Below are positions 1 to 32,894 of a stretch of DNA of 32,894 bases, piece by piece. How positions within the stretch are numbered: position 1 is the stretch's first letter; each line of letters begins with the position of its first letter. Under the pieces are notes generated by a model. That model did no database searches. It saw only the letters and a program-made list of their open reading frames with translations, and was not told the origin of the DNA. A program made the position numbers and the translations under genes. The stretch is from a virus, in the IMG/VR virus record IMGVR_UViG_3300032331_001208, positions 1 through 32,894 of that record. One strand, 5' to 3'.

Positions 1-16
1 CCGTAAGTGGCCATAA

Positions 17-442
17 CTAGTCCTCGTGCTGATCGTGGTATGCTGCCTCACGAAGTCTCAATGAAATTGCCCGCATAAGCGACCAACCGCCAACGATCCA
101 TGCCACGGTTAGGATCATGTCGTTGCCGCACTGCCGGATCACGTCAGCCACCCGCTGCTTCCAAGGCTCGTCAGACGTCTCCCAAGCAACGGAGTCCGCG
201 TAGGTGTTGGTGATCGACGCAATGACCGGCTGCAGCCTCCAAGCGTGCTGCAAATAGAACGGCGTCGAGTACAAAGCATTGGCCGACATCAGCACCCGCA
301 GCAGGTTCTCTGGGTTGTAGGCCGTGTCCCCGTCAATGAGGTCATCAATCTGATGGCAATAGGCATGGAATGCTACCACAAAGGCCAAGGCATCCGGGTG
401 CCCGTGGCAGACCTCTTGGTAGATGGCGACAATCTCCTTCAT
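17..442 (-). CDS. Conserved phage protein with DDxxD-like motif, function unknown
   Basis: A 141-residue protein whose ATG overlaps the stop of the upstream cupin gene (ATGA), so it is probably translated by coupling as the last visible gene of the virion/tail group. Residues about 24-39 carry a His-rich helix followed by HQIDDLIDGD, an acidic motif superficially like the DDxxD of all-alpha isoprenoid enzymes; the rest also looks helical. A moderately hydrophobic segment (TVAWIVGGW) lies near the C-terminus, before a charged tail ending QHED. I do not recognise a characterised family. Its position at the end of the tail gene block suggests a virion-associated or late accessory role, but that is inference only. 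The first 16 bases of the window, downstream of its stop, hold nothing I can assign. Confidence 0.75.
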   Translation of the reverse strand: MKEIVAIYQEVCHGHPDALAFVVAFHAYCHQIDDLIDGDTAYNPENLLRVLMSANALYSTPFYLQHAWRLQPVIASITNTYADSVAWETSDEPWKQRVADVIRQCGNDMILTVAWIVGGWSLMRAISLRLREAAYHDQHED

Positions 443-768
443 GCGGGGACGAAGTCTGTAGCCGCACTGCTAGGCTTGCCACGCCATATCTCAAGGTTAC
501 TGAAGATCGAGAAGCTGTGGACCTTGGCCCCATGCACAGCTCCTGCAGGAACGTGTCTAGTCCAGCCGATGTTCCTCGTGCAGAGCGTCCTCCGCTTGTT
601 GCCCATCATCCACTCGACGTTGCCCAGCCAATGCGTGATCCGGGAATCGCACTGCTCGTGAGTGTGGAGCGGGATGACCTCGCCTTTTGGACAGCACCAG
701 ATCTCAAGCTGCCAGTTGAACAACCGAAACAGTTTGATTCCTACGCATCTCTGGAACCTTACGATCAC
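439..768 (-). CDS. Small cupin-fold protein
   Basis: A 109-residue protein starting at GTG, overlapping the preceding gene by GTGA. Both classical cupin motifs can be read. Motif 1 fits G(x)5HxH(x)3-4E(x)6G only loosely: GEVIPLHTHEQ with the G and HxH present and a later WLG. Motif 2 fits G(x)5PxG(x)2H well (GWTRHVPAGAVH). The histidines could bind a metal in the barrel. A single-domain cupin among virion genes is plausible as a capsid or tail decoration, or as an enzyme acting on small molecules or sugars; the sequence does not decide. Fold assignment is moderately firm, function is unknown. Confidence 0.7.
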   Translation of the reverse strand: MIVRFQRCVGIKLFRLFNWQLEIWCCPKGEVIPLHTHEQCDSRITHWLGNVEWMMGNKRRTLCTRNIGWTRHVPAGAVHGAKVHSFSIFSNLEIWRGKPSSAATDFVPA

Positions 769-1106
769 AGTGCTTTGCCAAGGTACTTCGCACCCGACTC
801 AATGCCGCCGATAATGTCCTGCTTGAGCTGACTCTTCATTTCGTCACGTTGGTTCAGCAGGCCGCCATACTCTCCCATGATGCCGCGCCCCATGTTGGGA
901 TCCATTCCGAGCTTCTTGATCTCTTCGTCAGAGTATCCCTGCTCTTTGAGGAACTGAATCTGACCGTACTGCTGGTCCAGACCCTGAGCGTACCGTTGTA
1001 GGCCGGAAGGTCCTTGTGGCGAAGGCATGCTGGGCGCTTGGTAGGGCTGACTCATGCCGTACCGACCAAAGCCACCGCCGACCTGTTGAGAGTAGCCGTA
1101 GTTCAT
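765..1106 (-). CDS. Gly/Gln/Tyr-rich virion-associated protein, uncharacterised
   Basis: A 113-residue protein with a low-complexity N-terminal half rich in Gly, Gln, Tyr, Pro and Ser, followed by a short helical part (about residues 50-70, with SDEEIKKLG) and a second helix to the C-terminus. Its ATG overlaps the stop of the Ala/Gln-rich gene upstream, and its stop overlaps the cupin GTG, so the three are translationally linked. The composition resembles small internal or tail-tip proteins in podovirus structural operons. No domain was recognised. Confidence 0.7.
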   Translation of the reverse strand: MNYGYSQQVGGGFGRYGMSQPYQAPSMPSPQGPSGLQRYAQGLDQQYGQIQFLKEQGYSDEEIKKLGMDPNMGRGIMGEYGGLLNQRDEMKSQLKQDIIGGIESGAKYLGKAL

Positions 1107-1897
1107 AGAGATCCTGCTGCACCAATGCCCGCACCGATGAGAGCCGTGGTGTTAGCCGCACTGGCCGTCCGAGCCGCAAGCTGCTGTTGAGCGTTGCCAC
1201 CATAGATGTCCGCAGCGTACTGGCTTTCAGGGTTGAACAACATTCCCGGAGCCATGCCCTGCGCCTGACCAAATGCGCCTTGGGTCATTCCGAACGCCTG
1301 CGAAGGACGTCCAAGGACCTGCTGGAACACGTCGCCGTAGACCGCCTGCTGCGCCCCAATACCCTGCATGGCTTGTTGCTGACGTTGCTGCTGAAGCCCA
1401 GCACCCATGAGCTGAGACCGCACCGCTTCCTCAACCGCTCCACGAGGACTCTCGGCTAGGCCACGCGCCGCATAAGCCGCACGAGTCTGCTGCTGGGCCA
1501 TGCGTTGCTGCTCCGGGGTCAGCCTAGAGCCAGCCGCCAGATTGGACTGGGCCTGAGACGCCAGCATGTCCGCCAACGCTGCAGACTGCGGAGAGGACTG
1601 TTGTATGGCTGCACGGGCACGAGGACCCAGCTTCTCGATGTCACCGATGTCACCCTCACGCGAGATGCCACGGGCCTGTGCCTCGGTCTTGGCAAGCTCC
1701 GGGGCCATCTGCCCATAGATCGCGGTGATCTCAGGAGCAAGCTGGCGAGCAATCTGCGCGTTCAGGGCAGCAAAACGTGGCGCGTATTCCGCCTCCGCCG
1801 CATAGCGTGCCGGGGTCAGGTCAATCTGCGCCTGCAGTGTGTCCCTCGTCTCCTGCCCGTAATTCCGTGGCGGAGGTGCTTCGATACTAGTTCCCAT
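1103..1897 (-). CDS. Ala/Gln-rich putative internal virion / ejection protein
   Basis: A 264-residue protein. I start it at the ATG at 1897, not at the longer open frame reaching 2017, because this ATG has a good ribosome site (AGGAG about 8-10 nt upstream) and overlaps the end of the previous gene. The N-terminus is Pro-rich (APPPRNYGQETRDTL). Most of the rest is long Ala/Gln/Arg-rich helix with several Gln runs (QQQRQQQ), and the C-terminus is a Gly/Ala-rich apolar segment (ALIGAGIGAAGSL). Such sequences are typical of podoviral internal or DNA-ejection proteins and of tail-adjacent structural proteins. Its place just downstream of nozzle and fibre genes agrees. Role inferred from composition and context. 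Confidence 0.7.
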   Translation of the reverse strand: MGTSIEAPPPRNYGQETRDTLQAQIDLTPARYAAEAEYAPRFAALNAQIARQLAPEITAIYGQMAPELAKTEAQARGISREGDIGDIEKLGPRARAAIQQSSPQSAALADMLASQAQSNLAAGSRLTPEQQRMAQQQTRAAYAARGLAESPRGAVEEAVRSQLMGAGLQQQRQQQAMQGIGAQQAVYGDVFQQVLGRPSQAFGMTQGAFGQAQGMAPGMLFNPESQYAADIYGGNAQQQLAARTASAANTTALIGAGIGAAGSL

Positions 1898-2297
1898 AGA
1901 TCTTTTCTCCTGTCTTGTAGACGTCCAAAGCTGTCCCAAAGAATCGAACTTTGCGATGCCGAACCCCGTAACTTGGTAGGCTGGCAGACTCCGGCCTGCG
2001 TCGGAACATCTCTGCAAATGCCGACATCAGTGCAGCCGGGTTGTCTCCAGCTATCTGATCCCAGTACCAGAACCGGCCATGCTCCGTGGTCTCCTGCCAG
2101 CGAAACGACTCGACCTGCATCTCCTCTGTAGGCCAGCCAATCACGATAGACCTAACGCTTCCTTGGTCGTCCACGGCGGCGACGAGTTGGTTCCTCTCGA
2201 TCTGCCACATCACGTAGTCCTCCAGAGCTTCCTGAGTCCACCCCTTGAAGCTGTCCGGGAGCTTCTGCCGCACGTACGATGTCAGGTTTTGGATCAT
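1887..2297 (-). CDS. Uncharacterised tail-region protein, possibly acyltransferase-like
   Basis: A 136-residue protein with a mixed alpha/beta look: an N-terminal helical part with KGWTQEALEDYV, a beta pair around LVAAVDDQGSVRSIVIGW, a helix with NPAALMSAFAEMF, and a basic VRHRKVRFFG segment near the end. Small GNAT-like proteins occur at this place in several podoviruses and the strand-helix order is compatible, but no acetyl-CoA binding loop (Q/RxxGxG/A) is visible, so I do not assert the function. No clear Shine-Dalgarno precedes the ATG. The same frame is open upstream to an in-frame TAG about 14 codons before it, without another usual start. Confidence 0.6.
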   Translation of the reverse strand: MIQNLTSYVRQKLPDSFKGWTQEALEDYVMWQIERNQLVAAVDDQGSVRSIVIGWPTEEMQVESFRWQETTEHGRFWYWDQIAGDNPAALMSAFAEMFRRRPESASLPSYGVRHRKVRFFGTALDVYKTGEKIYGN

Positions 2298-2364
2298 TCG
2301 GTTGGCTATCTGTTGGAGTATGTTTGCGGAGGTTGGCTAGTTTGTAGACACGGATTCTCATACG

Positions 2365-3246
2365 TTAGTTCCACACGCTCAACGTGAGTCCAAGCGCGTT
2401 GAGATTCACCGCTGAATCCTCGGATGGGTTATACTTCACCAGCCGATAGTAGACGTTTGCAGGTGATCCCGTGATGGATACAGCTCCAGACGCAGACCTA
2501 TAGCCAGCAGTACCTCTCAGATCCCATGAGTAGATGTCACTCCAAGTCGAAAGGTTCGTCGAATACTGCAGGGTCAAACCAACAGGTGTACCAGCGGTGA
2601 TGTCTATCGTTGAAGTCATCGTTAGCTGATAATTCGTAGGGACAAACGATGTCTGAAACTGAGTGAAGATGTTGTCCGTGTTAAGATGAGTAAAAGGCCA
2701 ATACGTAACCGTTGTGTTTGAGCTTGCTGGTATCGACAAGGCACTCGGTGCATCTCCTCTCGAGAACTGGAAGTCGGCGCGGTACTTAGCACCAGTGGTG
2801 ACCAAAGCTCCACCCTGAAACGCCAACCCAGTACCAAGCGGTATCTCGGACATGGTGGCCGAGGATCCGGTGGGATTACCTAGCAGCCTCGACGCAGCCA
2901 CCGGGACAATCTTGGCGTATTCCACCTGCCCGTTGGTGATCTCGATTCCACCGACACCGGTGAACCCAAGCCCACCGCTGACCGTCAGCTCCTCAACATC
3001 TCCAGACCCAGACGTGTCCCTTCCCAGCAGTCGATCCGTACCGATGGCTTGGATCTTCGGAAATGTGACCGCTCTGGAAGCAAGCGCGGAAGTGGTCACC
3101 GACCCAGCAGCCAAAGACAACGATCCACCGTCCACGGTCCCATTGATGTCAATCGCCGGGTTGCCCAGTAGGTTCAGCACAGCCGGATCCAGCACGGTGC
3201 TCGAAGTCACCGTCGTCCCGGGAGTCACTGTGACGTAGAGAGGCAT
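2365..3246 (-). CDS. Tail fibre-like protein B (tandem paralogue)
   Basis: A 293-residue fibre-type protein rich in Thr, Ser, Gly and Val. The N-terminal part of about 130 residues is a clear paralogue of the adjacent gene at 3246-4073: both begin MPL(Y/F)VTVTPGTTVT and share GTVDGGSLSL and the repeat core IGTD(R/K)L(L/I)GRD. The C-terminal about 140 residues are unrelated to the neighbour and look like a compact beta domain (YRADFQFSRG to LTLSVWN), as expected for a receptor- or glycan-contacting tip. The ATG overlaps the stop of its paralogue (TGATG), so translation is probably coupled. Fibre role is inferred from composition, the LLGR-type repeats and context. Confidence 0.8.
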   Translation of the reverse strand: MPLYVTVTPGTTVTSSTVLDPAVLNLLGNPAIDINGTVDGGSLSLAAGSVTTSALASRAVTFPKIQAIGTDRLLGRDTSGSGDVEELTVSGGLGFTGVGGIEITNGQVEYAKIVPVAASRLLGNPTGSSATMSEIPLGTGLAFQGGALVTTGAKYRADFQFSRGDAPSALSIPASSNTTVTYWPFTHLNTDNIFTQFQTSFVPTNYQLTMTSTIDITAGTPVGLTLQYSTNLSTWSDIYSWDLRGTAGYRSASGAVSITGSPANVYYRLVKYNPSEDSAVNLNALGLTLSVWN

Positions 3247-4073
3247 CAGCTAAACTTGATTGCCTTGAGCACTAGCTTCCACTTCGTGCGATCCACTGCA
3301 GTCGAGGCTGAGGAGTACTGCCCGTTGGTCTTGTTAGGGACCAGCAGGTAGTTGTTGCTCGTCGTGATGCAATTGATCGAGGTCGAGTCAATATACTTAC
3401 CGAAAGCCGGTGTTTCCGTTTCGTTGGTGTCGGAGATCACCGCGTCCAGCGCCACCAAGTCGTTCTGAGCGTATGTAGCATCCCCGCCTGCATCGGTGCA
3501 TTTAAGGAATCCAGTCAGGATGTCCGGAGCGCCACCCAGAGTCGTGTCCGTGAACAGCACCGTCTGCTTGGAACCACCAGCAGGCACCGAAAGCTCAGAT
3601 GACGTCCAAGTCTTCACCGAGGCGCTCAACGTTCCGGCATCACTAAGCGCAAGACCGGATCCCACCGTGATCTGCTGGACGTCTCCATTGGTGGTAGCAT
3701 TACGCCCGAGCAGCTTCTTGGCGGTGACCTCAAACAGCTTGGCCTCACTGACGCCTCTGGAAGCGATCTGAACCGTATCCGAACCACTGAACTCAAGACC
3801 GCCACCAACACCAATCTGAGCTGCATCTCCGGTGCCAGCAGAATCACGACCGATCAGCTTGTCGGTGCCGATCTGCTGCATCTTGGCGAAGGTTACCGCG
3901 TTAGCCACCAACTGCGTCGTTCCAACCGATCCCGGAGACAGAGAGAGAGAACCACCATCCACAGTTCCAACCACATCCACGGAAGGCGTCCCCAACAGGT
4001 TTAGCGTGGTAGCGTCCAGCGTGGTGCTGTTGGTGACCGTGGTTCCCGGGGTAACAGTGACAAAGAGTGGCAT
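3246..4073 (-). CDS. Tail fibre-like protein A (tandem paralogue)
   Basis: A 275-residue fibre-type protein. It carries two copies of a repeat common in phage fibres: one around IGTDKLIGRDSAGTGD and a second around KKLLGRNATTNGD, each followed by a short Gly-rich strand (VGGGLEF, VGSGLALS). These build extended beta structures in trimeric fibres. The last about 120 residues, from roughly VKTWTSSELSVPAGG, form a separate beta-rich domain ending VLKAIKFS. The gene lies 2 nt downstream of the nozzle gene's stop and overlaps its paralogue. The shared stalk with different tips suggests duplication followed by replacement or divergence of the tip. Confidence 0.8.
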   Translation of the reverse strand: MPLFVTVTPGTTVTNSTTLDATTLNLLGTPSVDVVGTVDGGSLSLSPGSVGTTQLVANAVTFAKMQQIGTDKLIGRDSAGTGDAAQIGVGGGLEFSGSDTVQIASRGVSEAKLFEVTAKKLLGRNATTNGDVQQITVGSGLALSDAGTLSASVKTWTSSELSVPAGGSKQTVLFTDTTLGGAPDILTGFLKCTDAGGDATYAQNDLVALDAVISDTNETETPAFGKYIDSTSINCITTSNNYLLVPNKTNGQYSSASTAVDRTKWKLVLKAIKFS

Positions 4074-4075
4074 GT

Positions 4076-6844
4076 TTAGACGTCGTTCTTACCGTAGAGT
4101 CTGAAAGGAATCCCGACCATCTTGACGTTGGCGACGATGAGCGATCCTCGATCGGTGGTCAGTATCGGTTGAGCAGCGGACGCGTGCCCCTTGAGCCGTG
4201 CCTTGTGTGCGTACGACTGATGCAGCCCAGCTCGGAACCCGTTTGATCCAGTCCTAAGCACCGGCAGCGTCGAGTAGTCTTCGCGATATGCCGTCAGGAA
4301 GTCGTCGTTGGCGTTGGATGTGTTGTAGGCCGAGTAGCCGTATTTGTAGTACAGCGTCCGGTCCTTGGTGGCGTTTTCGGCGATGTCCAAACTCTCGGAG
4401 ACGCCATCGAAATCAACGCTGATATCGTAGCGCGTGTCCCAATTCCGAAGTTCCAGATGAAGATCTGTCCACTGCTTGTGCTCTACAGCGTCCCCGGTGT
4501 ACCCACGAAACTCCACCCGGGTCGAGATCTGGTAGGACGTTCCGGTAGCGTTCCGGTCGAACAGAGCGTCCTTGTCGAAGTTGTGGACGTAGCCCGACTC
4601 GTCCGCGAAGACCAGTCGCTCGGTTCCGGAGACGATCACCCGCTCGAAGAACTTTGGATTGAGCAGCTGCCCTTCCCAGTAGCCTTCCCACGCCTGATTG
4701 AGGAAGTTGTAGCTCAGGACTCGGTCGTTGGTGCCATCTCCGCTTTCAGTCGGGTGGGCCAGCAGATAGCGATTGTCGAAGTATGCCGCGCAGGACCGCT
4801 GCCAGTTCGTCTCGTCGATGTCGTCCACGAGGTTCTGGATCGAGTCCGACAGAGGCAGAATCACCGACTGAGCAATTCCGAACTCTGTCTGCTTGAGTGA
4901 GATGATTCCGCGCTGGCTCAGGAAGATGAGATCAGAGCCAGTATTGACCACGCTGTTAGGCGCGACACAGCCGAACTCTCGAGTGACCTCAGTGAGCCGG
5001 ACGTTGCTTAGGTCACCATACAGGTTCTCTATGGCCAGCACCGACCGTTGTTTGAACACCACCAGCGTCGTGGAGTTGAACGCCGCGATTGCTATGACCC
5101 TATCGTTTGTGCCGGTGTTGAGCTTGAAGTCATTGGTGACCTTCGCGTAGTGCAGCGGATCCAGCACATCCGAGACGGCCAAGAAGTCGTTGCCGTACAC
5201 CATCAGCAGTCGGTTTTGGAAGTACAGCCCATCACGTCCGGCAGGCACCGCGGCACCCGAAGCTGAGGAGTTGGCAATCGTCCCTGACAGCGTTGTGCTC
5301 GTGGAGGTGATATCCACCAGCGTGTTCGGCATCGAGGCTGTCGCAGAAGGCGCTGCAGAGTATGCGCCACCACCAGACACGCTCGTCGTAGACGTCACCT
5401 TGCCGTCAGTGATCGTGGCGTTGAACGAAGCTCCGGCAGGACTGAACGTGATGGTTGGGGCAGTCAGGTAACCGGAGCCTTGGTTTCGGATTGTTAGGCT
5501 CGAAACGCTAATTGTCGGAGCTGTTCCAGACGTAACTACCGAGAACGTAGCCCGGCTGGCGTCGTTCAGACTGTCAGTCTCCTCTGTCGTCCCTTGAAAC
5601 AGCCGCAGCGTGTTCTCATCGACCGGATAGACATAGTAGATGCCATCCGCAACACCAACCGCGCTGATGTTGCGAATGTTAACTTGATCCCCGGCCACAA
5701 AGTTGTGGTTGGGCACCGTGATCGTGTCCGCATTGGCATCGGATGCGACGATGGATCTCGTAGCTGGGACGCGATCAAAACCCTTGTCCAAGGCTTGCAC
5801 TTGACTTCCAGCAGCGTAGCTGGACTGCATGATGAGCGGCAGGCCGTCGTTCTGGTAGCTTTCCAGCCCCTGAGCAATGTCGTAGCTGGTCGTGTTGTTC
5901 TGTAGCTCGATGAAGAACCGATTGGCTGAAGTCAGACCCGCAGCAAGATCCAGCTTGTTTGCACCCGTCAGCGAGTCGGCCTGCGTGAGATGCAGCGTCA
6001 CCGCAGAACCAACCACATTGACGTAAATGCCAAAGCCTTGACCGGATCCGGTCGATCCAATCCAGAGCGGTGTCTGCGTTCCGGTTTGACCAATGACGAC
6101 ACGATCACCTGTCTGCAGGTCAGGTGTAACGTTGAGCGTTATGGTGTCAGTCGTTGCGTTGACGTCGGTTCCGTTGAAGTAGTACCGCGCAGGACCCGGA
6201 CGCAGCATGACCACCGAATCGCCGCACTGAATCAGCCGGACGTCGTCGTAGAAGTCGTGGCCATTCATCGGGATTTCCAGATGCGCCTGATTTGGTCGCA
6301 GCAAGAAGACCCGTCCCTGACCTCCATCCGTGCTCCTAGCAACATTGGACGCCACAAGAAGCGACTGAGTCCCGGTGGTCTTGTCCCGGTACTTCAGCAG
6401 CGCCACTATGTCTGTGATTCCAGTCGTCGAAAAGTAGTACTGGAATGTTTGAGGATTCGGGTAGGTGAATGAGTACGAGCTTGTGCTCATCACCGCATTG
6501 CTGTTGTCCTCAGATTTAGACAGCAGACGCGTTCCATTCTTGAACACCAACTCGCTGGATGAAGGATTGCACGAGACAACCGTGTTCACCGAAACCTGAG
6601 ACAGCCCGGAAGCCGTATTTACGGTCGAGCTATTGGCACTGACGTTTGCCGTGAAGCTGCCATTTACCCACAGACCTCCCCACTTGGGACGCACCACGCC
6701 CCAGCGATTCTTGATGCTCTGATCCTCGAAGCGCCGATTGATCGCCAACGAGACATACTTTGGAGGCAACAGATCAGCGTTGAGCCTAGAGTTCATTCCG
6801 ATGAACCCGTCATCCTGACCGACCAGTTGTTGAATGTCTGGCAT
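4076..6844 (-). CDS. Large tail nozzle / stabilisation-like protein
   Basis: A 922-residue protein, the largest in the window. The N-terminus (GQDDGFIGMNSRLNADLLPP, then a VSLAINRRFEDQ segment and a WGVVRPKWG motif) is of the kind found in podoviral tail hub/nozzle proteins analogous to P22 gp10 or T7 gp12, which fix the adaptor and form the tail channel. The middle is a long series of beta strands, including blade-like units (VIAIAAFNSTTLVVFKQRSV, SDLIFLSQRGIISL, DRVLSYNFLNQAWEGY) suggesting a beta-propeller-like body. It follows directly after the adaptor gene with a TGATG overlap, the usual order. Assignment rests on N-terminal pattern, size and gene order. Confidence 0.8.
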   Translation of the reverse strand: MPDIQQLVGQDDGFIGMNSRLNADLLPPKYVSLAINRRFEDQSIKNRWGVVRPKWGGLWVNGSFTANVSANSSTVNTASGLSQVSVNTVVSCNPSSSELVFKNGTRLLSKSEDNSNAVMSTSSYSFTYPNPQTFQYYFSTTGITDIVALLKYRDKTTGTQSLLVASNVARSTDGGQGRVFLLRPNQAHLEIPMNGHDFYDDVRLIQCGDSVVMLRPGPARYYFNGTDVNATTDTITLNVTPDLQTGDRVVIGQTGTQTPLWIGSTGSGQGFGIYVNVVGSAVTLHLTQADSLTGANKLDLAAGLTSANRFFIELQNNTTSYDIAQGLESYQNDGLPLIMQSSYAAGSQVQALDKGFDRVPATRSIVASDANADTITVPNHNFVAGDQVNIRNISAVGVADGIYYVYPVDENTLRLFQGTTEETDSLNDASRATFSVVTSGTAPTISVSSLTIRNQGSGYLTAPTITFSPAGASFNATITDGKVTSTTSVSGGGAYSAAPSATASMPNTLVDITSTSTTLSGTIANSSASGAAVPAGRDGLYFQNRLLMVYGNDFLAVSDVLDPLHYAKVTNDFKLNTGTNDRVIAIAAFNSTTLVVFKQRSVLAIENLYGDLSNVRLTEVTREFGCVAPNSVVNTGSDLIFLSQRGIISLKQTEFGIAQSVILPLSDSIQNLVDDIDETNWQRSCAAYFDNRYLLAHPTESGDGTNDRVLSYNFLNQAWEGYWEGQLLNPKFFERVIVSGTERLVFADESGYVHNFDKDALFDRNATGTSYQISTRVEFRGYTGDAVEHKQWTDLHLELRNWDTRYDISVDFDGVSESLDIAENATKDRTLYYKYGYSAYNTSNANDDFLTAYREDYSTLPVLRTGSNGFRAGLHQSYAHKARLKGHASAAQPILTTDRGSLIVANVKMVGIPFRLYGKNDV

Positions 6845-7863
6845 CAGCGTGTAGGCACAACGATCTGCCGCACTTGCATCTCCTGTCGAGCAACCTTGTC
6901 AATTTCATCCGTTAGAGCCGACTCACCGAGCTGCAGAAACTCATTCCCAAGATCCACCTTGCCATCGACTCGAAGCATCTGCCCCGCAGCCCGATACGAA
7001 CAGATCTCAGAGAACCTGTACGGGATGCTGGTTGGATCCGTCAGATACACAGGAGGCAGCAGTCGCACCTCGATGAAAACGTATGGGATCTCGTCCAACA
7101 CGAGCAGGCCATCCTCGTCAAAACCGTACTGCACGTTGCGCGTCTGAGGGATGCGAACTCTTGGGTCGTTACGGTAGACCGCGAAGATCTCGCCAAGTTC
7201 CTGCGACCTCGTGGTACCGTCCGGATTGTCGATCTGAGAGACGTGACGGAAGAACGGATTGAGCAATCCCCAGAACTGGTTGTTCGTAGGCTCAGTTCCA
7301 GCCAAAGCAGACGAGAAACACTGGTAGTACTGCTGAGTCACTTCGTAGAGCACGATGTCACCTGCCGCATACGTCGTGTTGGAATCCCAGCTTGCATTCG
7401 AACTGCTGGTGTAGGACGGGTGAGCCTCGGCCCAGTACGTGGAGTTGAGAGTGCCTCCAGAGGTCGTTCCAACCGGAGGAATCACCTCGATGCTCTCACC
7501 GTTCTCAAGACCAAGCGCAGTTACTCCATCCTCAAGGCCAAGCACGAAGAAGTAGTCGGCATCGAACGTCGGAGGCTCACCGGAGGAAGCCCCGTTGTTT
7601 ATCCACTGATAGTACTTCTGCTCCGTTGGCCAATAGACCACATCACCAAACGAATAGGATTCCGTCGAAGAGTAAGTCGGAGCGAAGAACTCCTGCTGGA
7701 CGATCGTCTGGTCAGGCCAATCAAACGCCTCCCAAGCCTGCCTTAGCGCCGTTCCAATGAAGGTGCGGAAGAAATTGGCCTCCTCAGTTGTGGGCGGATA
7801 CGTCCGACCTGTCATCTCGCAGGCTTTTCTCAGGACGTATGAGTAGTTTACGGTCTTAGGCAT
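6844..7863 (-). CDS. Head-tail adaptor (gp11-like) with two chitin-binding-type inserts
   Basis: A 339-residue protein. The N-terminal helices (residues 1-60, YSYVLRKACEMTGR to FDWPDQ) and C-terminal helices (about 285-339, FSEICSYRAAGQML to QEMQVRQI) match the adaptor type of T7 gp11 / P22 gp4, which docks below the portal. Between them sit two copies of an aromatic motif resembling family 5/12 carbohydrate-binding (chitin-binding type 3) domains: YSFGDVVYWPTEQKYYQW near residues 70-87 and TYAAGDIVLYEVTQQYYQC near 164-182. Both have Y-x2-GD(V/I)V-x(5-7)-Q/K-YYQ. Such inserts at the connector collar could touch cell-surface glycans. Adaptor call is from pattern and position; sugar binding is inference. 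Confidence 0.8.
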   Translation of the reverse strand: MPKTVNYSYVLRKACEMTGRTYPPTTEEANFFRTFIGTALRQAWEAFDWPDQTIVQQEFFAPTYSSTESYSFGDVVYWPTEQKYYQWINNGASSGEPPTFDADYFFVLGLEDGVTALGLENGESIEVIPPVGTTSGGTLNSTYWAEAHPSYTSSSNASWDSNTTYAAGDIVLYEVTQQYYQCFSSALAGTEPTNNQFWGLLNPFFRHVSQIDNPDGTTRSQELGEIFAVYRNDPRVRIPQTRNVQYGFDEDGLLVLDEIPYVFIEVRLLPPVYLTDPTSIPYRFSEICSYRAAGQMLRVDGKVDLGNEFLQLGESALTDEIDKVARQEMQVRQIVVPTR

Positions 7864-7872
7864 AGGTCGAGA

Positions 7873-8097
7873 TCAGTCCTTCGGGAGTGCATACCACCCC
7901 GCAGGCAGCACCACGCGGTTGGAGGATCTGACGCTCTGCCCCTTCGAGTCGAGCACCCAGACCCGAACTTTTACATCCTCGGCTAGTCTCACCGGCTCAC
8001 CGCTTGGGACCAATATCACCCGAGTCGCGCACCCGCTGCTCATGCTGGCGAATGCGATCCAGAAGCTTGTCGCGCAGGCTAGGATCACGTTTCGCAT
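7873..8097 (-). CDS. Small lipoprotein, outer-membrane spanin candidate
   Basis: A 74-residue protein from the ATG at 8097 (a longer frame from a TTG at 8166 would lose the signal peptide). Residues 1-22 form a lipoprotein-type signal (basic RN, hydrophobic core, then SMSSG) before Cys23; the lipobox is imperfect because -3 is Ser. The mature part (RVILVPSGEPVRLAEDVKVRV-type strand, ending GWYALP) belongs to a small phage lipoprotein type often seen beside holins. The first 101 bases of the gene lie inside the preceding 57-codon gene in another frame, an arrangement reminiscent of Rz/Rz1. Role in outer-membrane disruption is inferred from signal, size and the adjacent holin. Confidence 0.7.
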   Translation of the reverse strand: MRNVILACATSFWIAFASMSSGCATRVILVPSGEPVRLAEDVKVRVWVLDSKGQSVRSSNRVVLPAGWYALPKD

Positions 8098-8170
8098 CTT
8101 CACTGGTTCGGTCCTTTGCCAGCAAATACTCAATGAACTTGAGCACCGCCAAGACCAACTGCTCAATCAC
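7997..8170 (-). CDS. 57-residue lysis-cassette protein, possible inner spanin partner
   Basis: Starts at GTG overlapping the holin stop (GTGA) and runs 57 codons to a TGA at 7997-7999. The N-terminal 18 residues are mostly apolar but include Lys and Glu (VLAVLKFIEYLLA), so they may be an amphipathic or short membrane helix. The remainder is strongly charged and helical (DRTSEDAKRD, LRDKLLDRIRQHEQRV), as in the coiled coil of inner-membrane spanins. The lipoprotein gene begins inside it in another frame. The alternative is a small cytoplasmic protein of unknown role; the weak membrane segment keeps confidence moderate. Confidence 0.55.
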   Translation of the reverse strand: MIEQLVLAVLKFIEYLLAKDRTSEDAKRDPSLRDKLLDRIRQHEQRVRDSGDIGPKR

Positions 8171-8346
8171 GGAGCGGGAGGAGTGGCTTTAGTCTTGGAG
8201 AAGTATCCCCAAGCCGCAGCAACGAGCGTAATGACCGCGCCAACAACCTCTGGGAGCTGGTCAGCAGAGACGACGCCCTTGGCGACCAAGAAACCACCAG
8301 CGGCGCTAAGGACGTGACGGATGAGGGATTTGATCGAGTCGTTCAT
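8167..8346 (-). CDS. Putative holin, Pam3-gp28-like small membrane protein
   Basis: A 59-residue protein whose ATG overlaps the stop of the previous gene (ATGA) and whose stop overlaps the next gene's GTG. The sequence has an N-terminal segment SIKSLIRHVLSAAGGFLVAKG and a second hydrophobic segment VVGAVITLVAAAWGYF, then a short basic and Pro-rich tail (SKTKATPPAP). This pattern matches the Pam3-gp28 family of putative phage holins as I know it: about 60 residues with two short helices. It would let lysozyme or its signal-released form reach the wall at the end of infection. Recognition is from memory of the family pattern, not a search. Confidence 0.75.
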   Translation of the reverse strand: MNDSIKSLIRHVLSAAGGFLVAKGVVSADQLPEVVGAVITLVAAAWGYFSKTKATPPAP

Positions 8347-8522
8347 GGTTTGTCTTTCCAGTGTCTAATGTGCTTGTATATGACAATCAGGCCGATGACG
8401 CAGCCGATGCAAAGTGATGCGAAACGAACGTAAGGACTAAACGCTTCGATATAAGAGATCGCCACACCACCACCGGTGCTTCCGATCCCAACAATGGCGT
8501 CCTTGAGATCGTTGGTGTTCAT
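8343..8522 (-). CDS. Small two-helix membrane protein, second holin/antiholin candidate
   Basis: A 59-residue protein beginning 4 nt after the tailspike stop and ending in an ATGA overlap with the holin gene. It has a Gly-rich apolar segment (AIVGIGSTGGGVAI, residues about 9-22) and a clear membrane helix (FASLCIGCVIGLIVIY, about 34-49), then a basic tail (KHIRHWKDKP). Position directly before a holin and two membrane segments suggest a holin partner or antiholin. Its function cannot be fixed from sequence alone. Confidence 0.7.
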   Translation of the reverse strand: MNTNDLKDAIVGIGSTGGGVAISYIEAFSPYVRFASLCIGCVIGLIVIYKHIRHWKDKP

Positions 8523-8526
8523 TGAA

Positions 8527-10743
8527 TTACCTATCAGTCCACCGATTGAAATAGATCACATTCCCAGAACTCACGGCAGCAGACAATGTTCCGGAAAGGT
8601 TTACAGTGGATCCAGCGACGCTTGATACGGTGAAAGCGTCAAACTTCTTGATACCATTCACCGTTGAATCAATTTGAACCAGGACTGTGTCTCCATTTGT
8701 AACTCCAGACACAGAAGTTGCGACGACAGCAGATGCTCCAGCAGACGCTCCAGAAGATGCGGTCGTTGCTAAGTTAAATGTGCATAGTTTGATGACGTTG
8801 TTCACGTTGTCACCAATCATGGTTCCGCTTTGGAAGTACGATTTAGGAACTCCGCCAGAAATGATGTTGCTTGGCTGAAGTCCTGGAATCCTATCAAAAG
8901 CTATTGGATTTCCAGCAGTATGTTCTAACAGAAGATCAACATACTTGAATGATGGAAAATTCCATGGAGAAGAAACAATGATGGCTGAAGCAACATTCTT
9001 GTGGAGGTAGATCCATCCACCATTCATCTGATAAAAATTGCTGGATCCAATGTTCTTTGGCCTCCATGTGTTTCCAATAGCGTACGCAGGAGATGTTCCT
9101 GAAAGCTGTGTTCCGCTTGAATCAAAGCAAAACACAGCAAGATCAACGCTCACAGATGGAGGAGTTCCAGTGCTTTGTGAAACATTGATCCATGTTGGAT
9201 TTCCGGGTTCTTTCTTGATGGCAAACCCGATTCCATAGTCATCAGAATTCCAAGTGACTATTTCATCGCCAATAGCCACCTGACTTCCAGATGACAAAGA
9301 ATCAACGAATGCCGCAGTGCTTGCTCTATAAATAGCTCTACCGGGAGCCTTGATGTTTCCGCTGGCATCAGTAAAAATAGGAACAAGAGCGCCAAGTGAC
9401 GAGAATGACAGAATGTCCGAAGGGCTTACTGCTGTCTCTAGGTTTGACGAATTTAGAGAAATCAGATTCTTCGTAAGTTGATCTGCAATAATAGGAAACA
9501 GCTTTGATGTAGCGTTGTTAAACTCAGCGGAGAATTCTACGATGCGCTTGTTTGTTGTGGTTTCAATGTTTATCAAGCAAACATCATCGGTTGTTACGCT
9601 TGATGATTCCTGCCTGCAATTAACAACTCGATTGTTTAAGGTTCCTCCAACATTTCCATCTGGATAAAATCGGAACAAAGCGCAATCAGATGAAGCTGTT
9701 CCGTAAACAGCGCTTGTTCCATCGAAGTCAATGTTGTCTGTCCACAGATTGTCAGAAACAAATGCTGTGGACGCAGTCTTGATGTAAACATGAGCGTTTG
9801 GCTTCGTGGCACCATTTACATCTTGGTAATTTACTCCTCCTGACCAAATATTTGATATAACAAAACCGTCAGCAGTTGGGCATAGGTTCCAGTTGTTAAA
9901 GCATCGTGAAACATTGCAAAGCTCAAACTTGCAGTAAACAACATTCTGAGATGATGCCGGGCAGATTTTTACACCATCATAAAAACCTCTGGTAATCAGT
10001 GAGAACTTGCAATTTGTAGCCTTCTCAAGCTGCACTCCAACAGATCCAGATGTCCAATTATTGGTTTCTCCGGGTCTAGTGACTGATATAGAAATAGAAC
10101 CATTAGCAATCGTAGTTGAATTTCCGCCGATCCTAACTGCCGGAGTCGTTGTTACTGTTGAAAGAATTGATGGATAATATGATTCGATAAATTCGATGTC
10201 TCGAAAATCAAGTGTAGATGATGCTTTGTATCCAGATGCGGTCTGAGGAATAACGAGTTTTTTTGCCAGAGACGCCGCTTGAGAAGCAGCCGAATTCAAG
10301 GCCGATGTGTCGTCAGTTGATCCATCACCCTTTGCGCCAAACTGCTTAACATTCAGTTCCCCACTATACTGCAACAAGAACCTTCCAGCCCCAGCCGTAG
10401 GAGCGATCACGGTGCCGCCGTTGTCAGTAACTGCACTTGCCGTGTCGTAGATGTACGTCCCTTGACCGCCGTCATTGTCGCTGTAGTAGCCCCTCGTGAT
10501 GTAGAGCTGTCCGTCAGTGATTCCGGAAACTGTCAGCGCCTTCAGAGCCGCCACGTTGTCCACGACAATGGCCTTGCTTCCGCTGGCTCCGAAGATAGCG
10601 GCGTCGATCTGGCCAATCGTGATCTTCTTGGTAGTGCCGGAAGAAGCCTGCGTGGTATCGCTGACATCTACGATTGCGAGCGGATCAACCGTTGTGTTGA
10701 CCGTGGAGATCGCTGTCAGTTCGGTAATCTTGGTGGCTGGCAT
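8527..10743 (-). CDS. Tailspike with pectate-lyase-type beta helix
   Basis: A 738-residue protein. The N-terminal about 130 residues (MPATKITELTAI, then SDNDGGQGTYIYD) form a head-binding/neck region common to phage spikes. At about residue 133 comes VKQFGAKGDGSTDDTSALN, the hallmark start of the pectate-lyase-3 right-handed beta-helix. A long Asn/Ser/Thr-rich repeat body follows, ending in a smaller beta domain. Such spikes bind and often cleave capsule or O-antigen sugars. The body is clearly richer in A+T than its own N-terminus: I count 22 G/C of 60 at 9841-9900 against 38 of 60 at 10381-10440. This suggests the receptor-binding part was acquired separately. Confidence 0.85.
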   Translation of the reverse strand: MPATKITELTAISTVNTTVDPLAIVDVSDTTQASSGTTKKITIGQIDAAIFGASGSKAIVVDNVAALKALTVSGITDGQLYITRGYYSDNDGGQGTYIYDTASAVTDNGGTVIAPTAGAGRFLLQYSGELNVKQFGAKGDGSTDDTSALNSAASQAASLAKKLVIPQTASGYKASSTLDFRDIEFIESYYPSILSTVTTTPAVRIGGNSTTIANGSISISVTRPGETNNWTSGSVGVQLEKATNCKFSLITRGFYDGVKICPASSQNVVYCKFELCNVSRCFNNWNLCPTADGFVISNIWSGGVNYQDVNGATKPNAHVYIKTASTAFVSDNLWTDNIDFDGTSAVYGTASSDCALFRFYPDGNVGGTLNNRVVNCRQESSSVTTDDVCLINIETTTNKRIVEFSAEFNNATSKLFPIIADQLTKNLISLNSSNLETAVSPSDILSFSSLGALVPIFTDASGNIKAPGRAIYRASTAAFVDSLSSGSQVAIGDEIVTWNSDDYGIGFAIKKEPGNPTWINVSQSTGTPPSVSVDLAVFCFDSSGTQLSGTSPAYAIGNTWRPKNIGSSNFYQMNGGWIYLHKNVASAIIVSSPWNFPSFKYVDLLLEHTAGNPIAFDRIPGLQPSNIISGGVPKSYFQSGTMIGDNVNNVIKLCTFNLATTASSGASAGASAVVATSVSGVTNGDTVLVQIDSTVNGIKKFDAFTVSSVAGSTVNLSGTLSAAVSSGNVIYFNRWTDR

Positions 10744-10749
10744 GGTCGG

Positions 10750-10998
10750 TTAGTATTTGCGGTTGTGTGCGATGAACGTGCCCGCAGAGGCTGCGATCGA
10801 AGAGAACACACCGATGATCTCAGTTCCTGCCGGAATGGACACCGAAGTCGGGAAGTTGGTGATGTTGCAAGTGACCGCTGAAAACGTGCATGCGGTGAGG
10901 CACTGCAATTTCCAGAAATCACCAGTCACAGCAGCGGTCGAGGTGTTGGCTTTTCCGCCGTACTCTCCGCCTAGCTGACGATTAGCTCCTACATTCAT
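10750..10998 (-). CDS. Small tail-associated protein, uncharacterised
   Basis: An 82-residue protein lying just upstream of the tailspike gene (6 nt gap). It begins with a Gly-rich stretch (GANRQLGGEYGGKAN) and continues as alternating short strands with FSAVTCNITN and SIPAGTEIIGVF, compatible with a small beta-sandwich. Proteins of this kind are frequent beside phage fibre and capsid decoration genes, but I do not know a defined function. The leader before its ATG is A/C-rich and lacks a Shine-Dalgarno sequence. Confidence 0.65.
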   Translation of the reverse strand: MNVGANRQLGGEYGGKANTSTAAVTGDFWKLQCLTACTFSAVTCNITNFPTSVSIPAGTEIIGVFSSIAASAGTFIAHNRKY

Positions 10999-11039
10999 GC
11001 GTGGTCTAGTTCAGTGTTTGTTGTCTACCTTTCAAGATC

Positions 11040-11474
11040 TCAGTTCGGATTCTGCGCTATGGCAGCCGCGGACTTGTACAGGTCATCGACGTGAGCGTCA
11101 GTCCATCCAAGCTCGTCCTGCAGCATCACGATGATCGGACTGTCTCGCACGATGTCCTCCTTGTACTCCCAACGGTTCCAACCAATGGACCTCTGAGGCT
11201 CTGGAAGGCCATTCAGTGCGGCTGCAATGGCGGTCATCTCACCGGCCTGCATCACCGCCTCACGCAAGGCCCACATCGACACCTGCGTCGGGACAGGCAC
11301 GACAATAGGGGAGACTACCCAAGCGCCATCAATCCACTGACAGGTTTCAGTCGCAGGATCGTAAGGAGGTTGCGGCGCCTCGACCCAGCCCTTTCGCAGC
11401 AGCGTGGCAATGATCTCTGGATCAGTCTCGGAGCGAAGTTGCTTGTCGTAGGTCAGGTAGGTCAGGTAGGTCAT
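11040..11474 (-). CDS. Tail-fibre-associated protein with XkdW-like C-terminal part
   Basis: A 144-residue protein. The N-terminal part carries a WVEAPQPPYDP turn and a Trp-rich CQWIDGAWVV segment. The C-terminal half (QVSMWALREAVMQAGEM through DIVRDSPIIVML to HVDDLYKSAAAIA) matches the helical domain seen at the end of many small fibre-region proteins, including XkdW-type ones, where it may serve attachment or assembly. The first nine codons contain three near copies of a 9-nt unit (ACCTACCTG), giving MTYLTYLTY; the true start could be any of the early codons. Function as assembly factor is inference. Confidence 0.65.
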   Translation of the reverse strand: MTYLTYLTYDKQLRSETDPEIIATLLRKGWVEAPQPPYDPATETCQWIDGAWVVSPIVVPVPTQVSMWALREAVMQAGEMTAIAAALNGLPEPQRSIGWNRWEYKEDIVRDSPIIVMLQDELGWTDAHVDDLYKSAAAIAQNPN

Positions 11475-11519
11475 GAGCAGGCAATTTTGAAAGAGAATCT
11501 TATTGAGTGTTCGTAAATT

Positions 11520-12242
11520 CTAGTTTGTTTTGATCTTGAAGCTGAAAGCGATGGAATGCTCCAACCGCTTGCGAAGTGGGTTGCTCAACTCAAACGCAAA
11601 TACGTTTACAGAATAGATATGGCCGACCCAATAGTACGCAGAATCCCCGGCGCCGCTCGGCCTAAGACTTCCGTTAGCACCAATCCTTGGGTACAATCCA
11701 ATCGCGACCGTATTCGCTGCTGTGTAAATTGAGGTTCCTAGTTGCCAAACCGTAAATTGATCGCTTTTGGATGTGATTGACTCGATATTAAGAGAATTCA
11801 GTGGAATAGATGACGACCATTCGTGCCTAATTGATGATCCAAGACTAAGGTAAGACCCACCGCCTCCATAAGGATTGTGGTCCGCGTAAAAGGAATTTCC
11901 AAAATTACATACTTGAGCACCGTTGCCTGCATCCGATGTGCGTTTGCAGGCGTATACAAACGTCGCCGCTGTCGCTCCAGAAATAGGAGTTGATGACCAA
12001 GTTGCGAAACGCCCACTCGCAGAAGCGGTGTCGTCTACCAGCACTCCCGGGCACCCTCCTTGGAGCGCGACCTTGTAGAGCGGTTTGTTTGCTTCTGTCG
12101 ATTGGGTTGGCGAGTTGTTGCCAGTTCTCGAGGTCCAAGTCCCGATGGTGTTTCCGTCAGAAAATCCTGACAAAAATCGAGCGTCCAGAGCTGATACAGC
12201 CCCAGCGTTAGATGGGTTCAGATGTCTGGCTCTTCGGTGCAT
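11520..12242 (-). CDS. Concanavalin-A/LamG-like fibre tip protein
   Basis: A 240-residue protein whose ATG overlaps the stop of the long fibre gene (TAATG). The start (ALDARFLSGFSDGNTIGTW, then SRTGNNSPTQST) matches the opening of LamG/concanavalin-like jelly-roll domains in phage and surface proteins, where the usual form is L-D-A-S ... G-x-x-V-x-x-W-x-D-x-S-G-N. The end (NPLRKRLEHSIAFSFKI) is the usual closing helix of that module. Such domains bind glycans. Coupled translation with the fibre gene suggests the two proteins act together as shaft and tip. Confidence 0.7.
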   Translation of the reverse strand: MHRRARHLNPSNAGAVSALDARFLSGFSDGNTIGTWTSRTGNNSPTQSTEANKPLYKVALQGGCPGVLVDDTASASGRFATWSSTPISGATAATFVYACKRTSDAGNGAQVCNFGNSFYADHNPYGGGGSYLSLGSSIRHEWSSSIPLNSLNIESITSKSDQFTVWQLGTSIYTAANTVAIGLYPRIGANGSLRPSGAGDSAYYWVGHIYSVNVFAFELSNPLRKRLEHSIAFSFKIKTN

Positions 12243-14350
12243 TATGCGGTGTAGCTGATTTCCACTCCGAGGAGACGGGCGTCAGAAGCATAATTGTCAC
12301 CGACCACTCCAGCATCGCGATAGACCTCGAAGATCACCGGGTTTCCAGCAGCCGCAGTACCACCAATAGTGATAGCAGATGTTGCCGGACTAATATCCAA
12401 GTCGTTCACGGCAGTTAGAGTATCAGTTGCCGTCTGTGCGGTACCCATGGCCTGATCTAGTGCATCGTCGTTCGCATAGGCTCTACAACGCAGACCCCAA
12501 ACGACATCAGTGTTTGAACCAGAAGCGGTGACTGACGCCGTCCAATGGAACTTGGCGGTGATCGTACCAGCGTTCCAATTGCTAGGCATCACGATCATGC
12601 ACTGAGCGTACTCAGCAGTGCCGGGATCAAACAGAAGTTCGTCAGTGTTAATCTTGTTGGTCGTCAGCTCACGAGAATCAATGCCGCATCCGGTTGTCGT
12701 TCTCGGGATCCACTGAGCAGCAGGGATCCAGACGTTGGTAGAGCCGCCACTACCTCCCCCTGCAGCAGCCCACTTGACACCCGTCGCAGTCGTCGAATCG
12801 ACAGTCAGAACATGCCCATTTGTCGCGCCAACAGCCAGCCGTACATCGTTGGTTCCGTTGTGGACAATTAAGTCCCCCTTGGTTGTGGATGGAGAAAGAG
12901 AGTCAAATGCTGCTGTAACAGTTGTTTGACCTGTGCCGCCGTTGGCGATCGGAAGGGTGCCGGTGATTCCGGAAGACAGTGGAAGGCCAGTGCAGTTGGT
13001 CAGCGTCCCGCTCGTAGGAGTTCCAAGCAGTGGCGTCACCAGCGTCGGGCTTGTAGCAAAAACCAGAGACCCGCTTCCAGTTTCATCGGTGACTGCGGAA
13101 GCCAGATTCGCGCTTGTCGGAGTCGTCAGGAACGTGGCTACCCCAGAAGCTGGCGTGACTGTTGCAAGAGCACCCAGCCCCATCGAAGTGCGGGCAGTGG
13201 CTGCAGTCTGATTCTCCCACCGGTTAGTGACGTAAACTAGGAAGTCGTTTGTCGCTGGCGTCGTCGGGTAGTTAACGTCGTGCAGCTCGTTCAGCTCGTA
13301 GCCGTTGTTGACCGCGACGTAGATGATTCCGTTTGTCGGGCTAGACGAAACCACATATCCCATTCTTACCGCATGGTTGGGAGCTGTTGGAATCGTATTC
13401 ACCAACAACCCAGCAGTAGTCGCACTGATGTAGAGAAGATCGCCAGCCGTAAATGTTTGCGTGTTGAGATCACGCAGCAGTCCGTTCGTGATGACCATTC
13501 CAGTTGCGTTGTTGGCAATGGTCTCCGCCGCAATGCCGATGGTGTTTGCGGTGTTCGGATCAGTATTCCCCTGAGCCAACGCAATGGTGAGGTTTCCGGA
13601 ACTCGCCCCATTTACTCGAACAACTTGCCCACGAGTGATTGTTGACCCAGTCGTGTTTCGCCCAAGAACGTGGCTATCGACACCAAGCAATGCGTTGACC
13701 GATCCAGATCCAATACCAAGGTCAATCGTCTGATTAGTCGGATCCCAGATCATTTTCGCCAACCCAACAGTTCCGCCAGCAGTGTTGAACGTGACGCTCT
13801 TCAGCCCGCTTATCTCCTGAGTGTCGCTCAACGTGACAGAGCTGTTCTGAATGAGCTGGCCAGTGGTTCCATCCCAGCGCACCAGAGCATTATCCGTAGT
13901 CGGAGAAGCAGGACCGGAGACGTTTCCGCCACCAGAGCCTCCAGTTGCCGAAATGGTGATCGTATCGGTCGATGCATCAGCCGTGATGCTGACGTTGGTT
14001 CCAGCAACAATGGTCAGCGTATCGGAAGTGCTATCAGCAACTAAAGACTGACCTCCCGCAGCAACGGTGGAGAAGATGTTCTGGTCACCGCTGTTGGTAC
14101 CGCTAAGGGTTCCAGAAGCGCCGTCAGCGATCGTGATTCCAGAAGTCTTCAGCGTTGAGCCACCAGTTCCATTGGCCCTCAGAATCGCGTTATTCGTGGA
14201 TCCGGTGTTACCTCCGATTCCGCCACCGCCACCTCCGCCTCCAGCGTATAGCTCAGTGAAGTTGTCGTTGCATTTGTCAAACGCTGTCCGCAGCGGATCA
14301 CCAGTACCGTCATTTGCCGTTGTGCCGATGTTGATGATCTGCTGTGCCAT
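12242..14350 (-). CDS. Long tail fibre protein
   Basis: A 702-residue fibre. The start INIGTTANDGTGDPLRTAFDK with the following NDNFTELY is a very common N-terminal module of phage fibre proteins. A poly-Gly stretch (about residues 37-44) then separates it from a shaft of Thr/Ser/Gly-rich repeats, including HVLGRNTTGSTITRG, the APNHAVRMGYV strand and TSPTLVTPLLGTPTSGTL with GITGTLPIANGGTGQTT, a motif repeated in many phage fibres. The C-terminal about 160 residues (from VWIPAAQWIPRTTTGC) form a distinct beta domain. It lies 3 nt after the preceding gene and is coupled to the LamG-like gene. Confidence 0.85.
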   Translation of the reverse strand: MAQQIINIGTTANDGTGDPLRTAFDKCNDNFTELYAGGGGGGGGIGGNTGSTNNAILRANGTGGSTLKTSGITIADGASGTLSGTNSGDQNIFSTVAAGGQSLVADSTSDTLTIVAGTNVSITADASTDTITISATGGSGGGNVSGPASPTTDNALVRWDGTTGQLIQNSSVTLSDTQEISGLKSVTFNTAGGTVGLAKMIWDPTNQTIDLGIGSGSVNALLGVDSHVLGRNTTGSTITRGQVVRVNGASSGNLTIALAQGNTDPNTANTIGIAAETIANNATGMVITNGLLRDLNTQTFTAGDLLYISATTAGLLVNTIPTAPNHAVRMGYVVSSSPTNGIIYVAVNNGYELNELHDVNYPTTPATNDFLVYVTNRWENQTAATARTSMGLGALATVTPASGVATFLTTPTSANLASAVTDETGSGSLVFATSPTLVTPLLGTPTSGTLTNCTGLPLSSGITGTLPIANGGTGQTTVTAAFDSLSPSTTKGDLIVHNGTNDVRLAVGATNGHVLTVDSTTATGVKWAAAGGGSGGSTNVWIPAAQWIPRTTTGCGIDSRELTTNKINTDELLFDPGTAEYAQCMIVMPSNWNAGTITAKFHWTASVTASGSNTDVVWGLRCRAYANDDALDQAMGTAQTATDTLTAVNDLDISPATSAITIGGTAAAGNPVIFEVYRDAGVVGDNYASDARLLGVEISYTA

Positions 14351-14353
14351 AAG

Positions 14354-14719
14354 TCAGTACTTCTTGCTGAACTTAGTGTTCGTCGGAGCAAAGCCGACCT
14401 GCAACTTTGTTCCCCCGCATTTGACGCGCACCTCTGGATTGTCGCGTTCAACCTCACGCAGGAACTGAGAATCTTTCCAACACTCGTAGCCGAGTTTAGC
14501 TCCCCAATGATGGTAGAGCGTCGGGTCGATACGCATCCGCAAGCGGCCAACGCCATTGATGCTGCGGAGATCCTGCTGGCTGTCCTTGGCGATGCGCTTC
14601 TGGTGCACTTCGGCATTCACCAGATCTGCGTGATAGCCAGTGGCGAGTTCTTTGACCACATCCTGACGCAGTTGCGCCGGGAGTCCTTCGAGTACGTTGT
14701 CGAGTATAGGTTGTTGCAT
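14354..14719 (-). CDS. Conserved protein after the capsid gene, uncharacterised
   Basis: A 121-residue protein started at the ATG at 14719; an upstream GTG at 14743 would lie inside the terminator hairpin and is rejected. The sequence is helical at the start (ILDNVLEGLPAQLRQDVVKELA), then has DLRSINGVGRLRMRIDPTLYHHWG, GYECWKDSQFLREVERDNPEVRV and a basic tail. Phages with related heads often have a protein of this size at this place, but I cannot name a function. It is the first gene after the capsid terminator, so its expression depends on read-through or on a promoter I could not locate. Confidence 0.75.
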   Translation of the reverse strand: MQQPILDNVLEGLPAQLRQDVVKELATGYHADLVNAEVHQKRIAKDSQQDLRSINGVGRLRMRIDPTLYHHWGAKLGYECWKDSQFLREVERDNPEVRVKCGGTKLQVGFAPTNTKFSKKY

Positions 14720-14724
14720 GATAG

Positions 14725-14763
14725 AAAAAAGGGGAGCACCCACCGATATGGCAGATGCTCCCC
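14725..14763 (-). terminator. Rho-independent terminator after the capsid gene
   Basis: Read on the minus strand, an 8-bp perfect stem (GGGGAGCA with TGCTCCCC, arms 14756-14763 and 14731-14738) encloses a 17-nt loop and is followed at once by six T residues (14725-14730). It starts 13 nt after the capsid stop codon. It would end most capsid transcripts and lower expression of the fibre and tail genes downstream. Confidence 0.85.
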
Positions 14764-14776
14764 GTTGAGTGATTGA

Positions 14777-15847
14777 TTACGACGCGCCAGCGAACATCCC
14801 AAATCCGCCCGGGTTTTTTACCACAAGTCCACTGATCGCCTGCACCAAGCGGATCGGGCCGCCACCAGCGTCAGGGAGATCCTTGACCTCAGGAAGCTTG
14901 GCATACCGGATCTCAACCATGTCCATCGGGATGACGTAGCCACGGTAAGCCTCAGAGGACAGCGTGGTGGTGCTCTTACCACCGATAAAGGTGGTGGGGT
15001 GCAGGATCAGACGACCAAAGTCACCCTCGAACACGTCGATGGAGGACGCGAACGTCGAGCTGGACAGCTCCTGATTGAACGTACGAACAGCCGTGGCCGC
15101 GATGCTGTTAGTATTGGCAACCTGCGTGGCAGAAGAGCTAGTCAGGTTCGTGAAAGCACGCTTGAGGGTCGTGCCGAGGATGCAGTCGTAGTCACGATAC
15201 ACGCCAGTCTTGGAGTAGATGGCGGTGAGGACGTTCTGCACGGTGGACTCAGCGAAGTTCGCCGAGGTGACGGAGCTGATGGCGTTGGTGGCCGCAGTGC
15301 CCGGGGTCACGCCGCCAGCAGGGGCGAAAGCGGAACCGGAGGCAAGAGCGCCAATGTTGGAGCTGTTGGTGCTGAGAAGCCAGTTGCCGAGGGAACCGGT
15401 CTGATAAGCAGTCGGGGTCGGACTTGCGGAGGGGTTATCCTGCTGCGCCGCCTGATTGGTGCAGAGGAACGTACTCTCACAATCCCGTTTAATTTCAACA
15501 AGGAGCTTGGCAACCGAGTATGCGATTTCGCTTGCAGCACCGGCAACGTTCTGGGTCTCGGCGATGAAGCCGACCCGGCTGTTTCGGCGAAACGCCTGAG
15601 CGTAGTTGGTCACGCGCAGACGATTGGCCGACTCGTTCGTGTAGCTGGAGACGTCGGTACCGTCGATCACGCCACCGAGCTGCGGGGCGGAGTAGTCGTC
15701 CACCTGCCAGCTCATAATGACGTTCCCGAGGTCCTTGCCCTTGGGAGCCATGGACACGAAGGGAGTGCTCTTCGCGTCAACGTTTGCGATGTAGTCGGCA
15801 AGTTCCTCGCGGACGCCGACCTGATTGTTTACACCAAGATATGCCAT
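14777..15847 (-). CDS. Major capsid protein, DUF5309 / SU10-like HK97 fold
   Basis: A 356-residue protein. The N-terminus (NQVGVREELADYIANVDAKSTPF with VSMAPKG) and the later NSRVGFIAETQNVAGAASE, IKRDCESTFLCTNQAA, SIDVFEGDFGRLILHPT and VEIRYAKLPEVKDLPDAG segments follow the DUF5309 family, whose members are HK97-fold capsid proteins of phages such as SU10. It sits between the scaffold candidate and a terminator, the expected place for the most abundant virion protein. Its ATG has no Shine-Dalgarno; the leader is CTAAAAACCTAATACT. Confidence 0.88.
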   Translation of the reverse strand: MAYLGVNNQVGVREELADYIANVDAKSTPFVSMAPKGKDLGNVIMSWQVDDYSAPQLGGVIDGTDVSSYTNESANRLRVTNYAQAFRRNSRVGFIAETQNVAGAASEIAYSVAKLLVEIKRDCESTFLCTNQAAQQDNPSASPTPTAYQTGSLGNWLLSTNSSNIGALASGSAFAPAGGVTPGTAATNAISSVTSANFAESTVQNVLTAIYSKTGVYRDYDCILGTTLKRAFTNLTSSSATQVANTNSIAATAVRTFNQELSSSTFASSIDVFEGDFGRLILHPTTFIGGKSTTTLSSEAYRGYVIPMDMVEIRYAKLPEVKDLPDAGGGPIRLVQAISGLVVKNPGGFGMFAGAS

Positions 15848-15851
15848 AGTA

Positions 15852-16868
15852 TTAGGTTTTTAGAAGTGTGTGTTGAAGCAACCGCGACAGATCGGCAGTG
15901 CTCCCGCTGCTGTTGAACGCCTTCTTGGCAGACCTCGCCGCATCGTTGGCCTTGTCAGACTTGACCGGACTCGCCTTAGGAGCCGCAGGCTGCTTCGGAG
16001 CCACCTTCACGGGGGCCTTTGCAACCTTCGCGCTCTTCTCGCGTTCCATTCGAGCCTTCCGGCCTTCTAGGAAGTCACCGATGGCAATTTGATAATCCGG
16101 GAACGACGCAAGCTGTGGCATCTGCCGCAAAACCTGCTGCGCTTCCGAGTAAGTCGGATTGCTACGGTCCTTCCACCAAGGGTACGCACTCTCCGCAACT
16201 GGTCGGACTTGCTTGTACGTGGCTAAGAATTGGTGCCGCGTTGGGATGTGAACATCCAAGGCATCCTCGACTCGTCGCCGAATCGCCTTGATCTCATCCG
16301 CGCTGTACTCTTTCCCGCCCACTTCGCAGCCTTCAGCGTTGTCCTCGCACCATCGCTTCAACTCCCGGGCCTTGCGGTACTCATCGCTGAGTTTCGCCTC
16401 GTCCCAGATGTCAGAGAACGGATTGTCGGTCGTCGCTGCCGCCTGCGGTACTGCCGCCTGCTGCTCGAGTGCTTCCAGCTTCGTCCGCGCCTCATTCAGC
16501 TCCTGCTCCAAGGCTTCCGCTTTCGCTGCGGCTTCCTTTTTTTGGGCTACGAGCTTGTTGATGCGCTTCTGGACTCCAGCCGGTTCGTCCTCGGTAGCGT
16601 CTTCAGTCTGCTGAGAGGTTTCCTCCTCAGCGGGATCCTCCACGGGTGTCGCCTCCCCGGTCTCAGCAGTCTCGGACGCTGACTCCTCGGCGACCGGCTC
16701 ATCTGCACTCGCAGCGGCTGGTTCCGGTTGCTCGACAGCTTTTGTCGGAGTCTCAGAGAACCGAGTCTCCAACAGTTTCGCCAACGCCACCGTGTCGAGC
16801 GGGAGCGGGTTGAGCGGTTGTGCCGTGTTTTGTTGGGGTGTCGCTTCCCCGGTTTGTGTTGCTTCCAT
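15852..16868 (-). CDS. Scaffolding protein candidate
   Basis: A 338-residue protein from the ATG at 16868 (an ATG at 16895 in the same frame would add nine residues; the inner one has AGGG 10 nt upstream and lies farther from a hairpin). The first about 100 residues are acidic and rich in Glu, Ala, Pro and Thr (DEPVAEESASETAE). A Lys/Glu/Ala coiled coil follows (about residues 110-145). The last 60 residues are basic and end in a helix (DLSRLLQHTLLKT), like the capsid-binding helix-turn-helix of P22-type scaffolds. Position immediately before the capsid gene supports the role. No protease motif was seen. Confidence 0.75.
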   Translation of the reverse strand: MEATQTGEATPQQNTAQPLNPLPLDTVALAKLLETRFSETPTKAVEQPEPAAASADEPVAEESASETAETGEATPVEDPAEEETSQQTEDATEDEPAGVQKRINKLVAQKKEAAAKAEALEQELNEARTKLEALEQQAAVPQAAATTDNPFSDIWDEAKLSDEYRKARELKRWCEDNAEGCEVGGKEYSADEIKAIRRRVEDALDVHIPTRHQFLATYKQVRPVAESAYPWWKDRSNPTYSEAQQVLRQMPQLASFPDYQIAIGDFLEGRKARMEREKSAKVAKAPVKVAPKQPAAPKASPVKSDKANDAARSAKKAFNSSGSTADLSRLLQHTLLKT

Positions 16869-16904
16869 GCTTTTTAGGCCCTGCAAGTCGGGCATACTAC
16901 GACA

Positions 16905-16963
16905 GGGTTTAACGCTAAACCCAGAAAGCTGAAGCCCTGATGAACGACGTTATCGCTAACGTC
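16905..16963 (-). promoter_or_regulatory. Pair of matched tetraloop hairpins before the scaffold gene
   Basis: Two perfect 18-nt palindromic hairpins lie 23 nt apart. Minus-strand reading gives GACGTTA-GCGA-TAACGTC (16946-16963) and GGGTTTA-GCGT-TAAACCC (16905-16922). Each has a 7-bp stem closed by T-A and a loop starting GCG; the first loop is a GNRA tetraloop. Neither is followed by a T run, so they are not ordinary terminators. They may be RNA processing or stability elements, or protein-binding sites. Confidence 0.6.
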
Positions 16964-16969
16964 AACCAA

Positions 16970-17209
16970 TTATTCTTGGGGAGCTTCCAGCTTCAGACCC
17001 ATCTCCACGAGGAACGAGCGTGCATCCGATAGAGCAGCCGCACGTCCGCAATTGTACGCCCTAGCCTCTGGAGTCAGTGCCGAATTAATTGCTGCGGAGA
17101 CCTCGTCTGCAATCAATTCACCTAGCACCTGCCGCAATGCACGGAGCACCGGCTCATGTTCACCCACACCACCCAGCGCCATCTTGAGCTGTTCGTCAGT
17201 CATTCTCAT
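16970..17209 (-). CDS. Small helical protein between portal and scaffold genes
   Basis: A 79-residue, mostly alpha-helical protein (MTDEQLKMALGGVGEH, then VLRALRQVLGELIADEVSAA and DARSFLVEMGLKLE). Its ATG overlaps the portal stop (ATGA); a second in-frame ATG two codons later is also possible. Small helical proteins are common at this place in podovirus head modules. Nothing in the sequence tells whether it is a structural or an assembly factor. Confidence 0.75.
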   Translation of the reverse strand: MRMTDEQLKMALGGVGEHEPVLRALRQVLGELIADEVSAAINSALTPEARAYNCGRAAALSDARSFLVEMGLKLEAPQE

Positions 17210-19314
17210 TGAGGAGTCGCTCCGGGTTGCACGCCAAGACGTCCAGTGACCGCGTTCTGCTGCTGTTGGACGCTGAATTGCAGGTTCTCCACGTACTTCT
17301 GCAGATTGGCTTGGAACAACGGATCCGCTTGAGCCTGCTGCTGGTATTTCGGGTTCGCCTGCAGGATCTGCTGCGCGAAGTTAAGCCTTGCTTGAGCTGT
17401 GGGATCGTTCTCACGCAGCTTCGGAGGATTGCCAAGGCTCATCAGGCCGAGTTCGTCGTTGGTCTCGTCGAACATCTTCTGCGATGCCGGTCCAGCCTCC
17501 ATAATCAACTCGTTAGCCAGAGTCGGATCAATCGCACGCAGCGCCAGACCCACGAGCTTGGTGCGATCCACAACGCCAACGCTGTCCAGCGGCAGAACGA
17601 GGCTAGAAAGCGCCTTGAGCTTCTCGGTCACAAGGTCGGTCTGCAGCTCCCTCACGTCGAACTTCAGCGAAACATCGAACTCTTGGACGTTGGTGCTCAG
17701 GGGAACGTTGCTGCCGGTGATACGAGCCACTTCCTCCGGCCCAGTGTACTGCAGCGTGAGGCTCAGGACCTGCCGGAACGCCTCGGTCCATCCATGCAGC
17801 CAGTTGTTCACCAGCCGTTGCTGCCGCATCTGGGTGAGCGCAGGCGGAACCTTCTCGGTAGGACGACCAAAGTACCGATCCACCTGAGTCTCAATGGCTG
17901 CGATGAGGTTAAACGCAACACTCGGCTCACGCGCAGGAGGCTGCATGAACGAGATTTCACCCGGACGCAGCACCGGAATCTGCACCGCAGGCCCAAGACG
18001 CAGGTTTCCGCCCCTCGTCTTCGGAACTTGAATCGGAGGAATCGTGTTGAGGCTCGTGTAGTCGAAGATCGAGTCGCGCTGGGCCTTGATTTCGTTCTGC
18101 CATGTCGCGCAGATCTCCGGAACGCCTCGGCTCTCGACGATCTTCCGATGGATCACCTCGCTGCGCCACACGATGAACGGATACTGACCGTGCTCGTAGT
18201 CGATCAGCTCGAACTTGCCCCACGAATCACCCACTTGTGGACAGAATACTGTACAGTAAACGCCCGGGACACCGTCTTCATCGAGCGCTTTCTGGTAGGC
18301 GTACACCACCTCGATCAGGTTCTCACGGTCCAACACCGCGTTGTTGGTCAGCCCAATGGTGTAGGTGTAGTCGCTGAAGTTGCTGAATCGTCCTCGGGTG
18401 GCAATCGCCTGCTTGGCCCATTCCTCATCCCATTCGTCGGTCTCGACATGCTGCATCACCTCGATCTCGGTCATGTAGCAACGACGAAACACCACACGCG
18501 CACTCTGGATGTCGGTCGTCTCCGGCGGGAACGCCAGCTCGTCGTATGGAGCCAATGCCGCAACGCTCGGAGAGTTCTTCACCAGCGTCGGCACGTAGAT
18601 CTCGCACTCACCTTTTTCACGAAGATCCTTCACGCACTCCAGAGCCTTGCGCTTCTTGAGATTCGGAAAAGCCGCCATGAGCAGCTCGGCCAACTGATCG
18701 GTGGCATCCGGATTGGCCAGCAGGTTCGGCAGGTCCGCCAGCACGCTGCCTTGAGGACTCTGCGCCGCGATCTGCATAAGCTGCTCGACCGTGACGTACT
18801 GCTCCTTCTGCCCAATCTCTTGCTGCCAGCTCACATGGCAACCGGCCCATCCGTAGGTCCACAGGTACTGGCTCAACAGCTCCACCTCTCGGGTCATGTC
18901 CGTGTAGAGCTTCTGGTTCATCACCCAGTCCATTAACGAGTGCGCCGTCACCGCGGTGTCCAGATTCCGCACGTTGGTGGGAGCAACACGCAGCATCGAG
19001 CGCCAGAAGGCCGTCGAGCACACGTCAACCAGCCCGTTCACGACCTCGTCAGCCAGCGGAATACGCGTATCGGAGGCACCGTCCCAAGGGAAAGCCATCT
19101 TCCCGTTGGGCTGATTGTCGTTCCACTTCTTGCCGTCCCCGCTCTGACCGTCCCAGCGGCAGTACCGGGTGTTCTCAGCCTGACCAACGCGAGTTCCAAG
19201 ACCATAGTCCGTGGCCGCACGACGCAGCTCCTCGTTCAACGCACCCACGTCCGGCGCGTCACCCACGTGCGCCATTGCATCCCCACTGGTCTTATAACTC
19301 GTCGCGTAATTCAT
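17206..19314 (-). CDS. Portal protein, P22-like
   Basis: A 702-residue protein from the ATG at 19314, chosen because AAGGG lies about 7 nt upstream and a longer open frame starts only at TTG. The sequence follows the P22-type portal pattern: WDGASDTRIPLADEVVNGLVD near residue 75, the TYGWAGCHVSWQQE strand, the FPNLKKRKALECVKDLREKG region, the DYEHGQYPFIVWRSEVIHRK wing and stem, and a Gln-rich C-terminal helix (FSVQQQQNAV) like the portal barrel. Its place between large terminase and scaffold is standard. It forms the dodecameric DNA entry pore. Confidence 0.85.
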   Translation of the reverse strand: MNYATSYKTSGDAMAHVGDAPDVGALNEELRRAATDYGLGTRVGQAENTRYCRWDGQSGDGKKWNDNQPNGKMAFPWDGASDTRIPLADEVVNGLVDVCSTAFWRSMLRVAPTNVRNLDTAVTAHSLMDWVMNQKLYTDMTREVELLSQYLWTYGWAGCHVSWQQEIGQKEQYVTVEQLMQIAAQSPQGSVLADLPNLLANPDATDQLAELLMAAFPNLKKRKALECVKDLREKGECEIYVPTLVKNSPSVAALAPYDELAFPPETTDIQSARVVFRRCYMTEIEVMQHVETDEWDEEWAKQAIATRGRFSNFSDYTYTIGLTNNAVLDRENLIEVVYAYQKALDEDGVPGVYCTVFCPQVGDSWGKFELIDYEHGQYPFIVWRSEVIHRKIVESRGVPEICATWQNEIKAQRDSIFDYTSLNTIPPIQVPKTRGGNLRLGPAVQIPVLRPGEISFMQPPAREPSVAFNLIAAIETQVDRYFGRPTEKVPPALTQMRQQRLVNNWLHGWTEAFRQVLSLTLQYTGPEEVARITGSNVPLSTNVQEFDVSLKFDVRELQTDLVTEKLKALSSLVLPLDSVGVVDRTKLVGLALRAIDPTLANELIMEAGPASQKMFDETNDELGLMSLGNPPKLRENDPTAQARLNFAQQILQANPKYQQQAQADPLFQANLQKYVENLQFSVQQQQNAVTGRLGVQPGATPQ

Positions 19315-19352
19315 CCGAAGCCCTTTGGTCTGTTTGCACTGAAAAAGCAATG

Positions 19353-21170
19353 CTAATACCCCCCTCCGCCGTAGCTATCCAAACCACCGGCACCCACATG
19401 CTCGATCTTTGAGATCAAAAGCATGCCCAAGCAGTCTATCGGATCCTTGGATGCACCTTTCTGACCATCCCTTCCCGTATGCTCTGACATGCACCAGATC
19501 AGATTGTGCAGGTCGTCCACCACGTAGAGCCTCGGCTCATTCAGTGATGTCAGTGGCTTGGTCGCGTCATAGCTCAGGTCGGAATTGATCGCCGCCGTCC
19601 TCTGGTCCACAGGCACGCCCGGCGCAGGAATAAACGCCATTCCATCGTCCTGATCGCTAGGCTCGGCTAGTAGGTCAATCAATGTTGTACCACCCTGCTC
19701 GCTCAATGCCGGACTGCCACCCGCTCTAGGGTCAATCAGCCGCATCACCGGCTCCCCACGGCCAATCTCATCCTCGATGGTGCGGAACAACTGCCGGTAC
19801 TCGATCACGCTCCGACCCGCTTCTAGCGTTTGCGCTGGACCCGGTTTTCCGTCCGCCTTCTCACTCGGCAGCGCCCACTCTCCGTACCCGGTGAAGTCTG
19901 GGAACTCACGTACCACCACCTTGCGCCCATCCTCGTAGACCAGCATCCACAGGCAGTACCAGTTCCTAGATCCAGCCGGGTCGCAGACCATGTATAAGGT
20001 ACCCCCATCAGGAATCTTGCTTCTAGGGATGCAGTGCGTCTCCGGCCGGAACCTCGCGAATGCCTTACCGATGTTGTCCGATGCCCAGCCGTAGGCACGC
20101 GTCAGGATCTGCCCCATCGGCGCACCCACCAGCTTGGACTTCATCTCGTCCCACGGGTTGTACGGGTTGTCCTCGCTGAAGAAGAAGACCGTGCTCCGAT
20201 TCATCTTCTCCAGCCGCATCACCCTCGGAGCCTTGCCCATCGGCCAAGTGGGTAGTCCCTGCTTGCCTTTGAGCATCTGCCCAGCATGCCACTCGGTGAT
20301 CGCCGCACCCCCCGTGAACTCCTTGTAGACTGACGCCACACCCTCGAGCGGAGTCTGCGTCACCAGCAGCTTACCCCTACGTGTAACCAGCCGGTACCTC
20401 AGCGTATCTACCCAGCTCTGCGGCACCAGCTCGTCGCACCAGATCAGATCCGCCTCACGGCCTTCAATGGTGTTCTCAGACTGCGTGTAGTTCAGGAAGT
20501 CACAGCGGCTACCGTTAGGCAGGATGAAGGAGCCATCCGTGAAGCCGTTCTTCCTCGAGTAGTTCAGATAGTGGATCTTGCCCTTCTTCGTAGCCCGCAG
20601 ACTCACCGGAAGATAGTTGTAGATCGCAGGCTGCTGCACCGTGACTGAGGTGGCGTTGGACGTATGGCAGCAGAGCACGTTGACGTTCTCCTTGCTCAAC
20701 AGCGTCTCCACCACCCGCCTAGCTGCCCATAGCGTCTTCCCTGCCCGGTTGCCACCAGAGATCAGAAGCTCCGAACACTCAGCCCAGACCCGGTTCGCCA
20801 TCTCCCAGTGGTCCGGGACGAAGCCGTAGGTGAAAGGATCAGCCTTCTCCAAGAGACATAACTGAGTCCGCTGGTCGCGCAACTCCAACGCTCTAGGATG
20901 CTGCGCGCTGACCTTCGGGATGACCGGATGCTCCGGCTGACTGTTGGTCCATTCGATCTGGTGCTTCTCGCTACAGAATCGGCCAGTCTCACGGTCAGGG
21001 ACAAACGACCGGGAGCAGATGAGACACTTGCGGGGAAGGAACTTGGACTGTCGAAGGGGACGGTTTGCAAAGTTTTTTCCGATTGGGGAATGCGTCACCG
21101 TTGAGCGCCCAGCCGAATGCTCGACCCCCTCCCCCCCGTTCTGGCCATTAGCTGCACTTGAATCGTTCAT
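19353..21170 (-). CDS. terL: Terminase large subunit with N-terminal zinc-finger-like motif
   Basis: A 605-residue packaging motor. Walker A is SGGNRAGKT at residues 138-146 and Walker B is LIWCDE at 242-247, with the catalytic Glu following Asp. The C-terminal RNase-H-type nuclease shows the expected acidic clusters: VCDPAG, LIDPRAGGSP and KDPIDCLGML. Unusually, residues 49-70 read C-x2-C-x13-C-x3-H (C49, C52, C66, H70), a treble-clef or zinc-ribbon-like element before the ATPase domain. The Gly/Tyr-rich tail (DSYGGGGY) is probably disordered. A zinc-bearing N-terminus could bind DNA or the small subunit; that is inference. Confidence 0.9.
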   Translation of the reverse strand: MNDSSAANGQNGGEGVEHSAGRSTVTHSPIGKNFANRPLRQSKFLPRKCLICSRSFVPDRETGRFCSEKHQIEWTNSQPEHPVIPKVSAQHPRALELRDQRTQLCLLEKADPFTYGFVPDHWEMANRVWAECSELLISGGNRAGKTLWAARRVVETLLSKENVNVLCCHTSNATSVTVQQPAIYNYLPVSLRATKKGKIHYLNYSRKNGFTDGSFILPNGSRCDFLNYTQSENTIEGREADLIWCDELVPQSWVDTLRYRLVTRRGKLLVTQTPLEGVASVYKEFTGGAAITEWHAGQMLKGKQGLPTWPMGKAPRVMRLEKMNRSTVFFFSEDNPYNPWDEMKSKLVGAPMGQILTRAYGWASDNIGKAFARFRPETHCIPRSKIPDGGTLYMVCDPAGSRNWYCLWMLVYEDGRKVVVREFPDFTGYGEWALPSEKADGKPGPAQTLEAGRSVIEYRQLFRTIEDEIGRGEPVMRLIDPRAGGSPALSEQGGTTLIDLLAEPSDQDDGMAFIPAPGVPVDQRTAAINSDLSYDATKPLTSLNEPRLYVVDDLHNLIWCMSEHTGRDGQKGASKDPIDCLGMLLISKIEHVGAGGLDSYGGGGY

Positions 21171-21212
21171 AAGCTCAGCTAAAGTGAATATAATACTTAT
21201 TGGGCAAGTTCG
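21171..21212 (-). promoter_or_regulatory. AT-rich spacer before the large terminase, weak promoter candidate
   Basis: The 42-nt gap contains the AT-rich string AAGTATTATATTCAC on the minus strand, with TATTAT as a possible -10. No convincing -35 was found at 16-18 nt. I list it because most neighbouring genes overlap and this gap is unusually A+T-rich. Function unproven. Confidence 0.25.
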
Positions 21213-21842
21213 TCACGACGCGTCTGGCATGACTTCCTCGTTGGTTTCAACCTCGATGGCATCCGACTTGCTTCCCGTCTTAAGCTCCTTCATCAGGTCT
21301 CGATGGGTAGTCGTTAACGATAAAGAAGCGTGAATTGACGTGGGTTGGCCCTTCATAATCCCCAGCTTGTCGGTCAAGATTGCCACCGATATGGGAACTG
21401 TGCGTGAATCAATCTCGTCCATCCCTGTCTGCGCCAAGAGTTTAGTACCTTTCCAAATAGCTACCTCCATAAATGACATTACGTCACTCTTCCACGCCTC
21501 TTCGGTTTCTGGGTAGTCCGATGGTACTTTGACGCCTCTAATGAGCTTGAAGGCTGTTCCGTTAGCCAGCCCTGTCTGGTCCGCTATCTTCGCCAGAGGT
21601 TGGTTGGTCAGGACACCTTCCACGACGGTATCTGCGATGTCTTGTGTGAGCTTGGAGTTGTGATGCTGTCCGGGGTGCAGTGTGACCTTATAGTCGTGTT
21701 CTTCGGCCAGAGCCCTGATCTTATCCGCTAGGGCCTTCGGACAGCGTGGATCGTCACGTAGGGCCCAAGAAACCATGTTCCGGTCCGTGTTGGCCAGCTT
21801 GGCTAGGGTGTTCTGCGAGACTGCCTTGGTGGGCTTACCCAT
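21213..21842 (-). CDS. Terminase small subunit candidate with LacI-type HTH
   Basis: A 209-residue protein directly before the large terminase. Residues about 8-52 (SQNTLAKLANTDRNMVSWAL, then CPKALADKIRALAEEHDY) closely resemble the LacI-type headpiece HTH, where the second helix normally reads V-S-x-A-L. A second HTH-like segment follows at about 82-102 (PLAKIADQTGLANGTAFKLI). The C-terminal half has VAILTDKLGIMKGQPT, a helix seen in phage small-terminase-like proteins, and an acidic tail. Position and tail favour a DNA-recognition subunit for packaging. A transcription regulator cannot be excluded. Its ATG overlaps the stop of the glycosyltransferase gene. Confidence 0.65.
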   Translation of the reverse strand: MGKPTKAVSQNTLAKLANTDRNMVSWALRDDPRCPKALADKIRALAEEHDYKVTLHPGQHHNSKLTQDIADTVVEGVLTNQPLAKIADQTGLANGTAFKLIRGVKVPSDYPETEEAWKSDVMSFMEVAIWKGTKLLAQTGMDEIDSRTVPISVAILTDKLGIMKGQPTSIHASLSLTTTHRDLMKELKTGSKSDAIEVETNEEVMPDAS

Positions 21843-22558
21843 CAGAGCGTGAAGTTGAAGTCACCCCAGTGTCTGAGCTTCTCAATTGGGGTATACATGT
21901 ATTGCTTGACCCCAGCGAGTGTGAGCCGGGCTGAGGCTGCGTAGTCCTCGGAGAGGTAGTCCTTACCCTTGTCGCACTCTAGGAGGAATGGGAGCCAGAG
22001 TGTCGGGAACATGCCTGCCATCTCGTCGTTAGCCCAGTCTATGCGATAGGGATGCGGCACGGCATCGGTGGCTAGGATCTCTAGGGATTGCTCTAGGGCC
22101 TTTCTGGGTATGGCTACGGCACCAGAGGCGAAAAACAGGATGGGTGTGAGGCTGGGCTCATACTCCAGTGGAGTAGCCTCAGGCTTGGGGCGATAGGCTG
22201 GCCTAGGGGGTAGTGCCCTGCAGGAATAGGGCATACAGACCGCAGCTTGGTGCTTGTGCGCTAGCTCCGCCATGATCATCAGGTCCGCTGTGCCGAACTG
22301 GATGTCGTGGTCTAACTGGATCCAGATATCTTTGTCATCATCGAGGAAGAACTTGGTAGCTCTACACCTCGAACGAGAGATTAACGCATCCTCTCTGATA
22401 GTACGCAATGCAGCGTAGCGAGTACGTTGTGCAAAGTAATTAGCGAGATCTATCCAAGAGGTGAGTACCGCTGAGTGCATATCACCATAAGCATAGCAGG
22501 TAACATGTACCGACGGTGGCTTCTCGATGATATCCACTGATTTGATCTTATTAGACAT
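21842..22558 (-). CDS. Glycosyltransferase-like protein (GT-A fold)
   Basis: A 238-residue protein. It shows a DxD metal/nucleotide-sugar motif (D83-H84-D85 in IWIQLDHDIQFG), a later GAVAIPRKALE strand-turn as in GT-A enzymes, and an LSEDYAASARLTLAG segment with the acidic pair expected of the catalytic base region, before a Trp-containing C-terminus (LRHWGDFNF). Phage enzymes of this type modify phage DNA, virion proteins or host surface glycans; the sequence does not say which. It is odd in lying between replication and packaging genes. An AT-rich direct repeat precedes it. Confidence 0.7.
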   Translation of the reverse strand: MSNKIKSVDIIEKPPSVHVTCYAYGDMHSAVLTSWIDLANYFAQRTRYAALRTIREDALISRSRCRATKFFLDDDKDIWIQLDHDIQFGTADLMIMAELAHKHQAAVCMPYSCRALPPRPAYRPKPEATPLEYEPSLTPILFFASGAVAIPRKALEQSLEILATDAVPHPYRIDWANDEMAGMFPTLWLPFLLECDKGKDYLSEDYAASARLTLAGVKQYMYTPIEKLRHWGDFNFTL

Positions 22559-22559
22559 A

Positions 22560-22586
22560 TATACTTAGTGTATAACTATACTTAGT
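22560..22586. repeat. AT-rich direct repeat before the glycosyltransferase gene
   Basis: The 10-mer TATACTTAGT occurs twice (22560-22569 and 22577-22586), exactly 17 bp apart, in an otherwise A+T-rich 30-bp stretch spanning the stop of the 73-residue gene and the next start. TATACT and TATACA resemble -10 boxes, so this could be a promoter or operator for the packaging/structural genes. No clear -35 was identified. Confidence 0.4.
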
Positions 22587-22803
22587 TCATTACCTTCTCT
22601 ATCATTGCATTAAGATATGACTCCGGAGCAACACGAATATGCTCAAAGCCACGGATGATGAGCTTATAGGCTGGGTCACTGTCCGACATGGAGAACCTAG
22701 CGGCTACCTGCTCTGGTGAGGCGCTGCCTGCTCTGACGCTACGGACTACCCAATCCCGGTAGGAGGGTGGTATCATACGTAGTGCGTACTCTAGCTCTTC
22801 CAT
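22582..22803 (-). CDS. Small helical protein, possible HTH, uncharacterised
   Basis: A 73-residue protein from the ATG at 22803. It has a helical layout (EELEYALRMIPPSYRDWVVR, then ASPEQVAARFSMSDSD) where the middle part SPEQVAARFSMSDSDPAYKLI could be a helix-turn-helix, and a C-terminal helix LNAMIEKVMN. I do not recognise a family. It lies downstream of a 99-nt non-coding gap holding an inverted repeat. Confidence 0.6.
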   Translation of the reverse strand: MEELEYALRMIPPSYRDWVVRSVRAGSASPEQVAARFSMSDSDPAYKLIIRGFEHIRVAPESYLNAMIEKVMN

Positions 22804-22902
22804 GGGATGCTGTTTCTTGGAGCGGCAATGCCCCTAGGAGGCGTTTTGATCTCTGGCGAGGGTCACCATAGCGCAACTCATCTCCTAGGGGCTTGTAGGG
22901 GC
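22804..22902. repeat. Non-coding gap with 11-bp perfect inverted repeat
   Basis: Arms GCCCCTAGGAG (22830-22840) and CTCCTAGGGGC (22882-22892) are exact reverse complements, 41 nt apart; each contains the palindrome CCTAGG. Next to one arm the heptamer AAGCCCC is repeated on the minus strand. No convincing gene fills the gap: one frame reads only 15 codons. The arms may form a long-range stem in the transcript or be paired protein sites. Confidence 0.5.
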
Positions 22903-23178
22903 TTAGAACAGGTCGTCGGCTACGGGCTGGGTTCCGCCGGTAGGATGACCTTGGGGTTGGGGAGCCTTGGTCGAGTGCTTCCAACTCCCGATGATGGGTC
23001 CACGTTCACCTCGGTCACGGGCTTCCTTGGAGACGCCTTGGACGATGAATCCATCGTTGCCGTACTTGTCGGGTCCACCTTTGGATTCCAGAAGTGTCAC
23101 TTCAAGGAACTTACCGGTCTTACCCTCATACAGATACTGTTTATCTACTTTGCTGACGTTAATGTTGCATCTAATCAT
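22903..23178 (-). CDS. SSB-like protein with acidic C-terminal tip
   Basis: A 91-residue protein next to the replicative helicase. The first about 65 residues are strand-rich (MIRCNINVSKVDKQYLYEG, KFLEVTLLESKGG, DGFIVQGVSKEA) and fit a single small OB-like barrel. A Pro/Gly/Gln-rich linker follows, and the last residues are ADDLF, like the DDxPF tip by which SSB proteins recruit partners. The leader is A/C-rich with AACATAACATAACATG and no Shine-Dalgarno. Binding of single-stranded DNA is inferred from fold pattern, acidic tip and context. It is short for a classical SSB. Confidence 0.6.
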   Translation of the reverse strand: MIRCNINVSKVDKQYLYEGKTGKFLEVTLLESKGGPDKYGNDGFIVQGVSKEARDRGERGPIIGSWKHSTKAPQPQGHPTGGTQPVADDLF

Positions 23179-23198
23179 GTTATGTTATGTTGTGTTGT

Positions 23199-24503
23199 TT
23201 ACGAATCCTGCAACAGCGCAGGTTCAAATCTACAATAGGCACCTTCGTAGTGGCATGTCACCAGTCCACACTCGCCGTCTCGTTGCTTTGCGATTGATAT
23301 GGTTGCCTCACCTCTTGGTTCTACTCGGTTGCGATCTAGCAGTAGGACTGTGTCTGCGTCTCGTTCGATCTGTCCGGAGTCTGCTAGGTCTGAGAGTCTT
23401 GGCTTGCGTCCCTTCTCCTTCTCGGATTCACGGTTGAGCTGTGCGAGAGCCAACATAGCCACTCCAGTTGAAGCTGCACAAGCCTTCAGCGTTCCGGATA
23501 CCTCGGCCACCTCGTAGGTTCGTTTCTCGTAGCGTCCGCTTGCGCCGATCTTCTGGAGGTAGTCCACGATGACCAGCTTGACGCCATGCTTCCGGACAGC
23601 TCTTCGGATGGCTGAGGTTACCGTTCCGATCTTAGCCCCGGCGGATAGGTCTAGGAAGTGGATCGGGGAGTTCTTGATCTTGATGTTGGCCGCTTGGATC
23701 CGGGCCATGTCGCTGTCCTTGAGTTGACCCGTCTTGATCGACTGCATGGATACCCCGGAGATGCACGAGACGAGGCGTCTTGTGATGGCATTGGTGGACA
23801 TCTCGCAAGACACGAACAGGGTGGGGACTTTGTGCAGCACCGTAGCGTTGGCCACGATGGAGGTGCCCATGGCTGTCTTGCCGATACTTGGACGTGCAGC
23901 GACTAGGGTCAGCTCGCGGTATTGCAGGCCGTCGAGCATGGAGTCGAGCCTTGGGATGCCAGTCGGCACGCCGCTTAGTTCGCCATTGCGCTTCCAGCGT
24001 TCCTGTGTGGCCTCGATGAAGCTGACGATGGCATCCTTGGCACTGCAGGAGTCGGTCTGTGGTGCCGAGTCTAGGACCATTCCGGATTCAACCTGCTTGA
24101 GCACCTCGTCGATGCTGACCGCAGAGTTCCCAGAGCCTTCGATGATCTTGGATCCGAGTTCTCTCAGTTTACGACGTAGGTGCGCCTCGCGTATGCCGTC
24201 CGCGAAGTAGCTGACCATGCTGGCTGATGGACACGCGGACATGGCCTCTGCCCAAGTGGCCATCGGGATCTCCAATGAACCGTGAGCTTTGTTCCACTCC
24301 TTGGTTAGCCTCTCCACGGACGCCGGTTGGTTCTGGCGCACCAGTCCGGCTATAAGCTCCAGAGTGAACCTGACGTCCTCGTTGACCAGCATCTCCGGCT
24401 GAACCAAGGAGACCACCTCAGATGCCACGTCCGTGTCTCCCGAAAGACATGCCCCGAGGATTCCCAGCTCATCCTTAGGCGCGAAGTAGGCGTCCGAGTT
24501 CAT
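23199..24503 (-). CDS. dnaB: Replicative DNA helicase, DnaB-like
   Basis: A 434-residue hexameric helicase. The N-terminal about 110 residues are the DnaB helical domain (LGILGACLSGDTD, FTLELIAGLVRQNQ). The RecA-type domain has Walker A ARPSIGKTA at residues 203-211, FVSCEMS at 230-236, Walker B VIVDYLQ at 311-317, and ALAQLNRESE with SGQIERDADTVLLLDR near the end, the standard DnaB motif order. It would unwind the phage fork. Its ATG overlaps the stop of the loader-like gene (ATGA), so loader and helicase are coupled. Confidence 0.9.
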   Translation of the reverse strand: MNSDAYFAPKDELGILGACLSGDTDVASEVVSLVQPEMLVNEDVRFTLELIAGLVRQNQPASVERLTKEWNKAHGSLEIPMATWAEAMSACPSASMVSYFADGIREAHLRRKLRELGSKIIEGSGNSAVSIDEVLKQVESGMVLDSAPQTDSCSAKDAIVSFIEATQERWKRNGELSGVPTGIPRLDSMLDGLQYRELTLVAARPSIGKTAMGTSIVANATVLHKVPTLFVSCEMSTNAITRRLVSCISGVSMQSIKTGQLKDSDMARIQAANIKIKNSPIHFLDLSAGAKIGTVTSAIRRAVRKHGVKLVIVDYLQKIGASGRYEKRTYEVAEVSGTLKACAASTGVAMLALAQLNRESEKEKGRKPRLSDLADSGQIERDADTVLLLDRNRVEPRGEATISIAKQRDGECGLVTCHYEGAYCRFEPALLQDS

Positions 24504-25261
24504 CCCATGGCCTCCATGAGAGCAATCTGCTCCGCCGTGTACTTGCTGGTATTAGGCGTCTGGCGTTGGAACAACTGTGGCGTGCTTGCCTTACCACGTG
24601 CCTTGTCGATCTCACCGTTCCAGTTGTTCAGTAGCGTGATGGGGTCCTTGCGGAGGTATTGGTCACCCGACAGATACCATCGCTCCAGAGCGTCAATGTC
24701 CTCGGGCGGAGTGTTGAGCTTCAGGACAGACTTCAGCGCCCGGATTTCCTTCTCGCTCCACTTGGTCGTGGGCCGACGCTTGAACCAAGATCCGATGCGC
24801 AGGCGGAGTGTTTCGAGTTCTGAGTCTGTTTTGTTATCAGTCTGATCTTCTCTATCTTCTCTATCTTCTCTATCTTCTCTATCGGATAGCCAGTCGGTTT
24901 CCGTCTGGTTAACCGGTGGGTTTTCGGTAGGTTTCTTCTTGGTAGGTCTTCCACCCAGTTTTCCATTGGTCCATGCGGAAATCAGGGCTGCATTGCACTC
25001 GGCCCATTCGTGAGCAACAAAGGCTCCATCCTCGATTTTCGCGAAGGTTTGAAGCATGGAATTCCAGAAAACGGTGGCATCTCCATCCCACCGGCAAACC
25101 GAGGCTAAAACGTCCGGATTCCAGTCGGTAAACCGGTCGGTTTTTCTAGACTGGCAGTGTGCCCATAAACGTATGACGTAAATGGGTGCAGCCTCAGTGC
25201 CTAAAAGTCGAACTAGGAGTCTTGTTTTCCAGTGCTCTAGGAAGTCTGGCTCTACAATCAT
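24500..25261 (-). CDS. Replication initiator / helicase-loader-like protein
   Basis: A 253-residue protein started at the ATG at 25261; the frame is open back to a GTG at 25405, but that part would run through strong hairpins. The N-terminal domain (DFLEHWKTRLLVRLLG, then APIYVIRLWAHCQSRK and LASVCRWDGDATVFWNSML) is winged-helix-like, as in DnaD/initiator-type phage proteins. A charged linker contains four RED tripeptides. The C-terminal domain (WSEKEIRALKSVLKL, LERWYLSG, DPITLLNNWNGEIDKA) resembles loader domains that contact DnaB. Coupling to the helicase gene supports the role. The family is not certain. Confidence 0.7.
   Translation of the reverse strand: MIVEPDFLEHWKTRLLVRLLGTEAAPIYVIRLWAHCQSRKTDRFTDWNPDVLASVCRWDGDATVFWNSMLQTFAKIEDGAFVAHEWAECNAALISAWTNGKLGGRPTKKKPTENPPVNQTETDWLSDREDREDREDREDQTDNKTDSELETLRLRIGSWFKRRPTTKWSEKEIRALKSVLKLNTPPEDIDALERWYLSGDQYLRKDPITLLNNWNGEIDKARGKASTPQLFQRQTPNTSKYTAEQIALMEAMG
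24845..24880. repeat. Four tandem 9-bp repeats inside the loader-like gene
   Basis: ATCTTCTCT is repeated four times without mismatch, encoding four Arg-Glu-Asp units on the minus strand in the linker between the two domains. Because the unit is three codons, copy-number change by slippage would alter linker length without breaking the frame. Confidence 0.8.
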
Positions 25262-25426
25262 AGCAGGTAACAAAAACCCCAGTCCAACCAACAACGTTCG
25301 CACAGGTGCACCGTGGAACCCGTTGGGAACCACATACCTTCGTTGCTGGCTGGACTGGGGGCTTTGTGTGTCATGGTGCTCGGGGTGCGAATCCCGGTCC
25401 CTCACGCAAGGGACAGTGCTGAGATA
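25262..25426 (-). ncRNA. Structured non-coding leader before replication genes
   Basis: A 165-nt gap in an otherwise tightly packed gene series. A 20-nt inverted repeat (arms 25277-25296 and 25341-25360) pairs at 18 of 20 positions, the two differences being G-U compatible in RNA. On the minus strand it ends in GGGG followed by TTTTT, then the start codon about 12 nt later. Inside the 44-nt loop GTGG-AA-CCC-GTT-GGG-AA-CCAC forms a symmetric hairpin. Two smaller hairpins precede it: GTCCCT/AGGGAC (25397-25414) and CGGG/CCCG (25381-25396). It may be an attenuator, a cis-regulatory RNA or an origin element. Confidence 0.55.
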
Positions 25427-25612
25427 CTAGCGGCGCATCAGGTTGTCAATCTGGGCGTCCGTGAGCTTGTACCGAGGCGGCTGGATCCAGCCACGCAGGA
25501 TAGCCCTCTCGACTAGCTTCGGTGCCATGACCAGAACCTCCTTCACTTCCGCGTCCGAGAGCTTCGGGTCGCCTTGGACTTCGTTTCCTCGCTTTTTGCT
25601 ATGTAGTGCCAT
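25427..25612 (-). CDS. 61-residue basic protein, uncharacterised
   Basis: A short basic protein. The N-terminus is Lys/Arg-rich (MALHSKKRGNEVQG), followed by LSDAEVKEVLVMAPKLVERAI and YKLTDAQIDNLMRR helices. The helix pair could be DNA-binding but no clear HTH turn is seen. It overlaps the end of the upstream winged-helix gene by 70 bases in another frame and is the last gene before the structured leader. Real gene status is supported by good helix patterns and by gene packing. Confidence 0.6.
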   Translation of the reverse strand: MALHSKKRGNEVQGDPKLSDAEVKEVLVMAPKLVERAILRGWIQPPRYKLTDAQIDNLMRR

Positions 25613-25827
25613 GTTGGGTAAACCCCTCGCTTCGGTGTCTTGATTCTAAACTGTTTTGCTGCGATCAGACCGGCATGCACGCCTCGGTTGAGGAGTCGGT
25701 TGGCCTGCGTCCGGGACAGTCCCCACACTCTGGCGTATTCATCTGCGAGCATCCAGCCCGGAGGCACAGGCTCGGAGCGATTGCTGACCGCATCACGTAG
25801 TGACTTCAGAAGCTGGGTAGAGTCCAT
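25543..25827 (-). CDS. Winged-helix DNA-binding protein candidate
   Basis: A 94-residue protein from the ATG at 25827 (a GTG at 25848 would add seven residues). The centre, WMLADEYARVWGLSRTQANR through LLNRGVHAGLIAAKQFRIKT, reads as a helix-turn-helix followed by a beta wing ending YPTWHYIA, then a basic tail (KSKATRSSRTRK). It overlaps the phosphoesterase stop by 22 nt. Probably a phage regulator acting on early or replication genes; its target is not visible. Confidence 0.65.
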   Translation of the reverse strand: MDSTQLLKSLRDAVSNRSEPVPPGWMLADEYARVWGLSRTQANRLLNRGVHAGLIAAKQFRIKTPKRGVYPTWHYIAKSEETKSKATRSSRTRK

Positions 25828-26555
25828 TGCTGTTCGTTCTGTGGCCACTGGTGGAGATACAGTTGCGCGGTTGTGTCAGTGTACTCTCCGAAGACGATGC
25901 CGTGGCTCCATGCCAACGTGGACCGTCTTCGGTGGGCATACTCCATGGCAGGCAGGTCAGCGAGCGTACCCGGGCTGAGTGCCACCGGGTTGTCTGAGCG
26001 CCTTCCGTACGCGATGCCAGCTCGATGAGCGTGTGCGACGACGCAGTTTCCGAAGGTCTCGGCACTGTCTCTGAGATAGTTCTCTCCGTAGAGCACCCCG
26101 TGACCCCACTTGTAGCCTCCGAGGCTGAACCAACAGTCTGGTAGGACTCCATACTTCAGGACCTTGACCCGGCAATGCTTCTCAATCGGTGCCATCATCT
26201 TCTCCCAGACCGCCTCAGCGAAGCCACGGATGACCGCGTTGTGATGGTTGAGGTATTGTCGTGCTCGCTCGTCGTGGTTCCCGATCGTAAACACCGTCGG
26301 CTTGAGCTGGTTGAGGAACTTCGCACCTTCACCGATGTCGTCGAGGTAATCGTCGGCTGCATCGGATTGGTTAGGGTTGCCTAGCGATCCTGCTCGTAGC
26401 GCAGCCAGATCGTAGGCATCGCCCAGATGGATCATTTCATGCGGCTTGTAGCGTTCCCGAAAGCGTAGCACCGCTTCCAGCGCCTTGGGATTGGCTCTGG
26501 ACCCGTGGGAACAGCCGATGGCCATCACCCGTTTGCGGGCCTTGCTGATGTTCAC
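25806..26555 (-). CDS. Calcineurin-like metallophosphoesterase
   Basis: A 249-residue enzyme. The start at GTG 26555 keeps the first beta strand (KRVMAIGCSHG); an ATG at 26525 would cut it and a TTG at 26591 is unlikely. Motifs in order: GCSHG (family usually D-x-H-G), IHLGDAYDL (GD), FTIGNHDERA (GNHD/E), GHGVLY (H), and VVAHAHRAG (normally GH-x-H). The canonical first Asp is replaced, while GD, GNHD and the histidines remain. Phage members cut phosphodiester bonds in nucleic acids or nucleotides. Missing the Asp may lower activity or change metal use. Confidence 0.75.
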   Translation of the reverse strand: MNISKARKRVMAIGCSHGSRANPKALEAVLRFRERYKPHEMIHLGDAYDLAALRAGSLGNPNQSDAADDYLDDIGEGAKFLNQLKPTVFTIGNHDERARQYLNHHNAVIRGFAEAVWEKMMAPIEKHCRVKVLKYGVLPDCWFSLGGYKWGHGVLYGENYLRDSAETFGNCVVAHAHRAGIAYGRRSDNPVALSPGTLADLPAMEYAHRRRSTLAWSHGIVFGEYTDTTAQLYLHQWPQNEQQWTLPSF

Positions 26556-26593
26556 GAGCAGTCTTATTCGAGATTGGCAAGCAATTTCCAAGC

Positions 26594-26812
26594 TTATTCA
26601 GGGAAACCGTAGCATTCTTGAATAGTGGCGCAGACCATCGCATATACCTCCATCAGGGCCTGCTCCGTGCTTTCGTAGTTGTGCCCGTACTTCACCTTGG
26701 ACCGTAGCATCTCTCGGATCTCATCCAGTGCCATCCTGTACTCGGTGGCGTGAATGGCGTCGTAGTGGAATGAATCCTCATCTGGCAGGTTGAACTTCAG
26801 GGTTGCTGTCAT
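26594..26812 (-). CDS. Conserved small phage protein, uncharacterised
   Basis: A 72-residue protein of a type I recognise from many phage early regions but cannot name. It begins with a short strand and acidic turn (ATLKFNLPDEDSFHYDAI), then a helical part HATEYRMALDEIREMLRSKV, KYGHNYES and a final helix to YGFPE. The N-terminal LxFNLPDE pattern is characteristic of this group. Its ATG lies inside the end of the 54-residue gene upstream. Confidence 0.7.
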   Translation of the reverse strand: MTATLKFNLPDEDSFHYDAIHATEYRMALDEIREMLRSKVKYGHNYESTEQALMEVYAMVCATIQECYGFPE

Positions 26813-26942
26813 GGTTCTTCTTGTATTGTTCGATTTCTTCTAAGGCTATTTTGATTTCCAACGGCGTAGGTTCCTCGGCTCCACACAAGATGCCGAGTCG
26901 CTCCTGCAGTCGGTATTGGATCTCAATGTCCAACTCGGTCAC
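26778..26942 (-). CDS. 54-residue helical early protein
   Basis: Read by direct translation. It begins at GTG overlapping the stop of the Ig-like gene (GTGA) and ends in TGA at 26778-26780, overlapping the next gene by 35 nt in another frame. The sequence MTELDIEIQYRLQERLGILCG, then EEPTPLEIKIALEEIEQYKK is amphipathic and Glu/Leu-rich, coiled-coil-like, with no Gly/Arg shadow composition. No family recognised. Confidence 0.6.
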   Translation of the reverse strand: MTELDIEIQYRLQERLGILCGAEEPTPLEIKIALEEIEQYKKNHDSNPEVQPAR

Positions 26943-27469
26943 GGCACCCTCCGCAGCTTCACGGAGTCACCCTCTGGTATCACCACCGCAGCACGCACCA
27001 TGCAGGCATTGGTGACGAGCACTGGCGTCTTGTAGAGCGCAGACAAGGCTGTGGGTTCCTTGCCATCGAGCGTGTAGCGCACCGGCAGGTTGCCCAGCGA
27101 GCAGACCAGACGGATCTGACTAGGGCCACGGATGTCCACGGTGTCCCCGCGCACCTCGGTGTTGTTCACGAAGATCCGAATCACTCGCTGCCAACGCACC
27201 TTGTAGATCGCAGAGTGACCGCTGGTGCTCTCCACACGATACGTCCCGGCGTCGGCCTCCTGTGCGGCTGGGATCTCAAGCACGCGGTTGGTAGCTCCGG
27301 GGATGGGCTGCCCACCCAAGGACCACTGGTAGTCCTCCGCGGTGTGCGGTGCCTCAAGGCGAAGCGGCAGGTTCTCCAGTGCGATCTGGGCTGATGCGGA
27401 GAAGGCAACGCAACTGACAAGGAATCCTTGTATGTTGGTGTAACAAAGACTGGTCAGTGTTTGTTTCAT
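26939..27469 (-). CDS. Secreted Ig-like protein with chitobiase-C-like domain
   Basis: A 176-residue exported protein in the early gene block. Residues 1-27 are a signal peptide (IQGFLVSCVAFSASA, cleavage likely before QIALEN). Residues about 40-85 match a Verrucomicrobial-type Ig-like domain: DYQWSLGGQPIPGATNRVLE ... ADAGTYRVESTSG. Residues about 110-175 resemble the C-terminal domain of chitobiase/hexosaminidase-like proteins: PVRYTLDGKEPTALSALYKT followed by PVLVTNACMVRAAV. Made early and exported, it may act in the periplasm or on the cell surface, e.g. in exclusion of later phages. Domains are seen; role is inference. The ATG overlaps the previous gene (ATGA). Confidence 0.75.
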   Translation of the reverse strand: MKQTLTSLCYTNIQGFLVSCVAFSASAQIALENLPLRLEAPHTAEDYQWSLGGQPIPGATNRVLEIPAAQEADAGTYRVESTSGHSAIYKVRWQRVIRIFVNNTEVRGDTVDIRGPSQIRLVCSLGNLPVRYTLDGKEPTALSALYKTPVLVTNACMVRAAVVIPEGDSVKLRRVP

Positions 27470-27777
27470 GGCGTGTACCCATTGGGTTTTCTGTCAATCG
27501 TCCATGCCTTAGCAAGACACCCTGTCCTTGTTGGTCTCTTGGTCGTAGAAGTAATGATCCCCTGCATTTTCAACTCTGAAAAACGTGCACTGCAGGTTTG
27601 ATGGTTCATACCGAGTGCAATTTCAACTTCATCGCAGGTCGCGTCAGTTACTTTTTTGAGATAACCAATGATCCTTAATCGGTCTCTGCTTTTTGCCGTG
27701 GTCCTATTCGCATCGACTGAACATTCATCTCCTCCGTGGTTTTTGTAACAAATATCAAACAGATCCGGTTGATTCAT
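27466..27777 (-). CDS. Winged-helix regulator candidate
   Basis: A 103-residue protein from the ATG at 27777, coupled to the previous gene by ATGA (the longer frame to 27837 is a shadow of that gene). After a polar N-terminus (MNQPDLFDICYKNHGGDEC), residues about 30-85 form a winged HTH: RDRLRIIGYLKKV, TCDEVEIALGMNHQTCSARF and ELKMQGIITSTTKRPT. The pattern is the MarR/phage-type wHTH where helix 3 carries N-H-Q-T. It likely regulates gene expression or replication. Confidence 0.7.
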   Translation of the reverse strand: MNQPDLFDICYKNHGGDECSVDANRTTAKSRDRLRIIGYLKKVTDATCDEVEIALGMNHQTCSARFSELKMQGIITSTTKRPTRTGCLAKAWTIDRKPNGYTP

Positions 27778-27983
27778 GGCTTGGCCTCCACGATTCGGAT
27801 GACCTCGGCCAGCGCCTTGCGGTCTTCGGAGATCCACTTTTCCCCGGCTAGCAAACCTTCGAGCTGTTCGATTCGCTCCTTCGCTTGGTCTAGTTCTTCA
27901 GCCAGTTTGTGCGCGAAGTCCGCGTCTACAACCCAGACTCCCGGGCGCGTCTGATACTCCCTGACAGTTACTCGTTCGCTCAT
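27774..27983 (-). CDS. Small coiled-coil protein
   Basis: A 69-residue protein. The first 23 residues contain a short strand pair (VTVREYQTRPGVWVVDADF), followed by a heptad-patterned helix (AHKLAEELDQAKERIEQLEG) and a further helix (EDRKALAEVIRIVEA). It could dimerise. Its ATG overlaps the stop of the upstream HTH gene and its TGA overlaps the next ATG. No function is assigned. Confidence 0.7.
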   Translation of the reverse strand: MSERVTVREYQTRPGVWVVDADFAHKLAEELDQAKERIEQLEGLLAGEKWISEDRKALAEVIRIVEAKP

Positions 27984-28258
27984 CTGGTGCCCCTCCTATA
28001 GCGAGCCACGGTGGTCTCGGAGACACCAAGCGCCTGAGCCGCAGCCGCAACCGTCACTTCGCGTGGCAGTGCCCGAATCTTGTCTGCGATGTGTTTGGCA
28101 ATGCTTGGCCTGCCTATCTTGCTGGGCCTGTAGCCAACCGGGTTACGCAGCTCGGCCAACTCCTGTTCCATCCGACGAGCCTCGGCGATCAGGGACGGCA
28201 TCGGCAGCTCTCGGCCAAGTAGCCGAAACGTGTGGTTGTCTGTGCGTGGTGTGCTCAT
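27980..28258 (-). CDS. Small C-terminal HTH protein
   Basis: A 92-residue protein started at the ATG at 28258 (ATGA overlap with the membrane peptide gene). The first half is polar with a helix LIAEARRMEQELAELRNP. The basic GRPSIAKHIADKIRALPREV segment and VAAAAQALGVSETTVARYRR at the C-terminus form a resolvase/Hin-type helix-turn-helix (GRPS hinge plus HTH). It may bind DNA as a regulator. The long open frame upstream to 28357 is out of register with gene packing. Confidence 0.7.
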   Translation of the reverse strand: MSTPRTDNHTFRLLGRELPMPSLIAEARRMEQELAELRNPVGYRPSKIGRPSIAKHIADKIRALPREVTVAAAAQALGVSETTVARYRRGTR

Positions 28259-28344
28259 GCTCCGATCCTCCCGAGTACGTATCCAAGTGTCATCAGGGCC
28301 ACTGCTCCCCAGAGTATCAGGGCCATCTTCAGGTTCTGGTTCAT
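28255..28344 (-). CDS. 29-residue transmembrane peptide
   Basis: An ATG at 28344 (ATGA overlap with the upstream gene) opens a 29-codon frame ending in ATGA overlap with the HTH gene. The peptide has a polar start (MNQNLK), one hydrophobic helix of about 20 residues (MALILWGAVALMTLGYVLG) with a G-x6-G-x3-G spacing, and ends RIGA. Such minimal phage membrane peptides can act on host envelope proteins. Overlaps on both sides make it likely a real gene. Confidence 0.6.
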   Translation of the reverse strand: MNQNLKMALILWGAVALMTLGYVLGRIGA

Positions 28345-28550
28345 GGCGTTTTCCCACGTGTGTTCTTGTTGCGCTTGAATGAGAGCTTGCTGCGGTCCTC
28401 GAAGGCTTTGAGTTCCTCGGCGTACGCTGGGTCGGTCAGGCCGCGACGTTGCAGCCAAGCCTTATATTTCGCGTTCATGTATTCCTGACTGATCATCGGC
28501 TCCGCAGGTAGGGAGTCTGTGATCTGTATTGATGGTGGTCGTTGTCTCAT
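28341..28550 (-). CDS. 69-residue basic early protein
   Basis: A small protein from the ATG at 28550. The N-terminus is RQRPPSIQITDSLPAE, the middle helical (ISQEYMNAKYKAWLQRRGLT, PAYAEELKAFEDR) and the tail basic (LSFKRNKNTRGKTP). Its leader is A/C-rich (CAATACAACACAGACACC) without Shine-Dalgarno. No family recognised; basic tail suggests nucleic-acid contact, as inference. Confidence 0.65.
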   Translation of the reverse strand: MRQRPPSIQITDSLPAEPMISQEYMNAKYKAWLQRRGLTDPAYAEELKAFEDRSKLSFKRNKNTRGKTP

Positions 28551-28617
28551 GGTGTCTGTGTTGTATTGCGCTGCAAAGTTGGTCGGTAATGCAAAGTTTG
28601 CAGGTGATGTCCACCCC

Positions 28618-28956
28618 TCAGAAGTCGAGTCCGCTGATAGAACGGACGTTTTTCTTCCAGTTGCGGTTGCCAACGGGATCCGCGCTCTTGGGGCAGTAGC
28701 GGTCGGCGAGGAAGTCTATAAACTTGCCGGGCTTACCAGCAGCCTCCCAGCGGGTGTGGTTGTTGCGGATCGTGTTCAAGCAGACCTTTCTGGCCTCGGC
28801 TGCATTGGCGACTTTGACCGACAAGATGCCGTATGGGGCCTTTGCCTTAGCACCACCCTCGACGCGATAGATGGCGTCAGCGATTCGGTTGGCGTCTAGA
28901 GCGAGAGCGTTGGTTGCGACGAGAGCGAACAGGACGAGATACTTTGTAAGATACAT
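28618..28956 (-). CDS. Exported lysozyme-like protein, endolysin candidate
   Basis: A 112-residue protein with an N-terminal signal (MYLTKYLVLFALVATNALA, cleavage near residue 19). The mature part (NRIADAIYRVEGGAKAKAPY, then RKVCLNTIRNNHTRW and FIDFLADRYCPKSADP, GNRNWKKNVRSI) follows a small phage lysozyme-like pattern where the Glu in YRVEGG (E33) is in the place of the catalytic acid, and C59 and C88 could form a disulphide. A Sec-exported endolysin can pair with the holins at 8.2-8.5 kb, though it lies about 20 kb away and in the early block. Assignment from pattern only. Confidence 0.6.
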   Translation of the reverse strand: MYLTKYLVLFALVATNALALDANRIADAIYRVEGGAKAKAPYGILSVKVANAAEARKVCLNTIRNNHTRWEAAGKPGKFIDFLADRYCPKSADPVGNRNWKKNVRSISGLDF

Positions 28957-29015
28957 GCGAGTTGCTGGTTAAGTTAAGTCCGCGTTGGTCGGATGCGCGG
29001 CCCCCGTTGGAAGTC

Positions 29016-29387
29016 TTAGTTCTGGCAGCCAGCGATCAGTCCAACTTTCGAGATCATCCGGCGATTTATTGCGGTCTTGTTCATTCGTCCGACATAGGCA
29101 AGACGATCACCCTCCCGGTGATACACAGCGAACGGAGAATCGCTAAGGCATGAAGAAAACGGATACCACTTGTGAAGGAGGTTCAAATTTTCACCGACCA
29201 ACTTGATGATGTACCATATCTGATTGGATTCGTCGGTGAACACGTTGGTCACTTCCATGCCGCTGTGGGGTTTCATGTTCATCGCGTCTTTTGCCACAGC
29301 CGGGTTGTAGCTGATGTCGAAACTGGTGGCGTTGACGGCCTCTTCGATGTTGTTGAACTCGCGGCTGATCTTGATGTCGTTGTTCAT
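29016..29387 (-). CDS. First gene of the leftward early series, uncharacterised
   Basis: A 123-residue protein translated from the ATG right behind the left promoter and its A/C-rich leader. The sequence has alternating strands and turns (SFDISYNPAVAKDAMNMKPH, VTNVFTDESNQIWYIIKLVG, FAVYHREGDRLAYVGRM) and a final short basic helix (NRRMISKVGLIAG). As the promoter-proximal gene it may be a takeover protein made at once after infection. No known family recognised. Confidence 0.7.
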   Translation of the reverse strand: MNNDIKISREFNNIEEAVNATSFDISYNPAVAKDAMNMKPHSGMEVTNVFTDESNQIWYIIKLVGENLNLLHKWYPFSSCLSDSPFAVYHREGDRLAYVGRMNKTAINRRMISKVGLIAGCQN

Positions 29388-29434
29388 GTTCTTGTTAAGT
29401 TACTTGTTGTTGTTGGCTACTTGCTACGGGAAAC

Positions 29435-29463
29435 AGTTAACCACACCCCCAACACGCTGTCTA
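29435..29463 (-). promoter_or_regulatory. Left early promoter (TAGACA-17-TTAACT)
   Basis: On the minus strand -35 TAGACA (29458-29463) is 17 nt from -10 TTAACT (29435-29440), sigma70-like spacing; -35 matches five of six consensus positions, -10 only three. The site and the leader after it are nearly repeated at the right promoter, which strengthens the call. The ATG follows 47 nt after the -10. Confidence 0.65.
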
Positions 29464-29474
29464 CTGTTTTCTAC
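29460..29474 (-). promoter_or_regulatory. Candidate RHH operator, GTAGA direct repeats
   Basis: GTAGA occurs twice on the minus strand at exactly 10-bp spacing (29460-29464 and 29470-29474), one helical turn, and one copy overlaps the -35 box. Ribbon-helix-helix dimers bind short direct or inverted repeats of this kind. Candidate only. Confidence 0.45.
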
Positions 29475-29576
29475 TTTTTTTTCCAGATCCATGACGGCAC
29501 CGAGCGGCAGTGTCGTGGCTGTCTTTTTCTGTAGATTTGTGTTGCGCTTTCCCGTCTGTCTGGTACTTGCTGCACC

Positions 29577-29729
29577 GTGACAGCTAAACCGCGCAGGCCG
29601 GTCGCGCTCAAGACCGTGCAGATCGACTCTAAGCTACACACCAAGCTCGTGGAATATGCCCGAGATGGTGGATTCAAGCTCAAGAGTCTGGTCGAGAAAG
29701 CAATCCAGCAAACCTACATACTACGATGA
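29577..29729 (+). CDS. Ribbon-helix-helix regulator
   Basis: A 50-residue protein read by direct translation, starting at GTG and ending in an ATGA overlap with the RecT-like gene. After a basic N-terminus (MTAKPRRPVALK) the pattern TVQIDSKLHTKLVEYARDGG and FKLKSLVEKAIQQ gives strand, helix A, turn, helix B of the Arc/MetJ/CopG fold. As first gene of the recombination series it probably represses its own promoter and perhaps the two flanking ones. The fold assignment is good; the target is inferred from the repeats at 29460-29474 and 32512-32526. Confidence 0.75.
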   Translation: MTAKPRRPVALKTVQIDSKLHTKLVEYARDGGFKLKSLVEKAIQQTYILR

Positions 29730-30553
29730 GCAACCTACCCGCAGTCGCAACGCAACAGAACGCCGTCCACACCTACGACAAGGTAACAGACCCCATGGCA
29801 GCCGCTACCCAGTTGGGTGAGTGGATCTGTCGCTCTGGCATGTTCGGTGCAGACCGTACTGAGCAGGGCAACCTCCTCGCTCTGCAGTGCATCGTGGAGC
29901 GCAAACCGCCGCTGGAGTTGGCCAAGCACTACCACGTCATCCAAGGCCGTCTCTCGCTCCGTGCAGATGCCATGCTTGCGCTCTATCGGGAACGCGGAGG
30001 AAAGGTCGTCTGGAAGCAGTTTGACGCTGCTGGCGCTCGTGCTCAATGGATCTACGACGGCAACGACATCGAACTGGCCTACACCGCTGACGACGCCAAG
30101 GCTGCTGGGTTTCTTCCCGCTCGTGGTGGATCCGGCTGGGCCAAGTTCCCGGCTGAGATGATGCGTGCTCGGTTGATCTCTAAGGCGGTGCGCATGCTCT
30201 GCCCAGAGGTTGTCACTGGCACCTACACGCCCGAAGAGATCGCTGACTTCGCGCAGCCCGCTCCGGTGCAGGTGCTCGCTACGCAACCGCAGGCTAAGGC
30301 TGTGGACGTCGAGGTGGTGCCTACCGCGGTCACGGCTGACGAGCCTAAGCTCACCCTGCAGGCGCAGGTGGTCGAGCTGCTGGCCAAGGCTGACCTTCTC
30401 GCTGCTGGCCGGGAGTTCCTCATTGCCAAGTCGTGGATCACCGCTGCCGAGACGATCAAGGATCTCAGCGAGTCCCGGGCTGCTAAGATCCTCGGCAAAC
30501 CGGAAGCGTTCATTATGGCGGTGTCAGCACACAAGACCACGGAGGCTGTGTGA
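29726..30553 (+). CDS. RecT-like single-strand annealing protein
   Basis: A 275-residue protein. The region from about residue 30 to 160 follows the RecT pattern: LLALQCIVERKPPLELAKHY, RLSLRADAMLALYRERGG, then YTADDAKAAGFLP and WAKFPAEMMRARLISKAVRM with LCPEVVTGTYTPEEI. It anneals complementary strands during recombination-dependent replication. The last about 100 residues are an Ala-rich tail with VELLAKADLLAAG. Immediately after come an exonuclease and a resolvase, the usual partners. GTGA links it to the exonuclease gene. Confidence 0.8.
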   Translation: MSNLPAVATQQNAVHTYDKVTDPMAAATQLGEWICRSGMFGADRTEQGNLLALQCIVERKPPLELAKHYHVIQGRLSLRADAMLALYRERGGKVVWKQFDAAGARAQWIYDGNDIELAYTADDAKAAGFLPARGGSGWAKFPAEMMRARLISKAVRMLCPEVVTGTYTPEEIADFAQPAPVQVLATQPQAKAVDVEVVPTAVTADEPKLTLQAQVVELLAKADLLAAGREFLIAKSWITAAETIKDLSESRAAKILGKPEAFIMAVSAHKTTEAV

Positions 30554-31557
30554 GCGTTCACGCACGTCCATCTGCCCTACCGGCACTGGCGAAGTCGCCC
30601 CGGTACGAACCCGGTCCACCGACGGCTGCGACCGAGGCTGGCACCGACCGGCATCTGGCTCTGTCCGAGATGTTCTCAGGCAAGACCGCACTGGTCTCGA
30701 TGCTGCCAGACGTTGAGCGCGAGGCTGTAGAGTGGGCCTATGGCTACGTCCACAGCAACATCCTCACCGGATCAGAGATCAAGTCCGAGCTGCCCGTGGA
30801 CATCTTGCGTGACGGCAAGGTGGTGCTCCAAGGCACTGCGGATGTCGTGGTGGGCAACCAGCTCTTTGATCTGAAGTGGGTCGAGCGCAACTACGCGGAG
30901 CAGATGGCGGCTTACGCGCTGGGGCTGATGCAGGCGCATGGCTTCCTTGAGATCGTCGTGCACCTATTGTTCGGTGAGAAACGCAAGGCGACTCGCTATG
31001 TCATCACCCGGGATCAGGCAGAGGCTATCGTCTACCCGATCCTCGACGCGGTGAATGACCCGACTACTCGGTGCCGTATCTCGGACTACTGCGGCTGGTG
31101 CAAGCACTCGACCTACTGCAAGGTGAGGCTGGCCGAGATCAACAAGGTGGCTGATGGCTACGAGATGGTGCAGATCGACGACCTGTCGGTGGCATCTCCA
31201 GAGTCTCTAGCCAAGGCGCTTAACCTAGCCACGGTGGCTGCCAAGTGGGCCGAGGAGGTCAAGGAGTACTGCACGCTGGCGGCTAAGGATGGCGTTGACA
31301 TCCCCGGGTACTCACTTAAGAGCCGAACTGGCAGTCGAGAGATAGCTCCGGAGCAAATCAACGAGGCGTTCGGGCGGTCCGGACTGTCCTCCGAGGCATT
31401 CATCGGTGCCTGCAAGCTGTCGATACCCAAGCTCATCGAGGCAATGCAGGCGCAGGGTCTGACCCGCAAAGACGCAGAGAACCGCATAGACGAGCGTCTG
31501 GCTGGTCTTATAAAGCACCGGCCTGCGTCAACCTACCTAGCCAAGGATCGCTCGTGA
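30550..31557 (+). CDS. PD-(D/E)XK exonuclease, Cas4/DUF2800-like
   Basis: A 335-residue nuclease starting at GTG. Catalytic features in order: TEAGTDRHLAL (G-T-x2-H, residue about 31-35), GTADVVV (95-101) with a conserved Asp, LFDLKW (D107, K109; the D-x-K pair), and Q118-x3-Y122. A four-cysteine cluster C175, C181, C184, C190 (CRISDYCGWCKHSTYC) resembles the Fe-S or zinc site of Cas4/AddB-type enzymes. It would make 3' single strands for the RecT-like protein. The C-terminal about 130 residues are helical and also fit the DUF2800 type. Its end overlaps the RuvC-like gene by 4 nt. Confidence 0.8.
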   Translation: MSVHARPSALPALAKSPRYEPGPPTAATEAGTDRHLALSEMFSGKTALVSMLPDVEREAVEWAYGYVHSNILTGSEIKSELPVDILRDGKVVLQGTADVVVGNQLFDLKWVERNYAEQMAAYALGLMQAHGFLEIVVHLLFGEKRKATRYVITRDQAEAIVYPILDAVNDPTTRCRISDYCGWCKHSTYCKVRLAEINKVADGYEMVQIDDLSVASPESLAKALNLATVAAKWAEEVKEYCTLAAKDGVDIPGYSLKSRTGSREIAPEQINEAFGRSGLSSEAFIGACKLSIPKLIEAMQAQGLTRKDAENRIDERLAGLIKHRPASTYLAKDRS

Positions 31558-32009
31558 AAACGCTCGTAGCGGTCGATCCCGGCGCCTCTGGTGGCCTTGC
31601 CATACGCGACTGCGGCGGATCCATCTGGCTGCAGCCTATGCCGGATAGTTTGCCAACGTTGGTTGGGATGTTGCGGACATACAAGACTGCTGACGCTGAA
31701 CTCTGGATCGAGGAGGTCCCGAAGTTCACTGGACGCAACATCCCCAGCAGCACAACGGCTGTCTTGTTCCAGAGCGTGGGTAGGGTCGAGGGTGCGGCAG
31801 TGGCTCTTGGCTACTCGCTGCATCGTGTACCTCCCAAGGTCTGGCAGGAGCCTCTGGGGCTGGGTGGCCGCAAGTCGGTCGATACGCAGGCGCAGTGGAA
31901 GCGAAAGCTGCGTGGAAAAGCTGAGGAGCTGTACCCGAGTCTTGACATTACGCTGGCCACGGCTGATGCAGTTCTTGTCCTCCACTTTGTTCTGGGTGGG
32001 GGACGCTAG
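31554..32009 (+). CDS. RuvC-like Holliday-junction resolvase
   Basis: A 151-residue RNase-H-fold protein. The start KTLVAVDPGASGGLAI carries catalytic D8 and the G-rich turn; E53/E54 lie in LWIEEVP; and TADAVLVLHF with D138 stands where RuvC-type enzymes hold the third acid (A-D-A). KVWQEPLGLGG and KRKLRGKAEEL give the basic surface. It would cleave branched DNA from recombination or packaging. It starts by GTGA overlap with the exonuclease gene; no Shine-Dalgarno is needed there. Confidence 0.8.
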   Translation: MKTLVAVDPGASGGLAIRDCGGSIWLQPMPDSLPTLVGMLRTYKTADAELWIEEVPKFTGRNIPSSTTAVLFQSVGRVEGAAVALGYSLHRVPPKVWQEPLGLGGRKSVDTQAQWKRKLRGKAEELYPSLDITLATADAVLVLHFVLGGGR

Positions 32010-32167
32010 TAGGTTGGTTGCATGGTGGGCCGCGCATACCAGACCACGCGGATCAATTTAGCGCATCGAGTGGTGCGTGACCCCGGCATGGTTTCTCCCC
32101 TCCTAGGTGGACCTTAAAGCAGTTCTACGGGCTGGTGCCGGGGTGTTTCACTCTCTTAAAGTGAGGC
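32010..32167. other. Gene-poor gap with inverted repeat
   Basis: A 158-nt stretch after the resolvase. It contains a 9-bp inverted repeat ACCCCGGCA (32080-32088) and TGCCGGGGT (32136-32144) 47 nt apart, and a small TCACT/AGTGA hairpin before the next gene. A 31-codon frame opens at 32022 (MVGRAYQTTRINLAHRVV) but lacks other support. No tRNA fold could be made. Confidence 0.35.
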
Positions 32168-32425
32168 GTGGACGCTGCCTCTCGGATCAACGAGCTGACC
32201 GCAATGGTCACGTCACTTGCATCCGAAAACGAGCGACTCAAGGACACGATCAACTTCCTGCTGAATAGACTCGATGAAAACGAAGAACGACTTCTGGGAA
32301 TGCAAGCTAAAACCGTCAACCGTAGTGGACGTGTGGGGCGAGGCGGAGCTGCGCGTGGGCGAGATGAAGGAGAAGGCGACGGTGTACGAGCGAGACGGCA
32401 AGTTGTTCATCCGCAGGACGGCTGA
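32168..32425 (+). CDS. Coiled-coil protein, doubtful C-terminal half
   Basis: Starts at GTG. The first about 46 residues (ASRINELTAMVTSLASENER, LKDTINFLLNRLDENEERLL) form a good heptad coiled coil, the remainder (RSGRVGRGGAARGRDEGEGD) looks like a shadow of the next gene, which overlaps it by 152 nt in another frame. Either the true product ends in shadow sequence, or a frameshift joins the coiled coil to the following gene. An alternative start is the ATG at residue 13. Confidence 0.5.
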   Translation: MDAASRINELTAMVTSLASENERLKDTINFLLNRLDENEERLLGMQAKTVNRSGRVGRGGAARGRDEGEGDGVRARRQVVHPQDG

Positions 32426-32462
32426 GTTTCAAGCCAAGTTCCGCAAGCTGACGCAGTCCTGA
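32274..32462 (+). CDS. 62-residue beta-rich protein, uncharacterised
   Basis: A 62-residue protein from an ATG inside the coiled-coil gene. The sequence (NDFWECKLKPSTVVDVWGEA, RVGEMKEKATVYERDGKLFI) has alternating strands with a YERDGKLFIRR hairpin and a helical, basic end (AEFQAKFRKLTQS). Composition is that of a real gene. No family recognised. It is the last gene before the right promoter. Confidence 0.6.
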   Translation: MKTKNDFWECKLKPSTVVDVWGEAELRVGEMKEKATVYERDGKLFIRRTAEFQAKFRKLTQS

Positions 32463-32511
32463 CACGCGTTTTAGGCCCGTAAACATTGGTCAGAACGGTG
32501 CTGAAAGATTT

Positions 32512-32526
32512 CTGTATTTTTCTGTA
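32512..32526 (+). promoter_or_regulatory. Candidate RHH operator, CTGTA direct repeats
   Basis: CTGTA occurs at 32512-32516 and 32522-32526, ten bp apart and overlapping the -35 box, mirroring the phased repeat at the left promoter. TTTTTCTGTAGA (32517-32528) also recurs exactly at 29524-29535 before the RHH gene. Candidate only. Confidence 0.45.
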
Positions 32527-32553
32527 GACGATACAGCAGACCTGTGGTTAACT
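32525..32553 (+). promoter_or_regulatory. Right promoter (TAGACG-17-TTAACT)
   Basis: -35 TAGACG (32525-32530) and -10 TTAACT (32548-32553) are 17 nt apart, as at the left promoter. The following leader (TGGTTAACTATTCCCGTCGC and AAGTAACTCAAAAAG) also matches. It drives the gene beginning at 32596, 42 nt downstream of the -10. Confidence 0.65.
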
Positions 32554-32595
32554 ATTCCCGTCGCAAGCAATTAAACCAAGTAACTCAAAAAGAGC

Positions 32596-32894
32596 ATGAC
32601 CACCGCAACCGCAACTCAAACCGCAACCTACACCAAGCTGACCAACGGAGACTGGGGAATCAAAGTCACTGGAGACATCTCCGCCGGAGCCAGCGTGACC
32701 GTGACAAAGCGAGACGGCAGCACCAAGTCCGAGATTGTCGGCAAGGTAGTCTGGACCGGCAAAGACAAGTACTCCGACGCTCAGGTGTCCATCTGCACGG
32801 TGCAGCAGGTCCAGCGCGTCTCGTGCCGCCCGGCTTACCGTGGTGGACGCAGGGAGTGCGACGAATGTGGGGACTATGTGACCGCTGGAACCCG
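32596..32894 (+). CDS. Early protein with cysteine motif, cut by window end
   Basis: At least 99 codons from the ATG at 32596, open to the window edge. After a Thr/Ala start (MTTATATQTATYTKLTNGDW) it has a small beta module (IKVTGDISAGASVTVTKRDG, IVGKVVWTGKDKYSDAQVSI). The visible end shows ECDECGDYV, probably half of a zinc ribbon whose other cysteines lie beyond the window. It has its own promoter copied from the left early one, so it is likely expressed early. Function unknown. Confidence 0.7.
   Translation, partial: MTTATATQTATYTKLTNGDWGIKVTGDISAGASVTVTKRDGSTKSEIVGKVVWTGKDKYSDAQVSICTVQQVQRVSCRPAYRGGRRECDECGDYVTAGT

Follow-up and report, generated by a model that had tools for sequence, protein, structure and literature searches.

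The window analysed here is a whole IMG/VR entry of 32,894 bases from an uncultivated phage. Genes on the minus strand fill the record up to about 29,490 and include the replication genes with DnaB, the terminase, the portal, the major capsid protein and the tail genes (the portal and some tail genes were named from position and size only). The first gene of this leftward operon is g28618 (28,618 to 28,956, minus strand), a conserved gene for a 112-aa protein, which in relatives comes after the gene slot described below. From 29,577 to the right end, all genes lie on the plus strand. The first gene of the recT operon (29,577 to 29,729; hereafter 29577) encodes a 50-aa ribbon-helix-helix-like protein, a candidate regulator from PHROG, Pfam and AF2 results. 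It is followed by genes for a RecT-like annealing protein (29,726 to 30,553) and an exonuclease (30,550 to 31,557; PHROG 69/DUF2800), both named from profile or annotation matches, and for a RuvC-like Holliday junction resolvase (31,554 to 32,009; profile match). Downstream of the RuvC-like gene there are two small genes, then the right control unit, and then an accessory gene truncated at the record end (32,596 to 32,894, plus strand). Searches of the window found neither Rfam families nor tRNAs, and the host search by terminase against bacterial genomes gave no match.

The window was compared with related phage records fetched whole or nearly whole: G001 to G009, whose RecT is 77 to 96% identical, and the distant G010 to G014 and G022, with RecT of 56 to 67% identity. 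All of these records are fragments from metagenomes, and some of the relatives share a sample of origin.

Two homologous control units

The left unit, read on the minus strand, has a promoter-like part composed of GTAGAC, 13 nt and TGTGGTTAACT (29,435 to 29,464), which is related to the units of G011, G015 and G022. Its boxes TAGACA (29,463 to 29,458) and TTAACT (29,440 to 29,435) are separated by 17 nt, and its leader (29,388 to 29,434) runs from TTTCCCGTAGCAAG to AAGTAACTTAACAAGAAC before the ATG at 29,387. On its upstream side lies an A-rich tract (29,465 to 29,486, minus strand) in which GTAGA occurs again, 10 nt further upstream (GTAGAAAACAGTAGAC); the tract is common to G015 and G011. 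The promoter-like part of the right unit, on the plus strand, is composed of TGTATTTTTCTGTAGAC, 13 nt and TGTGGTTAACT (32,513 to 32,554) and sits at the position kept in G001 to G009. Here TAGACG (32,525 to 32,530) and TTAACT (32,548 to 32,553) are again 17 nt apart, and the leader, delimited by sequence and the unit alignment, spans 32,555 to 32,595 up to the ATG at 32,596. The letters common to both units are GTAGAC, 13 nt, TGTGGTTAACT, 1 or 2 nt and TTCCCGTnGCAAG, and AAGTAACTYAA shortly before the ATG.

Local alignment of the two segments of about 90 nt scored 34; the highest score among 5,000 shuffled pairs was 20.5, and no other place in the window scored above 19. Homologous units were found in 11 other related phage records, and an nhmmer model from all 13 aligned units hit two places only in the window, the right unit (E = 3e-39) and the left one (E = 2e-32). 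Thus the sites, the shared boxes, the 17-nt spacer and the leader had been located correctly by the sequence-only reading; the alignment that it proposed scores far above chance, and the matrix scan for more copies returned just the two known places. Its statement that conservation continues through the untranslated leader, beyond the boxes, is borne out also in relatives, where the unit precedes different small genes. It had called the two sites duplicated control units. They are homologous, but they are not equal copies, belonging to two subtypes that differ upstream of the -35 box.

R units have TTTCTGTAtTTTTCTGTAGAC upstream and are placed after ruvC and g32168, and L units have AAAAGTAGAAAAAAGTAGAC upstream, with the stop codon of the preceding gene inside GTAGAC (G011 and G015). 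The right unit of the window is of the R subtype and the left one of the L subtype. Positions 29,381 to 29,445, with the left leader, are 95% identical to the R-subtype units of G003 and G008, and this match begins at TGTGGTT and runs to the ATG. The core and leader of the left unit are R-like but its upstream half is L-type, and therefore the two halves differ in history.

The unit and its gene slot in related phages

The close relatives G001 to G009 share the order 29577, recT, exo, ruvC, g32168, unit, (accessory gene), g28618 and on to dnaB, on a single strand throughout; in records that extend further, terL, the structural genes and the tail genes follow on this strand as well. The nhmmer profile marked one place in each relative that carries the unit strongly. 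In G001 to G009 and G011 this single unit is on the strand of recT and downstream of ruvC; the unit strand is that of recT, g28618, dnaB and terL in the relatives with these genes on record. G011 and G015 have one L-subtype unit each, ahead of an accessory gene, with g28618 next in G011. No second unit was found in any of the relatives scanned (G001 to G009, G011 and G022). Because all these relatives have single units, the outward two-unit layout is peculiar to this record among those examined. Nine viral contigs, every one from this phage group, contain a single exact copy of a 19-mer taken from the leader. A search of the viral contigs with a gapped pattern made from the window unit gave no match, because the relatives carry TTCCCCGT, not TTTCCCGT.

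The genes after the unit are small (64, 65, 78, 78, 99, 108 and 123 aa) and mostly unrelated between phages. For the left accessory gene of the window (29,016 to 29,387, minus strand; 123 aa), homologue searches found no relative. The truncated right one has orthologues in G003, G005 and G008, immediately ahead of g28618. In G004, G006 and G009, the unit runs directly into g28618 with no accessory gene; where an accessory gene is inserted, a further copy of the leader tail CTTAACCAGTAACT precedes g28618. G003 has two tandem cassettes behind its single unit. Several accessory genes are followed by a CCGCG-n-CGCGG stem with no T run after it. By comparison with relatives, the 3' end of the left cassette (28,964 to 29,009, minus strand) consists of the stem GGGGGCCGCG-n11-CGCGG and then the CTTAACTTAACCAG leader tail of g28618. 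Moreover, G001 and G015 have a common block of 329 nt (91% identical) that extends from TGTGGTT to the CGCGG stem past the accessory gene; upstream of the core the two differ in subtype, and the neighbouring genes are diverged and differently arranged. No other clear example of distant phages with a common cassette was found. Together with the boundary pattern, this pair suggests that the cassette moves by recombination in its ends.

We consider it probable (about 0.6) that each copy forms the 5' control region of a small exchangeable gene cassette, and that two copies are present here because the recT block was inverted or mis-joined. What backs this reading directly is the homology, the fixed spacing, the single copy and common strand in relatives, the variable genes and the cassette-sized block. 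A host-type promoter (GTAGAC, 17-nt spacing, TTAACT and an extended TGTGG) with an A/C-rich unstructured leader would open the cassette. In most relatives, one such unit lies between the recT-exo-ruvC block and the g28618 operon, in which the replication genes lead towards the terminase. Recombination would exchange the short accessory genes that lie between the unit and g28618, with the conserved core and leader as its 5' site and the CGCGG stem and leader tail as its 3' site. The window would then contain two occupied cassettes, the right one with the upstream neighbours of the slot and the left one with the downstream neighbours, since the recT block has the reverse orientation to the remainder of this record. 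The inversion itself may be a real phage rearrangement or a false metagenome join, and would stand outside the normal working of the unit.

The lone unit of G022 is directly upstream of the recT operon and co-oriented with it, instead of before the slot; this we count against the cassette reading.

Origin of the outward layout and nature of the unit

Beside the left unit lies a junction island (29,487 to 29,524) present only in this record: it has no match in the relatives, and an exact 24-mer from it occurs nowhere in the viral contig collection. In frame with the left-unit stop, the junction reads GKKSRKQ before the stop, compared with KKSRKK before the stop of the gene that precedes the unit in G015 and G011. 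This weak likeness may represent a remnant of a gene like that preceding L units in G015. Homology to the relatives begins at about 29,525, in the upstream region of the recT operon (29,525 to 29,576, plus strand; TTTTTCTGTAGATTTGTGTTGCGC...), where the -10-like region is altered to GGTACTT versus GGTATCT in relatives. Among the records examined, the window alone has the recombination block in an orientation opposed to the other genes.

Two causes of the inversion can be weighed inside the cassette explanation. That the contig is a chimera, in which two co-occurring strains, or two stretches of a single genome that bears tandem cassettes, were joined head to head at 29,487 to 29,524 during amplification or assembly, comes close to an even chance. 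The order conserved in close relatives is broken in this record only; about 70 nt separate the record end from the place that g28618 occupies in relatives, and g28618 already stands on the other side; and the L and R cassettes each retain one side of a slot that is single in relatives. Inverted joins with an intervening deletion account for more than 85% of multiple displacement amplification chimeras (PMC1855051), and a join of this main type would fit here if the sample was amplified. On the other hand, the two sides of the junction resemble the relatives about equally (88 to 91% identity versus mostly 88 to 95%), identity along the window gives no sign of strain mixing, and there is no obvious shared repeat at the junction.

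A real inversion of the recT-exo-ruvC block after gain of a second cassette, perhaps by recombination between the inverted units, is an explanation that we put tentatively, at somewhat below even odds. It agrees with a divergence from relatives that is uniform across the junction and with the tandem cassettes of G003, and flipping the inter-unit stretch of the window gives back the gene order of the relatives. However, neither the inverted state nor an intermediate is seen in any relative, and the left breakpoint is upstream of the unit, outside the shared core.

With regard to the unit itself, the distance from GTAGA to TGTGGTT is constant in 13 of 13 copies, and the box spacing of 17 nt, fixed in the 13 units, is within the sigma-70 range of 16 to 18 nt. 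Mean identity across the units is 46% in the 13-nt spacer versus 83% in the 26 nt from TGTGG on. Fixed boxes with a variable spacer look like the geometry of a promoter with two contact boxes. Compared with sigma-70 TTGACA/TATAAT, a consensus that may not be the host's, the -35 box TAGACA fits at 5/6 positions and the -10 box TTAACT at 3/6, the weak -10 being partly compensated by the extended TGTGG; a scan with the sigma-70 consensus found no site. We infer that the unit is a promoter, which would act early and drive the g28618 operon. Alternatively, it could be a translation or RNA element, such as a leader enhancer or ribosome site, duplicated by chance. The leader tail AGTAACTY recurs without the boxes before g28618 and accessory genes, and the poor sigma-70 fit of the boxes also points this way. 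We find this alternative unlikely: the register of GTAGA and TGTGGTT is fixed while the spacer varies, and no RNA structure was supported in the leader (-0.2 kcal/mol, no covariation).

The sequence-only reading had gone further and regarded the pair as bracketing the recombination genes by design, two duplicated early units deliberately opposed for joint timing of leftward and rightward early genes. Both units are intact and point outwards, each with a leader and an ORF, but this layout exists in no relative examined, a single unit being present in G001 to G009, G011 and G022, on the recT strand where both are on record. The unique junction beside the left unit also seems to cut the gene that normally precedes L units. 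We judge such a design very unlikely.

A trace of joint timing may be discerned between the recT promoter and the unit, from the TTTCTGTAGA and GTA-N7-GTAGA sequences shared in most close relatives. TTTCTGTAGA occurs exactly twice in each of the window, G002, G005 and G006, with one copy at the recT promoter and the other at a unit. The longest string common to the two regions is 11 to 13 nt in nine of ten genomes, the exception being G009; no more than 0.35% of random pairs share a string of this length. These genomes are not independent of one another. GTA-N7-GTAGA is present at all units of the close clade and at most recT promoters. One half of the recT-promoter repeat is part of a stop codon. 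In the distant G010 to G014, recurrence of the recT-promoter palindrome at the unit was rejected: palindromes were found only at the recT promoter, bar one weak match at the G011 unit. Therefore, a shared regulator is not generalised to distant relatives.

The protein of gene 29577 could be a candidate binder of the sequence common to the recT promoter and the unit. It has an Arc-like PHROG match (E = 0.006); Pfam Omega_Repress was sub-threshold in five of its 11 homologues (up to E 0.0097), with the window copy not listed, and the AF2 model has two helices with no strand assigned (pLDDT 65). That the GTAGA direct repeats, with their 10-nt period, at the unit and the recT promoter are the operator by which 29577 times the recombination genes jointly with the cassette and replication genes, and that the inverted units allow the recT block to flip, the outward order of this record being one natural state, is very unlikely.

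The original observation is real, and its interpretation is partly supported. It also carries a caution that striking symmetry in a metagenome contig can stem from one rearranged or mis-joined record. Phages have many short early genes of no known function. In phages beyond the T4 group, a cassette with a conserved promoter and leader in front and a stem behind would account for the swapping of such genes with expression kept, and the unit can guide the search for new accessory genes.

Comparison with known systems

Phage morons are autonomous small genes with their own promoter and terminator that vary between relatives. The cassette is similar in that a small gene with a putative promoter of its own differs between relatives. 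Unlike in morons, the promoter here would also lead into the conserved g28618 operon, and the unit stays without an accessory gene (G004, G006 and G009).

The SAS of cluster K mycobacteriophages is a 13-bp site, 5'-GGGATAGGAGCCC, located upstream of starts in many copies per genome, and the ESAS adds inverted repeats (PMC3203893). Like our unit, these repeats are just upstream of the starts of small non-structural genes and are kept in relatives before different families (PMC3203893). In contrast, the unit has GTAGA direct repeats, a promoter-like core and a leader, and is normally single copy. When tested against the SAS consensus, its sequence was wholly different.

The layout also resembles that of the T4-type PeSL cassettes (Arbiol et al., 2010; Comeau et al., 2014; cited in PMC4503421). 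As outlined in PMC4503421, an early-type promoter element and a stem-loop flank small interchangeable genes and provide apparent homology for shuffling. In the phages studied here too, one control element is followed by different small genes from relative to relative; these genes encode 64 to 123 aa, and most are unrelated. The PeSL, however, is a composite motif of promoter and terminator stem-loop, present in several copies per genome with dense gene shuffling, whereas our stem is at the opposite end of the cassette with no T run, and each relative has one unit and one slot. The unit is also unrelated in sequence to the T4 PeSL and belongs to a different phage group. Because the CGCGG stem is at the 3' end of the cassette, away from the promoter, we do not file the unit as a PeSL. 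The most fitting reading is that the feature is the control end of a mobile accessory-gene slot of this uncultivated phage group, comparable in role to the T4 PeSLs and outside the PeSL family.

Upstream region of recT

The heptamer GGTATCT is present upstream of recT in all close relatives of the window phage but was lost in the window itself, where the recT upstream region (29525-29576) carries GGTACTT in its place. Because of this replacement, the recT promoter of the window record may be weaker or altered. In the distant relatives G010-G014, the recT upstream regions have a clear palindrome, CCCTAGATTTAGGG or CTGTAATTTTTTACAG, at the recT promoter. It is located immediately 5' of the small regulator gene and is likely to be this gene's own operator.

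A stem behind the RuvC-like gene

Directly 3' of the RuvC-like gene, the plus strand carries a stem, GTGGGCCGCGCATACC...ACGCGG (32025-32081), which closely resembles the 3' stem of the swappable small-gene cassette and is kept in the close relatives G003, G004, G005 and G008.

Other genes of the window

The accessory gene at 29016-29387 (123 aa) had no relative among the viral contigs searched. A gene with a Hoc-like head decoration match (26939-27469) falls within the early/replication gene cluster. The conserved 112-aa protein of g28618 (28618-28956) matched nothing in Pfam or PHROG; it has a signal-like N-terminus and the motif DRYCPxSxDPxGNRNWKxN. Its relatives, with identity as low as 41%, occur in phages of up to 62 kb, and the homologue lies on the opposite strand in G020 and G023.
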